DNA of 64,000 nt from Paucibacter sediminis (GTDB lineage Bacteria; Pseudomonadota; Gammaproteobacteria; Burkholderiales; Burkholderiaceae_C): positions 4,195,001-4,259,000 of the forward strand of contig NZ_CP116346.1 of NCBI RefSeq assembly GCF_030254645.1, written 5' to 3'. The notes below the pieces were generated by a model. That model searched no databases and had not been told where the DNA came from. It was given only the letters and a program-made list of their open reading frames with translations. Shown in pieces: positions 1 to 64,000 of this stretch (position 1 is the stretch's first letter; every line of letters starts with the position of its first letter). The translations under genes were made by a program, and so were the position numbers.

Positions 1-437
1 GCGCCAAGGTGGCATCGCTGATGCTTGCCAGCGGCGTGTTCGGCAAGGCGGCGCAGGCCGCCGGCGAGGCTGCCGGCAAGGGCGCCTTCGAGGCCAAGAG
101 CCTGGCCGATGTGGTGAAGGCGCTGGGCTATGGCGCGCCCACCGAAAGCAAGGACGTGAGCATCACCGCGCCCGACATCGCCGAGAACGGCGCCGTCGTG
201 CCGCTGGGTGCGACCACCACTGCGGCCGGCGTCAAGCAGATGCTGCTGTTGGTGGAAAAGAACCCCTCGGTGCTGGCCGCGCTGTTCAACGTCAGCCCGG
301 AAGTGGAAGCCAGCTTCTCGACGCGCGTGAAGATGGGCCAGTCCTCCAACGTCTACGCGGTGGCGGTGACCAACGACAACAAGGTGCTGTACGCGCTGAA
401 GGAAGTCAAGGTCACGCTGGGTGGTTGCGGCGGTTGA
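1..437 (+). CDS. soxY: SoxY, sulfur carrier subunit (5' end outside window)
   Basis: SoxY is the subunit of the periplasmic SoxYZ carrier to which thiosulfate sulfur is covalently bound while the other Sox enzymes work on it. The frame is open to the left edge, so the N-terminus and export signal lie outside the window; an in-frame GTG at 9 need not be the start. The visible part has the family's conserved stretches (FEAKSLADVVKALG and SKDVSITAPDIAENGAVVP) and ends in GGCGG, the swinging arm whose cysteine carries the substrate. soxZ follows after 45 bases. In many Burkholderiales soxCD lie just upstream; that cannot be seen here. Confidence 0.96.
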   Translation, partial: AKVASLMLASGVFGKAAQAAGEAAGKGAFEAKSLADVVKALGYGAPTESKDVSITAPDIAENGAVVPLGATTTAAGVKQMLLLVEKNPSVLAALFNVSPEVEASFSTRVKMGQSSNVYAVAVTNDNKVLYALKEVKVTLGGCGG

Positions 438-482
438 TGCCGGCCCCCGATTTTTCAGAACTCAGCTAATCAGGAGCAAGAC

Positions 483-794
483 ATGGCAGATCCGATGCGA
501 ATCCGTGCGCAAGCCGCTGGCGACAAGGCCACCGTGCGCGTGTTGATGGCTCATGAAATGGAAAGCGGTCAGCGCAAGGACGCGGCCGGCAAGACCATCC
601 CGGCCTGGTACATCAACGAGGTGAGTGCCGCGCTGAACGGCAAGGTGGTGCTGACGGCGGAGTGGGGCCCCTCGGTCTCGAAGAACCCCTTCCTGCAATT
701 CGTCATCAAGGGCGCCAAGGCCGGCGACAAGGTGCAGGTGTCCTGGACCGACAACAAGGGCGACAAGCGCAGCGACGAAGCCACCGTGTCGTGA
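483..794 (+). CDS. soxZ: SoxZ, sulfur carrier subunit
   Basis: SoxZ (103 residues, the usual length) is the partner of SoxY in the periplasmic carrier complex. It has no cysteine and no signal peptide, which fits export as a complex with SoxY. Recognisable family stretches are VRVLMAHEMESGQRKD near residue 20 and the immunoglobulin-like C-terminal half with SKNPFLQFVIKGAKAGD. The ATG at 483 is preceded by the ribosome site AGGAGC. The gene sits 45 bases after soxY and 49 before soxA in one sox operon. Confidence 0.96.
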   Translation: MADPMRIRAQAAGDKATVRVLMAHEMESGQRKDAAGKTIPAWYINEVSAALNGKVVLTAEWGPSVSKNPFLQFVIKGAKAGDKVQVSWTDNKGDKRSDEATVS

Positions 795-843
795 ACCCCA
801 CCGGGCCAGAGAAGCCCGGCCAGACGGACAACAGGAGACAAGC

Positions 844-1638
844 ATGAAGCATTGGAGTTGGGTGGCCGCCCTGGCCTTGCTGCCCGGACTGGCCTGCGCC
901 CAGAAGACGGCGGCGGATTCGATTGCCGAATACCGCGCCTTGCTGGCGGACGGCAACCCGGCCGAGTTGTTTGAGGCCAAGGGCGAGGATCTCTGGAAGG
1001 CCAAGCGCGGCCCCAAGAACGCCTCGCTGGAGCGCTGCGATCTGGGGCAGGGCGCTGGCGTCGTGAAGGGCGCGTTCGTGCGCCTGCCGCGCTGGTTCGC
1101 CGATACCCAGCGGGTGCAGGATCTGGAATCGCGCCTGCTGACCTGCATGAGCACGCTGCAGGGGCTGGATGCCGAGGCGATTGCCAAGACGCCCTTCGGC
1201 AAGGGCGAACAGGCGAATATGGAGGCCCTGGTCGCGTGGATCTCGGCCGAGTCGCGCGGCCAGCGCATGCAGCTGCCGCAGGTCCATGCGGCCGAGCAGC
1301 GCATGTACGAGCTCGGCAAGCGCGCCTTCTTCTTCCGCGGCGGGCCGATGGATTTCTCCTGCGCCTCCTGCCATGGTGAGGACGGCAAGCGCATCCGCCT
1401 GCAGGACCTGCCCAACCTCACCAAGAACCCGGGCGATGGCGTGGGCTTCGCGGCCTGGCCGGCCTACCGCGTCTCCAGCGGCGAGCTGTGGGGCATGCAG
1501 CGGCGGCTGAACGACTGCTACCGCCAGCAGCGCTTCCCGTATCCGGGCTATGCCTCCGAGGTCACCATCGCCCTGGCCGTGTACATGGGTGTGAACGCCA
1601 AGGGTGCCGAGTCCATCGCCCCGGCCATCAAGCGCTGA
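844..1638 (+). CDS. soxA: SoxA, L-cysteine S-thiosulfotransferase haem subunit
   Basis: SoxA with SoxX joins thiosulfate oxidatively to the SoxY cysteine in the periplasm. The 264-residue protein begins with a signal peptide (cleavage near residue 19, after ACA). It has a single c-haem site, CASCH at 173-177. The likely active-site cysteine, the persulfide haem ligand, is C225 in NDCYRQQRFPYPGY. C65 and C101 lie in the N-terminal domain without a CXXCH motif. This matches the monohaem class of SoxA, where such a pair is known to form a disulfide instead of binding a second haem. A ribosome site (AGGAG) lies just before the ATG, and soxX starts 11 bases downstream. Confidence 0.96.
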   Translation: MKHWSWVAALALLPGLACAQKTAADSIAEYRALLADGNPAELFEAKGEDLWKAKRGPKNASLERCDLGQGAGVVKGAFVRLPRWFADTQRVQDLESRLLTCMSTLQGLDAEAIAKTPFGKGEQANMEALVAWISAESRGQRMQLPQVHAAEQRMYELGKRAFFFRGGPMDFSCASCHGEDGKRIRLQDLPNLTKNPGDGVGFAAWPAYRVSSGELWGMQRRLNDCYRQQRFPYPGYASEVTIALAVYMGVNAKGAESIAPAIKR

Positions 1639-1649
1639 AGGAGACGCAA

Positions 1650-2303
1650 ATGAACAAACGCTTTGTTTGGGCTGCTGTTGCAGCCTTGGCGCTGGGTGCG
1701 GCGGGTTGCGCCAGCCTGCCTGGCCAGCCCACGCCGGCCGAGCTGGACGCCCAGGCCCTGGCGATGCTGAAGGCCTCGTTCCGCGACGAGGGCATCGCCA
1801 CCACCAAGCGCCTGGAACAGGACCTCGGCCAACAGGCCTGCTCGGCCGAGAGCGCGCCGCCCGAAGGGGTGGCCAAGCGCGTCGAGGCCGAGGCGCTGGC
1901 CTCGATCAAGTGGCCGGCGGGCGGACAGTATCTGGGCGACTGGCGCGAGGGCGAGAAGCTGGCGCAAAACGGCCGCGGCATGACCTGGACCGACAAGTCC
2001 GCGGCGCCTGCCGCCAACGGCGCCAATTGCTACAACTGCCACCAGATCAGCAAGGAAGAGGTGTCCTTCGGCACCATCGGCCCCAGCCTCTACAACTACG
2101 GCAAGATCCGCGGCGTGAAGGACCCGGCCGATCCGGCCAGCGCCGCCATCGTGCAATACACCTGGGGCAAGCTGTGGAACTCCAAGGCCTACAACGCCTG
2201 TTCCAACATGCCGCGTTTCGGCCACGCTGGCCTGCTCAACGAGGAGCAGCTGCGCCATGTGATGGCGCTGATCCTCGACCCCCGTTCGCCGGTGAACCAG
2301 TAA
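1650..2303 (+). CDS. soxX: SoxX, monohaem cytochrome c subunit of SoxAX
   Basis: SoxX accepts electrons from SoxA in the thiosulfate-binding step. The 217-residue product starts with MNKRFVWAAVAAL and has a lipobox-like LGAAGC ending at C20, so it may be a lipoprotein. It has one haem-c site, CYNCH at about 126-130, and a probable axial methionine in SNMPRFGH. A segment of about 100 residues precedes the haem domain, making it longer than the shortest SoxX proteins; such extensions occur with monohaem SoxA. The start at 1650 was chosen for the signal sequence and the AAGGAG ribosome site; the frame is open further upstream inside soxA. soxB follows after 3 bases. Confidence 0.95.
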   Translation: MNKRFVWAAVAALALGAAGCASLPGQPTPAELDAQALAMLKASFRDEGIATTKRLEQDLGQQACSAESAPPEGVAKRVEAEALASIKWPAGGQYLGDWREGEKLAQNGRGMTWTDKSAAPAANGANCYNCHQISKEEVSFGTIGPSLYNYGKIRGVKDPADPASAAIVQYTWGKLWNSKAYNACSNMPRFGHAGLLNEEQLRHVMALILDPRSPVNQ

Positions 2304-2306
2304 GCC

Positions 2307-4040
2307 ATGAGTCTCAGCAAACGTGAATTCCTCCAGGTCATGTCCGCCGCCTCGGTGGCGGGCATGGGGCTCGGCCGTTATGCCGACGCCGATGCGGCGA
2401 CGGCAGAGCAGGGGCTCTATGAGCTGCCGCGCTTCGGCCAGGTGTCCTTCCTGCACATGACGGACTGCCATGCGCAGCTCAAGCCGATCTACTTCCGCGA
2501 GCCGAATGTGAACTTGGGGTTGGCCGGCATGCGTGGCCAAAGCCCCCATGTGGTGGGCGAGGGCATGTTGAAGGCGGCCGGCGTGCGGCCCGGCACGGCG
2601 CTGGCCCATGCCTTCACCTACCTGGACTTCGAGCGCGCCGCGCGCCGCTACGGCAAGGTGGGCGGCTTCGCCCACCTCAGCACCCTGGTCAAGCGCATGA
2701 AGGCCAGCCGCCCCGGCGCCCTGCTGCTGGACGGCGGCGACACCTGGCAGGGCTCGGCCACCTCGCTGTGGACCAATGCCCAGGACATGGTCGACGCCTG
2801 CAAGCTGCTGGGCGTGGACGTGATGACCGGCCACTGGGAGTTCACCTATGGCATGGAGCGGGTGAAGGAGATCCTCGAGAAGGACTTCAAGGGCAGGCTC
2901 GATTTCGTGGCGCAGAACGTCAAGACCAATGACTTCGGCGATCCGGTGTTCGCGCCCTATGTGATGCGCGAGATGAACGGCGTGCAGTGCGCCATCATCG
3001 GCCAGGCCTTCCCCTACACGCCGATCGCCAACCCGCGCTATATGGTGGCCGACTGGGCCTTCGGCATCCAGGACGAGAACATGCAGGCCATGGTCGACGA
3101 GGTGCGTGCCAAGGGCGCCAAGGTGGTGGTGGTGCTCTCGCACAACGGCATGGACGTGGACCTGAAGATGGCCTCGCGGGTGCGCGGCATCGATGCCATC
3201 CTGGGCGGTCACACGCACGACGGCGTGCCGGTGCCGGTGCAGGTCAAGAATGCCGGCGGCACCACCCTGGTGACGAATGCCGGCAGCAATGGCAAGTTCC
3301 TCGGCGTGCTGGACTTCGAGGTGAAGGACGGCCGCGTGGCCGACTTCCGCTACAAGCTGCTGCCGATCTTCTCCAATATGCTCAAGGCCGATCCGGACAT
3401 GGCGGCGCTGATCGAGAAGATCCGCAAGCCCTATGAGGCCAAGCTGAACGAGCAACTGGCGGTGAGCGACGGCCTGCTGTACCGCCGCGGCAATTTCAAC
3501 GGCAGCTGGGACCAGCTGATCGTCGATGCCTTGATCGAGGTGCAGGGCGCCGACATCGCCTTCTCGCCCGGCTTCCGCTGGGGTACGACGCTGCTGCCGG
3601 GCGACGTGATCACGCGCGAGCTGATGATGGACCAGCTCGCCACCACCTATTCCTACGCCACCGTCACGTCCATGAGCGGCGCCATGATCAAGACGGTGCT
3701 GGAAGACGTGTGCGACAACCTCTTCAATCCCGACCCTTATTACCAGCAGGGCGGCGACATGGTGCGCGTGGGCGGCCTGAGCTACAGCTGCGAGCCCGGG
3801 GCGGCGATGGGCAGGCGCATCCAGGACATGCGCCTGCACGGCAAGCCCATCGATGCCGACAAGCTCTACAAGGTGGCCGGCTGGGCCCCGGTGGCCGAAG
3901 AGGCCGCCAGCATGCCGGGCACGCGCATGGTGTGGGACGTGGTCGAGCAGTGGCTGAAGAGCCAGGGCCGCGTCAGCAGCCGCAAGCTCAACACGCCCAG
4001 GCTGCTGGGCGTGCAGGGCAACCCGGGCCTGGCGGCCTGA
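2307..4040 (+). CDS. soxB: SoxB, thiosulfohydrolase
   Basis: SoxB hydrolyses the terminal sulfonate from the SoxY-bound intermediate and releases sulfate. The 577-residue protein belongs to the dimanganese 5'-nucleotidase/metallophosphatase family. Metal-binding motifs are visible in order: TDCHAQ (52-57), GGDTWQG (143-149), GHWEF (175-179, the GNHE position of the family), SHNG (278-281) and GHTHD (301-305). The N-terminus (SKREFLQVMSAASVAGM) looks like a Tat-type signal with KR in place of RR. It is the last gene of the visible sox operon; its stop lies 15 bases from the stop of a convergent gene. No soxCD follows. Confidence 0.96.
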   Translation: MSLSKREFLQVMSAASVAGMGLGRYADADAATAEQGLYELPRFGQVSFLHMTDCHAQLKPIYFREPNVNLGLAGMRGQSPHVVGEGMLKAAGVRPGTALAHAFTYLDFERAARRYGKVGGFAHLSTLVKRMKASRPGALLLDGGDTWQGSATSLWTNAQDMVDACKLLGVDVMTGHWEFTYGMERVKEILEKDFKGRLDFVAQNVKTNDFGDPVFAPYVMREMNGVQCAIIGQAFPYTPIANPRYMVADWAFGIQDENMQAMVDEVRAKGAKVVVVLSHNGMDVDLKMASRVRGIDAILGGHTHDGVPVPVQVKNAGGTTLVTNAGSNGKFLGVLDFEVKDGRVADFRYKLLPIFSNMLKADPDMAALIEKIRKPYEAKLNEQLAVSDGLLYRRGNFNGSWDQLIVDALIEVQGADIAFSPGFRWGTTLLPGDVITRELMMDQLATTYSYATVTSMSGAMIKTVLEDVCDNLFNPDPYYQQGGDMVRVGGLSYSCEPGAAMGRRIQDMRLHGKPIDADKLYKVAGWAPVAEEAASMPGTRMVWDVVEQWLKSQGRVSSRKLNTPRLLGVQGNPGLAA

Positions 4041-4055
4041 GCGGCCCGAGCGACA

Positions 4056-4508
4056 TCAGGGATGCAGGTAGACGAAGCCCTCGCGCGCCTGCAACCTGGC
4101 CACCTCGGCCACGCCCGAGGGCACGATCTTGGCTTCCATTGCCACCTTGTCGGGCGAGATCTTGCGTGCGGCAAGGGTGTTGTTGCAGACCCTGAATTCC
4201 ACACCCTGGCCGGCCAGATCGCCGATGGCGCCAGCGAAGGGCTGGCCCTGCGGGGTGTTGGCGCCGTCGAGCAGAAAGTCGATGCCCGCGCCATGGCTCA
4301 CCACCACGATCTTCGCCGTTGGGTCGGCCGCCAGATGGTTGCGAATATTACCCATGGCCCTGGCGGCCTGGGCCACGCCCTCGCTCAGGTGGTAGACCAC
4401 CTTGACGCCCGCATCGGCGGCAAGGGCGGTTGCCGCGGGCAGGGCCAACGACAGGCTCAGGCCCAGCGCGGCAAGGCCACGCACCAGCATTCGGCGTTGA
4501 ATTGACAT
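4056..4508 (-). CDS. Secreted DsrE-family protein
   Basis: A 150-residue protein with an N-terminal export signal (RRMLVRGLAALGLSLSLALPAATALAA; Tat-like) followed by a DsrE/DsrF-type fold of about 115 residues. DsrE-family proteins bind or transfer sulfur, usually through a cysteine. Here a single cysteine lies in RVCNNTLAARKI near residue 109, and a VVVSHGAGIDFLLDG stretch typical of the family precedes it. It is transcribed away from the transporter gene at 4641, and the shared spacer holds a candidate ArsR site. A role in periplasmic sulfur trafficking is inferred from the fold and neighbours; the substrate is unknown. Confidence 0.8.
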   Translation of the reverse strand: MSIQRRMLVRGLAALGLSLSLALPAATALAADAGVKVVYHLSEGVAQAARAMGNIRNHLAADPTAKIVVVSHGAGIDFLLDGANTPQGQPFAGAIGDLAGQGVEFRVCNNTLAARKISPDKVAMEAKIVPSGVAEVARLQAREGFVYLHP

Positions 4509-4539
4509 GGATCACTCCTTGAGGTTCCGCAGGCTCTAT

Positions 4540-4558
4540 ACATCAGCAGCTGCGCATA
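4540..4558. promoter_or_regulatory. Candidate ArsR operator, site 1
   Basis: ACATC-AGCAGCT-GCGCATA matches the pattern ANATM-N7-GCGVATA, seen at five places in this island. It lies in the divergent spacer between the DsrE-like gene (start 4508) and the YeeE-like transporter (start 4641), about 32 bases from the first and 83 from the second. The assignment to the ArsR regulator at 10849 is an inference. Confidence 0.5.
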
Positions 4559-4640
4559 TTAGGATTTAAAAGCAAATTGTCCCGAATTGATCTGGGGCAA
4601 ACGCGCATAGCCGAAGCAAAAGCAGATCAAGGCCGCCATC

Positions 4641-5768
4641 ATGCCGCTGGAATCCATCCTCGAATCGCTCGGTCAGGCCAAGGCCCTGGCCGGTGGCGGG
4701 CTGATCATCGGTTTTGTGTTCGGCTTCTTTGCCCAGCGTTCGCGTTTCTGCCTGCGTTCGGCCACGATCGAGTTCTCGCGCGGCGCGCCGGGCGGCAAGC
4801 TGACGGTGTGGTTGTTTGCCTTTGCCACCGCCTTGCTGTCCACCCAGGCGCTGATCGCGCTGGGCCAGGCCGATGTCAGCGCGGCGCGCCAGCTGGCGGC
4901 GCGCGGCAGCCTCTCTGGCGCGGCGATCGGCGGCGCGCTGTTCGGCATCGGCATGATTCTGGCGCGTGGCTGCTCCAGCCGCCTACTGGTGCTGGCCGCG
5001 CAGGGCAATCTGCGCTCGGTGTTGTCGGGCCTGGTGTTCGCGGTCACCGCGCAGGCCGCCTGGACCGGCGTGCTGGCCCCTCTGCGCGAGCTGATCTCGG
5101 CCTGGTGGACGGTGGAGGGGGGCGCGGCGCGCGACCTCATCGCCATCACCGGCATCGGCCGCGGCGGGGCCTTGCTTTTTGCCGCCGTCTGGCTTGCGGC
5201 GGCGGTGCGCTGGGCCTGGCACCAGCGTGTGCCCGCCTGGGGTTGGGCTGGCGCCATCATGGTGGGCCTGGCGATCGGCGCGGCCTGGTGGTTCACCTCC
5301 TACGTGGCGCTGCTGGGCTTGGACGCGGAGGCCGCACCGGTGCAGGCCCTGAGCTTCACCGGCCCCTCGGCCGAGGTGCTGACGCGGGTGCTGTTCGCCC
5401 CTAGCAAGCCGCCCACCTTCGACCTGGGCCTGGTGCCCGGCGTGTTCCTGGGCTCCTTCCTGGCCGCCGCGCTGTTTCGCGAGCTGAAGCTGGAGGGCTT
5501 TGCCGGCGGCGCCAGCATGCGGCGTTACCTGGTGGGTGCGGTGTTGATGGGTTTCGGCGGCATGCTGGCGGGTGGCTGCGCGGTCGGCGCGGGCCTGTCG
5601 GGCGCGGCGGTGTTCACCGTCACCTCCTGGGTCACCCTGTCCTGCATGTGGGGCGCCGCGGCCCTCACCGATCACTGGGTCGATCGCCGCGCCGAGCGCC
5701 TGGCCGCCCAGCCCGTGGCCGCCCTGGATCAGGCGGTGCCCCAGTTCTCCCGCAGCTTCAGGGCCTGA
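4641..5768 (+). CDS. YeeE/YedE-family (TsuA-like) thiosulfate transporter
   Basis: A 375-residue inner-membrane protein with about nine to ten hydrophobic segments. It shows the two conserved cysteine stretches of the YeeE/YedE family, ARGCSSRLL and GGCAVGAGLSG, plus the N-terminal QRSRFCLRSA. Members such as TsuA import thiosulfate by passing it between cysteine residues. Next to sox genes it probably brings sulfur species into the cell or balances the periplasmic pool. The start at 4641 gives MPLESILESLG just before the first membrane segment. The cytochrome c4 gene begins 18 bases downstream, so the two may be cotranscribed. Confidence 0.88.
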   Translation: MPLESILESLGQAKALAGGGLIIGFVFGFFAQRSRFCLRSATIEFSRGAPGGKLTVWLFAFATALLSTQALIALGQADVSAARQLAARGSLSGAAIGGALFGIGMILARGCSSRLLVLAAQGNLRSVLSGLVFAVTAQAAWTGVLAPLRELISAWWTVEGGAARDLIAITGIGRGGALLFAAVWLAAAVRWAWHQRVPAWGWAGAIMVGLAIGAAWWFTSYVALLGLDAEAAPVQALSFTGPSAEVLTRVLFAPSKPPTFDLGLVPGVFLGSFLAAALFRELKLEGFAGGASMRRYLVGAVLMGFGGMLAGGCAVGAGLSGAAVFTVTSWVTLSCMWGAAALTDHWVDRRAERLAAQPVAALDQAVPQFSRSFRA

Positions 5769-5786
5769 TGCCCTAGAGTGAGGTTC

Positions 5787-6404
5787 ATGCGCTACACCCA
5801 ACTCCGTCGTTCAGCGGCCGCCGGCTGGCTGATCCTCATGCTTGCTGCGGGCGCCCAGGCCCAGGATGCGCAGCTCGCCCGTGCCGAGGAGATCGTGCAG
5901 GGCAAATGCTTCATCTGCCATGGCGTCGATGGCGAGAGTTCCAGCCCGGTGTTTCCGCGCCTGGCCGGCCAGCATGGTGCTTATGTGGCGCGCCAGCTGG
6001 CCGACTACCAGGCCGGCAAGCGCAAGAGCAGCACCATGCAGGCGATGGTGGAAGACCTGAATGCCGAAGACTTCGCCGCGCTGGGCCGCTATTTCGAGTC
6101 GCGCAAGCCGGTGGCCCACGCGGTGGACGACAGCGAACTGGCCCAGGTGGGGCGCTTTGTCTTCATGCGCGGCAATCCCTATAGCGGCGTGGCCGCCTGT
6201 GCCGGCTGCCATGGCCCCAAGGGTCATGGCACGCCGCAGCTGCCGCGCCTGGCCGGCCAGCACGCGCAGTACACCGAGAACCAGCTGCGCCTGTTCAACA
6301 AGCGCGAACGCAGCAACGACAACGCGGTGATGCACGCCATCGCCAGCAAGCTCAGCGAGCTGGAGCTGAAGGCCGTGTCGGCCTACATCAGTGGTTTGAA
6401 CTGA
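5787..6404 (+). CDS. Dihaem cytochrome c4
   Basis: A periplasmic c4-type cytochrome of 205 residues with a signal peptide ending near AGAQA and two similar haem domains: CFICH in the first and CAGCH in the second. Each is followed by the repeat PRLAGQH and a methionine (TMQAM, VMHAI) as likely sixth ligand. Cytochrome c4 usually passes electrons from periplasmic donors to terminal oxidases, so here it may take electrons from SoxAX or flavocytochrome c. The ATG at 5787 follows GTGAGG at 5 bases; an in-frame GTG at 5778 would add three residues. The stop lies 3 bases from that of the convergent fccB. Confidence 0.92.
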   Translation: MRYTQLRRSAAAGWLILMLAAGAQAQDAQLARAEEIVQGKCFICHGVDGESSSPVFPRLAGQHGAYVARQLADYQAGKRKSSTMQAMVEDLNAEDFAALGRYFESRKPVAHAVDDSELAQVGRFVFMRGNPYSGVAACAGCHGPKGHGTPQLPRLAGQHAQYTENQLRLFNKRERSNDNAVMHAIASKLSELELKAVSAYISGLN

Positions 6405-6407
6405 GGC

Positions 6408-7700
6408 TTACCCAAGCATGTCGGTCCAGATGTTCTCCGCCCAGGAGAGGGCATAACGCCCCTCGACCTGGTTGGCGGCGGCGGACACGCCGCCCGAGCC
6501 GGGCACCGGCTTGAAGGCCTTCTCGGCGGCGTCGTACTGGTGCACCGAGGCCACATGCACGACGTCGCGCGCGGTGACGAAGCTGTAGCAGGTGTTCATC
6601 AGCACCGGCGTGGCATTGACGGCCTCGCCCCTGAGCAGCTGGATGATGGCCGCGGCCGCCAGCTTGGCCTGCTGGTTGGCCATATGGCCGGACTTGGGCA
6701 TGCCCGGGCCGGGGAAGACGGCGTCGCCCAGCACATGCACGCCGGGCAGGGCGGTGGACTCCATGCTCAGCCAGTGCACGCCGGCCCAGCGTTGGTTGAT
6801 GTTCACCACGCCGGCCTGCAGCGCCAGGTCGGCGGCACGCTGCGGTGGAATCACGTTCAGCACATCGGCCTTGACGTCCTCGAACTCCAGGCGTGCCAGC
6901 TTGCCAGCATTGGCGACCTCCTTCAGCTCGGCATTGGGGCGGTACTCGAGGATGCCCTCGTAATGCTGCTTGAAGGCCTTCTCGAACAGCGCCTTCTTGG
7001 ACTGGATCTCGGGGTTGGCATCCAGCACCAGCAGCTTGGACTTGGGCTTGGCCGTCTTCAGGTAGCTGGCGATCATGCAGGCCCGCTCATAGGGGCCGGG
7101 CGGGCAGCGGTAGGGTGCCTTGGGAATGCTCATCGCCACCACGCCGCCGTCGGCCATGTCGGTCAGCTGCTTGCGCAGCGCCACCGTCTGCGGGCCGGCC
7201 TTCCAGCTGTGCAGCACCTGGCCGCTGGCCAGCGCGGCCTGCAGGCCGCCGATCTGATCGCTCATGAAATCGATGCCGGGCGAGAGCACCAGGCGGTCGT
7301 AGGCCAGCGCGCTGCCGTCGGCCAGACGCACCGACTTGGCCACCGGGTCGATCGCCACCACCTCGCCCTGCACCAGCTTCACGCCCAGGGCCTTGAGGCC
7401 CTCGTAGCCGCGCGTGATGTCGCTCATCTGCTTGTGGCCGCCCAGCACCAGGTTGGAGATCGGGCAGGAGACGAAACTGGGCTGGCGCTCCACCAGGGTC
7501 ACGTCCACATTGCCGCCCCACAGGCGCAGATAGCGCGCCGCGGTGGCGCCCCCAAAGCCGCCGCCCACCACCACCACCCGGCCGATCGACGGCCCCGTGC
7601 CCATGCTTGCGCAGCCCGTCAGGCCCATGCCCGCCAGCGCCAGGCCGCCCAGCAGCAGCTGGCGACGTTGCAGTTCGGATTGTTGATGCGCTTTTGTCAT
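6408..7700 (-). CDS. fccB: FccB, flavoprotein subunit of flavocytochrome c sulfide dehydrogenase
   Basis: This 430-residue periplasmic flavoenzyme oxidises sulfide and passes electrons to its cytochrome partner. A twin-arginine signal (LQRRQLLLGGLALAGMGLTGC) is followed by the FAD-binding motif VVVVGGGFGG at 42-51. The cysteines corresponding to the redox-active pair of the family appear to be C199 in YRCPPGPYER and C371 in MNTCYSF; the second FAD stretch is VHVLGDAV. The C-terminal part is the sulfide-dehydrogenase-specific domain. It is downstream of fccA with 10 bases between, so the two form an operon. Confidence 0.93.
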   Translation of the reverse strand: MTKAHQQSELQRRQLLLGGLALAGMGLTGCASMGTGPSIGRVVVVGGGFGGATAARYLRLWGGNVDVTLVERQPSFVSCPISNLVLGGHKQMSDITRGYEGLKALGVKLVQGEVVAIDPVAKSVRLADGSALAYDRLVLSPGIDFMSDQIGGLQAALASGQVLHSWKAGPQTVALRKQLTDMADGGVVAMSIPKAPYRCPPGPYERACMIASYLKTAKPKSKLLVLDANPEIQSKKALFEKAFKQHYEGILEYRPNAELKEVANAGKLARLEFEDVKADVLNVIPPQRAADLALQAGVVNINQRWAGVHWLSMESTALPGVHVLGDAVFPGPGMPKSGHMANQQAKLAAAAIIQLLRGEAVNATPVLMNTCYSFVTARDVVHVASVHQYDAAEKAFKPVPGSGGVSAAANQVEGRYALSWAENIWTDMLG

Positions 7701-7710
7701 GCGATGCTCC

Positions 7711-8037
7711 TCAGGGCTTGGCCGGCAGCGCGGCGAAATGCTTCACGACCAGCTTGAGCTGCTCCTCGCTATAGCCCTTGGCGATCTGGTGCATGATGGT
7801 GGCCGGCTGGGCACCGCTGCGGAAGTCGGCCAGCAGCTTGAGCAGCTCGTCCTCCTTGCGGCCGGCGAGCGTCTTCATCTCGCCCTTGGCCACGCCGGCC
7901 GTGCCATGGCAGTTGGCGCAGGTGGCCGCGAGGTTGCGCGCCAGATGAGGGTCGGCCTTGGGATCCTGTGCCCAGCTCGCGCCGGCCAGCAAGGCCAGGC
8001 TCAGCGGCCATGCGCCGCGTACTCTCGTCCCTGTCAT
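7711..8037 (-). CDS. fccA: FccA, cytochrome c subunit of sulfide dehydrogenase
   Basis: A 108-residue exported monohaem cytochrome, the electron-accepting subunit for FccB. It has a signal peptide (start MTGTRVRGAWPLSLALLAGASWAQ), one haem site CANCH, and a methionine in ATIMHQIAKGY as probable axial ligand. The ATG at 8037 was chosen because AGGAG lies 8 to 9 bases upstream; a longer reading to 8094 would put non-signal sequence in front. Many FccA proteins are dihaem, so this is the short monohaem form. The promoter must lie in the 130-base spacer shared with the gene at 8167. Confidence 0.9.
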   Translation of the reverse strand: MTGTRVRGAWPLSLALLAGASWAQDPKADPHLARNLAATCANCHGTAGVAKGEMKTLAGRKEDELLKLLADFRSGAQPATIMHQIAKGYSEEQLKLVVKHFAALPAKP

Positions 8038-8156
8038 GAGCATCTCCTGAGTTGGCGGGCCTGCGCTTGTGGGCCCGGCTGCCAGCATCCGCACAAGCCG
8101 CGCCTCGGCCCATCGGGACTAACCATGATGGTCGACAGGCGATGGAGCGCGCTGTA

Positions 8157-8175
8157 ATATCAGCGCATGCGAATA
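8157..8175. promoter_or_regulatory. Candidate ArsR operator, site 2
   Basis: ATATC-AGCGCAT-GCGAATA fits the pattern ANATM-N7-GCGVATA exactly. It lies between fccA and the SoxH-like gene and overlaps the latter's predicted ATG at 8167. Either that start codon is wrong or a regulator bound here would cover the transcription start and the first codons. Confidence 0.55.
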
Positions 8176-9108
8176 AACAGTTTGATTGCTCGCTTGTGCA
8201 TGCTGGTGGCCGCCCTGGGCGCGAGCTTGAGCCAGGCCCAGGCCGTGCACGCCGTGCAGGTGGCGCCGCAAACCTGGATGGTGCAGGGTGAATCGGCGCT
8301 GGGCTCCACCGCCAATCGCAATTTCATCTCCAACGCCGCCTTCGTCGTCACGCCCGAGGGCGTGCTGGTGGTGGATGCGCTGGGCTCGCCGGCGCTGGCG
8401 CAGGAGCTGATCCAGGAAATCCGCAAGATCACGCCGGCACCGATCCGCTATGTGGTGATGACGCATTACCACGCCGACCACATCTACGGCCTGCAGGCCC
8501 TCAAGGCCGCCGGTGCCCAGGTGATCGCACAGCAGGACGGGCAGATCTACCTGCATTCCGACACCGCCGCCCTGCGCCTCAAGGCCAGCCGCGAGGAGTT
8601 GTTCCCCTGGATCGACGAAAAGACCACGCTGGTGCCGGCGGACCGCTGGATCGCCGGCGCACTGACGTTGCGGATGGGCGGTCTGGACTTCCAGATCCAG
8701 CCGGTAGGCCCGGCCCACACGCCCGAGGACCTGGTGGTCTATGTGCCGCAGCTCAAGCTGCTGCTGGCCGGCGACATCGTGTTCCGCGGCCGCGTGCCCT
8801 TTGTGGGCCAGGCCGACAGCGGGCGCTGGATCGGCGCACTGGACAAGCTGCTGGCCTTCGACACCCAGGTGATCGTGCCCGGCCATGGCCCGGTGTCGAG
8901 CACCGCGCGCGAGGATCTGCAGATGACGCGCGACTACCTGGCCTTTCTGCGCCAGCGCATGGGTGAGGCGGCGCGCAATATGGAACCCTTCGAGGAAGCC
9001 TATGCGCGCACCGACTGGTCGCGCTTCGCCAAGCTGCCGCTGTTTGCCGCCGCCAACCGCATCAATGCCTACAACACCTATCTGCTGATGGAGCAGGAGG
9101 GGCGATGA
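8167..9108 (+). CDS. SoxH-like periplasmic metallo-beta-lactamase fold hydrolase
   Basis: A 313-residue exported protein (signal peptide to about residue 26) of the metallo-beta-lactamase superfamily. The binuclear metal site is complete: THYHADH (H100, H102, D104, H105), H184 in GPAHTPED, D203 in LLAGDIVF and H240 in VPGHGP. Similar proteins in sox clusters are called SoxH; their substrate is not established, and they are not antibiotic-resistance enzymes. No good ribosome site precedes 8167; a shorter start at 8200 would leave a weaker signal peptide. It overlaps the next gene by ATGA, so the two are translationally coupled. Confidence 0.85.
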   Translation: MRINSLIARLCMLVAALGASLSQAQAVHAVQVAPQTWMVQGESALGSTANRNFISNAAFVVTPEGVLVVDALGSPALAQELIQEIRKITPAPIRYVVMTHYHADHIYGLQALKAAGAQVIAQQDGQIYLHSDTAALRLKASREELFPWIDEKTTLVPADRWIAGALTLRMGGLDFQIQPVGPAHTPEDLVVYVPQLKLLLAGDIVFRGRVPFVGQADSGRWIGALDKLLAFDTQVIVPGHGPVSSTAREDLQMTRDYLAFLRQRMGEAARNMEPFEEAYARTDWSRFAKLPLFAAANRINAYNTYLLMEQEGR

Positions 9109-9581
9109 GGCGGCGCGCCTGTCTGTTCAGCCTGCTGGCGCTTGCAGCGCCGGCGGCCCTGGCCCTGCCGGCTACGCGCGGCGAGCTGGTGTCCTGGCCC
9201 GAGGTGCGTCTGCTGGACGGCCAGGCCTGGCAGGGCGCCCAGGGGCGCGCCGTGGTGCTGGTGTTCTGGTCACCCGATTGCGGTTTCTGCGAGCGCCACA
9301 ACGTCCATCTGGAGAAGCTCTGGCGCGCCGCGCAGGGCCAGGCGCTGACGGTGCTGGGCGTGGTGCGTTCGAGCGACGCGGCCGCCGTGGCCCGCCATGC
9401 GGCCGCACGCGGCTGGAGTTTTCCCAACACGCTGGACGCCGAGGCACTGGCCGCGGCGCTGAGCCGCCGCCGCTCGGTGCCTCTGACGGCGGTGGTGGAC
9501 CGCCGGGGCCGGCTCGTCGAGGTCGTGCCGGGCGAGATGTTCGAGGCTGATGTGCTGGCCTATCTGCGCCTGGCGCAGTAG
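9105..9581 (+). CDS. Periplasmic thioredoxin-like protein (SoxW/TlpA type)
   Basis: A 158-residue exported thioredoxin-fold protein. A signal peptide (to about residue 20) precedes the redox motif CGFC (C59-C62) in FWSPDCGFCERHN. The cis-proline position is in RRSVPLTAVVD, and a C-terminal helix follows. Sox-associated thioredoxins (SoxW, SoxS) keep SoxYZ cysteines reduced; that role is inferred from the operon with the SoxH-like gene. The start overlaps the preceding stop as ATGA. It ends 4 bases before the stop of the convergent AhpD-like gene. Confidence 0.82.
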   Translation: MRRRACLFSLLALAAPAALALPATRGELVSWPEVRLLDGQAWQGAQGRAVVLVFWSPDCGFCERHNVHLEKLWRAAQGQALTVLGVVRSSDAAAVARHAAARGWSFPNTLDAEALAAALSRRRSVPLTAVVDRRGRLVEVVPGEMFEADVLAYLRLAQ

Positions 9582-9585
9582 CGCC

Positions 9586-9948
9586 TTATTGGCCCGGCGT
9601 GGCGCCCGGCCCGCCGAACTCCTCGAAGGCCTGCAAAGCCTGGGCCGCGTACATCAGCGAAGGCCCGCCGCCCATATAGATGCACATGCCCAGCATGTCC
9701 TCGAATTCGGCGCGGCTGCAGCCCAGCTTGACCAGCGCCTCGGCATGAAAGCCGACGCAGGGATCGCAGCGCGAGGCCACCGACAGCGCCATGGCGATCA
9801 ACTCCTTGGTCTTCTTGTCCAGCGTGCCGTCGCGCGTGGCCGCCTGCGCCAGCGCCGAAAAGCCGCGGGTGGTGTCGGGGATGTCGGCACGCAGCTTGGC
9901 CAGCGAAGCGGAAACCTCGGCAGTGATGGCGCGGTAGGACTTGCTCAT
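9586..9948 (-). CDS. AhpD-like (carboxymuconolactone decarboxylase family) protein
   Basis: A 120-residue cytoplasmic helical protein with the AhpD-type thiol motif C61-D-P-C64-V-G-F-H68. Family members with this motif act as thiol-disulfide or peroxide-linked reductants. The start MSKSYRAITAEV is the first plausible one; the frame is open further upstream, but that part covers the promoter. It is divergent from the cytochrome gene at 10087, and the spacer holds two copies of the island's shared motif. A role in persulfide or peroxide chemistry is inferred; the substrate is unknown. Confidence 0.8.
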   Translation of the reverse strand: MSKSYRAITAEVSASLAKLRADIPDTTRGFSALAQAATRDGTLDKKTKELIAMALSVASRCDPCVGFHAEALVKLGCSRAEFEDMLGMCIYMGGGPSLMYAAQALQAFEEFGGPGATPGQ

Positions 9949-9961
9949 GCGATGGTCTTTA

Positions 9962-9988
9962 AAATAAGCGAATGCGCATATATTCGCT
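9962..9988. promoter_or_regulatory. Candidate ArsR operator, site 3, with perfect inverted repeat
   Basis: AAATA-AGCGAAT-GCGCATA fits the shared pattern. The same stretch also contains a perfect 7-base inverted repeat, AGCGAAT (9967-9973) and ATTCGCT (9982-9988), with 8 bases between. It lies 14 to 40 bases upstream of the AhpD-like start at 9948. Confidence 0.55.
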
Positions 9989-10041
9989 GGCGACCGGCCC
10001 GGCCGCCTTGAGCCAAGGCAAAGTCTGGTGCGCAGATGAAA

Positions 10042-10060
10042 TATCATCGTGCGCGGATAA
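10042..10060. promoter_or_regulatory. Candidate ArsR operator, site 4
   Basis: ATATC-ATCGTGC-GCGGATA fits the shared pattern and ends 26 bases before the ATG of the cytochrome gene at 10087, a position where a bound repressor would block its promoter. Confidence 0.5.
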
Positions 10061-10086
10061 ATGGAAGCAATTGAACTGGAGACACG

Positions 10087-10404
10087 ATGACGAGCAAACC
10101 CTACGCCCTGGCGCTCAGCCTGGTGGCCCTGCTGGCCAGCCCCTTGGCACATGCCAATCTGGCGCTGGCCCAGAAGAATTCATGCATGGCCTGCCATGCG
10201 GTGGACAAGAAGCTGGTGGGCCCGGCCTATGCCGAGGTGGCGAAGAAATATGCCGGCCAGGCCGACGCCGTCGACAAGCTCAGCGCCAGCATCAAGGCCG
10301 GCGGCTCGGGTAAATGGGGCCCGGTGCCGATGCCGGCCCAGGCCGCGCTCAGCGATGCCGACGCCAAGACGCTGGCGGCCTGGGTGCTTGGCGGCGCCAA
10401 GTAA
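10087..10404 (+). CDS. Cytochrome c551/c552-type monohaem cytochrome
   Basis: A small exported class I cytochrome of 105 residues with a signal peptide (to about residue 23), haem site CMACH at 33-37 and a probable axial methionine M82 in GPVPMPAQ. The mature protein of about 82 residues is typical of c551/c552 electron shuttles between periplasmic dehydrogenases and oxidases. TGGAGACACG before the ATG gives a ribosome site. The second cytochrome gene starts 44 bases after its stop, so the two probably share a transcript. The physiological donor is not known from sequence. Confidence 0.88.
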   Translation: MTSKPYALALSLVALLASPLAHANLALAQKNSCMACHAVDKKLVGPAYAEVAKKYAGQADAVDKLSASIKAGGSGKWGPVPMPAQAALSDADAKTLAAWVLGGAK

Positions 10405-10448
10405 GCGCAATACCATGGTCGCCCAGCCGCGATGACCGGGAGCAGGCC

Positions 10449-10793
10449 ATGAAGATCGCCAAATTTGCCATGCTTGCGGCCGCCTTGTGCGCCGCTGGCC
10501 CGCTGGCCTGGCATGCCAGCGCTCAATCCAGCGACGACGCCAGCATCTTCAAGGATGCCGATCTGGCCCTGGGTCAGAAGCTGATCCAGGAGCATCGCTG
10601 CGCCGAATGCCATGCGCGCAAGTTCGGCGGCGATGGCTCGGCGGTCTATCGGCCGCTGGAGCGTGTCAAGACCGCCGGCAGCCTGCGCGGCATGGTGGAG
10701 CAGTGCAATACCGAGCTCAATCTGGGCATGTTTCCCGAGGAAGTGAGCGCGGTGGCGGCGGTGCTCAACAAGCAGCATTACAGGTTCAAGTGA
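10449..10793 (+). CDS. Small exported monohaem cytochrome c
   Basis: A 114-residue exported protein with a signal peptide ending at WHASA (about residue 25) and a single haem motif CAECH at 51-55 near the start of the mature chain. Possible axial methionines are M82 and M94. It is not an obvious member of a named Sox cytochrome family. The ATG at 10449 is preceded by GGAGCAGG; the frame is open further upstream inside the preceding gene, but only this start gives a signal peptide. The first and third haem-motif residues are standard, so haem attachment by the Ccm system is expected. Confidence 0.82.
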   Translation: MKIAKFAMLAAALCAAGPLAWHASAQSSDDASIFKDADLALGQKLIQEHRCAECHARKFGGDGSAVYRPLERVKTAGSLRGMVEQCNTELNLGMFPEEVSAVAAVLNKQHYRFK

Positions 10794-10819
10794 GCCGCCC
10801 CTAGCTTCGCGCCACGCTT

Positions 10820-10838
10820 ATATCCGTTCTTGCGAATA
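10820..10838. promoter_or_regulatory. Candidate ArsR operator, site 5 (autoregulatory)
   Basis: ATATC-CGTTCTT-GCGAATA fits the shared pattern and lies 10 bases before the GTG (10849), or 31 before the ATG (10870), of the arsR gene. ArsR-family genes are usually autoregulated from a site overlapping their promoter. Confidence 0.55.
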
Positions 10839-10848
10839 CAATCGGCGC

Positions 10849-11226
10849 GTGCCACTCTCAGAAGCCGCCATGGAAGACCGTCCGCCCGAAGACAAGGTTT
10901 TCGAATCTGTCGCCGAACTGTTCTCGCTCTTGTCCACGCCGATCCGGCTGAAGATCATCAGCGCGGTCTGCCATGGCGAGAAGAATGTGTCGGAGCTGCT
11001 GGAAGCGATCGAGACCACGCAGCCCAATATGTCGCAGCATCTCTCCACGCTCTACCGCAGCGGCGTGCTGTCCAAGCGCCGCGAGGGCACGCAGATCTAC
11101 TACCGGCTGCAGAGCGAGCGCGTCGCCGCGCTGTGCCGCGCCGTCTGCACCCAGGTGGCGATCGAACTCGATCCGGCCGCCGAGATCGAGGTCAAGGAAC
11201 GGCTGATGCCGGCAGCGGCACGCTGA
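10849..11226 (+). CDS. ArsR-family regulator, probable persulfide sensor of the sulfur island
   Basis: A winged-helix repressor of 125 residues from the GTG at 10849, or 118 from the ATG at 10870. The recognition helix is in TTQPNMSQHLSTLYRSG and the wing in KRREGTQIYYRL. C41 (SAVCHGEK, end of helix 2) and C96/C100 (ALCRAVC, C-terminal helix) lie where SqrR and BigR carry the cysteine pair that forms a sulfur bridge and releases DNA. ArsR-family SoxR proteins regulate sox genes in other proteobacteria. It is the last gene of the sulfur island and probably controls the five motif sites described here; that link is inference. Confidence 0.88.
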   Translation: MPLSEAAMEDRPPEDKVFESVAELFSLLSTPIRLKIISAVCHGEKNVSELLEAIETTQPNMSQHLSTLYRSGVLSKRREGTQIYYRLQSERVAALCRAVCTQVAIELDPAAEIEVKERLMPAAAR

Positions 11227-11238
11227 ACCAGGGGAAAC

Positions 11239-11982
11239 TCAGCCCCTCTCGTCGCTGCGCAGGGTCGCCTGCAGCAGCGCCAGATCCAGACGCGCGCGCT
11301 GCGGCTCGACCTGCAGCAGCACCCCCTGGCGCCGGAGCGCGCTGATGGCGCGGCTGGCCGTCTCCATGCTCATATTGAGCATCGCACCGATATCGCCACG
11401 CGTGGGCAGCCAGATCCAGGGTTGCTGCTCATCGCCCTGGGCGTATTGGCTCAGCTTGTGCACCAGGCGCAGCACGCGGCGTTGTGCCGGCCCCATCGAC
11501 AGCTCTGCCAACCATTCCTCCGCTTGCGCAAGTGCATGTTGCCAGCGCTGCATCAGTGCGGTTGCCAGACCGACATGCGACTGGCTCAACTCGGCCACCA
11601 GGCCGCGCGGAATGCGGCAGACCTCCAGCGGCGTGCTGGCCAGTGCGGTACTGCCATAGGGCTGCTTGAGCAGCGCCTCCAGGCCGATCAGATCGCCGCG
11701 CCCGGCCAGCCTCACCACCCGGCGTTCGCCGCTGGCGTTGACGCGCTCCAGCCGCACCACGCCCGAGCGCACGGTGAAGAGCGCTCCGGCTTGCTGACCG
11801 ATGTCGTACAGGGCCTGACCGGGCTCCAGCCGCTGTGCGGCGATATGCACATGGATACAGTCCAGCGCCTGCTCCGACAGCGTGCCGAACAGCGCCAGGC
11901 GCCGCAGCTCGCAGCGCGCGCAGGCCTGCGCCTGCGGATGCACGGGGCCTTGCCGATGGAGTGAGACGACGGCGGCGTGCAT
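11239..11982 (-). CDS. Crp/Fnr-family transcription regulator
   Basis: A 247-residue regulator with a cyclic-nucleotide-binding-type domain (about 30-150) and a C-terminal helix-turn-helix (TRGDIGAMLNMSMETASRAISAL). The N-terminus has C21-A-R-C24, and C122 lies in the beta-barrel; these match three of the four iron-sulfur cysteines of E. coli FNR. The position of FNR's C29 is alanine, so a classical FNR cluster looks incomplete; C42 is nearby but out of register. It is the last gene of the run from the RND adaptor, 21 bases after the OsmC gene, and convergent with arsR. Confidence 0.88.
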   Translation of the reverse strand: MHAAVVSLHRQGPVHPQAQACARCELRRLALFGTLSEQALDCIHVHIAAQRLEPGQALYDIGQQAGALFTVRSGVVRLERVNASGERRVVRLAGRGDLIGLEALLKQPYGSTALASTPLEVCRIPRGLVAELSQSHVGLATALMQRWQHALAQAEEWLAELSMGPAQRRVLRLVHKLSQYAQGDEQQPWIWLPTRGDIGAMLNMSMETASRAISALRRQGVLLQVEPQRARLDLALLQATLRSDERG

Positions 11983-12003
11983 GTCGGGCTCAGCGGGCGC
12001 GCT

Positions 12004-12450
12004 TCATTTCAGGCGCTGCGCGTCGGCGTCCCAGACCTGCACCTCCACCGGGAAGCCCTGGCCGACGCTCTGCGTGACGGTGCAGAAGCTCTCGAACTGC
12101 GCCAGCACGCGGTCCAGATGCTGCAGCTGCGCGGCGGGCACGCCCAGGTGCAGCTGCGCCTGCATGGCCAGCACGCGCAAGCGCCCCTCGGCATTGCGGC
12201 CGACCTCCGCGCTGACGCGGCAGCTCAGCGGCTCGGGCGCCTGCTTGTACTTGCGCAGCGCGAACAGCAGCGAATCGCTGAGGCAGTTGGCCACCGCGCT
12301 GCACAGCAGCTGCACCGGCGAAGGGCCCAGGCCGCTGCCCATCGGCGGCGGCTCGTCGCACAGCAGCTCGGGCAGGGTGCCGCCAAAGCTGGCCTTGAAG
12401 CAGTAGTCCTGCTGCTGCCGGAGTTCGATGCTGATGATTTCCTTGTCCAT
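12004..12450 (-). CDS. OsmC-family protein
   Basis: A 148-residue OsmC/YhfA-family protein. The conserved cysteine pair is C56 (SAVANCLSDSLL) and C123 (FCTVTQSVGQG), as in thiol-dependent organic hydroperoxide reductases. Some OsmC proteins also reduce persulfides and polysulfides. The ATG at 12450 is preceded by CAGGAAGCC. It lies between the DUF2892 gene (29-base gap) and the Crp/Fnr gene (21-base gap) on the same strand, so it is probably in the RND operon. A protective role against reactive sulfur or peroxides is inferred. Confidence 0.88.
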   Translation of the reverse strand: MDKEIISIELRQQQDYCFKASFGGTLPELLCDEPPPMGSGLGPSPVQLLCSAVANCLSDSLLFALRKYKQAPEPLSCRVSAEVGRNAEGRLRVLAMQAQLHLGVPAAQLQHLDRVLAQFESFCTVTQSVGQGFPVEVQVWDADAQRLK

Positions 12451-12479
12451 GCTGGCTTCCTGGTGTGGCGCGGACGATC

Positions 12480-12689
12480 TTAGTCGCCGCGCTTGAGGCC
12501 CAGCTTGGCGAAGATGCTTTCCATCAGGCACCAGCGCGTGAAGCCGCTTTGCAGCAGGTTCACGCCCACGAAGGCGGTGAAGGCCAGCCACCAGGCTGAA
12601 ACAAACAGCGGGCTGCCCGGGATGCCCAGGGCCAGCGACAGCAGGATGAAGCTGCCGGCGACGATGCGAACGACTTGCCAAGTGCTCAT
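12480..12689 (-). CDS. DUF2892 (YgaP-like) small membrane protein
   Basis: A 69-residue protein with two hydrophobic segments (about 7-23 and 31-46) and the family's LLQSGFTRWCLMESIFAKLGL ending, matching the C-terminal membrane domain of the rhodanese YgaP. In YgaP the rhodanese and membrane parts are one chain. Here a separate rhodanese gene lies 5 kb away on the other arm of the same divergent module (17568). The ribosome site AGGAGTACACC precedes the ATG. Confidence 0.85.
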   Translation of the reverse strand: MSTWQVVRIVAGSFILLSLALGIPGSPLFVSAWWLAFTAFVGVNLLQSGFTRWCLMESIFAKLGLKRGD

Positions 12690-12727
12690 GGTGTACTCCT
12701 AGAGTGGTTGTGAGATAGGGAACGGGA

Positions 12728-15700
12728 TCAGGCGGGCAACAGCAAGTGCAGGCGCTTGCGGTAGGCCATGTAGTAAAGGGTCGGGATCACCACCAGGGTC
12801 AGGATGGTGGAGACGAAGATGCCGAAGATCAGCGAGATCGCGAGGCCGTTGAAGATCGGGTCATCGAGGATGAAGAAGGCGCCCATCATGGCGGCCAGCC
12901 CGGTCAGCATGATGGGCTGGGCACGCGTGATGGCCGAGCTGACGATGGCGCGCTCAAACACCATGCCCTCGCGCAGCTGCAGATTGATGAAGTCCACCAG
13001 CAGGATGGAGTTGCGCACGATGATGCCGGCCAGCGCGATCATGCCGATCATGCTGGTGGCGGTGTATTGCGCGCCCAGCAGGGCGTGGCCGGGCATCACG
13101 CCGATGATGGTGAGCGGGATCGGCGCCATGATGATGAGCGGCGTCAGGTAGGAGCCGAACTGCGCCACCACCAGCAGATAGATCAACACCAGGCCCACCG
13201 CATAGGCCGCGCCCATGTCGCGGAAGGTCTCGTAGGTGATCTGCCATTCGCCGTCCCATTTGATCGCGTAGCCGCGGTAGGCATCGGCCGGCTGGCTGAT
13301 GAAATGCTCGGCCAGCGGGGCGCCGTCGGGGGCCTTGATCTTGGCGAGCTCGCTGCGCATGCCGAACATGCCGTAGAGCGGGCTGTCGATCTTGCCGGCC
13401 ATGTCGGCCACCACCATGTTCAGCGGCAGCAGGTCCTTGTGATAGACGGGCTGCTCGCGCAGCGTATCGCTCACCGTCACCAGCTCGCGGATCGGCACCA
13501 GCTTGCCGTTGCTCGCGCGCATCGAGAGCGAGAGCAGGGCGTTCAGGTCGCCCTGCGATTCGGGCGCCAGCTGCAGCATGGCCGCGGCCGGGTACTTGCT
13601 CTGGTCGTGCAGATAGCTCACCGCCTCGCCGGCCTGGGCCGTGCGCAGGGTGCTGACGATGGCCTGCTGCGGCACGCCCAGCAGCGCGGCCTTGCGGCGG
13701 TCCACCAGCAGCAGCTTGCGCGGCGCCGCGGCGATGCTGCTGTCGTCCACGTCGACCAGGCCGGCCTGCTTGTCGAACAGGGCGCGCACCGCCTTGGCCA
13801 CCTGCTGGCGGCCCTCGGCCTCGGGGCCGTAGATCTCGGCCACGATGGGCGAGAGCACCGGCGGGCCGGGCGGCACCTCCACCACCTTGACGTTCGCGCC
13901 GAAGCGCTGGCCGATCGCCTGCAGCGCCGGGCGCACGCGCGTGGCGATGGCATGGCTCTGCTCATGGCGGGCATGCTTGTCCACCAGATTCACCTGGATG
14001 TCGCCCTGCTCGCTGCCGGCGCGCAGATAGTACTGGCGCACCAGGCCGTTGAAATTGATGGGCGCGGCGGTGCCGGCATAGGCCTGGTAGTCGGTCACCT
14101 CGGGCACGCTGGCCAGGTGCGCGCCGAGCTCGTGCAACACCGCCGCGGTCTGCTCCAGCGGCGTGCCGGCCGGCATGTCCACCACCACCTGGAACTCGGA
14201 CTTGTTGTCGAAGGGCAGCATCTTCAAGAGCACCAGACCGGCCGCCGGCAAGGCCAGCGAAACGACGATCAGGCCGGCGATGCCAAGGCCCAGCCAGCTG
14301 CGGTTGCGGCCGCCGCGCTGGCTGTCCAGCAGCGGCGCAAAAACGCGCTCGAACAGCGGCGCCAGCTTGGCGGAGAGGCCATGCAGGGCATGCGGGTCGG
14401 CATGTGCATCGGCGGGCAGGGCCTTCATCCAGATGCGCGCCAGCCAGGGCGTGACGACGAAGGCGATCGCCAGCGACAAGAGCATGCCCATGCTGGCATT
14501 GATGGGGATGGGGCTCATGTACGGGCCCATCAGACCCGAGACGAAGGCCATCGGCAGCAGCGCGGCGATCACCGTCAGCGTGGCCAGGATGGTGGGGCCG
14601 CCCACCTCGTCCACCGCGCCGGGGATCAGCTCCCTGAGGCTGCGGCCGGGGAAGAGCTGCTGGTGGCGGTGGATGTTCTCCACCACCACGATGGCGTCGT
14701 CCACCAGGATGCCGATCGAGAAGATCAGCGCGAACAGCGAGACGCGGTTCAGCGTGAAGCCCCAGGCCCAGGAGGCGAACAGGGTGACGGTGAGCGTCAG
14801 GATCACCGCGGTGCCGACGATGGCGGCCTCGCGCCGGCCCAGCGCGATGAAGACCAGGGCCACCACCGAGGCGGTGGCGAACAACAGCTTCTGGATCAGC
14901 TTGCCGGCCTTGTCATTCGCGGTAGCGCCGTAGTTGCGCGTCTCGGCCACCGACACCTCGGCCGGGATCACGGTGTTGCGCAGCCCCTCGACGCGCTGCA
15001 TCACCGCATTCGCCACATCGATGGCGTTCTCGCCCGCCTTCTTGGTGATGGCGATGGTGACGGCCGGGTACTCCTGGCCCTTGCCATCCACCTTCTCGCC
15101 ATGCCAGACATAACGGCTGGGCGTGAGCGGGCCGTCTTCCACCGTGGCCACGTCGCGCAGGAACACCGGCTTGCCGGACTGCACGCCGACGATCAATTCG
15201 GCCACATCGCGGGCGTCGGTCAGGAAGGGTCCGGCCTCCAGCGCAATCGCCTGGTTGTTCTGCAACAAATCGCCCAGCGGCAGGCCCAGATTGGCCGACT
15301 GCAAGGCCTGGCGCAGCTCGGCCACCGTCAGGCCGCTGCCGTTCAGGCGCGCCGGGTCGATCTGCACGCGCAGCGCGCGGCCCGGGCCGCCGATGCTCGT
15401 GACCTCGCGCGTGCCGGGCACGCGCTTGAGTTCGATCTCCATGCTGTGCGCCACGCGCTCGAGGTCGAAGGCGCCGGTCTGGGCCTGCTTGGCGTACAGG
15501 GTCAGCGTCACGATGGGCACATCGTCAATGCCCTTGGGCTTGATGATGGGGGGCAGCACGCCCAGGTTCTGCGGCAGCCAGTCGGCATTCGCGGCCACGG
15601 TGTCGTGCAGGCGCACCAGCGCCTCGGTGCGCGGCACGCCCACCTTGAACTGCACCGTCAGCACCGCCAGCCCGGGGCGCGACACCGACATCACATGCTC

Positions 15701-15970
15701 GATGCCGGCAATCTGCGCCAGCACCTGTTCGGCCGGCGTGGCCACCATCTGCTCCACGTCCCTGGCACTCGCGCCAGGGAAGGGGATCAGCACATTGGCC
15801 ATGGTGACGTTGATCTGCGGCTCCTCCTCGCGCGGCGTCACCAGCACCGCGAAGATGCCCAGCAACAGGGCCACCAGGGCCAGCAAGGGGGTGATCTGGG
15901 CCGACTGGAAGAAGGCGGCGATGCGCCCGGAGGCGCCCAGGCGGTTCGGCGTGGCGTGCGATGTATTCAT
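12728..15970 (-). CDS. RND-family efflux pump, inner-membrane subunit
   Basis: A 1080-residue proton-driven RND transporter with the family layout: one N-terminal membrane segment (about 28-48), a large periplasmic loop, a block of membrane segments, a second loop and a final membrane block. The conserved acidic pair of the proton relay is in GILVDDAIVVVENIHRH. It pairs with the adaptor encoded 9 bases upstream. No outer-membrane factor is in this operon, so it must use one encoded elsewhere. Family comparison places it in the HAE-type drug/metabolite branch rather than CzcA-type metal pumps, but the substrate cannot be read from sequence. Its neighbours suggest sulfur stress. Confidence 0.92.
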   Translation of the reverse strand: MNTSHATPNRLGASGRIAAFFQSAQITPLLALVALLLGIFAVLVTPREEEPQINVTMANVLIPFPGASARDVEQMVATPAEQVLAQIAGIEHVMSVSRPGLAVLTVQFKVGVPRTEALVRLHDTVAANADWLPQNLGVLPPIIKPKGIDDVPIVTLTLYAKQAQTGAFDLERVAHSMEIELKRVPGTREVTSIGGPGRALRVQIDPARLNGSGLTVAELRQALQSANLGLPLGDLLQNNQAIALEAGPFLTDARDVAELIVGVQSGKPVFLRDVATVEDGPLTPSRYVWHGEKVDGKGQEYPAVTIAITKKAGENAIDVANAVMQRVEGLRNTVIPAEVSVAETRNYGATANDKAGKLIQKLLFATASVVALVFIALGRREAAIVGTAVILTLTVTLFASWAWGFTLNRVSLFALIFSIGILVDDAIVVVENIHRHQQLFPGRSLRELIPGAVDEVGGPTILATLTVIAALLPMAFVSGLMGPYMSPIPINASMGMLLSLAIAFVVTPWLARIWMKALPADAHADPHALHGLSAKLAPLFERVFAPLLDSQRGGRNRSWLGLGIAGLIVVSLALPAAGLVLLKMLPFDNKSEFQVVVDMPAGTPLEQTAAVLHELGAHLASVPEVTDYQAYAGTAAPINFNGLVRQYYLRAGSEQGDIQVNLVDKHARHEQSHAIATRVRPALQAIGQRFGANVKVVEVPPGPPVLSPIVAEIYGPEAEGRQQVAKAVRALFDKQAGLVDVDDSSIAAAPRKLLLVDRRKAALLGVPQQAIVSTLRTAQAGEAVSYLHDQSKYPAAAMLQLAPESQGDLNALLSLSMRASNGKLVPIRELVTVSDTLREQPVYHKDLLPLNMVVADMAGKIDSPLYGMFGMRSELAKIKAPDGAPLAEHFISQPADAYRGYAIKWDGEWQITYETFRDMGAAYAVGLVLIYLLVVAQFGSYLTPLIIMAPIPLTIIGVMPGHALLGAQYTATSMIGMIALAGIIVRNSILLVDFINLQLREGMVFERAIVSSAITRAQPIMLTGLAAMMGAFFILDDPIFNGLAISLIFGIFVSTILTLVVIPTLYYMAYRKRLHLLLPA

Positions 15971-15979
15971 GGCCAGTCC

Positions 15980-17050
15980 TCAGCGGATGCGCGCGGCGGC
16001 TTGCGGGTCCAGCGCGATCTTCTCGCCCACGCTCAGGCCGCTCAGCACCTCGACCTGCTCACCCCGCACGGCGCCCAGCCGGACCTGGCGCAGCAGCGGC
16101 TTGCCCTGGCCGTCCAACACGTAAAGGCCGCTCAGCTCGGCGCGCCTCACCACCGCCGTGCGCGGCACCGCGGGCGAGGCCGCGGCCGCGGCCACGCTGC
16201 CCGGCAACCAGACGCGCGCGAACATGCCGGGCACGGCACCCGTCAGCTTGGGCGCAAGATCGAGGCGCAGCTGCAGGGTGTGCGAACTGGCGTCGACGAT
16301 GGGCAGTTGCTGCACGCGCGTGGGAGCCAGCATGCCGCCGGCCAGCCCGGGGATTTCCACCATCGGCGCGCTGCCGGCGGCCAGGCCGGCGGCGATGCTT
16401 TGCGGCACATTCGCAGTGACGCGCAGCGCGCTGGGATCGTAGACCGTCACCAGGGCTCGCCCCGGCATGGCCATGTCGCCCAGGGTCACGGGCAGCTCGG
16501 CCACCACGCCGTCGTAGGGGCTGCGCACGGTGTTGAAACCGCTCTGCGTGCGCGCCACGGCCAGCTGGGCCAGCTGCGCATTCACCTGGGCCTGGGTGGC
16601 CTTGTATTGGGCCTCGGCCTGGTCCAGCGCGGCCTGGCTGATGTAGTGCTGCTTGTGCAGCAGCTGCTGGCGCTCGAACTCGCGGCTGGCCAGCTGCAGC
16701 GAGGCGCGCGCCGCCTGGGCCTGGGCCTCGCTGGCATTGGCCGCCTGTTCGGCGGCGCGGGCATCGATGCGCATCAGCACCTGGCCGGCCTTGACACGGT
16801 CGCCCGCCTTCACGTCCAGTTGCACGATCGCGCCCGCCACCTGGGCGGCCACCACGGTCTGGCGCAGGGCTTCCACCACGCCGTCCAGGCTCTGCGCCTG
16901 GCGGCCGCTGGCGGCGGCCACCGTCAGGCTGCGCAGCGCCGGCGCCGCAGGCGCTGCGTCTGCGGCCGCAGCGCCGATGCTCAGGCTGGCCAGCAACAGC
17001 CAGCGCCTGGGGCGCTGCAGGGGCGAGGGACGGGAGGCGTTGGTCTTCAT
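15980..17050 (-). CDS. RND efflux periplasmic adaptor (membrane fusion protein)
   Basis: A 356-residue HlyD/AcrA-type adaptor that links the RND pump to an outer-membrane channel. After an export signal the order is a lipoyl-like half (GAIVQLDVKAGDRVKAGQVLMRID), a coiled-coil hairpin (about 95-165), the second lipoyl half (FNTVRSPYDGVVAELPV) and beta-barrel plus membrane-proximal domains. The ATG at 17050 was chosen because it opens the signal sequence; an in-frame ATG at 17089 would lie inside the operator region. It is the first gene of the five-gene minus-strand operon. Confidence 0.9.
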   Translation of the reverse strand: MKTNASRPSPLQRPRRWLLLASLSIGAAAADAAPAAPALRSLTVAAASGRQAQSLDGVVEALRQTVVAAQVAGAIVQLDVKAGDRVKAGQVLMRIDARAAEQAANASEAQAQAARASLQLASREFERQQLLHKQHYISQAALDQAEAQYKATQAQVNAQLAQLAVARTQSGFNTVRSPYDGVVAELPVTLGDMAMPGRALVTVYDPSALRVTANVPQSIAAGLAAGSAPMVEIPGLAGGMLAPTRVQQLPIVDASSHTLQLRLDLAPKLTGAVPGMFARVWLPGSVAAAAASPAVPRTAVVRRAELSGLYVLDGQGKPLLRQVRLGAVRGEQVEVLSGLSVGEKIALDPQAAARIR

Positions 17051-17093
17051 GGCGCGGCTTCTTTCCTGCTCAGCCGGATGGCTGGACAATCAA

Positions 17094-17109
17094 ATATCGT
17101 TAACGTATT
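17094..17109. promoter_or_regulatory. Candidate operator between RND adaptor and arsR
   Basis: ATATCGTTAACGTATT contains the perfect palindrome CGTTAACG (17098-17105) with near-symmetric AT flanks. It sits 44 bases upstream of the adaptor start and 61 upstream of the arsR start in an unusually AT-rich spacer. A repressor bound here could control both arms. Confidence 0.55.
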
Positions 17110-17169
17110 ATTTAACCATTCACGCAAATAGTCAAATAGACATTGCAGCAAGCCCACCAGGTGACAGCC

Positions 17170-17571
17170 ATGCCCTCAGACGCAGATGACGCCGCGCAAT
17201 CCGCCATGAAGACCTTGCCCGCGGCCGCGCTCGAGCAGGTGGCGGGCTATTTCCAGGCGCTCTCGGAGCCGACGCGCCTGCAGATCCTCAACCTGCTGCG
17301 TCAGCAGGAGCGCAAGGTGGGCGAGATTGCCGAGCTGTGCGGCTCCACCGCGGCCAATGTGTCGCGGCATCTCAGCATGCTGCAGCAACATGGGCTGGTG
17401 CTGCGCGAAAGCCGCGGCACCAGTGCCTATTACCGCATTGCCGACGCCACCGTCTACGAACTCTGCGACCTGGTCTGCGGCCAGATCGCTCGACAATCGG
17501 CACGCCTCATCGACGAGCGCGCCGCCTTCTTTCCACCCAGCAAGCCGACTGCCGGCAAGACATCGCCATGA
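17170..17571 (+). CDS. ArsR-family regulator of the RND module
   Basis: A 133-residue winged-helix repressor with HTH in IAELCGSTAANVSRHLSMLQQHG and wing in ESRGTSAYYRI. Cysteines are C57 at the start of the recognition region, where metal-sensing ArsR proteins carry ELCVCD, and C99/C103 in the C-terminal helix (YELCDLVC). The C-terminal CXXXC is shared with the other ArsR protein at 10849, but the helix-2 cysteine of SqrR is absent. The ATG at 17170 is preferred over a TTG at 17143. Its stop overlaps the rhodanese start, so they are coupled. The ligand (persulfide, metal or other) is uncertain. Confidence 0.88.
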   Translation: MPSDADDAAQSAMKTLPAAALEQVAGYFQALSEPTRLQILNLLRQQERKVGEIAELCGSTAANVSRHLSMLQQHGLVLRESRGTSAYYRIADATVYELCDLVCGQIARQSARLIDERAAFFPPSKPTAGKTSP

Positions 17572-17891
17572 ACCACGCCCTTCTGCAACTCGACCCTCTC
17601 GCCGCCCTGCAGGCCCTGCAAGCCGGTGGCTGCTGGCTGGTGGACGTGCGCGAAGCCCATGAGGTGGCGCGCGCCGCCTACGACCATGCGCAGGTCATCC
17701 ACCTGCCGCTGAGCGAGCTGGAGCGCCGCCATGCCGAGCTGCCGCGCGATGCCGATCTCATCATGGCCTGCGCCGCCGGTGGCCGTAGCCTGCAGGCCAT
17801 GCAATACCTGCTGCACCACGGTCACACGCGGGTGCGCAATCTGAGTGGGGGCTTGGGCGCCTGGCGCGCCCATGGCCTGCCGGTGCGCTGA
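17568..17891 (+). CDS. Single-domain rhodanese
   Basis: A 107-residue cytoplasmic sulfurtransferase of the rhodanese family. The entry motif is WLVDVREAHE (about 23-32) and the active-site loop is CAAGGRS with C68 as persulfide cysteine; the C-terminal NLSGGLGAWRAHGLP is typical. It overlaps arsR by ATGA. Rhodaneses next to sulfur-sensing ArsR regulators usually transfer sulfane sulfur between thiols. The DUF2892 protein of the opposite arm corresponds to the membrane part of YgaP-type fusions. Convergent with DUF4337 after 5 bases. Confidence 0.9.
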   Translation: MNHALLQLDPLAALQALQAGGCWLVDVREAHEVARAAYDHAQVIHLPLSELERRHAELPRDADLIMACAAGGRSLQAMQYLLHHGHTRVRNLSGGLGAWRAHGLPVR

Positions 17892-17896
17892 ACTTC

Positions 17897-18472
17897 CTAG
17901 AAGTGGAACCAGGCCGCCACGCCCACCAGCACGCCCAGCACGCCCACGCCGATGGTGGCGGCCTCCATCCAGCGCTTCTTGGTGAGCAGGGCGATCGCGG
18001 CCAGCGCGATCGAGATCTGCAGCGCCGTGGTGGCCTGGGCCCAGCGATGGTGCTGGTGCATCTGCTCGGCGCTCATGTGGTCGAACTCGGCGGATTCCTT
18101 CTCCAGCGCCTCGGCCTTGTCCTTGATCTCGACCTTTTCCTTCTTGTAGCGCTCGATCTCCTCGAGGTACTTGCTGCGCTTGTCGTCCGTCACCAGCACC
18201 GCCGCCAGCTCGGCCAAGTTCTGCTTGCTGCTCTTGGCCTGGTAGTAGTTCCACTGGTTGGATGCCTCGGTCTTCTTGATCGCGGCATCGTTCTTGTACA
18301 GACCGGCGTTGGCCTGGGTCGCGCCCCCCATATAGGAGAACATCGCACCGACGGTGGCGAGGATGGCGGTGATCACCGCCAGCTGGCCGGCCAGGCCCTT
18401 GGGCTCGTGCTGGGCCGCATGCTCCAGCTCATGGTCATGCGGGCCGTGAACGTGAAAACCGTGTCCGGACAT
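17897..18472 (-). CDS. DUF4337 membrane protein
   Basis: A 191-residue protein of the DUF4337 family, function unknown. It starts with a histidine-rich stretch (HGFHVHGPHDHELEH), followed by a membrane segment near 30-48 (LAVITAILATVGAMFSYMGG), a charged coiled-coil region (about 80-130) and two C-terminal hydrophobic segments. The histidines might bind metal, but that is a guess. It lies 17 bases downstream of folA on the same strand. Confidence 0.82.
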   Translation of the reverse strand: MSGHGFHVHGPHDHELEHAAQHEPKGLAGQLAVITAILATVGAMFSYMGGATQANAGLYKNDAAIKKTEASNQWNYYQAKSSKQNLAELAAVLVTDDKRSKYLEEIERYKKEKVEIKDKAEALEKESAEFDHMSAEQMHQHHRWAQATTALQISIALAAIALLTKKRWMEAATIGVGVLGVLVGVAAWFHF

Positions 18473-18489
18473 GGGTGAATCTCCTTGAA

Positions 18490-18990
18490 TTACTTGCTGC
18501 GGCGCTGGTAGCGCACAAAGGCATAGGACCAGCCCTGGGCGGACTGCTGCGGCTGGCGCGCGACCTCGGCGAAGTCTTCGGCACGCCAGCTGGGGAAGAA
18601 GACATCGGCGCCCTCGAAGCTGGCGTCGATCTCGGTCAGTTCAAGGGTGTCGGCCCGGGGCAGGGCGAGGGCATAGATCTCGGCCCCGCCGATCACGAAG
18701 ACCTGGGGCTCGCCGACGCAGGCGGCCAGTGCCGCCTCCAGGCCGGCGCACACCTCGGCGCCTTCCAGCATCAGACCCGCTTGGCGTGACAGCACGATGT
18801 TGCGGCGCCCGACCAGGGGGCGGAACTTGGCCGGGATCGAATCCCAGGTCTTGCGCCCCATGATGACGGTGTGGCCCAGGGTCAGGGCCTTGAAGTGCGC
18901 CATGTCCTCGGGCAGGCGGCACAGCAGCTCGTTGCCGCGACCGATGGCGCCGCCGCGCGCCACGGCAGCGATCAGGGTGATGCCGCTCAT
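18490..18990 (-). CDS. folA: Dihydrofolate reductase
   Basis: A 166-residue DHFR, which regenerates tetrahydrofolate from the dihydrofolate made by thymidylate synthase. Visible motifs are the N-terminal LIAAVARGGAIGRGNELLCRLPEDMAHF (substrate loop with the catalytic acid at ED), GHTVIMGRKTWDSIP (NADPH site) and VFVIGGAEIYALALP. The ATG at 18990 gives the normal length. It follows thyA on the same strand with a 70-base spacer containing a hairpin. Confidence 0.95.
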   Translation of the reverse strand: MSGITLIAAVARGGAIGRGNELLCRLPEDMAHFKALTLGHTVIMGRKTWDSIPAKFRPLVGRRNIVLSRQAGLMLEGAEVCAGLEAALAACVGEPQVFVIGGAEIYALALPRADTLELTEIDASFEGADVFFPSWRAEDFAEVARQPQQSAQGWSYAFVRYQRRSK

Positions 18991-19012
18991 GTTCGCACCC
19001 CAGGCGCTGCGC

Positions 19013-19050
19013 GCCGCCCCGCCGAGCGGGGATTCGCCCCTTCGGGCGGC
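19013..19050. repeat. Hairpin between thyA and folA
   Basis: GCCGCCC (19013-19019) and GGGCGGC (19044-19050) form a perfect 7-base stem, with a further GC-rich inner pairing (GCGGGGA / TCGCCCC). No T-run follows, so it is more likely an RNA-processing or REP-like element than a terminator. Confidence 0.5.
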
Positions 19051-19060
19051 CGTGCGTGGC

Positions 19061-19906
19061 TCATACCGCCACCGGCGCCTTGATGGCCGGGTGGTGCTTG
19101 TAGTCCAGCACCTCGAAGTCCTCGAACTCATAGTCGAAGATGCTGGCCGGTCTGCGCTTGATGTTGAGCGTGGGGTAGGGGAAGGGCGCGCGCGCGAGCT
19201 GGGTCTGCACCTGCTCGGCATGATTGCTGTAGATATGGCAATCGCCGCCGGTCCAGATGAAGTCGCCCACCTCGAGATCGCATTGCTGGGCCAGCATATG
19301 GGTCAGCAGGGCGTAGCTGGCGATGTTGAAGGGCACGCCCAGAAAGATGTCGGCGCTGCGCTGGTAGAGCTGGCAGGACAGACGCCCCCGAGCCGTAGCC
19401 GAGTCCGGTGGCGCCACATAGAATTGGAAGAAGGCATGGCAGGGCATCAGCGCCATCTGGTCGAGCTCGGCCACGTTCCAGGCGCTCACGATGATGCGGC
19501 GCGAATCGGGGTTGTGCTTGAGCTGCTTCACCACCTCGGCGATCTGGTCGATATGGCTGCCGTCGGCCTTGGGCCAGCTGCGCCATTGCACGCCGTAGAC
19601 CGGGCCCAGCGAGCCGTCGGGCCGCGCCCATTCATCCCAGATGCTGCAGCCGCGTTCCTGCAGCCACTGCACATTCGAGTCGCCGCGCAGAAACCACAGC
19701 AGCTCGAGGATGATGGACTTGAGGTGCACCTTCTTGGTGGTGACGAGCGGAAAGCCTTCGCGCAGGTCAAAGCGCATCTGGTGGCCGAACACGCTGCTCG
19801 TGCCGGTGCCGGTGCGGTCGCCCTTGTGCACGCCATGCTCGGCCACATGGCGCATGAAGTCTTCGTACTGGCTGCGCACCGGGCGCGAATGGGATGCTTC
19901 GGTCAT
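19061..19906 (-). CDS. thyA: Thymidylate synthase
   Basis: A 281-residue ThyA that methylates dUMP to dTMP with methylenetetrahydrofolate. The catalytic cysteine is C156 in [13 protein letters not shown]; the dUMP-binding arginines are in DRTGTGT and SRRII, and [18 protein letters not shown] follows. Between YVAPP and [10 protein letters not shown] there are a few extra residues (DSATARG) compared with the E. coli enzyme, in a surface loop; this looks tolerated. folA follows, the common thyA-folA pairing. Confidence 0.97.
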
Positions 19907-19941
19907 GGGGGCGGATTCTAGTTACCTCCGCCGGTCCCCTC

Positions 19942-20154
19942 TCAGACCTGCTCCGGCTTTTCGAAGTCCTGGACCAGCGCACCCCATTCGGATGCGCTCA
20001 TGTCGATTTCGACGATCTCGGGGCGGCGCGGTTCAATGCCGCGCCGGCGCTCGCCCTTGACCAGCGCGGGTTGGTCCTTGACGCGCCGGTCCGCTCCCGT
20101 CCGGCGCTCGCGACGGCCGCCCTGTTCCGCGTCCGCGCCTGCACTCTTTGCCAT
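19942..20154 (-). CDS. Small conserved-looking basic protein, function unknown
   Basis: A predicted 70-residue protein, rich in arginine in its first half (GGRRERRTGADRRVKDQPALVKGERRRG) and ending in an acidic segment (EIVEIDMSASEWGALVQDFEKPEQV). The ATG at 20154 has a good ribosome site (AAGGGAG 6 bases upstream), the main reason to believe it. No domain is recognised. It stands alone between thyA and the ABC transporter; an RNA-binding or regulatory role is only a thought from the basic composition. Confidence 0.5.
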   Translation of the reverse strand: MAKSAGADAEQGGRRERRTGADRRVKDQPALVKGERRRGIEPRRPEIVEIDMSASEWGALVQDFEKPEQV

Positions 20155-20317
20155 ACATCGCTCCCTTCGACCGGGGCAAACAAAACCCATCGGCCCCGAC
20201 CAGCGCGGCTGGTCGCCATGGCGCTACTGTAGCCAAGGCGCGGGCCCATGCCCGCCGCCCGACCCGCCGCCGCGTGAGGGAATTCCGCTCTTTGCGGCCC
20301 GCTGCCGCGCCGGCCTG

Positions 20318-22138
20318 CTAGGCCTCGAACTGCAGCGCCGCCAGGCGCGCGTACAGCCCGCCGCGCGCCACCAGCTCGGCATGCGAGCCCTGCTCGACGA
20401 TGCGGCCCTGGTCCATCACGACGATGCGATCGGCACGCTGGATGGTGGCCAGGCGGTGCGCGATCACCAGCGTGCTGCGGTCGCGCATGGCGGCCTCCAG
20501 CGCCGCCTGCACCACGCGCTCGCTCTCGGCGTCGAGCGCGCTGGTGGCCTCGTCCAGCAGCAGCAGCGGCGGGTTCTTGAGGATGGCACGCGCGATGCTG
20601 ATGCGCTGGCGCTGCCCGCCCGAGAGCCGCACGCCGCGCTCGCCCAGAAAGGTCTGGTAGCCCTCGGGCAGCTTCATGATGAAGTCGTGCGCGAAGGCGG
20701 CCTTGGCCGCGGCCATCACCTCGGCATCGCTGGCCTCGGGCCGACCGTAGCGGATGTTCTCCAGCGCGTTGTTGGAGAAGATCACGCTGTCCTGCGGCAC
20801 CAGGCCGATGCGCTGGCGCAGTTCCTTCAGCGCCAGCTGCGGCAGGGCCTGGCCATCCAGGCGGATCTCGCCGGCCTGGGCGTCGTAGAAGCGCAGCAGC
20901 AGCTGGAACACCGTGCTCTTGCCGGCGCCGCTGGGGCCCACCAGGGCCACCGTCTCGCCGGCTTTCAGCTCCAGATCGAAATCCGCCAGCGCCGCGTGGT
21001 CGGGGCGCGAGGGGTAGTGGAACTGCACGCCGCGCAGGCTCAGGCTGGAGCCCCCCTGGGCGGCGGCCAGGGCTTGGGGCCGGGCCGGGTCCAGCACCGG
21101 CGAGCGGCTGGAGAGCAGCTCCATCAGGCGCTCGGTGGCGCCGGCGGCGCGCAGCACATCGCCCCAGACCTCGGCCAGCACCGCCACGCTGCCCACCAGC
21201 AGGGTCACGTAGACGACGGTCTGGCCCAAATGCCCCGGCGTGATGCGGCCGGCCAGCACCGCCTGCGTGCCCTGGTAGAGGCCCCACAGCAGGGCGCCGA
21301 AGGTGGCGCTGATGATGAAGGCCACCATGCCCGAGCGCACCTTGGTGCGTTTGCGCGCGGTGTCGAAGGCGGCCTCGCTGGCGGCGCTGAAGCGGCCGGC
21401 CTCGGCGCCCTCCTGGGTGTAGCTCTGCACCACGGTGACGGCATTCAGCACCTCGGCGGCGATCGCGCTGGTGTCGGCCACGCGGTCCTGGCTGGCGCGT
21501 GAGAGGCGCCGCACGCGCCGGCCGAAATACAGCGCCGGCAGCACCACCAGCACCAGGATGCCCAGCACCTGGGTCATCACATAGGGGTTGGTGACCACCA
21601 GCATGATGAGGGCGCCCGCGCCCATCACGATATTGCGCAGCCCCATCGAGAGGCTGGAGCCCACCACCGTCTGCACCACCGTGGTGTCGGTGGTGAGGCG
21701 GCTCAGCACCTCGCCGGTCTGGGTGGTCTCGAAGAACTCGGGGCTCTGCTTCAGCACATGGGCATAGACGGCATTGCGCAGGTCGGCGGTGACGCGCTCA
21801 CCCAGCCAGGTCACCATGTAGAAGCGCGAGGCCGAGAACACCCCCAGCGCCACGCCCACGCCGAACAGCGCCAGGAAATGCTCGCGCAGCGCCATCACGC
21901 GCGCGCCCGGGTCGGCGGCCACGATGCCCTGGTCGATCAGCACCTTCAGCGCCAGCGGCAGGGCCAGCGTGCTGAGCGCGGCCAGCAGCAGGAACAACAC
22001 CGCCAGCGCGATGCGGGCGCGGTAGGGGCGCAGAAAGGGCAGCAGGCCCGAGAGCGCCTTGGGGCTGCCCTTGGGGCGTTCCTGCGGCTTGCTGGCGGCG
22101 AGTGGCGGGGCGGTGGTGGCAGTGGCGGTCGAGCTCAT
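20318..22138 (-). CDS. ABC exporter, fused permease-ATPase (MsbA-like)
   Basis: A 606-residue half-transporter: an N-terminal type I exporter membrane domain with six predicted segments (about 35-330) and a C-terminal ATPase. Walker A is GPSGAGKST, the signature is LSGGQRQR, Walker B is LLLLDEATSALD, and the switch histidine is in VIAHRLATIQ. It resembles the MsbA/multidrug group that works as homodimers on lipids or drugs; the substrate is not evident. The ATG at 22138 was chosen; the reading open to 22231 would run into the marR operator. It is divergent from marR. Confidence 0.9.
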   Translation of the reverse strand: MSSTATATTAPPLAASKPQERPKGSPKALSGLLPFLRPYRARIALAVLFLLLAALSTLALPLALKVLIDQGIVAADPGARVMALREHFLALFGVGVALGVFSASRFYMVTWLGERVTADLRNAVYAHVLKQSPEFFETTQTGEVLSRLTTDTTVVQTVVGSSLSMGLRNIVMGAGALIMLVVTNPYVMTQVLGILVLVVLPALYFGRRVRRLSRASQDRVADTSAIAAEVLNAVTVVQSYTQEGAEAGRFSAASEAAFDTARKRTKVRSGMVAFIISATFGALLWGLYQGTQAVLAGRITPGHLGQTVVYVTLLVGSVAVLAEVWGDVLRAAGATERLMELLSSRSPVLDPARPQALAAAQGGSSLSLRGVQFHYPSRPDHAALADFDLELKAGETVALVGPSGAGKSTVFQLLLRFYDAQAGEIRLDGQALPQLALKELRQRIGLVPQDSVIFSNNALENIRYGRPEASDAEVMAAAKAAFAHDFIMKLPEGYQTFLGERGVRLSGGQRQRISIARAILKNPPLLLLDEATSALDAESERVVQAALEAAMRDRSTLVIAHRLATIQRADRIVVMDQGRIVEQGSHAELVARGGLYARLAALQFEA

Positions 22139-22211
22139 CGGCGCAGTGTAGGGGCCTGCCCGTGACGCTCGCTGCCGCGACAACCCCAGCTTGCGCAGGG
22201 ATATATGCTTG

Positions 22212-22232
22212 GGCAATAATTGCCTAGGCAAT
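22212..22232. promoter_or_regulatory. Two overlapping palindromes, probable MarR operator
   Basis: GGCAATAATTGCC (22212-22224) and ATTGCCTAGGCAAT (22219-22232) are both perfect palindromes sharing the ATTGCC half-site, ending 10 bases before the marR ATG. Three half-sites in a row fit binding of a MarR dimer in two registers to repress the marR-efflux operon, and possibly the divergent ABC gene. Confidence 0.7.
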
Positions 22233-22242
22233 CAATCAAGCC

Positions 22243-22746
22243 ATGAGCAAATCCAGCAGCAAACCCGTCAACTTCTACAGCGCCGACACCTACCGGGTGG
22301 ACGAAAGCCTGGGCTGGCTGGTCAAGCACCTGATGCAGTCCATCGTCTACCAGGCCGACCGGCGGCTGGACCCGCATGACCTGACCCATGCGCAATGGGG
22401 CCCGCTGCTGCGCCTGCGCTTCATGGGCCCCAGCTCCAGCGCGGCGCTCGGCCGCGAGCTCGACATGGACGCCGGCGCACTGACGCGCCTGCTGGACCGG
22501 CTCGAAGCCAAGCGCCTGATCCAACGCGAGCGCTCCAGCGAGGACAGGCGCGTCGTCATCGTCTCGCTGAGCGAGGAGGGCGCAAGGCTCACCGCCAAGG
22601 TGCCGGCCATCCTGTCCGAGGTTTTCAACGCCCATCTGGTCGGCTTCAGCCACGAGGAATGGCGCACCCTGATCCAACTGCTGCAACGCGCGGTCGCCAC
22701 CGGCGACGCCCTGCGTGCGGCCTCCAAGGAAGAGAAAGAGGCATGA
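22243..22746 (+). CDS. MarR-family repressor of the efflux operon
   Basis: A 167-residue MarR regulator with helical dimerisation ends and a winged helix at about 55-115 (SSAALGRELDMDAGALTRLLDRLEAK, wing RSSEDRRVVIVSLSEEG). It is the first gene of an operon with outer-membrane, adaptor and inner-membrane efflux genes, the standard emrRAB-like arrangement in which ligand binding relieves repression. Its stop overlaps the next start as ATGA. The inducer cannot be deduced. Confidence 0.92.
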   Translation: MSKSSSKPVNFYSADTYRVDESLGWLVKHLMQSIVYQADRRLDPHDLTHAQWGPLLRLRFMGPSSSAALGRELDMDAGALTRLLDRLEAKRLIQRERSSEDRRVVIVSLSEEGARLTAKVPAILSEVFNAHLVGFSHEEWRTLIQLLQRAVATGDALRAASKEEKEA

Positions 22747-24146
22747 AGAGCCCATACAAGACGCTGCGGCTGGCGCCGCTGCTGGCCAGCCTGGTGCTGG
22801 CCGCCTGCGCCCCGATTCCCAAGCTGCCCACGCCCGCCGCGGCGCTGCAGGGCGAACAGCTGGGCCTGGCGCCCCAGGAGCAGGCCAGCCTGAGCAGCGC
22901 ATGGTGGCAGGGCTATGGCGATGCCCGGCTGAATGCCCTGGTGGAGAAGGCCCTGGCCGACGCCCCCAGCCTGGCGCTGGCGCGTGCGCGCATCGCGCGC
23001 GCCAGCGCCGGCATCGAGGCCGCCGAGGCGGCCGACAAACCCGCCACCGGCCTGGGGCTGGACATGCAGCGCCAGCTCTATACCGAGACCGGGCTCTATC
23101 CGCCACCGATCGCCGGCAGTGTGCGCAACACCGCCACCCTGCAGGCCGGCATCAGCTATGACTGGGACTTCTTTGGCCGCCACCAGGCCGCCCTGCAGGC
23201 CGCGCTGGGCCAGCGCCGTGCCGCCCAGGCCGATGCCGCCGCGGCGCGCCTGACGCTGGCCGCCCAGGTGACGCGCAGCTACCTGGCGCTGGCCCGCGTG
23301 CTGGCACAGCGCCAGCTGCTGGCCGAACAGCAGGCCCTGCGCGCCGCCAGCCTGCAGCTGGTGCGCGAGCGCGCCGCCGCCGGCCTGGACACCCAGCTGG
23401 AGCTGCGCGGCGCCGAGGCGCCGGTGGCCGAGTTGCAGCGCCAGGGTCTGGCGCTGGACGAGCAGGCCCAGGCCTTGCGCCACCAGCTGGCGGCGCTGAC
23501 GGTGCAGCCGGCCCAGGCACTCGCCGAGTTGCGCCCGGCACTACCGACGGCCCAGGCCTGGGCGCAGGAGCCCGGCATCGACCTGCTGGGTCGCCGGCCC
23601 GATCTGCAGGCGGCGCGCTGGCGGGTGGAAGCCGCCACGCAGGACGTGACGGTGGCGCGCAGCCAGTTCTATCCCAATGTGACGCTGACGGCCTTTGCCG
23701 GCTTCAGCGCCATCGGCTTCGACCGGCTGCTGGAATCGCGCAGCCTCCAGGCCGGCTTCGGCCCCTCGCTGCGCCTGCCGATCTTCGACACCGGCCGCCT
23801 GCGCGCGCAGCTGAAGGGCTCGGCCGCCGAGCAGGACGCCGCGGTGGCGGCCTACAACGCCGCGCTGCTGGAAGCGGTGCGCGACGCCAGCGACCAGCTC
23901 AACAGCCTGAAATCCCTGCAGGCCCAGGCGCAGACCCAGGCCACGCTGGTGGCGAATGCCGAGCAGCAATTGCAGCTGGCCGAGCAGCGCCAGCAGGCCG
24001 GCCTGGGCAATCGCCTGCCGGTGCTGGCGGCGCGCCAGAGCCTGCTGGCGCAGCAGCGCCAGGCCCTGGACCTGCGCGGCCTGGGCTTGGACGCCCAAGT
24101 CAATCTGATGCGCGCCCTGGGCGGCGGCACCACCGAATCAAACTGA
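22743..24146 (+). CDS. Outer-membrane efflux lipoprotein (NodT/OprM type)
   Basis: A 467-residue TolC-like outer-membrane channel subunit. The signal ends in a lipobox, LVLAAC with C22 as the lipidated residue. The body is rich in long amphipathic helices with two internal repeats; DLLGRRPDLQAARWRVEAAT and SQFYPNVTLTAFAGF are typical of the NodT family. The start at 22743 overlaps marR. It provides the exit duct for the EmrA/EmrB-like pair that follows. Confidence 0.92.
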   Translation: MKSPYKTLRLAPLLASLVLAACAPIPKLPTPAAALQGEQLGLAPQEQASLSSAWWQGYGDARLNALVEKALADAPSLALARARIARASAGIEAAEAADKPATGLGLDMQRQLYTETGLYPPPIAGSVRNTATLQAGISYDWDFFGRHQAALQAALGQRRAAQADAAAARLTLAAQVTRSYLALARVLAQRQLLAEQQALRAASLQLVRERAAAGLDTQLELRGAEAPVAELQRQGLALDEQAQALRHQLAALTVQPAQALAELRPALPTAQAWAQEPGIDLLGRRPDLQAARWRVEAATQDVTVARSQFYPNVTLTAFAGFSAIGFDRLLESRSLQAGFGPSLRLPIFDTGRLRAQLKGSAAEQDAAVAAYNAALLEAVRDASDQLNSLKSLQAQAQTQATLVANAEQQLQLAEQRQQAGLGNRLPVLAARQSLLAQQRQALDLRGLGLDAQVNLMRALGGGTTESN

Positions 24147-24155
24147 GAACCGACC

Positions 24156-25388
24156 ATGAGCAACAACGACAACAGCACCCCTAGCAACGGCAAGCGCAAG
24201 CGCGGCCTGACCCTGGTCGCCAGCGCCGTGCTGCTGGGCTTCGCCGGCTACAGCGTCTACCAATGGCTGGTGGCGAGCCGCTACGAGAAGACCGACAACG
24301 CCTATGTGCAGGCCAATGTGGTGCAGATCACGCCCCTGGTGGGCGGCACCGTGCGCGCCGTCCATGTGGACGACACCGATTTCGTCAAGGCCGGCCAGCC
24401 GCTGGTGAGCCTGGACCCGGCCGATGCCAGCGTGGCGCTGGAGCAGGCCCAGGCCGCGCTGGCGCAGACGGTGCGCGAGGTGCGCACCCTGTACGCCAAC
24501 AACAGCACCCTGCAGGCGCAGCTGCAGGGCCGCGAGTCCGAGGTGGCGCGCGCGCAGAGCGAGCTGGCCCGCCTGCAGGCCGATGTGCAGCGCCGCGCGC
24601 CCCTGCTGGCCAGCGGTGCGATCGGCAAGGAAGAGCTGGAGCATGCGCAGGCCCAGGTGACGTCGGCGCGCAGCGCGCTGGCCACCGCCCAGGCCGGGCT
24701 GCAGAGCGCGCGCGAGCAGCTCGCTTCCAACCAGAGCCTCACCGAAGGCACCAGCGTGGCGGAGCATCCCAATGTGCAGCGCGCCGCGGCGCGCCTGCGC
24801 GAGACCTACCTGGCCTTCAAGCGCAGCGAGCTGCCGTCGCCGGTGAGCGGCTGGGTGGCCCGGCGCAGCGTGCAGCTGGGCCAGCGCGTGGCCGCCGGCG
24901 CACCGCTGATGGCGGTGGTGGGCCTGCAGGAGGCCTGGGTCGACGCCAACTTCAAGGAAGGCCAGCTGGCGCGCCTGCGCATCGGCCAGCCCGTCACCCT
25001 GGTGGCCGACCAGTACGGCGACAAGGTCGAGTTCCACGGCACCGTGGCCGGCCTGGGTGCCGGCACCGGCGCGGCCTTTGCGCTGCTGCCGGCGCAGAAC
25101 GCCACCGGCAACTGGATCAAGGTGGTGCAGCGCGTGCCGGTGCGCATCGCGCTGGACGCCAAGGAGCTGGCCGAGCACCCGCTGCGCGTGGGCCTGTCGA
25201 TGAATGTGGCGGTGGACGTGCGCGATCAGGCCGGCAAGTCGGTAGCCGACGTGCCGCGCAGCGCGCCGCTGGCCGCCACCAAGGTGTTTGACGCGCAGGA
25301 CCAGGCCGCCGAAGCCGAGGTGGCGCGCATCATCAAGGCCAATCTGGGCCACGCCGCCGCCAAGTCCGGCAAGCCCGCCAAGGCCTGA
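24156..25388 (+). CDS. EmrA-like membrane fusion protein
   Basis: A 410-residue HlyD/EmrA adaptor anchored by one N-terminal membrane segment (about 19-36). It has a lipoyl-like motif (VVQITPLVGGTVRAVHVDDTDFVKAGQPLVSLD), a long coiled coil (about 90-200), and the second lipoyl half ELPSPVSGWVARRSVQLGQRVAAG. It bridges the MFS pump encoded 2 bases downstream to the outer-membrane protein. The Ala/Lys-rich tail is an ordinary flexible end. Confidence 0.92.
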   Translation: MSNNDNSTPSNGKRKRGLTLVASAVLLGFAGYSVYQWLVASRYEKTDNAYVQANVVQITPLVGGTVRAVHVDDTDFVKAGQPLVSLDPADASVALEQAQAALAQTVREVRTLYANNSTLQAQLQGRESEVARAQSELARLQADVQRRAPLLASGAIGKEELEHAQAQVTSARSALATAQAGLQSAREQLASNQSLTEGTSVAEHPNVQRAAARLRETYLAFKRSELPSPVSGWVARRSVQLGQRVAAGAPLMAVVGLQEAWVDANFKEGQLARLRIGQPVTLVADQYGDKVEFHGTVAGLGAGTGAAFALLPAQNATGNWIKVVQRVPVRIALDAKELAEHPLRVGLSMNVAVDVRDQAGKSVADVPRSAPLAATKVFDAQDQAAEAEVARIIKANLGHAAAKSGKPAKA

Positions 25389-25390
25389 GC

Positions 25391-26959
25391 ATGAGCAGCA
25401 GCTCCCCCGCCGCGGCCGCGCCCGCGCCCCTGCATGGCTCGGCCCTGGTGCTGGGCACGCTGGCGCTCTCGCTGGCGACCTTCATGAATGTGCTGGACTC
25501 GTCCATCGCCAATGTCTCGCTGCCGGCGATCTCGGGCGATCTGGGCGTGAGCCCGGTGCAGGGCACCTGGGTCATCACCAGCTTCGGCGTGGCCAATGCG
25601 ATCTCGGTGCCGTTGACCGGCTGGCTGACGCAACGCTTCGGCGCGGTGCGGCTCTTCACCATGAGCGTGCTGCTCTTCGTGGTGGCCTCCTGGCTGTGCG
25701 GCTTCGCCCATTCGCTGGAGATGCTGGTGGCCTGCCGCGTGCTGCAGGGCCTGGTGGCCGGCCCGATGATTCCGCTCTCGCAGACCCTGCTGCTGGCCAG
25801 CTATCCGCGCGAGAAGGCCGGCACGGCGCTGGCGCTGTGGGGGGTGACGACCCTGGTGGCGCCGGTGGTGGGGCCGCTCTTGGGCGGCTGGATCACCGAC
25901 AACGTCTCGTGGCCCTGGATCTTCTACATCAATGTGCCGGTGGGCCTGCTGGCTGCGGGCCTGACCTGGAGCATCTACCGCGAGCGCGAGACCGCGGTGA
26001 AGAAGCTGCCCATCGATGGCGTGGGCCTGGCCCTGCTGGTGATCTGGGTGGGTGCGCTGCAGATCATGCTGGACAAGGGCAAGGAGCTGGACTGGTTCGC
26101 CAGCGGCGAGATCCAGATCCTGGCGCTGACGGCGGTGGTGGGCTTCGCCTTCTTCCTGGTCTGGGAGCTCACCGATGAGCATCCGGTGGTGGACCTGCGC
26201 CTGTTCGCGCGCCGCAACTTCCTGTTCGGCGCCGCCACGCTCTCGGTGGCTTACGGCCTGTTCTTCGGCAATGTGGTGCTGCTGCCGCTATGGCTGCAGC
26301 AATGGATGGCCTACACCGCCACCGACGCGGGCATGGCGCTGGCGCCGGTGGGCCTGCTGGCCATCCTGCTCTCGCCGGTGGTGGGCCGCCATGTGGGGGT
26401 GCGCGACCCGCGCTGGATGGCCACCTTCGCCTTCGTGATGTTCGCGGTGGTGCTGAGCATGCGCGCCAACTTCACCACGCAGACGGACTTCGCCACCATC
26501 ATGATCCCGACCGTGCTGCAGGGCGCGGCGCTGGCCTTCTTCTTCATTCCGCTCACCACGCTGACGCTGGCCGGCATCACGCCCGACCGCATCGCGGCGG
26601 CGGCCGGCCTGTCGAACTTCGTGCGCATCACCGCCGGCGCCATGGGCACCTCGATCTCCACCACGCTGTGGGAAAACCGCGCGGCCCTGCATCACCATCA
26701 TCTGGCCGAGCGCCTGGCGCAGGGCGATCTGGTAGCCGGCGAATCGATTTCGCGCCTGCAGGCCTTGGGCATGGCGCCGCAGCAGGCTCTCGCCTATATC
26801 AACCGGCTGATCGATCAGCAGGCCTTCACGCGCGCCGCCGACGACATCTTCCTGGCCTCCGCCTTCATCTTCCTGCTGCTGATCGGCGGCGTCTGGCTCA
26901 CCAAGCGTCCGCCACGCCTGGGTGCGGCGGGGCCGGTGGATGCGGGTGGGGCGCATTGA
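25391..26959 (+). CDS. EmrB-like DHA2-family MFS drug exporter
   Basis: A 522-residue proton antiporter of the 14-segment DHA2 family. The family signature is seen in segment 1 (FMNVLDSSIANVSLPAI), motif A after segment 2 (GWLTQRFGAVRLF) and motif C in segment 5 (GVTTLVAPVVGPLLGGWI). It is the inner-membrane part of the tripartite pump with EmrA and the NodT protein. It is the last gene of the marR operon and is followed by a structured noncoding stretch. Confidence 0.93.
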   Translation: MSSSSPAAAAPAPLHGSALVLGTLALSLATFMNVLDSSIANVSLPAISGDLGVSPVQGTWVITSFGVANAISVPLTGWLTQRFGAVRLFTMSVLLFVVASWLCGFAHSLEMLVACRVLQGLVAGPMIPLSQTLLLASYPREKAGTALALWGVTTLVAPVVGPLLGGWITDNVSWPWIFYINVPVGLLAAGLTWSIYRERETAVKKLPIDGVGLALLVIWVGALQIMLDKGKELDWFASGEIQILALTAVVGFAFFLVWELTDEHPVVDLRLFARRNFLFGAATLSVAYGLFFGNVVLLPLWLQQWMAYTATDAGMALAPVGLLAILLSPVVGRHVGVRDPRWMATFAFVMFAVVLSMRANFTTQTDFATIMIPTVLQGAALAFFFIPLTTLTLAGITPDRIAAAAGLSNFVRITAGAMGTSISTTLWENRAALHHHHLAERLAQGDLVAGESISRLQALGMAPQQALAYINRLIDQQAFTRAADDIFLASAFIFLLLIGGVWLTKRPPRLGAAGPVDAGGAH

Positions 26960-27330
26960 TCGATCCAGGCGCGGCCGGCAGGTGATGTAGGCCCTGCGAC
27001 GGTACTACTTCGAAGAACTCGCGCCTCCAGCGCACGGTCGAAGCGGCGCAGGCTGGTGGGCACGAGGCCCCTCTTGCGGTGCCGAGCCGCGCAGCCGAAC
27101 CGGGTTGCGCATCGCTCCAGGCGATGCGTCGAGCGCGCCTTGTTTGAGCACCGAGCACAGTTGGCCGCCGCAGGCGGACAACGGCCCGCAGGGGTGCGAG
27201 GGCGAGTTGCGCGCGAGTCCCGGTTTGGCGAGCAGCGAGGGGAGCCTGAACGCAGTGAAGGCCGCCGCATCTGGGGCCGAGTGCCCGCCAGCCTGGGCCG
27301 CCGCGCGGACGGCACCAGCAGCGCCCCTCG
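26960..27330. other. Noncoding structured spacer between convergent genes
   Basis: About 370 bases without a credible gene between the stops of emrB and the acetyl-CoA hydrolase gene. It contains a perfect hairpin, CGCATCGC (27108-27115) with GCGATGCG (27121-27128), and a second near-perfect one around 27159-27182 (GTTG-CCGCC / GGCGG-CAAC). Open frames on both strands have no ribosome sites and unusual composition. It looks like a dispersed intergenic repeat or a small RNA locus; which one cannot be told here. Confidence 0.45.
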
Positions 27331-29421
27331 TCACAAATTCGCCGCAAACAGCCTGCGAATGAACAGATCCTTGAAGCTCGATGCCTGGTCCAGCCCCAGC
27401 CGCTCCAGGTAGGCGGGCGGCACCGGCCGCTCGCCTGTGAGGCTCTTGAGAATCATCGGCAACAGCTGTAGCGGATGCTGGCTGGCATGCTTGAGCTTCT
27501 TGAGCGCGCGCACGATGGTGATCTCGTCCTCGCTGAGATCGGTGCCGAAGGGGAAGTCGGGCAGCACGCCCTCGTTGCGCCAGGGTCGCAGCTTCTCGCG
27601 CAGCATCTCGGGCCGGTTGTTGCGGTAGCGCTCGGGCAGCTGGTAGTCGGCCTCCAGCTTGCCATGCGCCTTGGCCTCGGCGATGAGTTGGTCCTGGAAG
27701 CGCGAGTCGGCGATTGCCAGCAGGCGTTTCACGATCTCGCCATCGGTCTGGCCGCGCAGATCGGCCACGCCGTACTCGGTGATGGCGATGTCGCGCAGAT
27801 GGCGCGGGATGGTGATGTTGCCGTAGCTCCAGACGATCGAGCTGGTGAGGCCATGCTGGTTCTCATGCGTGGCACGCAGCATCAGGATGGAACGCGCATC
27901 CGGCAGCGCATGGCCCATCGCGACGAAGTTGTACTGGCCGCCCACGCCCGACACCATCTGGCCCGAGTCCAGCCCGTCCGACGAGGCCGCGCCCAAGAGG
28001 GTCAGCTTCATGGTGGTGTTGAAGAGGCGCGCATCGCGGCGCTGGGCACGCTTGAGGCGCTCGCAGCCCAGCGCATCGCCATAGAGCTGGTTGATGTAGG
28101 CGATGCGGGTCATCGAGATGCGCTCGCGCTGCGCCTCGGGCAGCTCGCGCAGGCGCTGATAAAAGTCGCGCGGGCCCAGGAAGAAGCCGCCATGCATGAT
28201 GGTGGCATGCAGCCAGCGTTCGCCCAGCGCCGCGGCAACGCGGCCGTCGTCCAGCGCCGTGCCCGCCGGCACGCGGCCGGGCTGCAGCGCGCCGAGTTGC
28301 TCCAGGTAGGCGATATCTGGCGCCGTTAGCTCTGCGGCGATGCGGCCGCGCTCGGCCAGCGCCCGCAGCACCGCCAGGTCGGGGCGCGTGCCCACGCGGC
28401 CGGCGTTGGCCAGCTCCTGCAGGTCGGCGTCGTCGTAGACCTCGCGGCGTATCAGGCCGGCGTCGATCAGGCGCATGAAGCCGTTGACGAACATTTCCGA
28501 GCAGCCGTAGAGGCCCTGGGCAAAGCCGCCCAGCTCGCGACCCGCCAGCCCCTCGGCGCCGTCGGCGCAAAGCGCGCCGAGGATGCTGCGATAGGCCTCG
28601 GGCTGGCGGTCACGCACGATCAGGCCCTGCGCCACCGCGTCGCCCAGCGAGCCGATGCCGATCTGCAGCGTGCCGCCGTCCAGTACCAGGCTGGAGGCAT
28701 GCAGGCCGATGGCGTAGTCGGCCCAGCTGATGGAGGCATTCGGCGGGCCGAACAGTTCATGGTTGGCCGCGGGGCAGCGCAGCAGCAGGTCCACCCGATC
28801 GAGCGGCCACAGCGCCGTGCCGGCCATGAAGGGCAGGCGCTCGTTCACCACCGCCACCTTCAGCAGCGGCCGGCCGGCGGCCGCCATGCGCTCGATCAGC
28901 TCCTGGGTCACGTCGGGGTTGCAGGACATCGAGAGCTGCAGCCCGCCGGCGGCGTTCTCGCGCAGCGCCACCGCCTGGGCGATCACGTTCACGCCCTGGG
29001 CCATCATGTCGCGCGCCACGAAGCTGTAGTTGGTGCAGACGAAGCCCTGCTGTGACGCGTCGTTGTTGAGGTAGTCACCGGTCTTGAAGAAGAACTCGTG
29101 CACCTCGATGTTCGGCGGCAGGGCCTGGGCGCGCGCCGCCTTCACATAGTCGAGGTCGGGGTAGTCGCCGAACACGCGCTCCAGCAGGGGCCCCAGGAAA
29201 TGCTGCTCCAGCTCCGACTTGCCCACCGGCCGTTCCAGCGAGAGCGCGGTGAAGATCTTGAGCCGCCGCGCCGGTGTGGCAGCGATGCGACGATAGAGCG
29301 CGTTGACCCAGGGGTTGGGCTTGCCCAGGCCCAGCGGGATCGCCAGCACGATCTCGCCCGGGATGCGTTCCAGCACCGCGTCCACCGCGGCCTCCAGCTC
29401 GGTCAGCGTCTGCATGTCCAT
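27331..29421 (-). CDS. Acetyl-CoA hydrolase/transferase family protein
   Basis: A 696-residue member of the acetyl-CoA hydrolase/CoA-transferase family, which moves or hydrolyses CoA thioesters of short acids. Family features are the glycine-rich TLQIGIGSLGDAVAQGL, the C-terminal HATIMHGGFFLGPRDFYQ and the ITEYGVADLRGQTDGE segment. It is longer than typical members of about 500 residues, owing to an insert in the middle and an extended C-terminus. The start at 29421 has AGGAG 7 bases upstream; M3 is an alternative. The physiological acyl-CoA is unknown. Confidence 0.85.
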   Translation of the reverse strand: MDMQTLTELEAAVDAVLERIPGEIVLAIPLGLGKPNPWVNALYRRIAATPARRLKIFTALSLERPVGKSELEQHFLGPLLERVFGDYPDLDYVKAARAQALPPNIEVHEFFFKTGDYLNNDASQQGFVCTNYSFVARDMMAQGVNVIAQAVALRENAAGGLQLSMSCNPDVTQELIERMAAAGRPLLKVAVVNERLPFMAGTALWPLDRVDLLLRCPAANHELFGPPNASISWADYAIGLHASSLVLDGGTLQIGIGSLGDAVAQGLIVRDRQPEAYRSILGALCADGAEGLAGRELGGFAQGLYGCSEMFVNGFMRLIDAGLIRREVYDDADLQELANAGRVGTRPDLAVLRALAERGRIAAELTAPDIAYLEQLGALQPGRVPAGTALDDGRVAAALGERWLHATIMHGGFFLGPRDFYQRLRELPEAQRERISMTRIAYINQLYGDALGCERLKRAQRRDARLFNTTMKLTLLGAASSDGLDSGQMVSGVGGQYNFVAMGHALPDARSILMLRATHENQHGLTSSIVWSYGNITIPRHLRDIAITEYGVADLRGQTDGEIVKRLLAIADSRFQDQLIAEAKAHGKLEADYQLPERYRNNRPEMLREKLRPWRNEGVLPDFPFGTDLSEDEITIVRALKKLKHASQHPLQLLPMILKSLTGERPVPPAYLERLGLDQASSFKDLFIRRLFAANL

Positions 29422-29624
29422 TTCATGTCTCCTGCTTGGTTCTTCTGCCTACTTCTTGTGCCTATAAGGCAGTGTCGGCGCAGTCGGCCCGGCCGGACTT
29501 GATTTTGGCCAAGTCAAGCGCGCGCACCGCGGCCCCCGGGGCCCATCCCCCATTCCGGGGACGCGCGTCGCCAGCCCGGGCAAGCTGTGCTGCAATGGCT
29601 GCGCGGTCCACCCACTTTCCCTTC

Positions 29625-30434
29625 ATGCTGTTCAACGAGATCGACACGCCACGCTGGCTGCCCCTGCTGGGGCAATGGATCCAGCGCTTGGGCCTGCTGC
29701 GCACCTGGGCGCTGCTGTGCGCCGGCGCGCTGCTGCTGTGCCTGGGGCTGGCCGGCCTGCTGCTGGCGGGGCCGACCGGCCACCTCACCGCCGCCCTGGT
29801 GGCCAGCGGCATGGCGGCGGCCTGCGCCGCGTTGTGCGGCTACCTGCTGCTGCGCCTGGTCCAGCATATCGACAGCACGCAACGCGGGGTGCTGCGCCAC
29901 GCCACCGAAGACCCGCTCACCGGCACGCTGAACCGCCGCTACTTCCTCGAACTGGTGGAGCGCGAATGGTCGCGGGCGCGCCGCTACGACATGTCTTGCG
30001 CGCTGCTGCTGATGGATGTGGACCATTTCAAGCGCGTCAACGAACGCTTCGGCCACCGCTGCGGCGACCAGGTGCTGCGCGAGATCGCCGCGGCCAGCGT
30101 CGAAACCCTGCGCCACGCCGACGTGCTGGCGCGTTTCGGCGGCGAGGAGTTCATCGTGTTCCTGCCGCACACCGACCCGCTCGGCGCGCTGGACGTGGCC
30201 GAGCGCATGCGCGAGCGCGTGGAGGCGCTGCAGCTGGCCTGGAACGGCGCAGAGCTGCGCGTCAGCGTCAGCCTGGGCGTGGCGGCGCTGCATCCCGAGC
30301 ACCTGACGCTGGATCAGCTGATCCACGACGCCGACGATGCGCTGGCTGTGGCAAAGTCCGCGGGCCGCAATTGCGTGCGCGCTGGCGCCGGGCTGCTGCC
30401 CGGCAAGCCCAGCATGATGAACAACAACAACTGA
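29625..30434 (+). CDS. Membrane-anchored diguanylate cyclase (GGDEF)
   Basis: A predicted cyclic-di-GMP synthase of about 269 residues. Two hydrophobic segments near the N-terminus anchor it, with no evident periplasmic sensor domain. The GGDEF domain starts at DPLTGTLNRRYF; its active site is GGEEF, and the inhibitory I-site RHAD lies 5 residues before it. The start is uncertain: ATG at 29595 and 29625 are both possible and neither has a clear ribosome site. The 203-base spacer upstream has a small hairpin (GACTTG 29496-29501 / CAAGTC 29510-29515). The next gene starts 12 bases downstream. Confidence 0.85.
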   Translation: MLFNEIDTPRWLPLLGQWIQRLGLLRTWALLCAGALLLCLGLAGLLLAGPTGHLTAALVASGMAAACAALCGYLLLRLVQHIDSTQRGVLRHATEDPLTGTLNRRYFLELVEREWSRARRYDMSCALLLMDVDHFKRVNERFGHRCGDQVLREIAAASVETLRHADVLARFGGEEFIVFLPHTDPLGALDVAERMRERVEALQLAWNGAELRVSVSLGVAALHPEHLTLDQLIHDADDALAVAKSAGRNCVRAGAGLLPGKPSMMNNNN

Positions 30435-30446
30435 CGCCCATTCCCC

Positions 30447-31355
30447 ATGCAGATGCTTGACGCCGCGGCCACCGCGGCCCGCTTGCCCTATGCCCGCCTG
30501 ATGCCCGCCGTGGCCCAGGCCATGCTGGACCTGCGCGCCGGCCGCATCCACAGCTGCCCGCGCGCCGTGCTGCCGCTGCCCGAGGGCGGCAGCTACCTGG
30601 CCATGCCCTGCACCGATGCGCAATACGCGATCAGCAAGCTGGTCTCGGTGACGCCGGCCAACCAGGCCCTGGGCCTGCCTACCATCCAGGGCCTGGTGCT
30701 GGCAAGCGATGCCCGCAACGGCAGCCCGCTGGCCCTGCTGCATGGCGGCACGGTGACGGCGCGCCGCACCGCCGCGGTGAGCCTGCTGGGCATCGAACGC
30801 CTGCTCGGCCGCGCCCCGCAAGACCTGACCCTGGTGGGCACGGGCGGCCAGGCCTGGTCGCATGCGCTGGCGCTGCTGGAGGTCTGGCCGGGCCTGCGCC
30901 TGCGCATCAAGGGGCGCAGCGCGGCGCCCGGCTTCGTGCAGCGGCTGGCCGCACAGGGCCTGACGGCCTGCGTCTGGCAGGAGGGCGACGGCTATGGCGA
31001 TTGCGCGCTCGCCGCCACCACCTCGCTGAGCGCGGTGCTGCCCGAGGATCTGGCACCCGAGACCCTGATCGTCGGCATCGGCAGCTTCCGCCCCGACATG
31101 GCCGAGCTGCCCGCCACCCAGGTGCGGGCGCGCCAGCTCTTCGTGGACGATCCCGAGGGCGCCCGGCACGAGGCCGGCGACCTGCTGCAGGCCGGCGTGG
31201 ACTGGTCGCGCGTGCATGGCCTGGCCGAGCTGCTCGCGGGCGAGGTGAGGGCGCAGGGGCCCTTGCTCTACAAGACCGTGGGCCAGGCCGCCTGGGACAT
31301 GGCGGCGGTGCGCTGCGCGCTTTCGGATTTCTGTGGCACTACGCTTGGGCGTTAG
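30447..31355 (+). CDS. Ornithine cyclodeaminase/mu-crystallin family reductase
   Basis: A 302-residue NAD(P)-dependent protein of the ornithine cyclodeaminase/mu-crystallin family. Characterised relatives include lysine/ornithine cyclodeaminases and delta1-pyrroline/piperideine-2-carboxylate reductases. The conserved lysine is in AISKLVSVTP and the Rossmann motif is TLVGTGGQAWSHALAL; the next family stretch is LPEDLAPETLIVGIGSFRPDMAELP. The substrate cannot be assigned safely, but an imino-acid reductase is the more common role when the cyclodeaminase signature is not complete. It follows the diguanylate cyclase closely. Confidence 0.83.
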   Translation: MQMLDAAATAARLPYARLMPAVAQAMLDLRAGRIHSCPRAVLPLPEGGSYLAMPCTDAQYAISKLVSVTPANQALGLPTIQGLVLASDARNGSPLALLHGGTVTARRTAAVSLLGIERLLGRAPQDLTLVGTGGQAWSHALALLEVWPGLRLRIKGRSAAPGFVQRLAAQGLTACVWQEGDGYGDCALAATTSLSAVLPEDLAPETLIVGIGSFRPDMAELPATQVRARQLFVDDPEGARHEAGDLLQAGVDWSRVHGLAELLAGEVRAQGPLLYKTVGQAAWDMAAVRCALSDFCGTTLGR

Positions 31356-31410
31356 TATTCGTTGCAGTTGCTACTGCCAGCTGCCTCAAATGTCGAACCT
31401 CATCTCTGAT

Positions 31411-32469
31411 ATGAATGTAGGTCGCTTGCTGGCCATATTTGCCTTGTTGATCAATCAGTCGGTGTATGCGCTTGCTGGAGAATGCCTCGAGCGAACCTGG
31501 GAAGGCACTGTGGGCGGTCTTCCGGTGACGATGCGCTTTGAGACCATTTACCCAGACGACAAGCTGGCCGGAAGGTACTACTACAGTGAAAACGTCAATG
31601 ATCTGCTACTGATGCCTTTGGGCGAGCAATCTGGACGTTGGGCGGAAATCGACCCGATGGGCAGGCAGACAGGAGTGTTGACACTGAGCTGCACCGAAGC
31701 CCGCCTCAGTGGCGAATGGAAGTCCGGAGATGGGAGACGACGTTTACCCGTGCTCGCACGCGCGCGCGCGGGGCTGGACTATCAGGCCCGACGCATGGCT
31801 GCCTTGCGATGGTCTGTACTTGCGGTTCCTGAGCCTAACGGCGAAGGCCGCGACTTGCTTCAGCCTTTCGGTCTTGAAGCGCTTGGGGTAACAGGCTTGC
31901 GCTTGCATGGCCATTCCGTTGGGGTGCGAACGATCAATGCCAAGCTGATGGCAGAGTTTCGAGATGCAGTCCAAGTTGCTTTGGAATGCCGGACCACAGG
32001 AAGGCTCACACAAGGCGAAGGCCATACCTACGAAAACCGCAGAACCTGGTCTGTAGAAACAAGAAATCGAGGGTTTGTTGTCGTCGTTCAGACCAGCAGC
32101 GACTTCTGCGGCCAAGCACATCCCTACCTGGATGTTGAGCACACGGTCTTCGAGGCGTCTAGAGGTGAGATTGTTCGGATGGCTGATTGGCTGTCGGAGC
32201 CCTATCAAGACGAGCTTGGCCCGAAATCTGAACTAGGGAAGTTATTGCACGGCCTGTACAGGCATGGCGGGGATGCGAGCTGCTTTGAAGAGATTGCTTT
32301 CACGACGAGCGATATGTGGCCCAGTGAGAGCGGGTTGCACTTCCGGACTATTGCGCCCTATGAAAGCCGACGTTGCATCGAGACTTTTCTGCTCCCATTC
32401 GATTCAGTGTGGCCCTACCTTTCATCTATCGGCAAGGTAGCCTCCAAGGCTTTTGTAGTTCAGCACTAG
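31411..32469 (+). CDS. Orphan secreted protein, lower GC than neighbours
   Basis: A predicted exported protein of 352 residues with a signal peptide (MNVGRLLAIFALLINQSVYA). It contains six to eight cysteines (including GECLERTW, LSCTEA, LECRTTG, DFCGQ and SRRCIETF), which suggests disulfides. No family is recognised. Base composition is lower: 55% GC in 31441-31500 and 48% in 32041-32100, against 70% in 31021-31080. This hints at recent acquisition. Starts at 31390 and 31411 are both possible; no clear ribosome site precedes either. Confidence 0.7.
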   Translation: MNVGRLLAIFALLINQSVYALAGECLERTWEGTVGGLPVTMRFETIYPDDKLAGRYYYSENVNDLLLMPLGEQSGRWAEIDPMGRQTGVLTLSCTEARLSGEWKSGDGRRRLPVLARARAGLDYQARRMAALRWSVLAVPEPNGEGRDLLQPFGLEALGVTGLRLHGHSVGVRTINAKLMAEFRDAVQVALECRTTGRLTQGEGHTYENRRTWSVETRNRGFVVVVQTSSDFCGQAHPYLDVEHTVFEASRGEIVRMADWLSEPYQDELGPKSELGKLLHGLYRHGGDASCFEEIAFTTSDMWPSESGLHFRTIAPYESRRCIETFLLPFDSVWPYLSSIGKVASKAFVVQH

Positions 32470-32495
32470 CACCGCCCAGGCGGTGCGACATTGAG

Positions 32496-33593
32496 TCAGG
32501 GCAGACTCATGCGGCCGCTGTAGCCCGTCATCTCCAGATAGCCCAGGCCCAGTTCGCGGCCCTGGGCATCGGCCAGGCGCGCCGCGCCCTCCCAATAGAG
32601 CATGCCGGTGCTGCGGCGCGCGTCCACCTCTTGGGCGTCGAACAGCGCGCGCAGGCTCAGGCGGCCCAGCGGCGTCTGCAGGGCCCATTCCACCGGGTAC
32701 TCGGCCTGCGAGACGGCGCTGCGCCAGCGCCGCCCGGGCTGGAAGCCGAGCTCCGCGGCGGGCAGCTCGCTGTGGCTGCCGTCGGCGCGCCGCCAGCTGC
32801 CGCCGGCCCAGAGCCGGCTGCCATCGGCGCGGCGCAGCTGGAACAGGGTGAGCGCGCCGCCATCGTGCAGATTGATGCCCAGCCAGTCCCAGCCCACCGC
32901 GGCGTCCGCGCCGCTGCCCAGCAGGGCATCGCTCCACTCATGGTCCAGCCAGGCACGGCCGCGCACGCGCAGCGCGCGGCCGTCGATCCGCAGCTGCCCC
33001 TGAGCCTGCAGCTGTGGCTCGCTGATGTAGTGGCTGAACTGGGCCGCGCCCGGGCCCTTGCGGGAGAGGCCCGCCTCGCCCTGCAGCAGCGGCGGCCGGC
33101 TGGCGGCCAGCTGCAGGTCCAGCCCGAAGCCGGCCTGCGGGCTGTCCAGCCTTGCAACATAACTTGAAGAGCCACTGCCCCTGTCCTGCTCGCGGCGCAG
33201 CTGCCAGGGCCCCAACCGCAGCGCGGTGTCGGCCTCGCCGGCGCTGGCATGCGCGAAACCCTGGCGCGCCAGGCGCTGGTCGTGGCGCAGGCGGCCCGCC
33301 GCCAGTTCGCTCAATGCCGCATGGGCCAGCAGCAGCTGGCGCGGTGCGAAGCTGCCGCTTTGCTTCTGCGCCTCGGCCCGCCGCACGCGGAAAAAAGTGA
33401 GCTGGAAGCCATGGCTGGGCGGCCCGCCGCCCGCGGCGCCCAGCAGGCCGGTGAGGTACCACCATTCCACTGCCGTCTCGGGGTGGCTGCCGTGGTCGCG
33501 GGGCAGACGCAGGCTGGCCGCTGCGGCAGGCCGGGGCAGCATGCCGGCCGTCGCCATCGTCATCAGCAGCATGCAGCTTCGGCGCCCCAGCAT
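32496..33593 (-). CDS. AttH-like lipocalin-fold secreted protein
   Basis: A 365-residue exported protein of the AttH/carotenoid 1,2-hydratase-like family (double lipocalin fold). Characteristic stretches are PETAVEWWYLTGLL after the signal, HGFQLTFFRVR, GRAWLDHEWSD, GWDWLGINLHDGGALTLFQLR and the C-terminal YLEMTGYSG. The start at 33593 overlaps the stop of the permease gene as ATGA. In many proteobacteria this protein follows an ABC ATPase and an FtsX-like permease, as here. It is thought to act with them on a lipid-like ligand; the ligand is unknown. Confidence 0.85.
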   Translation of the reverse strand: MLGRRSCMLLMTMATAGMLPRPAAAASLRLPRDHGSHPETAVEWWYLTGLLGAAGGGPPSHGFQLTFFRVRRAEAQKQSGSFAPRQLLLAHAALSELAAGRLRHDQRLARQGFAHASAGEADTALRLGPWQLRREQDRGSGSSSYVARLDSPQAGFGLDLQLAASRPPLLQGEAGLSRKGPGAAQFSHYISEPQLQAQGQLRIDGRALRVRGRAWLDHEWSDALLGSGADAAVGWDWLGINLHDGGALTLFQLRRADGSRLWAGGSWRRADGSHSELPAAELGFQPGRRWRSAVSQAEYPVEWALQTPLGRLSLRALFDAQEVDARRSTGMLYWEGAARLADAQGRELGLGYLEMTGYSGRMSLP

Positions 33594-36142
33594 CACCAGT
33601 CCTCCTTGACCGATTGCAGCGCATCCGGCCCGGCCGCCGCGCGCGCCGCCCACCAGGCCGTCAGGCCGCTGGCCAGCAGCACCGAGAACATCAGCAAGCC
33701 CAGGCGCGTTAGCGGCACATGCATGTCCATGCTCCAGTGAAAGCTCTGCGGGTTCAGCACCCACACCAGCACCGCGCTGATCGCCAGCCCCAGCAGCAGG
33801 CCGGCGATGGCGCCGGCCGCACCGAACAGCAGGGCCTCGGCCACCACCATGCGCCGCAGCGCGCGGCGCTCGAAGCCCAGGTGCAGCAGCAGGCCGAACT
33901 CGCGCCGCCGCGCCAGCACCTGGGCCGAAAGGCTGGCGGCCACGCCGAACAGGCCCACGCCCAGGGCCACGGCCTGCAGCCAATAGGTGACGGCAAAGCT
34001 GCGGTCGAACAGCTGCAGCGAGAAGCGCCGCAGCTCGCCGGCCGCCGCCAGCTCGATGTCCTCGGGCCGCTCGGCCAGGGCGCGCAGGCGCTGCTGCAGC
34101 GCCTGCATGTCCGCGGCGCCCGGTGGCAGGTGCAGCATCAGATCGGTGACCGCGGTATCGGCGCTCCAGCGCTGGTAGTCGGCCAGCGCGATCAGAAGGG
34201 CCGGGCTCTGGCGGCTGTAGTCGCGCCAGACGCCGCGCACCTGCACCGCCAGCGCGGCTTGGCCGGCCAGCTCCAGCATCAGCGTGTCGCCCGGGCGCAG
34301 CCGCAGTTGGTCGCGCATCGCTTCGTTCACATAGATCGGAGGCAACTGGCTGCGCGGCGCCAGCGCGCCGGTGAGCGGCAGCCGGCCTTCATCGTCCGGC
34401 AACTCGCGCGCCAGCATCAGCACCGGCTGGCCGGCCACGCTGAGCTCGCGCGTGCGCTGCTGGGCGATGCGCTCGGCCAGGCCGCTGGCGCGCAGGCGCT
34501 GCACAAAGGCCGGCGGCAGCGGCAGCCCCTCCTGGCGCGCCGCCCTCAGGCCGTTGCGCACGAACAGATCGGCGGGCAGCATGTCGCGCAGCCAGTCGTC
34601 CAGCGAGGTGCGGAAGCTGCCCACCATCACCAGCATCGCCACCGAGAGGCTCAGCGCCACCAGCACGCCGGCCAGCATGCGCGTGGCCTCGCCCGCCTGG
34701 TCGTGCGCGCGTTCGCGTATCAGCAGGGCCAGCGCGCTGCGCCGGCGCGGCAGCAGGCGGCGCAAGCCATCCACCAGGGCCGGCACCGCCGCCAGGCCGC
34801 CGAACAGCAGGCTGAGCATGGCGGCGTAGGCGCCCAGCGCCAGGCCGTGCAGCGGCGGCAACAGGCTCAGCAGCCCGCCCAGCAGCAGCAGGCCCGGGCC
34901 CAGCCAGCGCGGCAGCCGCGGATGGGTATCGGCCCCCAGGCCCTTGAGCACCTGGGCGGCCGGCAGCCGGCGCAGGCCCCAGACGGGCAGGGCGGCGGCG
35001 GCCAGGCTCACCAACAGGCCCAGGCTGCCCAGCGCCAGCAAGGGAACGAACGGCAATTGCAGCTGCGGCCTGGCCCCGCCCAACATGCCGCCCAGCATGC
35101 CGGCGCCCAGATCGCCGCCGAGCTGGCGCAGGCCCAGCGCCGCCAGGCCTATGCCCAGGGCCAGGCCCAGCAGGCTGCCCAGTAGCCCCAACAGCAGGGC
35201 CTCGCTGAGCACCAGACCGGCGCGCTCGCGCGCGCTCATGCCCAGCACGCCCAGCAGGGCGAGCTGGGGCAGGCGCTGCGCCACCGAGAGGGTGTGCACC
35301 GCGAACACCAGAAAGCCGCCGACGAACAGCGCCATCAGCGAGAGCACGCCCAGGTTGACGCGGTAGGCCTGGCTCAGCTGGGCCGCCTGCCCCTCGGCCG
35401 CCGCGGCGGTGCGCGCGCGCACCCCGGGCGGCAGGGCCAGGCCGGCGGCCACGGCCTGCGGGTCCAGCCCCGGCAGCAAGCGCAGCGCGATGCGGTCCAG
35501 CTCGCCCGGCCGGCCCAGCAGGGCCTGGGCCACGGCGATGTCCAGCACCGCCAGCGGCGCGCCGGCGGTGGCGGTGCGGCCGGCCAGGCGCAGCGTGACG
35601 CTGCGCGCCTGACCCTGGACCTGCAGGCGCAGGCTGAGCTCGGCCGGCGATTTCGCACCAAGGTCCGCGCCGAGGCGCTGCAGCGCCGCGGGATTCAGGA
35701 ACAGCTGGCCATCGGCAAGCAGATCGGGAGGGCGGTCGCCGTCGAACACCGGCAGCAGCTCGGGCTGCAGCTGGGCCAGCTGCAGCATGTCCACGCCCAG
35801 CAGGCGCAGGCTGAAGGGCTGGCCCTGCGCATCCAGCAGCTGGGCGCGCCCCTCCAGCATCGGCCCCAGCGCCAGCACGTCTTCGCGCTCGGCCAGGCGC
35901 GCGAACAAGGCCTCGTCGAGCGCGCCGGTGGCGGCCGTCAGCTCCAGATCGGCCTGGCCGCTGAGCGCGCGCGCCGCGGCGTCGAATTCACGCAGGCCGG
36001 CGCTGTTGATCAGCTGCACCGCGGTGGCCAGCGCCACGCCCAGCGCGATCGCCAGCAGGGCCAGGGTCTGGCGCCCCCATTGCTGGCGCAGCGCGGGCCA
36101 AGAGAGTTGCAGCAGCCAACCAATCCACGAAGACGGCGGCAT
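33593..36142 (-). CDS. FtsX-like ABC permease
   Basis: An 849-residue permease with the double FtsX layout: an N-terminal anchor, a periplasmic domain, a membrane bundle (about 260-460), a second periplasmic domain and C-terminal membrane segments. Such permeases form LolCE/MacB-like mechanotransmission complexes rather than moving solutes through the membrane. It follows the ATPase gene by 3 bases and overlaps the AttH-like gene. Alanine/leucine richness is normal for this genome. Confidence 0.88.
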   Translation of the reverse strand: MPPSSWIGWLLQLSWPALRQQWGRQTLALLAIALGVALATAVQLINSAGLREFDAAARALSGQADLELTAATGALDEALFARLAEREDVLALGPMLEGRAQLLDAQGQPFSLRLLGVDMLQLAQLQPELLPVFDGDRPPDLLADGQLFLNPAALQRLGADLGAKSPAELSLRLQVQGQARSVTLRLAGRTATAGAPLAVLDIAVAQALLGRPGELDRIALRLLPGLDPQAVAAGLALPPGVRARTAAAAEGQAAQLSQAYRVNLGVLSLMALFVGGFLVFAVHTLSVAQRLPQLALLGVLGMSARERAGLVLSEALLLGLLGSLLGLALGIGLAALGLRQLGGDLGAGMLGGMLGGARPQLQLPFVPLLALGSLGLLVSLAAAALPVWGLRRLPAAQVLKGLGADTHPRLPRWLGPGLLLLGGLLSLLPPLHGLALGAYAAMLSLLFGGLAAVPALVDGLRRLLPRRRSALALLIRERAHDQAGEATRMLAGVLVALSLSVAMLVMVGSFRTSLDDWLRDMLPADLFVRNGLRAARQEGLPLPPAFVQRLRASGLAERIAQQRTRELSVAGQPVLMLARELPDDEGRLPLTGALAPRSQLPPIYVNEAMRDQLRLRPGDTLMLELAGQAALAVQVRGVWRDYSRQSPALLIALADYQRWSADTAVTDLMLHLPPGAADMQALQQRLRALAERPEDIELAAAGELRRFSLQLFDRSFAVTYWLQAVALGVGLFGVAASLSAQVLARRREFGLLLHLGFERRALRRMVVAEALLFGAAGAIAGLLLGLAISAVLVWVLNPQSFHWSMDMHVPLTRLGLLMFSVLLASGLTAWWAARAAAGPDALQSVKEDW

Positions 36143-36145
36143 GGC

Positions 36146-36778
36146 TCAGGCCAGCTGGATGCAGCGGTCGGCATGCGCCGCCGCGCGCTCGGAATGCGTC
36201 ACCAGCAGGCAGGCCGAGCCCTGCTCGCGCACCTGGGCCAGCAGCAACTGCAGCACCTGCTCGGCATGGCGCGGGTCGAGGTTGCCGGTGGGCTCGTCGG
36301 CCAGCACCAGGGCCGGACGGTGCACCAGGGCGCGCGCGATCGCGACGCGCTGCAGCTGGCCGCCGGAGAGCTGGCGCGGCATGCGCGCGCCCAAGTCCCC
36401 CAGGCCCACCGCATCCAGCATCTGCTGCACGCGCGCCGCATCGGGGCGGCGCTGCAGCAGCAGGGGCAGGCCCACGTTGTCGGCCACGCTCAGATGCGGC
36501 AGCACATGGAAGGCCTGGAACACGAAGCCCAGGCGCTCGCGGCGCAGCAGCGCCAGTTCCGCCTCGCCCATCAGGGTCAGGTCTTGCCCTTGCAGCAGCA
36601 CCCGGCCGGCATCGGGCTTGTCCAGGCCGGCCAGGCAGTTCAGCAGGGTGGACTTGCCGCTGCCCGACTCGCCCAGCAGGGCCACCAGTTCGCCGGCCTG
36701 CAGCGTCAGGCTGATGTCGGCGAAGACGCGCGTCTCGCCGTAGGATTTGGCGAGGCCTTCGGCTTCAAGCAGGGCCAT
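36146..36778 (-). CDS. LolD-like ABC ATPase
   Basis: A 210-residue nucleotide-binding subunit of the MacB/LolD class: Walker [10 protein letters not shown], signature LSGGQLQR, Walker [13 protein letters not shown] and the switch histidine in [12 protein letters not shown]. It powers the FtsX-like permease encoded 3 bases downstream. The start overlaps the end of miaA by 14 bases, so it is expressed in the mutL-miaA run. Confidence 0.93.
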
Positions 36779-37721
36779 GGGCGCGCAGAATCTTTTGCAG
36801 GGCCACCAGCACCTGCAGCTCCAGCTGAGCGCTGTCGGCCGCGATCACCTGGCGCTGCGGCATCGAGCGCAGCCAGGTCAGCTGGCGCTTGGCGAGCTGG
36901 CGGGTGGCGGCGCTGCCCTGTTCGGCGAGCTGGCGAAAATCGTTCGCGTCCAGCGCCTCCCAGGTCTGGCGATAACCCACGCAGCGCATCGAGGGCAGAT
37001 CCAGGCTCAGATCGCCGCGCGCGCGCAGGCGGCGCACCTCGTCGACCAGGCCGGCCTCCAGCATCTGCGCGAAGCGCTGGTCCAGCCGGCGGTGCAGCCA
37101 GGCGCGGTCCTGCGGTTCCAGCGAGATCAGCGGCCAGTCGACGCCACTGCTGCGCTCCTGCTCGGCATAGAGCTGGGACATCGGCCGGCCGGCCAGATGC
37201 CAGACCTCCAGCGCGCGCTGGATGCGCTGCGCATCATTGGGCGCGAGGCGCGCGGCGGTGATCGGGTCGACCCTGGCCAGCTCGGCATGCAGGGCGGGCC
37301 AGCCCTGCTCGGCGGCCTGGGCGTCCAGGCGCGCGCGCAGCGCCTCGTCGGCCTTCGGCAGCTCGGAGAGCCCGTCGAACAGGGCCTTGAAGTACAGCAT
37401 GGTGCCGCCCACCAGCAGGGGTAGCTTGCCGCGCGCCAGGATCTCGGCGGCCAGGGTCTTGGCACTGCGCGCGAATTCGGCGGCCGAGTAGGACTGGGTC
37501 GGCTCGATGATGTCGATCAGGTGGTGCGGCACCGCCGCCAGCTCGGCTGGCGTCGGCTTGGCCGTGCCGATGTCCATGCCGCGGTAGACCAGGGCCGAAT
37601 CGACGCTGATGATCTCGATGGGCAGGTATTCGGCGGCCTTCAGCGCGCAGGCGGTCTTGCCGCTGCCGGTGGGGCCGGCCAGGCAGATCGGGCGGAACGA
37701 ATAGTCTTGTTGCAGCGACAT
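36765..37721 (-). CDS. miaA: MiaA, tRNA dimethylallyltransferase
   Basis: A 318-residue enzyme that adds a dimethylallyl group to A37 of tRNAs reading UNN codons. The P-loop is [13 protein letters not shown], followed by [35 protein letters not shown] and the C-terminal [13 protein letters not shown] and [14 protein letters not shown] segments. It lies 13 bases downstream of the Bcr/CflA gene. In E. coli miaA directly follows mutL; here two genes lie between. Confidence 0.95.
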
Positions 37722-37734
37722 GAGGAATGGATTG

Positions 37735-38973
37735 TCAGGCCAGGGCCGCGCCGCGCTGGCGACGGCCCTCGGCCTGCACCAGGGTCCAGGCGCACAGCGC
37801 CGTCGCCAGGCCCAGGCTCATCATGGTGAGGGCCAGCGGGCGCACCGTGCCGTCCAGGCTGCGGCTCAGCCAGGCGCTCACCGCGAAGGCGCCCAGCGCG
37901 ATCGCAAAGCCCGAGAGCGCCGCGGCGGCGCCGGCCTGCCTGGGGAAGGGCCCCACCGCGCCGGCCTGGCCGCAGGGCTGCAGCACGCCATGGCCCAGCA
38001 TGATGAAGCCATGCGGCAGCATCAGGGCCAGCACCGAGGGCGGCCACAGCCAGGCGGCCGCGCCCATGCCCAGCGCGCCCAGGGCGGTGAAGATGGCGCC
38101 GCGCCGCACCGTCTGCGGCAGGCTGCCATGCGCCAGCCAGCGCCGGCACAGCCAGGTGCCGCCCACATAGATGGCCGCGCCCAGGCTCACCAGGGCGCCG
38201 TAATGCATGCGGGAGAGGCCCAGCACCTCGATGAAGACAAAGGAGGAGCCGGCCAGAAAGGCGTAGAGCGTGGCGTAGGCCAGGGTGGTGAGCAGGGCGT
38301 AGGCGCGAAAGCCCGGGTGCGCCAGCACCAGCGCCCAGTTCGCCAGCCATTGGCGCGGATGCAGCGCCTGGCGCTGCCGCGCCGGCAGGCTCTCGGGGAT
38401 CTGCCAGGCGATCAGCGCCAGCGCGCCGGCGGCGAACAGGCCGGTGGCCAGCAGCGCGGCGCGCCAGCCCAGGTAGAGCGCCAGCAGGCCGCCCAGGGTC
38501 GGGCTCAGCATCGCGATCAGGCCCAGGCCGCTGAGCGCGCGCGCCATCACGCGCGCACCTTCGCGCGGCTCGAACCAGTCACGCAGCATGGCGCGGCCGC
38601 CCACCACCGCGGCGGCCAGGGCCAGGCCCTGCAGGCTGCGGCAGGCCACCAGCAGCCAGATGTCGGGCGCCAGCGCCGCGGCGAGCGCGGCCAGCACATA
38701 CAGGGCCAGGCCACCCAGCAGGATGGGCCGGCGGCCAAAGCGGTCGGACAGCGGCCCGATCAGCAGCTGGCCCAGGCCGAAGCTGAGCATCAGCGCCGAG
38801 AGCGTCAGCTGCACCGCGCTCATCGGCGCGGCCAGCTCGCCGCGCAGCGCCGGCAGGGCGGGCAGGTAGAGATCGGTGGTGACGGGCTGCAGGCCCAGCA
38901 GCAAGGCCAGCGCCGCGACCTGCATCAGCAGGCGCGGCGTGGCGCCCTCAGTGGCGCCCTGGTCCATGGCCAT
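37735..38973 (-). CDS. Bcr/CflA-family MFS exporter
   Basis: A 412-residue 12-segment transporter of the Bcr/CflA drug-resistance group (DHA1). Segment 1 has the [16 protein letters not shown] signature; motif A is [18 protein letters not shown] after segment 2, and the [16 protein letters not shown] segment carries motif C. The start at 38973 overlaps the stop of the pseudouridine synthase gene as ATGA. The substrate is unknown. Confidence 0.9.
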
Positions 38974-40289
38974 CAGTCGAAACGCTCCCAGGGCGCCAGA
39001 AAGCGCCACTGGCCGGCCGGCAGATGGCCCAGATTGATGCGGCCGATGCGCACGCGCTTCAGCCCCACCACCTTCAGGCCCACCAGCTCGCACATGCGGC
39101 GGATCTGGCGCTTGCGCCCCTCGCGCAGCACGAAGCGCAGCTGGTCTTCGTTGGCCCAGCTGACCTTGGCGGGCTTGAGCTGCACGCCGTCCAGCTCCAG
39201 GCCATGGTTGAGCAGGGCCATGCGCTCGGGAGGCATCTGCTCCATCGCACGGCCGGGGCCCACCGGTTCGCCGTTCAGGCCCACGAACTCGACGCGCACC
39301 AGGTATTCCTTCTCGACGTTGGAATCCTCGCCGATCAGCACCTTGGCGACGCGGCCGTCCTGCGTCAGCACCAGCAGGCCGGTGGAGTCGATGTCCAGGC
39401 GGCCGGCGGGCGCCAGGCCGCGCGTGTGGCCGATGTGGTACTTGATGCCCGAGGCATCGTCCGCCCACTGGGTGTTGCTGCGCACCAGCACCGAGGCGGG
39501 CTCGTAGCCGTCTTCGGCCTGGCCGGAGACATAGCCGATCGGCTTGTGCAGCAGGATGGTGACCTGCTTGGCCTGTTCCTTGTGGGCGCGCTGGTCGACC
39601 TCGATCCTGACCTCGGGGCCGACGCGCTGGCCCAGCACGGCCATCTTGCCGTCCACGCGCACCCAGCCGGCGGCAATCCATTCATCCGCCTCGCGGCGCG
39701 AGGCCATGCCCAACTCGCTCATGCGCTTGGAAAGGCGCTCACCCTCGTCCGAGGGCATCTCGCGGTGCTCGGCGCGCTGGCGCGGCGCCGGGCGCTGGGG
39801 CTCGCCCCAACTCTCGCGCTGAGGCGGGTAGGAAGGGCGCGGGCCGCTGGCGCGGCGCTGGTCGCGGCGCTGGTCGCGGCGCTGGTCGCGGCGGGGTTCG
39901 GGCGCGGGGCCCTCGCTGCGCGCACCGCGCGGATCCCGTTGATCGCGCGGATCGCGCGGATCGCGTTGCTGCGGGCCATCCTCGCGGCGGAAACTGCCGC
40001 TGGCGGGGCGGGCATCGCGGCGCGGCTCGGCGCGCGAATCGCCACGGGGGCCAGGTCTTGCGTCCGCGCGCGGCTCGGGGCGGCCGCGCGGTGCGGCGGG
40101 CCTTGCTTCCTCGCTGGCGCGGCGCTTCTCGAACTCCGCCTGGCGCTCCTGACGCTCTGCCTGGGCCTGTTCCAGGGTCTGGCGCGGGCGCGACACGCCC
40201 TTGCCGCGCAGCGGCGCGCGGCGTTCACCGTCGGGGCTGGGCTTGCTGCTGCTGTTGTTGTTCTTCTTCTTGAGGGTCAGGGTGGCCAT
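38973..40289 (-). CDS. RluF-like 23S rRNA pseudouridine synthase with long basic N-terminus
   Basis: A 438-residue RsuA/RluB-family enzyme. An N-terminal region of about 190 residues is low-complexity, Arg/Pro/Asp-rich, with tandem repeats (DQRR three times, coded by three copies of a 12-base repeat near 39854-39892). Then come an S4 RNA-binding domain ([21 protein letters not shown]) and the catalytic domain with the active aspartate in [13 protein letters not shown]. The ending [18 protein letters not shown] is nearer RluF than RluB. Burkholderiales enzymes often carry such tails. The start at 40289 avoids 12 residues lacking a ribosome site. Confidence 0.88.
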
Positions 40290-40334
40290 GGTGATGCTCG
40301 GCTGTTCAAGACCGTATTGGACCACGCCGTGCCA

Positions 40335-42263
40335 TCAACGGCCGCGCAGAAACAGCGCGTCCAGCTCGCGCATGCTGAGCTGGCGCCAGGTCGGGCGGCC
40401 ATGGTTGCACTGGTCGGCGCGTTCGGTGCGCTCCATATCGCGCAGCAGGGCATTCATCTCGTCCAGGCTGAGCTGGCGATTCGCGCGCACCGCGCCATGG
40501 CAGGCCATGGTGGCCAGAATCTCGTGCTGGGCGCGCTCGATGGCATGGCTGGCGTCGAACTGGGCCAGCTCGGCCAGCACGCCGCGCACCAGCTCCACCA
40601 CATCGCCGCCGGCCAGCGCGGCGGGCCGGGCGCGCACCGCCAGCACCTTGGCCGAGAGCGGCGCCACGTCCAGGCCAAGCCGTATGAGCGTCTGGCCCTG
40701 CGCCTCGGCGGTGGCGATCTCGGCCGCAGTGGCGGCAAAGGTGACGGGGATCAGCAGCGGCTGCGACTCGATCGCGGCCTCGCCCAGGCTGGACTTCAAG
40801 CGTTCGTAAACCACGCGCTCATGCGCCGCATGCATGTCCACGATCACCAGGCCCTGGGCGTTCTCGGCCAGCACATAGACGCCCTGGATCTGCGCGATGG
40901 CACGGCCCAGCGGCCAGTCGCCGCCAGGCAGCTGTGCCGGGGCTGGCGCCTCGGCGCGCGGCGGCAAGGGCAGGGCAGGCGATGCGCCGCCATACAAGGC
41001 GGCCACCTCGGCCAAGCCCAGCGAGGCCTGGCTACCCTGGCTATGGCTGCGCCAGCTGGGCGTCGCCCCGCTCAGGCTGCCATTGCCCACATAGCCCGGC
41101 GCGGCGCGCTCCTGGGCAGAGGCGGCGTTGAACCAGGCGGGCGGATTGCCGGGCCCGGGCCGGCCGAGGCTCACGCTGCTGCTGTGCGCCGCGGACAGCA
41201 CACCGGCGGCCTCGGGTGCGGCCTCGGGTGCAGGCGCGGCGGCAGCCTCCTCGGCCGAGCGCGAGATGGCCAGCGCGCCCTGCACCGCGTAGCGCACGCG
41301 CTGGTGGATCTCTCGGCCATCGCGAAAGCGCACCTCGATCTTGGTGGGATGCACGTTCACGTCCACGCGGTCGGGCGCGATCTCGATGAAGAGCACATAG
41401 CTGGGCTGGCGGTTGCCATGCAGCACGTCCTCGTAGGCAGAGCGGATGCCGTGGGCGATCAGCTTGTCGCGCACATAGCGCCCGTTCACATAGACGTACT
41501 GCATGTCCGAGCGGCTGCGCGCCGCCTCGGGCAGGCCGGCGCGGCCGAACACGCGCAAGGGGCCGGCCTCGGAGAACACCGCGCGGCTGGCCGCGAAGAA
41601 CTCCTCGCCCAGCACATCCTTCAGGCGCTGCTCGGCGCCGGCGGCGCGCCACTGCTCCACCAGCTTGCCTTCGTGCCAGATCGCAAAGCCCACATCGGGC
41701 CTGGCCAGCGCATGGCGGCGCACCGCCTCCAGGCAATGGGCCAGCTCGGTGGCATCGGTCTTGAGGAATTTGCGGCGCGCCGGGGTGCTGAAGAAGAGCT
41801 CGCGCACCTCCACGCTGGTGCCGCGCGAGCGCGCCGCCGGGCTCAGCTCGCCCGAGCGCGCATCCAGCCGGTTGGCATGGGGCGCGCCCTCGCAGCGGGT
41901 GGCGATGGCCATCTCGGCCACCGAGGCAATCGCCGCCAGGGCCTCGCCGCGAAAGCCCATGGTGGCCACCGATTCCAGCTCTTCCAGGCTGCGGATCTTG
42001 CTGGTGGCATGGCGCTTGAGCGCCAGCGGCAGCTCCTCCACCGGAATGCCCAGGCCGTCGTCTTCCACCACGATGGCGCGCACGCCGCCCGCCATCAGCT
42101 TCACATTGATCTGGCTGGCGCCGGCGTCCAGCGCGTTGTCCACCAGCTCGCGCACCACCGAGGCCGGCCGCTCCACCACCTCGCCGGCGGCGATCTGGCT
42201 GATCAGTTCATCGGGGAGTTCGCGGATCGCGCGGCGTTGTGTCGGTGGCGAAGACAGGTCCAT
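40335..42263 (-). CDS. mutL: MutL, DNA mismatch repair protein
   Basis: A 642-residue GHKL ATPase that couples MutS recognition to downstream repair. ATP-site motifs are AAGEVVERPASVVRELVDNALDAGA, VEDDGLGIPVEEL and ATMGFRGEALAAIASV; the C-terminal dimerisation domain includes IVDMHAAHERVVYERLK and MACHGAVRANRQLS. As in E. coli MutL, no nuclease DQHA-type metal motif is evident. The ATG at 42263 gives the family start. The 370-base spacer upstream holds a large inverted repeat. Confidence 0.95.
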   Translation of the reverse strand: MDLSSPPTQRRAIRELPDELISQIAAGEVVERPASVVRELVDNALDAGASQINVKLMAGGVRAIVVEDDGLGIPVEELPLALKRHATSKIRSLEELESVATMGFRGEALAAIASVAEMAIATRCEGAPHANRLDARSGELSPAARSRGTSVEVRELFFSTPARRKFLKTDATELAHCLEAVRRHALARPDVGFAIWHEGKLVEQWRAAGAEQRLKDVLGEEFFAASRAVFSEAGPLRVFGRAGLPEAARSRSDMQYVYVNGRYVRDKLIAHGIRSAYEDVLHGNRQPSYVLFIEIAPDRVDVNVHPTKIEVRFRDGREIHQRVRYAVQGALAISRSAEEAAAAPAPEAAPEAAGVLSAAHSSSVSLGRPGPGNPPAWFNAASAQERAAPGYVGNGSLSGATPSWRSHSQGSQASLGLAEVAALYGGASPALPLPPRAEAPAPAQLPGGDWPLGRAIAQIQGVYVLAENAQGLVIVDMHAAHERVVYERLKSSLGEAAIESQPLLIPVTFAATAAEIATAEAQGQTLIRLGLDVAPLSAKVLAVRARPAALAGGDVVELVRGVLAELAQFDASHAIERAQHEILATMACHGAVRANRQLSLDEMNALLRDMERTERADQCNHGRPTWRQLSMRELDALFLRGR

Positions 42264-42291
42264 GGCGCATTGTATGAAGCGGCCCGGCCCC

Positions 42292-42559
42292 AGAGGCTGC
42301 GAAGTAATGGATTGCGCCCGCGCCGGGGGATCCCAGGGCGCGGGAGTAGGCGCAGGCCGCCGCCCGGACTCGCGTCCGGGCCAGGGCTGCAACGCCCGCC
42401 TGCGCCCTGGGACCCCCCGGCCCACAGGGTGAGGCCCCCAAAGGCGCCCACTCGTTGTTGCCAACGCTTGTCGGGCGCACAGCACGACTGCGCGTCGGCG
42501 CCTAGATTGGACCCCTTTGGGGGCCTCACGCGGGCGCAAGCCATTGCTTCACAGCCTCT
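42292..42559. repeat. Nested inverted-repeat element upstream of mutL
   Basis: The outer arms 42292-42322 and 42529-42559 are inverted copies matching at 28 of 31 bases. Inside, CCGGGGGATCCCAGGGCGC (42323-42341) pairs with 42402-42420 at 18 of 19 and encloses the perfect hairpin CCCGGAC / GTCCGGG (42363-42380). A second perfect pair of 15 bases joins 42430-42444 and 42514-42528. It fills most of the gene-free stretch 42264-42633. It has no coding capacity and could be a MITE-like or REP-type element, or a strong RNA structure. Confidence 0.7.
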
Positions 42560-42633
42560 TGCCCCCGAAGTGGGTACAAGGCCGGGGGCAGGGAGGGCTA
42601 TGCTCGTGCACCTGCACATTCGGGCGCCAGACC

Positions 42634-43506
42634 ATGAAACTGCTGCTCAAGTTCAACCTGATCTTTCTGCTCATCTTCGTGCTGGGCCTGGCGGGATCGG
42701 CGCTGGTGGCGCGCGGTCTGCTGCAAAAGGCCGCCGCCGCCGAGGTGGCCGAGAGTGCCAAGCTGCTGATGCAGAACGCCAGCGCTGTGAGCGCCTACAC
42801 GGCCGAGCAGATCAGGCCGCTGCTGGCGGCGCAGATGGCCGATGCCTTCCTGCCGCAGTCGGTGCCGGCCTACTCGGCCGCCGAGGTGCAGGCCACGCTG
42901 CAGAAGCACTATCCCGAGTACCGCTTCAAGTCGGCCATGCTCAACCCCACCAATCCGCGCGACCGCGCGGTGGACTGGGAAGAGGACGTGATCGCGCAAT
43001 TCAGCCGCAACACCGACTTGCAGGAGCTGGTGGGCAAGCGCGACACGCCCACCGGCCCCTCGCTCTATGTGGCGCGCCCGATCCGCATCAGCAACCCGGT
43101 CTGCCTGGCCTGCCACAGCACGCCCGCGGCCGCCCCGGCAACGCTGGTGGCACGCTACGGCCCCTCGAACGGCTTTGGCTGGAAGATGGGCGACACCCTG
43201 GGCGCGCAGCTGGTGTCGGTGCCCATGACGGTGCCGCTGCAACGCGCGCACGAGGCGCTCAAGGTGGTGATGGGCGCGCTGGCCGGGGTGTTCGTGCTGA
43301 TCGGCGCGGCGCTCAACTTCATGCTCTGGATGCTGGTGATACGGCCGGTGCGCCAGCTCGCCGCGCTGGCCGACCGCGTCAGCCTGGGCGAGCTGACGGC
43401 GCCCGAGTTCGAGACGCGCAGCCGCGACGAGGTGGGCGTGCTGGCCCAGTCCTTCGGCCGCATGCGCAAGAGCCTGAGCCATGCCATGAAGATGCTGGAC
43501 GTCTGA
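42634..43506 (+). CDS. Membrane haem-c sensor: DUF3365 (Tll0287-like) plus HAMP
   Basis: A 290-residue membrane protein. One N-terminal segment (about 5-25) leads to a periplasmic DUF3365 domain (about 30-205) carrying a c-type haem motif CLACH at 157-161. A second membrane segment (about 210-235) and a HAMP linker (236-288) follow. The chain stops right after HAMP with no kinase, cyclase or methyl-accepting output. Haem-binding DUF3365 domains probably sense redox state or gases. The Ser/Thr kinase gene starts 12 bases downstream, so signal transfer to that kinase is a reasonable guess. Confidence 0.85.
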   Translation: MKLLLKFNLIFLLIFVLGLAGSALVARGLLQKAAAAEVAESAKLLMQNASAVSAYTAEQIRPLLAAQMADAFLPQSVPAYSAAEVQATLQKHYPEYRFKSAMLNPTNPRDRAVDWEEDVIAQFSRNTDLQELVGKRDTPTGPSLYVARPIRISNPVCLACHSTPAAAPATLVARYGPSNGFGWKMGDTLGAQLVSVPMTVPLQRAHEALKVVMGALAGVFVLIGAALNFMLWMLVIRPVRQLAALADRVSLGELTAPEFETRSRDEVGVLAQSFGRMRKSLSHAMKMLDV

Positions 43507-43518
43507 GCCGGCGCCGCC

Positions 43519-44973
43519 ATGGACCAGCCTGCCTACATCGGCAAATACCGCATCTCCGGCGTGCTCGGGCGCGGCGCCATGGGCGTGGTCTACAAGGGCT
43601 TCGACCCGCATATCCAGCGCGCCGTGGCCATCAAGACCATCCTGAAGAGCCTGCTGGACGGCGACCAGGGCAGCACCATGGCGGTGGCGCGCTTTCGCAA
43701 CGAGGCCCAGGCGGTGGGCCGCATCGCCCACCCGGGCGTGGTGGCCATCCATGAGTTCGGCGAAGACGCGGACAGCGCCTACATCGTGATGGAGTTCGTC
43801 GAGGGCAGCACGCTGCAGCAGGTGCTGATGGCCACGCCCATGCTGGGCCTGCCGGCGCTGCTGCACCTGATGGACCAGCTGCTCGACGCGCTGGAGCATG
43901 CGCACCGCCAGGGCGTCTGGCACCGCGACATCAAGCCCTCCAACCTGCTGCTGAGTGTGAGCGGCCAGCTCAAGCTGACCGACTTCGGCATCGCCCGCAT
44001 CGAGAATCTGGGCCTGACGCGGGTCTCGTCGGTGATCGGCACGCCCGGCTATATGGCGCCCGAGCAGTACCTGGGCGAGGGCGTGGACCAGCGCGCCGAC
44101 CTGTTCGCCGCCGGCGTGCTGCTGTACCGCCTGCTGGCCGGCGTGCTGCCCTTCAACGGCAATGCCCAGCAGGTCATGTACAAGGTGCTCAACGAGGCCG
44201 CGGCGCCGCCCAGCCAGGTGGCGCTGGCGGCACGGCCGGCGCTGTTCGACAGCGTGGTCGAGCGCGCCATGGCCAAGCGGCCCGAGCAGCGCTTCGGCAG
44301 TGCCGCGGAGTTCCGCAGCATGCTGGCGGGCGTGGCCTCGATGCTGGACCCGGCGCTGCATGGCGACGCCGAGATCGGCGCCCTCGACCAATGGGCCAAG
44401 ACCCTGGTGATGGCCGCGACCACCTATCCGACCACGCGGCCGGCCACGGCGTCGGCCGGTGCGCCGTCCAGCCAGGGGCATGGCAGCTGGGCCAGCCATT
44501 GGGACGGCCCCTCGCTGAGCCGCATCGAGCGCTCGCTCGCCAGCCATGTGGGGCCGATGGCCAGGTTGATGGTGCGCGAGGCCGCGCGCCAATGCCACGA
44601 CCTGCAGAGCCTGGCCTCGGCGGTGGCGGCCCATATCGCCGATGCCGAGGCGCGCCAGCGCTTCCTGCAGGAAAGCACCGAGGGCAGCCAGCTCGCACCC
44701 ATGGGCAGCACCGGCATCGTCGCGCCGCCGCGCGACGCCAGCCTCGCCGCGCTGGCCGCCAGCGGCCAGGCCCTGGACGAGGCCCTCAAGAGCCATGCCC
44801 TGGCGGTGCTGAGCCACGAGCTGGGGCCGATCGCGAAAGTGCTGGTGAAGCGGGCGGCGGCGCGCGCCGGCAGCGCCGAGCAGTTCATCGAGGGCCTGCT
44901 GGCCGAATGCCCGGAGCTTGATGCGCAGCAGCTCAGGCAGGCGCTGCAGGCGCCGCGCGCGGCGCCCCCATAA
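43519..44973 (+). CDS. Hanks-type Ser/Thr protein kinase with duplicated C-terminal domain
   Basis: A 484-residue soluble kinase. The kinase domain (about 8-270) has the glycine loop GRGAMGVVYKG, lysine K39 (AVAIKTI), HRDIKPSN with D137, DFG at 155-157 and GTPGYMAPEQ, so it should be active. The C-terminal part has no membrane segment or PASTA repeats. It carries two similar blocks of about 50 residues (near 325-375, HVGPMARLMVREAARQCHDL, and 415-475, ELGPIAKVLVKRAAARAGSA). These may be sensing or dimerisation units. It is cotranscribed with the haem sensor upstream. Confidence 0.9.
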   Translation: MDQPAYIGKYRISGVLGRGAMGVVYKGFDPHIQRAVAIKTILKSLLDGDQGSTMAVARFRNEAQAVGRIAHPGVVAIHEFGEDADSAYIVMEFVEGSTLQQVLMATPMLGLPALLHLMDQLLDALEHAHRQGVWHRDIKPSNLLLSVSGQLKLTDFGIARIENLGLTRVSSVIGTPGYMAPEQYLGEGVDQRADLFAAGVLLYRLLAGVLPFNGNAQQVMYKVLNEAAAPPSQVALAARPALFDSVVERAMAKRPEQRFGSAAEFRSMLAGVASMLDPALHGDAEIGALDQWAKTLVMAATTYPTTRPATASAGAPSSQGHGSWASHWDGPSLSRIERSLASHVGPMARLMVREAARQCHDLQSLASAVAAHIADAEARQRFLQESTEGSQLAPMGSTGIVAPPRDASLAALAASGQALDEALKSHALAVLSHELGPIAKVLVKRAAARAGSAEQFIEGLLAECPELDAQQLRQALQAPRAAPP

Positions 44974-44982
44974 TGCGCGCCC

Positions 44983-45627
44983 ATGGAATACCTCGCCCTC
45001 GTCTTCGACTTCATCATCCACGTCGACCGCTATCTGAACCAGTTCGTGGCCGCCTACGGCAACTGGATCTATGCGCTGCTGTTCCTGATCATCTTCGTGG
45101 AGACCGGCCTGGTGGTGATGCCCTTCCTGCCCGGGGACTCGCTGCTCTTCATCGTCGGTGCGATGTGCGGCACCGGCCTGCTGGAGCTGCCGGTGGCGAT
45201 GAGCCTGATGACGCTGGCGGCCATCGCCGGCAACCAGACCAACTACACCATCGGCCGCTTCTTCGGCCCCAAGGTGTTCCAGTGGGAGGACTCGCGCTTC
45301 TTCAACAAGCGCGCCTTCAACCAGGCGCATGAGTTCTACGAGCGCTGGGGCGGCATCACCATCGTGATCGCGCGCTTCATGCCCTTCGTGCGCACCTTCG
45401 CGCCCTTCGTGGCCGGCGTGGCGCAGATGACGCGCCGCAAGTTCACGCTCTACGACGTCAGCGGCGGCCTGCTCTGGGTGGTGGGCGTGATGAGCATGGG
45501 TTATGCCTTCGGCAACGTGCCCTGGGTGCAGCGAAACCTCGAGAAGATCATCTGGGCGCTGATCGGCATCCCGGGCCTGATCGCGATCTTCGGCGCCTGG
45601 AAGGCGCGGCGCCGCGCCCCGGCCTGA
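44983..45627 (+). CDS. DedA-family membrane protein
   Basis: A 214-residue DedA/VTT-domain protein, thought to help move or balance lipid carriers and membrane potential. Conserved stretches are FVETGLVVMPFLPGDSLLF, the GNQTNYTIGRFFGPKVF region and RFMPFVRTFAPFVAGVAQMTRRKF with the family's essential arginines. It lies 9 bases after the kinase gene and 6 before the histidine kinase gene. Confidence 0.93.
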   Translation: MEYLALVFDFIIHVDRYLNQFVAAYGNWIYALLFLIIFVETGLVVMPFLPGDSLLFIVGAMCGTGLLELPVAMSLMTLAAIAGNQTNYTIGRFFGPKVFQWEDSRFFNKRAFNQAHEFYERWGGITIVIARFMPFVRTFAPFVAGVAQMTRRKFTLYDVSGGLLWVVGVMSMGYAFGNVPWVQRNLEKIIWALIGIPGLIAIFGAWKARRRAPA

Positions 45628-45633
45628 GCGTTC

Positions 45634-47007
45634 ATGCAGCTGCGCGGCAAGCTCATCCTGCTGGCGCTGCTGCCGCTGGTGGTCTCGCTGCTGCTGATCG
45701 CCCTGGCCGTGCGCCACCAGGAGCGCGAGCTGGCCGCGCGCGAACGCGAGCTGGTGCGCGCCACCTATATGGACGCGCGCCGTACCGAGCTGCGCCACTA
45801 TGTGGACCTGGCGGTGAGCACGGTGCAGCCGCTCTACGCGGGCCCCCAGCAGGGCGAGGCGGCGACGCGCGCGCGCGCCCTGGCCCTGCTGTCCTCGCTG
45901 GACTATGGCCCGGACGGCTATTTCTTCGTCTACGACCTCAGCGGCACGGTGCTGATGCATTCGCGCCAGCCCGAGCTGCTGGGCAAGAACCTCTGGGGCC
46001 TGCGCGACCCGCGCGGCCAGCTCACCATCCAGGCGCTGATCGCCCAGGCCAAGGCCGGCGGCGGCTATGTCGAGTACCTCTGGCGCAAGCCCTCCAGCGA
46101 GCAGATGGCCGCCAAGCTGGGCTATGTGGTGCAGCTGGAGCGCTGGGGCTGGATGCTGGGCACGGGCCTCTACCTGGACGGCATCGAATCCACCATGGCC
46201 GAGCTGGACCGCTCGGCCAGCCGCAATATCGCCACCACCTTGCTGTGGATCGCCGGCATCGCGGTGTTCGGCGTGGCCCTCATCAGCGCCAGCGCGCTGG
46301 CGCTCAACCTCAGCGAACACCGCAGCGCCGAGACCAAGCTGCGACTGCTGGCGCGCCAGGTGGTGGCCTCGCAGGAGGACGAGCGCGCGCATCTGGCGCG
46401 CGAGCTGCACGACGGCGTGAGCCAGACCCTGGTGTCGACCAAGCTGCTGATCGAATCGGCCGCCGAACGGGTGGGCGAGGGCGCTGCCGCGCGCCCGCTC
46501 GGCCAGGCGCTGGCCCGACTCAACAGCAGCCTCACCGAGGTGCGACGCATCTCGCACCGGCTGCGCCCGGCCCTGCTGGACACCCTGGGCCTGCCGGCCG
46601 CGCTGCAGCACCTGGCGCATGAGTTCGACGAGGCCGGCCCCACGCCGCTCGACTTTGTGCTGCAGGGCCCCGAGCGCGAGCTGCCCGAGGTGGTGAAGAC
46701 GGTGCTGTTCCGCGTCGGCCAGGAGGCGCTCACCAATGCCGCCAAGCATGCGCAGGCCGGGCGGGTGGCGCTGACCCTGGCCTTCGAGCCCACGGGCGCG
46801 GTCTGCCTGACGGTGGCCGACGATGGCCGCGGCTTCGATGTCGAGGCGGTGCAGGCCCACCCCGAGCTGGGCCTGGGCCTGCGCAGCATGCGCGAACGCC
46901 TGGTCTCCATCGGCGGCCGGCTGGAGCTGCACGCCAGCCTGGGCCATGGCACCCAGCTGGAAGCCCGTGTGCCGGCCGCGGCCCTGGCTAAACTGGCCCA
47001 TCCATGA
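45634..47007 (+). CDS. Sensor histidine kinase with single cache domain (NarL-type partner)
   Basis: A 457-residue membrane kinase. A periplasmic sCache-like domain (about 35-195; GPDGYFFVYDLSGTVLMHS and GKNLWGLRDP are typical) lies between two membrane segments. HisKA_3 has the phosphorylated H259 in ARELHDGVSQTL, and the ATPase domain has FRVGQEALTNAAKHA and DDGRGFD. Cache domains of this type bind small carboxylates. The response regulator gene overlaps its end as ATGA, and cstA lies just beyond. Confidence 0.93.
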   Translation: MQLRGKLILLALLPLVVSLLLIALAVRHQERELAARERELVRATYMDARRTELRHYVDLAVSTVQPLYAGPQQGEAATRARALALLSSLDYGPDGYFFVYDLSGTVLMHSRQPELLGKNLWGLRDPRGQLTIQALIAQAKAGGGYVEYLWRKPSSEQMAAKLGYVVQLERWGWMLGTGLYLDGIESTMAELDRSASRNIATTLLWIAGIAVFGVALISASALALNLSEHRSAETKLRLLARQVVASQEDERAHLARELHDGVSQTLVSTKLLIESAAERVGEGAAARPLGQALARLNSSLTEVRRISHRLRPALLDTLGLPAALQHLAHEFDEAGPTPLDFVLQGPERELPEVVKTVLFRVGQEALTNAAKHAQAGRVALTLAFEPTGAVCLTVADDGRGFDVEAVQAHPELGLGLRSMRERLVSIGGRLELHASLGHGTQLEARVPAAALAKLAHP

Positions 47008-47636
47008 GCAGCCCGCCCCTCATCCACATCATGCTGGTCGACGATCACCCGATGGTGCGCGAGGGCCTGGTGGCGCGCCTGCAGTCGGTGCCGCAGTTCC
47101 GTGTGGTGGGCGAAGCCGGTTCGGCCGACCAGGCGGTGCAGGTGCTGGGCCAATGCCGGCCCGATGTGCTGCTGATGGACGTGGGGCTCAAGGGCACGAA
47201 TGGCATCGCCCTGGCCGAGCAGCTGGGCCAGAGCCACCCGGGCCTGCGCGTGCTGATGTTCAGTATGTATGACAACCCCGAGTATGTGCAGCGCGCCCTG
47301 CAGGCGGGTGCGCGCGGCTATGTGCTGAAGGATGCGCCGGCCAGCGAGATCGTCGCCGCCATCGAGGCGGTGGCGGCCGGCGGCACCTATCTCAGCACCG
47401 GCATCTCGCAGCGCCTGTTTCGCGCGCAGCAGCCGCGCCCCATGCTCTCGCCGCGCGAGAGTGAGATCCTCTCGGCGCTGGGCCGCGGCGAGTCCAGCAA
47501 GCAGATCGCGCGCAGCCTGGACCTGAGCGTGCGCACCGTCGAGGCGCATCGCCAGAGCATCAAACGCAAGCTGGGGTTGGACGGCCAGGCCGAGCTGATC
47601 AAGTACGCGGTGGAACACTCGAAAACCACGGGTTGA
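47004..47636 (+). CDS. NarL/LuxR-type response regulator
   Basis: A 210-residue regulator with a receiver domain (phosphorylated D59 in LLMDVGLKG, acidic pocket DD at 13-14, K in GYVLKDAP) and a LuxR-type helix-turn-helix (about 145-205; LSPRESEILSALGRGESSKQIARSL). It overlaps the kinase gene. The gene directly downstream is cstA, whose promoter region has a perfect 12-base palindrome, so CstA control by this pair is likely but inferred. Confidence 0.93.
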   Translation: MSSPPLIHIMLVDDHPMVREGLVARLQSVPQFRVVGEAGSADQAVQVLGQCRPDVLLMDVGLKGTNGIALAEQLGQSHPGLRVLMFSMYDNPEYVQRALQAGARGYVLKDAPASEIVAAIEAVAAGGTYLSTGISQRLFRAQQPRPMLSPRESEILSALGRGESSKQIARSLDLSVRTVEAHRQSIKRKLGLDGQAELIKYAVEHSKTTG

Positions 47637-47643
47637 CCCTTAG

Positions 47644-47743
47644 GTGGTCCCACGCGGGGGCCACGCGTAGCTTGACCGATGCGCCGTCGCGGTGCATTTC
47701 GCACACTGATGGGGAGGCGGCATCCGGATGCTCATGGGCCGCC
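47644..47743 (+). promoter_or_regulatory. cstA leader with palindrome and hairpins
   Basis: The spacer before cstA contains a hairpin-prone stretch at about 47644-47663 (GTGGTCCC / GGGGGCCAC). It also has the perfect palindrome GCATCCGGATGC (47720-47731), nested in GGCGGC (47716-47721) / GCCGCC (47738-47743). The palindrome is a candidate site for the response regulator encoded upstream; the outer stem could act in the RNA. Confidence 0.45.
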
Positions 47744-47763
47744 CCCAACAGGAGACTCCCATC

Positions 47764-49842
47764 ATGATCTCGAAGCTGCGTAGCCACCTCGCCTGGGCGG
47801 GTGTGGCGATTGTTGGAGCGCTCTCGCTCGCCTATGTGGCCCTGGCCCGCGGCGAGGCGGTCAGTGCCCTCTGGGTGGTGGTGGCCGCGGTGTGCGTCTA
47901 CCTGATCGCCTACCGCTACTACAGCCTCTTCCTCGCCACCAAGGTGCTGGGCTTGGACGCGCAGCGCCAGACCCCCGCCTGGCGCCACAACGACGGCCTG
48001 GACTATGTGCCCACGCACAAATACGTGCTCTACGGCCACCACTTCGCCGCGATTGCCGGCGCCGGCCCGCTGGTGGGCCCGGTGCTGGCCGCGCAGATGG
48101 GCTATCTGCCGGGTCTGCTGTGGCTGCTGGCCGGCGTGGTGTTCGCCGGTGCGGTGCAGGACTTCATCGTGCTCTTCATCTCCACGCGCCGCGACGGCCG
48201 CTCGCTGGGCGACCTGATCAAGCAGGAGATGGGCACCGTGCCCGGCCTGATCGCCCTGTTCGGCGCCTTCATGATCATGATCATCATCCTGGCGGTGCTG
48301 GCCCTGATCGTGGTGAAGGCCCTGGCCGATTCGCCCTGGGGCACCTTCACCGTGGCCGCCACCATCCCGGTGGCACTGTTCATGGGTGTCTACCTGCGCT
48401 ACATCCGCCCGGGCCGCATCGGCGAGATCTCCGTCATCGGCTTCGTGCTGCTGATGCTGTCCATCATCGGCGGCCAGTATGTGCATGAGAGCGCCACGCT
48501 GGCGCCGCTGTTCAGCTACGACGCCAAGGCCCTGACCTGGATGCTGATCGGCTACGGCTTCGTGGCCGCCTCGATCCCGGTGTGGCTGCTGCTGGCGCCG
48601 CGCGACTACCTCAGCACCTTCCTGAAGATCGGCACCATCGTGGCACTGGCGATCGGCATCGTGATCGTGGCGCCGCCGCTGCAGATGCCGGCCTTCACCC
48701 AGTTCGCCGCGGGCAACGGCCCGGTCTGGTCGGGCAATCTCTTCCCCTTCCTCTTCATCACCATCGCTTGCGGCGCGGTCTCGGGCTTCCATGCGCTGAT
48801 CTCCTCGGGCACCACGCCCAAGATGCTGGAGAACGAGACGCACGCCCGCTTCATCGGCTATGGCGGCATGCTGGCCGAGTCCTTCGTCGCGGTGATGGCC
48901 CTGGTGGCGGCCTCCTGCATCCAGCCGGGCGTCTACTTCGCGATGAACAGCCCAGCCGCCCTGGTGGGCAGCAATGTGGACGCGGTGGCGCAGACGCTCT
49001 CGACCTGGGGCTTCGTGGTCACGCCCGAGATGCTCACCCAGACCGCCGCCGATGTGGGCGAGAAGACCATCCTGGCGCGCGCCGGCGGTGCGCCCACGCT
49101 GGCGGTGGGCATGGCCCATATCCTGCACCAGGTGGTGGGCGGCAAGGCCATGATGGCCTTCTGGTACCACTTCGCCATCCTGTTCGAGGCGCTCTTCATC
49201 CTCACCGCGGTGGACGCCGGCACGCGCGCCGGACGCTTCATGCTGCAGGACCTGCTGGGCAGCTTCGTGCCCGCGCTCAAGCGCACCGACTCGCTGCCCG
49301 CCAACCTGATCGCCACCGGCCTGTGCGTGGCCGCCTGGGGCTACTTCCTCTACCAGGGCGTGGTCGATCCGCTGGGCGGCATCAACACCCTGTGGCCGCT
49401 GTTCGGCATCTCCAACCAGATGCTGGCCGCCGTCGCGCTGATGCTGGGCACGGTGGTGCTGTTCAAGATGAAGAAGGACCGCTACGCCTGGGTGACGGCG
49501 CTGCCGGCCGCCTGGTTGCTGGTGTGCACGCTCACCGCCGGCTGGCTGAAGATGTTCTCGGCCGACCCCAAGGTGGGCTTCCTGGCCCATGCCGACAAGT
49601 ACGCGGGCGCGGTGGCCGAGGGCAAGCTGCTGGCGCCGGCCAAGTCGCTGGCGGCGATGGAGCGCGTGGTCTTCAACGACCGCCTCGACGCCGTGCTGTG
49701 CGGGCTCTTCATCTTCGTGGTGCTGAGCGTGCTGGTCTACAGCATCAAGTCCATCCTGGCCGCGCGCGCCGAGCGCCGCCCGACGGTGCAGGAAGCGGCC
49801 TTCGTACCTTTTGCCGCTGCGGCGGGAGCCGGCGGTGATTGA
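47764..49842 (+). CDS. cstA: CstA-family pyruvate/peptide transporter
   Basis: A 692-residue inner-membrane carrier with about 16-18 segments. CstA/BtsT proteins import pyruvate (and were first linked to peptides) under carbon limitation. Recognisable stretches are RYYSLFLATKVLGLD, YGHHFAAIAGAGPLVGPVLAAQMG and SGFHALISSGTTPKML. The ATG at 47764 follows CAGGAGACTCCC. It ends in the small partner gene ybdD and is preceded by a two-component system, as btsT is controlled by BtsSR in E. coli, though the regulator type differs. Confidence 0.95.
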   Translation: MISKLRSHLAWAGVAIVGALSLAYVALARGEAVSALWVVVAAVCVYLIAYRYYSLFLATKVLGLDAQRQTPAWRHNDGLDYVPTHKYVLYGHHFAAIAGAGPLVGPVLAAQMGYLPGLLWLLAGVVFAGAVQDFIVLFISTRRDGRSLGDLIKQEMGTVPGLIALFGAFMIMIIILAVLALIVVKALADSPWGTFTVAATIPVALFMGVYLRYIRPGRIGEISVIGFVLLMLSIIGGQYVHESATLAPLFSYDAKALTWMLIGYGFVAASIPVWLLLAPRDYLSTFLKIGTIVALAIGIVIVAPPLQMPAFTQFAAGNGPVWSGNLFPFLFITIACGAVSGFHALISSGTTPKMLENETHARFIGYGGMLAESFVAVMALVAASCIQPGVYFAMNSPAALVGSNVDAVAQTLSTWGFVVTPEMLTQTAADVGEKTILARAGGAPTLAVGMAHILHQVVGGKAMMAFWYHFAILFEALFILTAVDAGTRAGRFMLQDLLGSFVPALKRTDSLPANLIATGLCVAAWGYFLYQGVVDPLGGINTLWPLFGISNQMLAAVALMLGTVVLFKMKKDRYAWVTALPAAWLLVCTLTAGWLKMFSADPKVGFLAHADKYAGAVAEGKLLAPAKSLAAMERVVFNDRLDAVLCGLFIFVVLSVLVYSIKSILAARAERRPTVQEAAFVPFAAAAGAGGD

Positions 49843-50047
49843 GGTCGTTGAGGCGGCCAGCCGCGCCGGCCGCTACTTCGCGCAAAGCCTGCGCCTGATG
49901 GTGGGCCAGCCGGACTACGGCGCCTACGTGGCCCATATGAAGGCCACCCACCCAGAGCAGGCGCCGATGAGCTACGAGGCCTTCTTCCGCGAACGCCAGG
50001 ACGCCCGCTACGGCGTCGGCACGGGGCGCATGAGCCGTTGCTGCTGA
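49835..50047 (+). CDS. YbdD/YjiX-family small protein (DUF466)
   Basis: A 70-residue protein of the YbdD/YjiX family, which almost always follows cstA or btsT and is thought to be needed for their transport activity. It has the conserved GQPDYGAYVAHMKATHPEQ, YEAFFRERQDARYG and the C-terminal CC. A GTG start at 49835 is chosen: it has GGGAG upstream, gives the family length, and overlaps the end of cstA by 8 bases. No ATG is available at the start. Confidence 0.92.
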   Translation: MIEVVEAASRAGRYFAQSLRLMVGQPDYGAYVAHMKATHPEQAPMSYEAFFRERQDARYGVGTGRMSRCC

Positions 50048-50060
50048 GCCGCCCGGCTCA
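50045..50060. terminator. Small hairpin formed by two convergent stop codons
   Basis: TGAGCC-GCCC-GGCTCA is a perfect 6-base stem whose ends are the stop codons of ybdD (plus) and the amidase gene (minus). There is no T-run, so any termination from it would be weak. Confidence 0.35.
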
Positions 50061-51449
50061 GGACAGCGGCCGGTGCCGCGCCAGGGGCGGGTTCTTGGCA
50101 AAGTAGCGCGCGATGCCGGTGGCCAGGGCCTGCACCAGCTTGGCCTGGTAGTCGGGATCGCGCAGCCGGCTCTCCTCGTCCGGGTTGGAGATGAAGGCCG
50201 TCTCCACCAGGATGGAGGGCATGTCGGGCGCCTTCAGCACCGCAAAGCCGGCCTGCTCGACCTGGCGCTTGTGCAGATTGCCGACACGGCCGATCTGGCC
50301 CAGCACCTCGGAGCCGAGCTTGAGGCTGTCCTTGATCTGCGCCGTGGTGCTCATGTCCAGCAGGGTGCGCAGCACGGTGGCATCCTTTACCGCCAGGTTG
50401 TTGACGCCGCCCACCAGGTCGGCGGCGTTCTCGCGGTCGGCCATCCAGCGCGCCGCCGAACTGCTGGCGCCATTGGTGCTGAGCACGAACACCGAGGCGC
50501 CCTTGGCCTGCGGCGTGAAGAAGGCATCGGCGTGGATGGAGACGAACAGGTCGGCATTCACGCGCCGCGCCTTGCGCACGCGCTCGTGCAGGGGCACGAA
50601 GAAATCGGCATCGCGCGTCATCATCACGCGGATATTGGGGTTGGCGTTGAGGCGCTCGCGCAGTTGCAGGCCGATCGCCAGCACCACGTCCTTTTCCTTC
50701 AGGCCCGAGGGGCCGACGGCGCCGGGGTCCTCGCCGCCATGGCCGGGGTCCAGCGCGATCACGATCAGGCGGTCGATCTTCTGCTGCGCGCCGACGATGG
50801 GCGCCGGCGCTGGCGCCGGTGCCGGGGTCTGCAGCTCGGCCGCGCTGGCGGGCGCCGATGCCGCGGGGGGGCCCACCAGCGGCGCCGAGGCCGGCGGCCT
50901 GGGCAGCTCGGGCCGGTCGATGCGGCCGATCAGCTCGCCCAGCGCATCCTGCACCGACTGCGCCGCCGCCTTCTCCGCGTTTTCCTTCTCGCGTATCAGG
51001 GCCAGCAGCGGGTCGCGCTCCTGCAGCGGGTAGAGGTCGAACACCAGGCGGTGCTTGTAGGCCGCCACCGGCGCGATCGAGAACAGCTGCGGCGCCACGC
51101 CCTGCTTGAGGTCCAGCACGATGCGCACCACGCGCGGCTGGTTCTGGCCCACGCGCACACCGGCGATGTAGGGGTCGTCGGCCTTCACCTTGCCCAGCAG
51201 CTCGCGCAGGCCGGGGCTGAGCTCCAGACCGTCGATGTCGATCACCAGCCGGTCCGGGTTGGCGGCCAGGAAATGCTTGGCGGCCAGCGGCTTGTCGGAC
51301 TCCAGCGTGACGCGCGTGTAGTCGGCCGCCGGCCAGACGCGCACCGCCACGATATTGGCGCTGCCCGGCGAACTCGCGGCGCGCAGCTGCGGGGCCTGCA
51401 GCAGCAGCGCCAGGCTGCCCATGGCGCGCAAGGCGTGGCGGCGGCTCAT
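50058..51449 (-). CDS. amiC: N-acetylmuramoyl-L-alanine amidase (AmiC-like)
   Basis: A 463-residue periplasmic cell-wall hydrolase that splits septal peptidoglycan during daughter-cell separation. A Tat-type signal (MSRRHALRAMGSLALLL) precedes an AMIN domain (about 30-150), an Ala/Pro-rich linker with PAPAPAPAP, and an Amidase_3 domain. Zinc ligands are in ALDPGHGGEDPGAVG, the glutamate, FVSIHADAFF, and the late catalytic glutamate in SILVETAFISNPDEE. The start overlaps the stop of tsaE as ATGA. In many relatives mutL follows directly; here it is 7.8 kb away. Confidence 0.93.
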   Translation of the reverse strand: MSRRHALRAMGSLALLLQAPQLRAASSPGSANIVAVRVWPAADYTRVTLESDKPLAAKHFLAANPDRLVIDIDGLELSPGLRELLGKVKADDPYIAGVRVGQNQPRVVRIVLDLKQGVAPQLFSIAPVAAYKHRLVFDLYPLQERDPLLALIREKENAEKAAAQSVQDALGELIGRIDRPELPRPPASAPLVGPPAASAPASAAELQTPAPAPAPAPIVGAQQKIDRLIVIALDPGHGGEDPGAVGPSGLKEKDVVLAIGLQLRERLNANPNIRVMMTRDADFFVPLHERVRKARRVNADLFVSIHADAFFTPQAKGASVFVLSTNGASSSAARWMADRENAADLVGGVNNLAVKDATVLRTLLDMSTTAQIKDSLKLGSEVLGQIGRVGNLHKRQVEQAGFAVLKAPDMPSILVETAFISNPDEESRLRDPDYQAKLVQALATGIARYFAKNPPLARHRPLS

Positions 51450-51952
51450 GTGCTCAGCCCTTTCAAGCCGTCCAGCAAGACCTGACCCTCGGGCGTGCAG
51501 GCCTCGACGCGCACGCGGCGGCTCTGGTCGTCCTGCGCTTCGAGGTGGATCGCCAGCGTGGGCGTGGGCAGCATGCCGGCCGCCTTCTCGGGCCATTCAC
51601 TCAGCTTCAGGCCGGGCGCGGTGAAGATCTCGCGGAAGCCCGCGTCCTCCCACTCGCGCGGATCGTTGAAGCGGTAGAAATCGAAATGGCTGACCTCGCC
51701 GGCCGGCAGCTGGTAGCTCTCCAGCACCGCATAGCTGGGGCTCTTGATGCGGCCCGTCACGCCGAGCGCGCGCAGGAGATGGCGCACCAGGCTGGTCTTG
51801 CCGGCGCCCAGGGTGCCGTGCAGCTCGATGCTGGCATGCATCGGGCCAGGAGCATGGGTCAAGGCATGCGCGAGGGCCTGCGCAAAGCGCTCGCAGGCCG
51901 ACTCGTCGGGCCAGTGGAACAGGCGGGTTTCTAGAATGGCCAAATGCAGCAC
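51446..51952 (-). CDS. tsaE: TsaE, ATPase for tRNA threonylcarbamoyladenosine synthesis
   Basis: A P-loop ATPase of about 168 residues that supports TsaBD in making t6A37 on tRNA. Walker A is HGTLGAGKTSLVRHLLRALG, followed by the family's IKSPSYAVLESYQ, HFDFYRFNDPREWEDAG and LSEWPEKAAGMLP. The start is unclear: GTG at 51952 or TTG at 51943; there is no ATG at the right place. Either lies against the start of the divergent queG at 51944, so the two genes share or overlap promoters. Confidence 0.92.
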   Translation of the reverse strand: MLHLAILETRLFHWPDESACERFAQALAHALTHAPGPMHASIELHGTLGAGKTSLVRHLLRALGVTGRIKSPSYAVLESYQLPAGEVSHFDFYRFNDPREWEDAGFREIFTAPGLKLSEWPEKAAGMLPTPTLAIHLEAQDDQSRRVRVEACTPEGQVLLDGLKGLST

Positions 51953-53056
51953 GCTCCGCGAACTGAAGAAAAACAAACCGAGATCGATGCCCAGGCGGTG
52001 ATGGCGCAACTGCAGGCCTGGGCGCTTGAGCTGGGATTCTCACAGATTGGCGTGGCCGATATCGACCTCAGCAGCGCCGAGCCTGGCTTGCTGGCCTGGC
52101 TGGCGGCGGGCTTTCACGGCAGCATGCATTACATGGCCAGCCATGGCCTCAAGCGCGCCCGGCCGGCCGAGCTGGTGCCGGGCACGGTGCGCGTGCTGAC
52201 CGCGCGCATGGACTATCTGCCCCAGCGGCTGCCGGGTGACTGGCAGGCGATCGAATGGCAGCGCCTGGCCGAGCCGCTGGCCGCCCAGGTCTCGCTCTAT
52301 GCCCGCGGCCGCGACTATCACAAGGTGCTGCGCCAGCGCCTGCAGCAGCTCGCCAGCCGGCTGGAGGCGCTGGTGGGGCCGCTGGGCTACCGCGTCTTCA
52401 CCGATTCCGCCCCGGTGCTGGAGGTGGAGCTGGCCAGCCGCTCCGGCATCGGCTGGCGCGGCAAGCACAGCCTGACCCTGCACCGCGAGGCCGGCTCGAT
52501 GTTCTTCCTGGGCGAGATCATGGTGGACCTGCCGCTGCCGCTGAGCGAGGCGGTCAGCGGCCATTGCGGGCAATGCACGGCCTGCATCGATGTCTGCCCG
52601 ACCCGCGCCATCGTCGCGCCCTACCAGGTGGATGCGCGGCGCTGCATCTCCTACCTGACGATCGAGTCGGACGAGCCGATCCCGCTGGAGCTGCGGCCGC
52701 TGCTGGGCAACCGCATCTATGGCTGCGACGACTGCCAGCTCGTCTGCCCCTGGAACAAGTTCGCGCAGCGCCACGCCCTGGCGGATTTCGACACCCGCGG
52801 CCCCTTCGAGGCGCCCACCCTGCTGCAGCTGTGGGGCTGGAGCGAGGCCGAGTTCCTGCGCCACACCGAGGGCTCGGCGATACGCCGCATCGGCCACGCG
52901 CGCTGGCAGCGCAACCTGGCGGTGGCGATGGGCAATGCGCTCAGGCAAGACCTGGCCCCGGCGGATGAGGCCGCGCTGCGCGCCGCGCTGCAGAAGCGAC
53001 TGCCGCAGGCCAGTGAGCTGCTGGCCGAACACATCCATTGGGCCTTAGAAACGTAG
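51944..53056 (+). CDS. queG: QueG, epoxyqueuosine reductase
   Basis: A 370-residue cobalamin- and iron-sulfur-dependent enzyme that performs the last step of queuosine synthesis on tRNA. The N-terminal part binds the substrate (GFHGSMHYMASHGLKR, DSAPVLEVELASRSGIGWRGKH). Two 4Fe-4S sites follow: CGQCTACIDVCP at about 206-217 and, later, CISY with GCDDCQLVCPWN. The ATG at 51944 lacks a clear ribosome site; ATG at 52001 would shorten it by 19 residues. Its last 12 bases overlap the convergent AEC gene. Confidence 0.95.
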   Translation: MQHAPRTEEKQTEIDAQAVMAQLQAWALELGFSQIGVADIDLSSAEPGLLAWLAAGFHGSMHYMASHGLKRARPAELVPGTVRVLTARMDYLPQRLPGDWQAIEWQRLAEPLAAQVSLYARGRDYHKVLRQRLQQLASRLEALVGPLGYRVFTDSAPVLEVELASRSGIGWRGKHSLTLHREAGSMFFLGEIMVDLPLPLSEAVSGHCGQCTACIDVCPTRAIVAPYQVDARRCISYLTIESDEPIPLELRPLLGNRIYGCDDCQLVCPWNKFAQRHALADFDTRGPFEAPTLLQLWGWSEAEFLRHTEGSAIRRIGHARWQRNLAVAMGNALRQDLAPADEAALRAALQKRLPQASELLAEHIHWALET

Positions 53057-53941
53057 CAGCATCAGCCACAGCGGCACGGTCAGCATGCCCAGCAGTGTCG
53101 AGACCGTCACCAGCCCGGCGACGAAGGAGGCGTGGCCGCCCATGCGCGCCGCCAGCACATAGGCGCTGGACGCGGTGGGCAGGGCGGCAAAGGCCACCAG
53201 GATGCTGCGCTGGCCCGGCGCCAACGCCAGCGCCCAGGCGAAGGCAAAGGCCAGCAGGGGCAGGGCGGCATGGCGTATCGCCAGCAGCGCGGCGGCCAGC
53301 TTGGGCGAATCCTTCAAGGCGCCCAGGCGCAGGCCGGCGCCCACCGCCATCAGGCCCAGGGGCAGGGCGGCCAGGCCGATCTTCTGCAGGCTGATGGCGG
53401 CGGCCTCGGGCAGGCGCAGGCCCAGCAGATTGGCCACCAAGCCGGCCAGGGTGCTGAGGATGAGCGGATTGCGCCCCAGCTCGCGCAGATAGCCGTGCCC
53501 GCCATGGCGCGCCAGCGGCCAGACCGCGGCCACATTGGCCAGCGGCACGCAGATGGCGATCAGCAGCGCCACCCAGGCCACGCCCTGCGCGCCCTGCAGG
53601 CGCTCGGCCAGGGCCAGCGCGATGAAGCTGTTGAAGCGAAAACCCACCTGGGCGCCCGAGGCATGGGTCTGCGCATCCACCCCGGGCCACAGGCGCAGCG
53701 CATAGGCCAGCAGCACGCCGCTGCCCACCACCGCCAGGCCGCCCAGGGCCAGGTGCAGGGTGGCGGCCGGCTGCAGCACGCTGCGCGAGATCGAGTTGAA
53801 CAGCAGCACCGGGAAGAGCAGGTAGTACACCAGCTTCTCGGCCGCCTCCCACACCGGGCGATCCAGGCTGGTGTAGCGACACAGGGCGAAGCCCGTCAGG
53901 ATCAGCAGAAAGTCAGGCAGCAGCAACAGCAGGTCCGTCAT
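53045..53941 (-). CDS. AEC-family transporter (auxin efflux carrier type)
   Basis: A 298-residue membrane protein with about ten hydrophobic segments in two inverted halves, the AEC fold seen in malonate (MdcF) and other carboxylate carriers. Conserved stretches are EKLVYYLLFPVLLFNSI, FNSFIALALAERLQG and, in the second half, ALPTASSAYVLAARMGG. The ATG at 53941 was chosen because it directly precedes segment 1. It is probably a secondary carrier for an organic anion; the substrate is unknown. Confidence 0.88.
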   Translation of the reverse strand: MTDLLLLLPDFLLILTGFALCRYTSLDRPVWEAAEKLVYYLLFPVLLFNSISRSVLQPAATLHLALGGLAVVGSGVLLAYALRLWPGVDAQTHASGAQVGFRFNSFIALALAERLQGAQGVAWVALLIAICVPLANVAAVWPLARHGGHGYLRELGRNPLILSTLAGLVANLLGLRLPEAAAISLQKIGLAALPLGLMAVGAGLRLGALKDSPKLAAALLAIRHAALPLLAFAFAWALALAPGQRSILVAFAALPTASSAYVLAARMGGHASFVAGLVTVSTLLGMLTVPLWLMLLRF

Positions 53942-54075
53942 GCGCCCAGTGTGCCTGCGGGCCGGGCGCGCCCCATGCGTGAGGCTACGTAATTCCGCTA
54001 GCATGGCTTGCGACCGGGCCGCCTAGCATCGCGGCAGGAGACATCCACCAAGACTACGACAAGGGAAACCTCACG

Positions 54076-55056
54076 ATGAAGCGCCGTCATTGCCTACAAG
54101 CCAGCGTGGCCCTGGCCGCCAGCACCCTGCTGACCCCGACCCTTTCGCATGCGCAGGGCTATCCCAACAAGCCGATCCGGCTGGTGGTGCCTTTTGCACC
54201 CGGCGGCACCACCGACATCGTGGCCCGCGTGGTGGCCGAGAAGCTGCACCTGGCGCTGGGCCAGACCGTGGTGGTGGAGAACAAGGCCGGCGGCGGCGGC
54301 AAGGTGGGTGCCAACGAAACCGCCAAGGCCGCGCCGGACGGTTATGCGCTGGGCATGGCGACGGTCTCGACCACCGCGGCCAACCCCGCCATCGACCCCA
54401 AGATTCCCTACAACCCGCTCACCGACTTCACCCCCATCACCAATGTGGCGGCCACGCCCAATGTGATCGCGGTGCACCCGAGCTTCCCGGCGCGCGACTA
54501 CAAGGGCTTTGTCGCCGAGCTCAAGAAGAACCCGGGCAAGTACAGCTTCGCCAGCTCCGGCACCGGCGGCATCGGCCATCTGCAGATGGAGCTCTACAAG
54601 AACCTGGCGGGCGTGTTCGTGCTGCACATCCCCTACCGCGGCGCCGGTCCGGCGTTGAATGACACGGTGGCCGGCCAGGTGCCGATGATTTTCGACAACC
54701 TGCCCTCGGCGCTGCCCTTCATCAAGGACGGGCGCCTGATCCCCATCGTGGTGGCGGCGCCGCAGCGCCTGACCCAGCTGCCCAATGTGCCCACCTTCAA
54801 GGAGGTCGGGCTGGAGCCAGTCAACCGCATGGCCTATTACGGCATCTATGGGCCCAAGGGTCTGCCCAAGGAGGTGGTGGACAAGGTCTATGCCGCCGTC
54901 AAGAAGACGCTGGAGCTGCCGGATGTGAAGAAGCGCATCGAGGACACCGGCTCGCTGATCGTGGCCAACACGCCCGAGCAGTTCGGCGCCCAGATCAAGG
55001 CCGAGTACGAGGTCTACAAAAAGGTCGTTGAACAGCAAAAGCTGAAACTTGACTGA
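54076..55056 (+). CDS. Bug-family tripartite tricarboxylate receptor (TctC-like)
   Basis: A 326-residue periplasmic solute-binding protein of the Bug/TctC family, very numerous in Burkholderiales. A signal peptide to about residue 26 (LSHAQG) precedes [29 protein letters not shown]. The ligand loop around [16 protein letters not shown] and the second bridge [21 protein letters not shown] are typical. No TctA/TctB permease is adjacent, which is usual for orphan Bug proteins. Its end overlaps xerD by 8 bases. Confidence 0.93.
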
Positions 55057-55954
55057 GCTTCTTGAGCGCAGCCGGCTAGGTATAGACGCTTTTGTCGAAG
55101 CCCTCTGGATCGAGGACGGGCTGGCACGCAACACCCTGGAGGCTTACAAGCGCGACCTGCTGCTGCTGGCCGACTGGCTGGCGCGCGAGCCCGGCCGCGC
55201 GCTGGACGAGGCCCGCGAGCTGGACCTGCTGGGCTATGCCAGCGCGCGCCACGAGGCCAGCCGCGCCACCAGCGCGAACCGGCGGCTCTCGGTGTTCAAG
55301 CGCTATTTCCGCTGGGCGCTGCGTGAGCAGCGCTGCACGCAAGACCCGACCCTGCGCCTGCAGAACGCCCGCCAGCCGCTGCGCGTGCCCAAGACGCTTG
55401 GCGAGGGCCAGATCGAGGCCCTGCTGTCGGCGCCGAACGTCGGCGAGCCGCTGGGCCTGCGCGACCGCGCCATGTTGGAGCTGATGTATGCCAGCGGCCT
55501 GCGCGTGAGCGAGCTGGTGACCCTCAAGAGCGTGCATGTGGGCATGAAGGAGGCGGCGCTGCGCATCACCGGCAAGGGCAGCAAGGAGCGCCTCGTGCCC
55601 TTTGGCGAGGAGGCCCATGGCTGGCTCTTGCGCTATCTGCAGGAGGCGCGCGCCGAGCTGTTGCAGGGGCGGCGCAGCGAGGCGCTGTTCGTGACCGTGC
55701 AGGGCGAGGGCATGAGCCGGCAGATGTTCTGGAAACTGGTGAAGAAATACGCCGTCGAGGCCGGAATCCTGGCGCCGATCTCACCGCATACGCTGAGACA
55801 CGCCTTCGCCACCCATCTGCTCAACCACGGCGCCGATCTGCGTGCGGTGCAGCTGCTACTGGGGCACGCCGACCTTTCCACCACCCAGATCTACACCCAT
55901 GTGGCGCGCGAGCGGCTCAAGAGCCTGCATGCGGCGCACCACCCGCGTGGGTAG
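55049..55954 (+). CDS. xerD: XerD, tyrosine recombinase
   Basis: A 301-residue site-specific recombinase that resolves chromosome dimers at dif with XerC. All catalytic residues are present: R152 (GLRVSELV), K176 (GKGSKER), H247 and R250 (HTLRHAF), H273 (LGHADLST) and the nucleophile Y282 (QIYTHV). A TTG start at 55049 is proposed, overlapping the Bug gene; no ATG lies near the expected N-terminus. This is the housekeeping enzyme rather than a mobile-element integrase. Confidence 0.92.
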
Positions 55955-55963
55955 GAGGCCTTC

Positions 55964-56524
55964 ATGAATGCGATCATCGCCATCATTCTCGCGCTCGTCG
56001 CGAACGTCGCCACGGCTGCCGAGTGGGCCTATCAGCGCGTCGACGCTACGGACGCATCGAAGAATCGAACCATCACCTACTCGGTCGATGATGCGGGCAA
56101 CAAGCTCATCATCTTCGGCCGCAGCGGAGCGGGCCGCGAATTCGCAGCATTCCAAGGCATGATCATTGCCGATGTCTGGGGCGACGGTCCAAAGGACACC
56201 GGCATGGGGAAGGCGTACGCGCTCGGTACTACCTGGAAACACCAGTACGAATACGCGAACGACAAGGAAAACCATGTCGTGAGCATCACCTACACGGTCG
56301 CGCCTGGTGAAAAGGCGACCTTCGACAACGTGTCATACGACACCGTTCGCATCACGGGCCTCGCCACCTACACCACGAGCCGCGGATACAACGGATCCAT
56401 CACGCGCGAGTGTTTGTACGCCGAAGCCGTTCGTAACTGTATCGTCTACAAGCAACGCACGCGCGGCTCGACTGGCACCGTCTACAACGACACCACGGCA
56501 ACACTCCTTGCCTACAAGCCCTGA
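55964..56524 (+). CDS. Orphan secreted protein
   Basis: A predicted 186-residue exported protein with signal peptide MNAIIAIILALVANVATAAEW and a strong ribosome site (AGGAGG 7 bases upstream). The mature part is beta-rich (EYANDKENHVVSITYTVAPGEKATFDNVSYDTVRITG). It has a single cysteine pair near the end (RECLYAEAVRNCIVY). No family is recognised. Sampled GC is 57% (56041-56100) and 63% (56341-56400), a little below the neighbours. It lies 9 bases after xerD. Confidence 0.72.
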   Translation: MNAIIAIILALVANVATAAEWAYQRVDATDASKNRTITYSVDDAGNKLIIFGRSGAGREFAAFQGMIIADVWGDGPKDTGMGKAYALGTTWKHQYEYANDKENHVVSITYTVAPGEKATFDNVSYDTVRITGLATYTTSRGYNGSITRECLYAEAVRNCIVYKQRTRGSTGTVYNDTTATLLAYKP

Positions 56525-56808
56525 ACAGCTATTCATGCGCTGTTCACGGGCATGCAGAGGCAAGCATGACGAATTTCCTGAAATGCCCCATGTGGAGGTC
56601 GCCGAAGGTAGTTGTCCCGTGCTGCGGCAGCGCGCGCCGCGGAGGCGTTCGGTCCACGCTGGCCCTATTCGATCGTCTGATTCAGGTGTCAGGCGAGAGG
56701 TCCGTGGCGTTCTGAATGTTGTCAGCGCGGCTGTCATCGGTGCCTGCCGCCGTGCTCCGGCTCGGTCGCATCGCCCGTGACGTGGCTTTTGATGCCTAGC
56801 ATCGGGCA
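56525..56808. other. Noncoding spacer
   Basis: About 284 bases between the orphan secreted protein and the lrp-like gene with no credible gene. Its right end has GATGCC (56791-56796) / GGCATC (56805-56810), a short hairpin reaching the stop codon of the convergent lrp-like gene. Nothing else was recognised. Confidence 0.4.
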
Positions 56809-57294
56809 TCAGCGCACCGGTAGGCCCGACGGCGGCTTGATCTCCTCCAGGCAGATCATCGAGCGCACGTCGGCCACCCCTTCCAGCTGCATCAGCTTGT
56901 CGGTGAGGAATTGCGAGAGCGCCTTGAGATCGCTGGCCACCACCTTGAGCAGGTAGTCGCAATCGCCCGAGACGGTGTGGCACTCGAGGATCTGCGGGAA
57001 GTCGCGCAGCAAGGCCTCCAGCTCGCGCACCCGTGCAAAGGCCTGGGCCTCGATGTTGAGGCTGACGAAGGCGGTCACCCCCAGGCCCAGGCTGGCGGGC
57101 GCCACCAGGGCGCGGTAACCCTGCAGCACGCCGCGCTCCTCCAGCGCGCGCACGCGACGAAAGCATTGCGGCGGCGAGAGATGGATCTGCGCCGCCAGGT
57201 CCACATTCGAGATGCGGCCATCGCGCTGCAGGATCTCGAGGATCTTGCTGTCGATGGCGTCCAGGGTGGGTGGGGCAGGGGTGGCGGCTGGCAT
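56809..57294 (-). CDS. Lrp/AsnC-family regulator
   Basis: A 161-residue Lrp/AsnC protein: an N-terminal helix-turn-helix (about 12-55; LDAIDSKILEILQRDGRISNVDLAAQIHLSPPQCFRRV) and a RAM ligand-binding domain with VSGDCDYLLKVVASD. Such regulators respond to amino acids. The start at 57294 opens a short Ala/Pro-rich lead. It is divergent from marC with only 42 bases between, so the two may share an operator. Confidence 0.92.
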   Translation of the reverse strand: MPAATPAPPTLDAIDSKILEILQRDGRISNVDLAAQIHLSPPQCFRRVRALEERGVLQGYRALVAPASLGLGVTAFVSLNIEAQAFARVRELEALLRDFPQILECHTVSGDCDYLLKVVASDLKALSQFLTDKLMQLEGVADVRSMICLEEIKPPSGLPVR

Positions 57295-57336
57295 AGAAGC
57301 GCAGTCTAAGGGCTGACCCTGAGGGACAATCCCGCG

Positions 57337-57939
57337 ATGGACCATAGCTTTCTCTCCGCCTTCATCCTGCTGCTGCTGGTCTTGGACCCGCTGGGCAGCC
57401 TGCCCATCTTCATTTCCATCATGCGCGAGGTGCCCAAGCCGCGCCGCACCCGCATGGCGGCGCGCGAGGTGGGCATTGCCTTCGCGGTGCTGTTCGCCTT
57501 CATGTTCCTGGGCGGCAGCTTTCTGCAAGTGATGCATCTCTCCGAGCGTTCGCTGGAGGTGGCCGGCGGGGTGATCCTGCTCATCATCGCGATCCGCATG
57601 ATCTTCGGCAGCGCCGGCGAGTCGGCCTATGGCATCGAGCCCGGCCGCGAACCCTTCATCTTCCCCCTGGCCGTGCCCCTGCTGGCCGGCCCCTCGGCGA
57701 TGGCCACGGTGCTGCTGCTGGCCTCGCGCCAGCCCGAGCGCATCTTCGACTGGATCGGCGCGCTCACCGCCGCCATGCTGGTCTCGGGCCTGACCCTCCT
57801 GCTGGCCGATCGCATCCGCAAGATCCTGGGCGACTCGGTGGTCTCGGCGATCGAGAAGCTGATGGGCCTGGTGCTGACCGCGATTGCGGTGGAAATGGTG
57901 CTGGCCGGGTTGAAGCGCTATTTCATCGGTGGCCTGTGA
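57337..57939 (+). CDS. MarC-family membrane protein (YhgN-like)
   Basis: A 200-residue inner-membrane protein with six predicted segments of the MarC family. Conserved stretches are LLLVLDPLGSLPIF, the GGVILLIIAIRMIFG segment and FPLAVPLLAGPSAMATVLLLA. Despite the family name no role in drug resistance is established; YhgN/MarC may be a transporter. It is divergent from the lrp-like gene and is followed by the AT-rich aceA promoter. Confidence 0.92.
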   Translation: MDHSFLSAFILLLLVLDPLGSLPIFISIMREVPKPRRTRMAAREVGIAFAVLFAFMFLGGSFLQVMHLSERSLEVAGGVILLIIAIRMIFGSAGESAYGIEPGREPFIFPLAVPLLAGPSAMATVLLLASRQPERIFDWIGALTAAMLVSGLTLLLADRIRKILGDSVVSAIEKLMGLVLTAIAVEMVLAGLKRYFIGGL

Positions 57940-58089
57940 CTGGCCTAAATTTCACGATACGAAACAGCGTTATCAGATCGCAAAATTTCGGCTTGCTGCG
58001 CTGCCGCAATTTTTCTCATTATGGTGAGTGTCGTTTCACAATCCGATGTCATCAATACAAGCTATTGATTTTAAAGGGAAACATTTTTA

Positions 58090-58112
58090 GTCTTATATAA
58101 GACACAAGTCTT
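58090..58112. promoter_or_regulatory. aceA upstream palindromes (three GTCTT half-sites)
   Basis: GTCTTATATAAGAC (58090-58103) is a perfect palindrome. It overlaps AAGACACAAGTCTT (58099-58112), an inverted repeat of the same half-site. It lies about 75-97 bases upstream of the isocitrate lyase ATG in a clearly AT-rich 247-base spacer (57940-58186). That spacer also contains a CRP-like GTGAG-N7-TTCACA near 58025-58043. A regulator of glyoxylate or acetate metabolism is a plausible binder. Confidence 0.55.
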
Positions 58113-58186
58113 CCACGAAAGCTGGCAAAGGCCTAATCTAGGACCCATCGAATCCTTTGTTTTTCACCTCACAGCAGGAGCTTTCC

Positions 58187-59485
<1,299 letters not shown>

Positions 59486-59506
59486 TCGCGATCGCGTTCA
59501 GCAGCC

Positions 59507-59536
59507 GGCCCGAACTCAAAAGGTTCGGGCCTTTTT
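59507..59536 (+). terminator. Rho-independent terminator of aceA
   Basis: GGCCCGAAC (59507-59515), loop of 7 bases, GTTCGGGCC (59523-59531), then TTTTT (59532-59536). It is a perfect 9-base stem plus T-run, 21 bases after the stop codon. Confidence 0.9.
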
Positions 59537-59553
59537 CATGCCTGTGCCTGTCT

Positions 59554-60702
59554 CTACATGGAGGCGCGCAGCAGCGCCGCGTACTCCTCGCGCGTGGCCA
59601 CGCGCGGGTTGGTCTTGTGGCAATGGTCCTTCATCGCGCCGTCGATGACGCGCTCGAAGAGGTCTTCTGTCACGCCCAATGCCGCCAGCCCACTCGCCAG
59701 ACCCAGGCGTGCATTCATGTCCCGCAGGGCCTCGGCCATCGCCTCGCCGGCAGGATCGCAGCGCGCGATGCCCATCGCCTGCGCCATGCGTGGCAGGCGC
59801 GCATCCTGCTGCAGGCTCTCATGCTGGGCGTTGAAGCGCACCACCGCCGGCAGGAACATCGCGTTCAGCGTGCCATGGTGCAGGCGCGGGTTCACGCCGC
59901 CCAGCGAATGGCTCAGCGAATGCACCGCACCCAGGCCCTTCTGGAAGGCCATCGCACCTTGCATGCTGGCGCTCATCATCTGCAGGCGCGCATCGCGGTC
60001 GCTGCCGTCGCGGGTGGCGCGCTCGATCGCGGCCCAGCCGCGCCGCAGGCCTTCCAGCGCGATGCCGTCGGCGGGCGGGTTGAAGGCCGCGGACATGAAG
60101 GTCTCCATGCAATGCGCAATCGCGTCCATGCCAGTGGCGGCCGTCAGCAGCGGCGGCAGGCCCAGGGTCAGCTCGGGATCGCAGATCGCCGACTTGGGCA
60201 GCAGCTCCCAGTTGTGGAAGCCCAGCTTGCGCCCATCGTCCACGATGACGATGGCGCCGCGCGCCACCTCGCTGCCGGTGCCGGCGGTGGTGGGCATCGC
60301 GATCAGCGGCAGCACCGCCTTGGTGATCAGCCCGCTGCCGCCCTCGATGGTGGCGTAGCGCGTGAGCGGCCCCTCGTGGGTGGCGGCGATCGCCACGCCC
60401 TTGGCCAGGTCCATGGCCGAGCCGCCGCCGATGGCGATCAGGCCGTCGCAGCCGCCCTCGCGCCAGGCCTGCACACCCAGGCGCACCGCCGCCTCGGTGG
60501 GGTTGGCGGGGGTGCCGTCGAACACGGGCAGGGCAGGGCCCTGCCAGCCGGACAGCGCCAGCTCCAGCACGCCGGCCGCGCGCACGCCGGCATCGGTGAT
60601 CACCAGCGGCCGGCGCATGCCGATGCGCGCGCATTCGGCGCCCAGCCACTCGCGCGCGCCATGTGCGAGGTGGATATGGGTGAGGTACTGGATCAGGGCC
60701 AT
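59554..60702 (-). CDS. Iron-containing alcohol dehydrogenase
   Basis: A 382-residue group III alcohol dehydrogenase. NAD-binding stretches are IAIGGGSAMDLAKGVAI and AMPTTAGTGSEV. The metal ligands sit in GMDAIAHCMETF, VHSLSHSLGGVNPRLHHGTLNAM (three histidine positions) and the late DHCHKTNPR. It resembles 4-hydroxybutyrate/1,3-propanediol-type dehydrogenases; the exact alcohol is unknown. It is convergent with aceA and divergent from the esterase gene. Confidence 0.92.
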   Translation of the reverse strand: MALIQYLTHIHLAHGAREWLGAECARIGMRRPLVITDAGVRAAGVLELALSGWQGPALPVFDGTPANPTEAAVRLGVQAWREGGCDGLIAIGGGSAMDLAKGVAIAATHEGPLTRYATIEGGSGLITKAVLPLIAMPTTAGTGSEVARGAIVIVDDGRKLGFHNWELLPKSAICDPELTLGLPPLLTAATGMDAIAHCMETFMSAAFNPPADGIALEGLRRGWAAIERATRDGSDRDARLQMMSASMQGAMAFQKGLGAVHSLSHSLGGVNPRLHHGTLNAMFLPAVVRFNAQHESLQQDARLPRMAQAMGIARCDPAGEAMAEALRDMNARLGLASGLAALGVTEDLFERVIDGAMKDHCHKTNPRVATREEYAALLRASM

Positions 60703-60774
60703 GCTGGTGTTCCTTCCTAGTCTGCGAAAATCCGCCATCGTTGGATTGGCCGAGCCTAAGCCCTGGAGTTCTTG

Positions 60775-61722
60775 TTGAGTAGCACCTTGTTGACACCGCG
60801 CATGGCGGGTGTGCTGACGCGCATCCACCGCGCCAACCGCCCGGCCTTTCATTCCCTCACGCCCAAGCAGGCCCGCATTGGCTACCTGATGGGGGCCGAG
60901 ATCCTGGACCTGCCGCGCGCGCCGCTGCCCCGCGTGGAGAACCTCAGCGTACCGGGCGCCGAGGGGCCGCTGGCCGCGCGCCTGTATGCGCCCAAGACCG
61001 CCGAGGAAGCCAGGCTGCCGGTGCTGCTCTATCTGCATGGCGGCGGCTTCACCATCGGCAGCCTGGAAACGCACGACTCGCTGTGCCGGCAGCTCGCGCT
61101 GCGCAGCGGCGCGGCGGTGCTGTCGCTGGACTACCGGCTCGCGCCGGAGCACAAATTCCCCGCCGCGGTGGACGATGCCTGGGCGGTGATGCGCTGGTTG
61201 CCGGGTGCGGCCGCGGCCCTGGGGCTGGACGGCAGCCGCATCGCCGTGGGCGGCGACAGCGCCGGCGGCACGCTGGCGGCGGTGTGTGCGCTGCACGCGC
61301 GCGATCTCGGGCAAGACCTGGCCCTGCAGCTGCTGATCACTCCCGGCACCTGCGCCCATGCCGACACGCCCTCGCACAAGCTGTTCGCCAACGGCTTCCT
61401 GCTCGACGCGGCGGCGATCGCCTGGTTCTTCGACCATTACATCGAGCACCATCACAAGCGCGACTGGCGCTTCGCACCCATGGAGGCGCCCGACCACAGC
61501 GGCCTGGCCCCGGCCTGCGTGATCCTGGCCGAATGCGATCCGCTGGTGGACGAGGGCGTCGCCTACGCCGACCTGCTGCGCGCCAATGGCGCTACGGTGC
61601 AGCTGGAGCTGTACCGCGGCGTGACCCATGATTTCATCAAGATGGGCCGCAGCATTCCCGAGGCCCTGCTGGCGCTGGACGCCTGCGCCCTGGCGCTGAA
61701 GGAGGCGCTTTTCAAGCCATGA
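60775..61722 (+). CDS. Alpha/beta hydrolase, HSL-type esterase
   Basis: A carboxylesterase/lipase of about 315 residues from the hormone-sensitive-lipase family. The oxyanion motif is LHGGGFTIGS, the nucleophile serine is in GDSAGGTLAA, the acid is in ECDPLVDEG and the histidine in VTHDFIKM. A TTG at 60775 is preferred because GGAG lies 6 bases upstream; ATG at 60802 would remove 9 residues. It overlaps the next gene as ATGA, implying joint action or coupled control. Confidence 0.88.
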   Translation: MSSTLLTPRMAGVLTRIHRANRPAFHSLTPKQARIGYLMGAEILDLPRAPLPRVENLSVPGAEGPLAARLYAPKTAEEARLPVLLYLHGGGFTIGSLETHDSLCRQLALRSGAAVLSLDYRLAPEHKFPAAVDDAWAVMRWLPGAAAALGLDGSRIAVGGDSAGGTLAAVCALHARDLGQDLALQLLITPGTCAHADTPSHKLFANGFLLDAAAIAWFFDHYIEHHHKRDWRFAPMEAPDHSGLAPACVILAECDPLVDEGVAYADLLRANGATVQLELYRGVTHDFIKMGRSIPEALLALDACALALKEALFKP

Positions 61723-62576
61723 ACCGCAGCAACTTCCGTTTCTTCGAGCGCCTGCGCGTGCGCTGGGCCGAGATTGACGCCCAGCAAATCGTCTTCAACG
61801 GCCATTACCTGACCTACTTCGACACCGCCGTGGGCGGCTACTGGCGCGCCCTGGCGCTGCCCTATGCCGAAACCATGCAGTCGCTGGGCGGCGACCTGTT
61901 CGTGCGCAAGGCGACGCTGGAATACCTGGGCTCGGCGCGCTATGACGATCAGCTCGAGATCGGCGTGCGCTGCGAGCGCGTCGGCAACAGCTCCATGCTG
62001 GTGCAATGCGCGGTGTTCCGCGCCGACGAGCTGCTGGTGCATGGCGAGCTGATCTATGTGTTCGCCGACGCGCAGACCCAGACCCCCAAGCCGGTGCCCG
62101 AGACCCTGCGCCAGGCGCTCACCGGCTTCGAGGCTGGCGCGGCCATGGTCGAAGTGCATGTCGGCGCCTGGTCGGAGCTGGGCACCGACGCCAGCCGGAT
62201 TCGCCAGGCGGTGTTCGTCGACGAACAGAAGATCCCGGCCGAGATGGAATGGGACGCCGGCGACGCCAGCTGCCTGCATGCGGTGGCCTACAACCGCCTT
62301 GGCAAGGCCCTGGCCACGGGCCGACTGCTGGAGCATGTGCCGGGCGTGGCCAAGATCGGCCGCATGGCGGTGCTGCGGCCGATGCGCGGCGGCCAGGTCG
62401 GGCGCCAGGTGCTGGAAGCGCTGATGGCGGCCGGCCGCGAGCGCGGCTACCGCGAGGTGCTGCTGCACGCGCAGCTCAGCGCCGCCGGTTTCTACACCCG
62501 TGCCGGCTTTGTGCAGCGCGGCCCGGTGTTCGAGGAGGCCGGCATCGGCCATGTGGAGATGGTGCGCGACCTTTGA
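61719..62576 (+). CDS. Fused YbgC-like thioesterase and GNAT acetyltransferase
   Basis: A 285-residue two-domain protein. Residues about 8-135 form a 4-hydroxybenzoyl-CoA thioesterase/YbgC hotdog domain (VRWAEIDAQQIVFNGHYLTYFD, with the usual Asp-containing motif). Residues about 140-285 are a GNAT domain of ElaA type (RQAVFVDEQKIPAEMEWD, acetyl-CoA loop in RGGQVGRQVLEAL, then AAGFYTRAGF). The fusion suggests a shared acyl-CoA substrate pool. It starts inside the stop of the esterase gene. Confidence 0.9.
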   Translation: MNRSNFRFFERLRVRWAEIDAQQIVFNGHYLTYFDTAVGGYWRALALPYAETMQSLGGDLFVRKATLEYLGSARYDDQLEIGVRCERVGNSSMLVQCAVFRADELLVHGELIYVFADAQTQTPKPVPETLRQALTGFEAGAAMVEVHVGAWSELGTDASRIRQAVFVDEQKIPAEMEWDAGDASCLHAVAYNRLGKALATGRLLEHVPGVAKIGRMAVLRPMRGGQVGRQVLEALMAAGRERGYREVLLHAQLSAAGFYTRAGFVQRGPVFEEAGIGHVEMVRDL

Positions 62577-62715
62577 CCTTTGTCGTTCATGCGCTTCCAT
62601 GTGTCGCGCAACGGGCCCAAACTGGGCTTGGTCGGGCACGCCCCCAGTTCGGGGATTGACGCAGCGCACCACCGCACGCGATGCTCCGCGACATCCAAAT
62701 CGAAAGAGGCATGTC

Positions 62716-64000
62716 ATGGTGCGACCCCGACTGATTCCTATTGCTCTGGCCGTCGCCATGTGCAGCGCCGCTGCGCAGGCTTCCGATCTGAGCTATTTGA
62801 AGGGCTTGCTGGATGCCACGCCGGCCGGCGGTTGGGTCAAGGCGAATACCAATGTGTTCACGGCGGCGTCGCCGACGGGTGCAGATGCCGCGCCATCGGT
62901 GCCAAGTGGCCCGATCGCGGTGACCTACGCTTGGGCAGGCATGGCCTGGGACGGCTCACGCGGCAATATCCTGCTGTTCGGCGGTGGCCACGCCAACTAT
63001 GTCGGTAACGAGGTGTACATCTGGCAAGGCTCGGATGGCACATGGACGCGTGGCAGCCTGCCCAGCAAGGTGGATCTCAGTACTGGCTTCGTGTTGGGGG
63101 CCGGAGCACCGCAGTCCTCGCATACTTACCAAACCACGATCTACGCACCTGGCACCGACCGCCTCGTCGTTTTCGGTGGTGCAGCCTGGAACGGCGGCGG
63201 TGCTCCATCAGATGCAAATGGGCGAACCGGCGCCTGGTGGTGGAACCCGTCGCTGGCCGACCCCAACAAGGTGGGTGGTGGCGACAACACTGGCTGGGAT
63301 AGCACCCGCGCAGGATCCAATTCTTGGCAAGTGCGCCCTTACGATCCCTGGGTTGGTATGGACCCCTTGACCGGACGGAGTTTTGCCAACGGCACCAGCG
63401 CCTATCGCTCAGAAGGCGGCAAGGACGTGGTCTATCTCACCCTGGATCAGAACTCATCCGGCCTGCCCGCCCTGTTCCGCTACGAATTGGGAACGCCGAA
63501 CACGCCTGACAGTTGGTCGCAGGTGGGTATCGATTCAGGTGCGACGTTCTTGAGCTCTGGCGCCGCTGCCATCGACACGGCCCATGGTCTGTTCGTCCGT
63601 ACCGCCATGACGGGTGGCAGCTTCCAGAACGACCTTGCAGTATGGGATCTCTCGAAGAACAACGCCGCGAATCCCTCGTTGAACAAGGAAGTTGGCGTCA
63701 AACTGGTCGATACCAACGGCGGCGACTGGGTTCCCAATTTCTCCACCTCGGTGGCCTATGACTCGGCAACCGGACAGCTCGTATTCTGGGATGGCACTGC
63801 CGGCGGTACGGTCTGGACTGCCAAGGCAGAGTTCCTGCAGGACGGTTCCCTGGATACGGTGTGGACCGTGCACAAGGCTGAAAGCACCACGGCGGCTCAA
63901 CCCAAGGGAAATTTCGGCGACGGTGTGCTCGGCAAGTGGGAGTACGCGCCCGAGCTTGGCGCCTTTATCGCTATGGACACGCCCGATCTCGCTGCCGGCG
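62716..64000 (+). CDS. Secreted kelch-like beta-propeller protein (3' end outside window)
   Basis: An exported protein cut by the right edge; 428 codons are visible without a stop. The signal peptide (MVRPRLIPIALAVAMCSAAAQAS) follows an AAAGAGG ribosome site 7 bases before the ATG at 62716. The mature chain is rich in Gly/Trp/Asn, with repeated blades such as GNILLFGGGHANYVGNEVYI, RLVVFGGAAWNGGG and GQLVFWDGTAGGTVWTA, like galactose-oxidase or kelch propellers. Function is unknown. The 139-base spacer upstream has a hairpin (AACTGGG 62620-62626 / CCCAGTT 62643-62649). Confidence 0.8.
   Translation, partial: MVRPRLIPIALAVAMCSAAAQASDLSYLKGLLDATPAGGWVKANTNVFTAASPTGADAAPSVPSGPIAVTYAWAGMAWDGSRGNILLFGGGHANYVGNEVYIWQGSDGTWTRGSLPSKVDLSTGFVLGAGAPQSSHTYQTTIYAPGTDRLVVFGGAAWNGGGAPSDANGRTGAWWWNPSLADPNKVGGGDNTGWDSTRAGSNSWQVRPYDPWVGMDPLTGRSFANGTSAYRSEGGKDVVYLTLDQNSSGLPALFRYELGTPNTPDSWSQVGIDSGATFLSSGAAAIDTAHGLFVRTAMTGGSFQNDLAVWDLSKNNAANPSLNKEVGVKLVDTNGGDWVPNFSTSVAYDSATGQLVFWDGTAGGTVWTAKAEFLQDGSLDTVWTVHKAESTTAAQPKGNFGDGVLGKWEYAPELGAFIAMDTPDLAAG

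Follow-up and report, generated by a model that had tools for sequence, protein, structure and literature searches.

A probable ArsR-family repressor of sulfur oxidation with an operator and a cysteine site of its own in Paucibacter sediminis

The sulfide- and thiosulfate-oxidation island of Paucibacter sediminis carries an arsR gene, which raises the question of whether this regulator controls the island and, if so, which signal it would sense. A preliminary description of the window (the whole 64-kb stretch of DNA analysed) had proposed that a shared motif, ANATM-N7-GCGVATA, marks an ArsR regulon and that the cysteines of the regulator are placed as in the persulfide sensors SqrR and BigR. 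Here, we compared the motif and the protein with their counterparts in related loci and genomes.

Five sites and a 16-bp dyad

A search of both strands of the window returned five exact matches to the pattern, all on the plus strand and all within the island (Table 1), against a mean of 0.01 in dinucleotide shuffles of the window, none of 100 of which contained five or more. The chromosome (5,324,202 bp) holds eight exact matches, and the 6.3 kb that span the sites account for five. The other three, at 312547, 501920, and 3194918, were rejected as not operator-like, with matrix scores of 7.4, 8.8, and 4.9 versus 16.1 to 29.5 for the five. Only the exact form of the pattern discriminates, since allowing up to one mismatch across the chromosome gave 154 matches versus 73 for the reversed pattern. 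The shared motif was thus borne out, as was the ATATC-N7-GCGRATA form in three of the five sites. Four of the coordinates originally given are exact, whereas 10042-10060 was off by one nucleotide (10041-10059). The target genes that had been named also fit their domain assignments, i.e., DsrE, Sulf_transp/TsuA-like, FCSD flavoprotein, SoxH-like, AhpD/CMD, c-type cytochromes, and ArsR. In the soxH-like gene, the ATG that comes first in frame (8167) is covered by site 2, and the in-frame ATG at 8200 is for this reason the likelier start.

Table 1. Candidate operator sites and genes of the island, with matrix scores of the sites
Feature	Position	Strand	Context or assignment	First matrix	Window-free matrices
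Operator site 1	4540-4558	+	Pattern match between dsrE (-) and tsuA-like gene (+)	20.9	20.1-20.5
Operator site 2	8157-8175	+	Pattern match between fccA (-) and soxH-like gene (+)	27.9	27.2-27.3
Operator site 3	9962-9980	+	Pattern match 13 bp before start codon of AhpD/CMD gene (-)	19.4	19.3-19.4
Operator site 4	10041-10059	+	Pattern match before two small cytochrome genes (+)	16.1 (lowest of five)	15.8-15.9
Operator site 5	10820-10838	+	Pattern match, putatively autoregulatory, overlaps arsR -10 box TACAAT	29.5 (site in training set)	28.5-28.6 (site left out)
dsrE-like gene	4056-4508	-	Predicted target; PF02635		
YeeE/TsuA-like sulfur transporter gene	4641-5768	+	Predicted target; PF04143; TsuA models below cut-off		
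fccB	6408-7700	-	Flavocytochrome c sulfide dehydrogenase flavoprotein; PF21706, PF09242		
fccA	7711-8037	-	Probable cytochrome subunit, first of fcc pair, adjoins fccB; PF13442 below cut-off		
soxH-like gene	8167-9108	+	Metallo-hydrolase (metallo-beta-lactamase fold); PF00753; TIGR04559/TIGR04558 below cut-off		
Thioredoxin/redoxin-like gene	9105-9581	+	3' of soxH-like gene; PF08534		
AhpD/CMD-like gene	9586-9948	-	Predicted target; PF02627		
Small c-type cytochrome gene	10087-10404	+	Predicted target; PF00034		
Second small cytochrome gene	10449-10793	+	No Pfam match; CxxCH in translation		
arsR	10870-11226	+	ArsR/SmtB repressor, 118 aa; PF01022 44.2 bits (cut-off 22); GTG at 10849 an alternative possible start		
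Second ArsR gene	L141:12079-12447		Immediately precedes soxC; 2.9 kb upstream of window		

Alignment of the arsR upstream regions of 110 related loci, which include some near-duplicates and the locus of the window itself, recovered this element in most of them; its left end lies ∼55 bp before the start codon, and in the relatives it overlaps a -10 box, TANAAT. A 20-bp matrix was built from 70 sites, 69 from relatives plus the arsR site of the window. The five sites took ranks 1 to 5 in the window, followed by a next-best score of 10.9, a test that is partly circular because the matrix had been seeded with these same sites. At the cut-off used, this matrix found no site in 23 of the 110 arsR upstream regions. 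Window-free matrices were grown from single arsR-upstream sites of three relatives (L099, L037, and L134) and comprised 64 unique sites each. They again placed the five sites above all other positions of the window (15.8 to 28.6, with the next at 11.4 to 11.7) and detected a site before 88 of 109 arsR genes, with none in the remaining 21. The background of the genome itself is above zero, with two matches of at least 14 in the 360 kb scanned. A match at 1182468 scored 22.5; it sits within an open frame of the opposite strand and was put down to chance.

The element is a 16-bp dyad, AT-N2-G-N6-C-N2-AT, in which the outer AT/AT positions are complementary in 92 to 97% and the inner G/C in 69%. 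Because this operator lies over the -10 box at arsR, the gene product would be, judged by sequence, an autoregulated repressor. The overlap of the right half with TANAAT could also be read to mean that the motif merely belongs to promoters used by a special sigma factor. That reading is scarcely credible: the conserved left half, ATC..G, is too near the TANAAT box for a -35 element, the element is a dyad, and it is concentrated at sulfur genes.

The predicted regulon and its genomic range

To survey the regulon, we used upstream windows with a located start from 80 related loci, with duplicates removed, and counted first-matrix matches of at least 14. Such a site precedes arsR in 64 of 79 cases (in-sample), the orthologous small cytochrome gene in 11 of 14, soxC in 9 of 13, fccA in 14 of 24, tsuA in 28 of 69, and soxH in 15 of 42. 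The counts for arsR and tsuA, and likewise those for fccA and soxH, are not independent, because the two genes of each pair often share one divergent site. Site 2 has its counterparts in the same divergent region of the relatives. Site 4 would not convince if taken alone, and it too has its equivalent before the cytochrome gene. For site 3, ahpD gave only two matches in the 110 related loci, too few for a conservation check. Low counts were obtained for soxB (4/42), redoxin (3/42), soxY (2/31), dsrE (2/32), arsR paralogues (1/9), second cytochrome (1/33), and soxZ (1/36). In the relatives, dsrE often follows soxB in the same direction, which may account for its low figure. No site at this threshold preceded soxA (0/40), soxX (0/41), soxD (0/19), fccB (0/26), or matches of the 5787-6404 cytochrome (0/8) and of the second ArsR (0/1) in these loci. 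Other long open reading frames had an upstream site in 4 of 798 cases, and random windows in 0 of 1,600.

A comparison of soxB loci with and without the regulator pointed in the expected direction. Where the genome carries ArsR, 16 of 20 loci had matches (28 in 377 kb); where it has no close ArsR, 7 of 19 did (14 in 308 kb; Fisher p 0.0095). The result of this control is not clean. Given the window-free matrices and the sites conserved at arsR and at the predicted targets, the ArsR regulon that had been suggested for the island is well supported by sequence comparison, and the five sites very probably bind the island-encoded ArsR.

The genomic link between this ArsR and sulfur genes appears both in the gene context of related loci and in co-occurrence with soxB. 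With ArsR-bearing genomes defined by an E value of about 1e-30 or better (G091, at 1.2e-30, was counted), 68 of the 149 genomes that the family sample holds besides this one have the protein, and 63 of the 68 also carried soxB above the cut-off. Five genomes thus had ArsR only, 19 had soxB only, and 62 had neither (Fisher p 8.7e-19, uncorrected for ancestry). One of the five ArsR-only genomes, G016, has soxB split in two pieces. The family of this ArsR seems to be narrowly distributed, since its profile matched only 3 of the 274 genomes of a class sample (E 1e-22 or better), all from the family of the window and one of them this genome.

A second ArsR gene in the same genome, directly before soxC, might instead be the main owner of the five sites, or the two repressors might act on them jointly, like SoxR and sHdrR of Hyphomicrobium, the two-repressor precedent described in PMC12423496. 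Besides its position beside soxCD, its own upstream region contains two weaker matrix matches, 14.3 and 12.7, and these are all that the sox operon shows here, whereas in 9 of 13 relatives the operator stands before soxC itself. More distant ArsR genes beside soxC are also accompanied by matches, which lie before the gene in L183 and L189 and on its soxC side, ahead of soxC, in L176. A similar operator thus seems to be common to related ArsR proteins, and the second ArsR and the distant relatives may share it. The second protein has a cysteine at the C34 place and none in helix 5, while the distant proteins of L176 and L189 keep cysteines at the C34 and C89 places. However, few genomes encode a close relative of the second ArsR: of 150, one has a protein with 62% identity and ten have proteins with 42 to 53%, several of which are members of the first ArsR's own family. 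The sites, in contrast, are present at dozens of loci and stand at the arsR genes themselves. We thus consider ownership by the second ArsR, alone or shared, rather unlikely, albeit the most serious of the competing explanations, and retain the island-encoded ArsR as the regulator.

The cysteines of the regulator

Membership of the island-encoded protein in the ArsR/SmtB family is backed by NF033788 (83 bits; cut-off 55) in addition to the Pfam match of Table 1. Its cysteines are at positions 34, 89, and 93. In the predicted structure (pLDDT 83.5, pTM 0.74), C34 lies just after helix 2 (residues 24-32), and C89 and C93 are within helix 5 (residues 83-100). Among 98 distinct family sequences, that of the window included, C34 and C89 are invariant (98/98 each) and C93 is present in 97; L123 has T in its place. 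Sequence searches placed BigR, SqrR, and HlyU among the nearest solved relatives, and the model aligned with them over 92 to 98 residues at offsets of +10 (SqrR; 6o8k and 6o8l), +11 (BigR; 3pqj), and +7 (HlyU; 4k2e). The best structural Z, 13.7, was that of SmtB from M. smegmatis, a tie with SqrR, BigR, and HlyU. A tree of 54 ArsR proteins was set aside: the fork beyond which it placed BigR and HlyU was weakly supported (81/56), and the branches were long.

The claim that the cysteines are placed as in SqrR and BigR had to be abandoned. Sequence and structure alignments alike map HlyU C38/C104 to S31/A97 and BigR C42 to S31. SqrR C41/C107 and BigR C108 fall on the same places. In the family, a cysteine occurs at the S31 place in 1 of 98 sequences and at A97 in none, whereas C34 lies three residues after, and C93 four residues before, the SqrR-type places. 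Since the canonical places hold S31 and A97, it is gene context, not cysteine position, that points to polysulfide sensing.

Were the protein a conventional SqrR/BigR/SoxR orthologue, it would sense persulfide by the usual helix 2/helix 5 pair. This would suit the closest solved relatives and the sulfur gene context, but it is at odds with the replacement of both canonical cysteines. The pair spacing also differs, being 66 in Cys38/Cys104 of HlyU, in Hyphomicrobium SoxR, and in SqrR and BigR, versus 55 or 59 here. Moreover, the NCBIfam BigR equivalog scores the protein at 68.5 bits versus a cut-off of 155, although this model is narrow: the cut-off was passed by none of the 5 matches in the genome and by nothing in 14 control genomes, one of which, E. 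coli, has YgaV. An orthologue of this kind is therefore improbable. Somewhat less improbable, but still unlikely, is a metal or metalloid sensor in which As(III), Cu(I), or Cd(II) would be held by the three thiolates of C34, C89, and C93, with the control of sulfur genes being indirect. Three near-invariant thiols would be in keeping with such a site, the fit of metal sensors such as CzrA and SmtB to the model is about equal to that of SqrR, and trigonal cysteine sites confined to helix 5 are described for atypical As(III) sensors (PMC10509353). However, no metal-resistance gene is among the predicted targets, and soxB accompanies the regulator in nearly all genomes that carry it.

A proposed mechanism and its place among known systems

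We thus favor, with a probability of roughly 0.8, an autoregulated ArsR that would repress the sulfur-oxidation island and be released by sulfane sulfur at its own cysteines. In this model, the protein, which we infer to be the one that recognizes the sites, would bind the dyad as a dimer over or beside the promoters of arsR, dsrE/tsuA, fccAB/soxH, ahpD, and the two small cytochrome genes, as the analogy with the ArsR family suggests. Binding would shut off the island when oxidisable sulfur is absent, and modification of C34, C89, and C93 by sulfane sulfur, a signal suggested by gene context, would release the repressor. The protein is probably a sulfur-oxidation repressor from an ArsR family of narrow distribution, with a cysteine site of its own at which it would sense sulfane sulfur. 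More tentatively, with odds falling a little short of even, a narrow Burkholderiales subfamily may have evolved a second, independent sulfane-sulfur switch (C34 and C89, perhaps with C93) whose position on both helices is shifted relative to the SqrR site, and may control sox, fcc, and sulfur-transport genes via its own operator.

ArsR repressors of sulfur oxidation are already known, i.e., SoxR, sHdrR, and SqrR (PMC10451225 and PMC12423496), and in the open literature searched, we found no betaproteobacterial ArsR regulator of sox genes described. What appears to be new is the subfamily, together with its operator, its predicted regulon, and the shifted position of its cysteines. The operator also makes sulfur oxidation searchable across the Burkholderiales.

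SoxR of Hyphomicrobium denitrificans is a close parallel in several respects. According to PMC10451225, it is likewise an ArsR-fold repressor of sulfur-oxidation genes, with several operators in a single sulfur gene region and a second related repressor, but it senses via Cys50/Cys116, where our protein has Ser31/Ala97. The persulfide sensors SqrR, BigR, HlyU, and YgaV, assigned to SSN cluster 4 (PMC10509353), share with it the sulfur gene context and the fold (Z 12.2 to 13.3, rmsd 1.9 to 3.8, with which other ArsR proteins tie) and differ in the canonical pair and in the BigR model score. As given in PMC9774250, the SqrR site, ATTC-N8-GAAT, has the same 16-bp dyad frame with AT ends, whereas the inner half-site is TTC..GAA in SqrR-type operators and G..C here. 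RexT, an H2O2-sensing ArsR, likewise has its cysteine switch elsewhere on this fold than at the SqrR-type site; however, it uses adjacent Cys40/Cys41 on helix 3 (PMC8960804), and the protein of the window has no adjacent cysteines. The published ArsR-family network assigns one helix 2/helix 5 cysteine pair to all known persulfide sensors (PMC10509353), and a 2025 study notes that the pair is missing from many ArsR proteins encoded next to shdr genes for sulfur oxidation, which may work differently (PMC12423496). The present family is a case without the canonical pair in which the operator is defined, the regulon is predicted, and three cysteines are almost invariant, and it therefore makes the sensing question directly testable.

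ArsR genes at soxC

soxC is overlapped by a second ArsR gene of Paucibacter sediminis, which heads soxCDYZAXB and encodes a protein with a cysteine at the place of C34 of the island ArsR and none in helix 5. Immediately upstream of this gene lie operator-like matches scoring 14.3 and 12.7 on the operator matrix. Scanning the window revealed no strong operator match in the region of the Crp/Fnr-type regulator and OsmC-like protein. Four more distant ArsR proteins (L171, L176, L189, and L084) all carry cysteines at the C34 and C89 places, and two of them also at C93; three adjoin soxC, in genomes lacking a close ArsR.

Features of the window and related loci
Feature	Position	Strand	Remark
Second ArsR gene	L141:12079-12447 (G000:C1:4192079-4192447)		2.9 kb upstream of window
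Crp/Fnr-type regulator, OsmC-like protein	window 11239-12450	opposite to arsR	directly after arsR
RND efflux pair	window 12728-17089		
Third ArsR gene	window 17206-17568		C-X3-C in helix 5 (YELCDLVCG)
Rhodanese gene	window 17562-17888		
BigR-like ArsR	L175:7774	-	beside sox genes

A possible thiol sensor and a BigR-like ArsR

The third ArsR is possibly a further thiol sensor; LCDLVCG or LCELVCG recurs in similar ArsR genes of several related loci. The gene adjoins the rhodanese gene and the RND efflux pair. The L175 genome, which lacks a close ArsR, encodes a BigR-like ArsR whose cysteine pattern looks canonical, i.e., the helix 2/helix 5 pair of the BigR/SqrR persulfide sensors.
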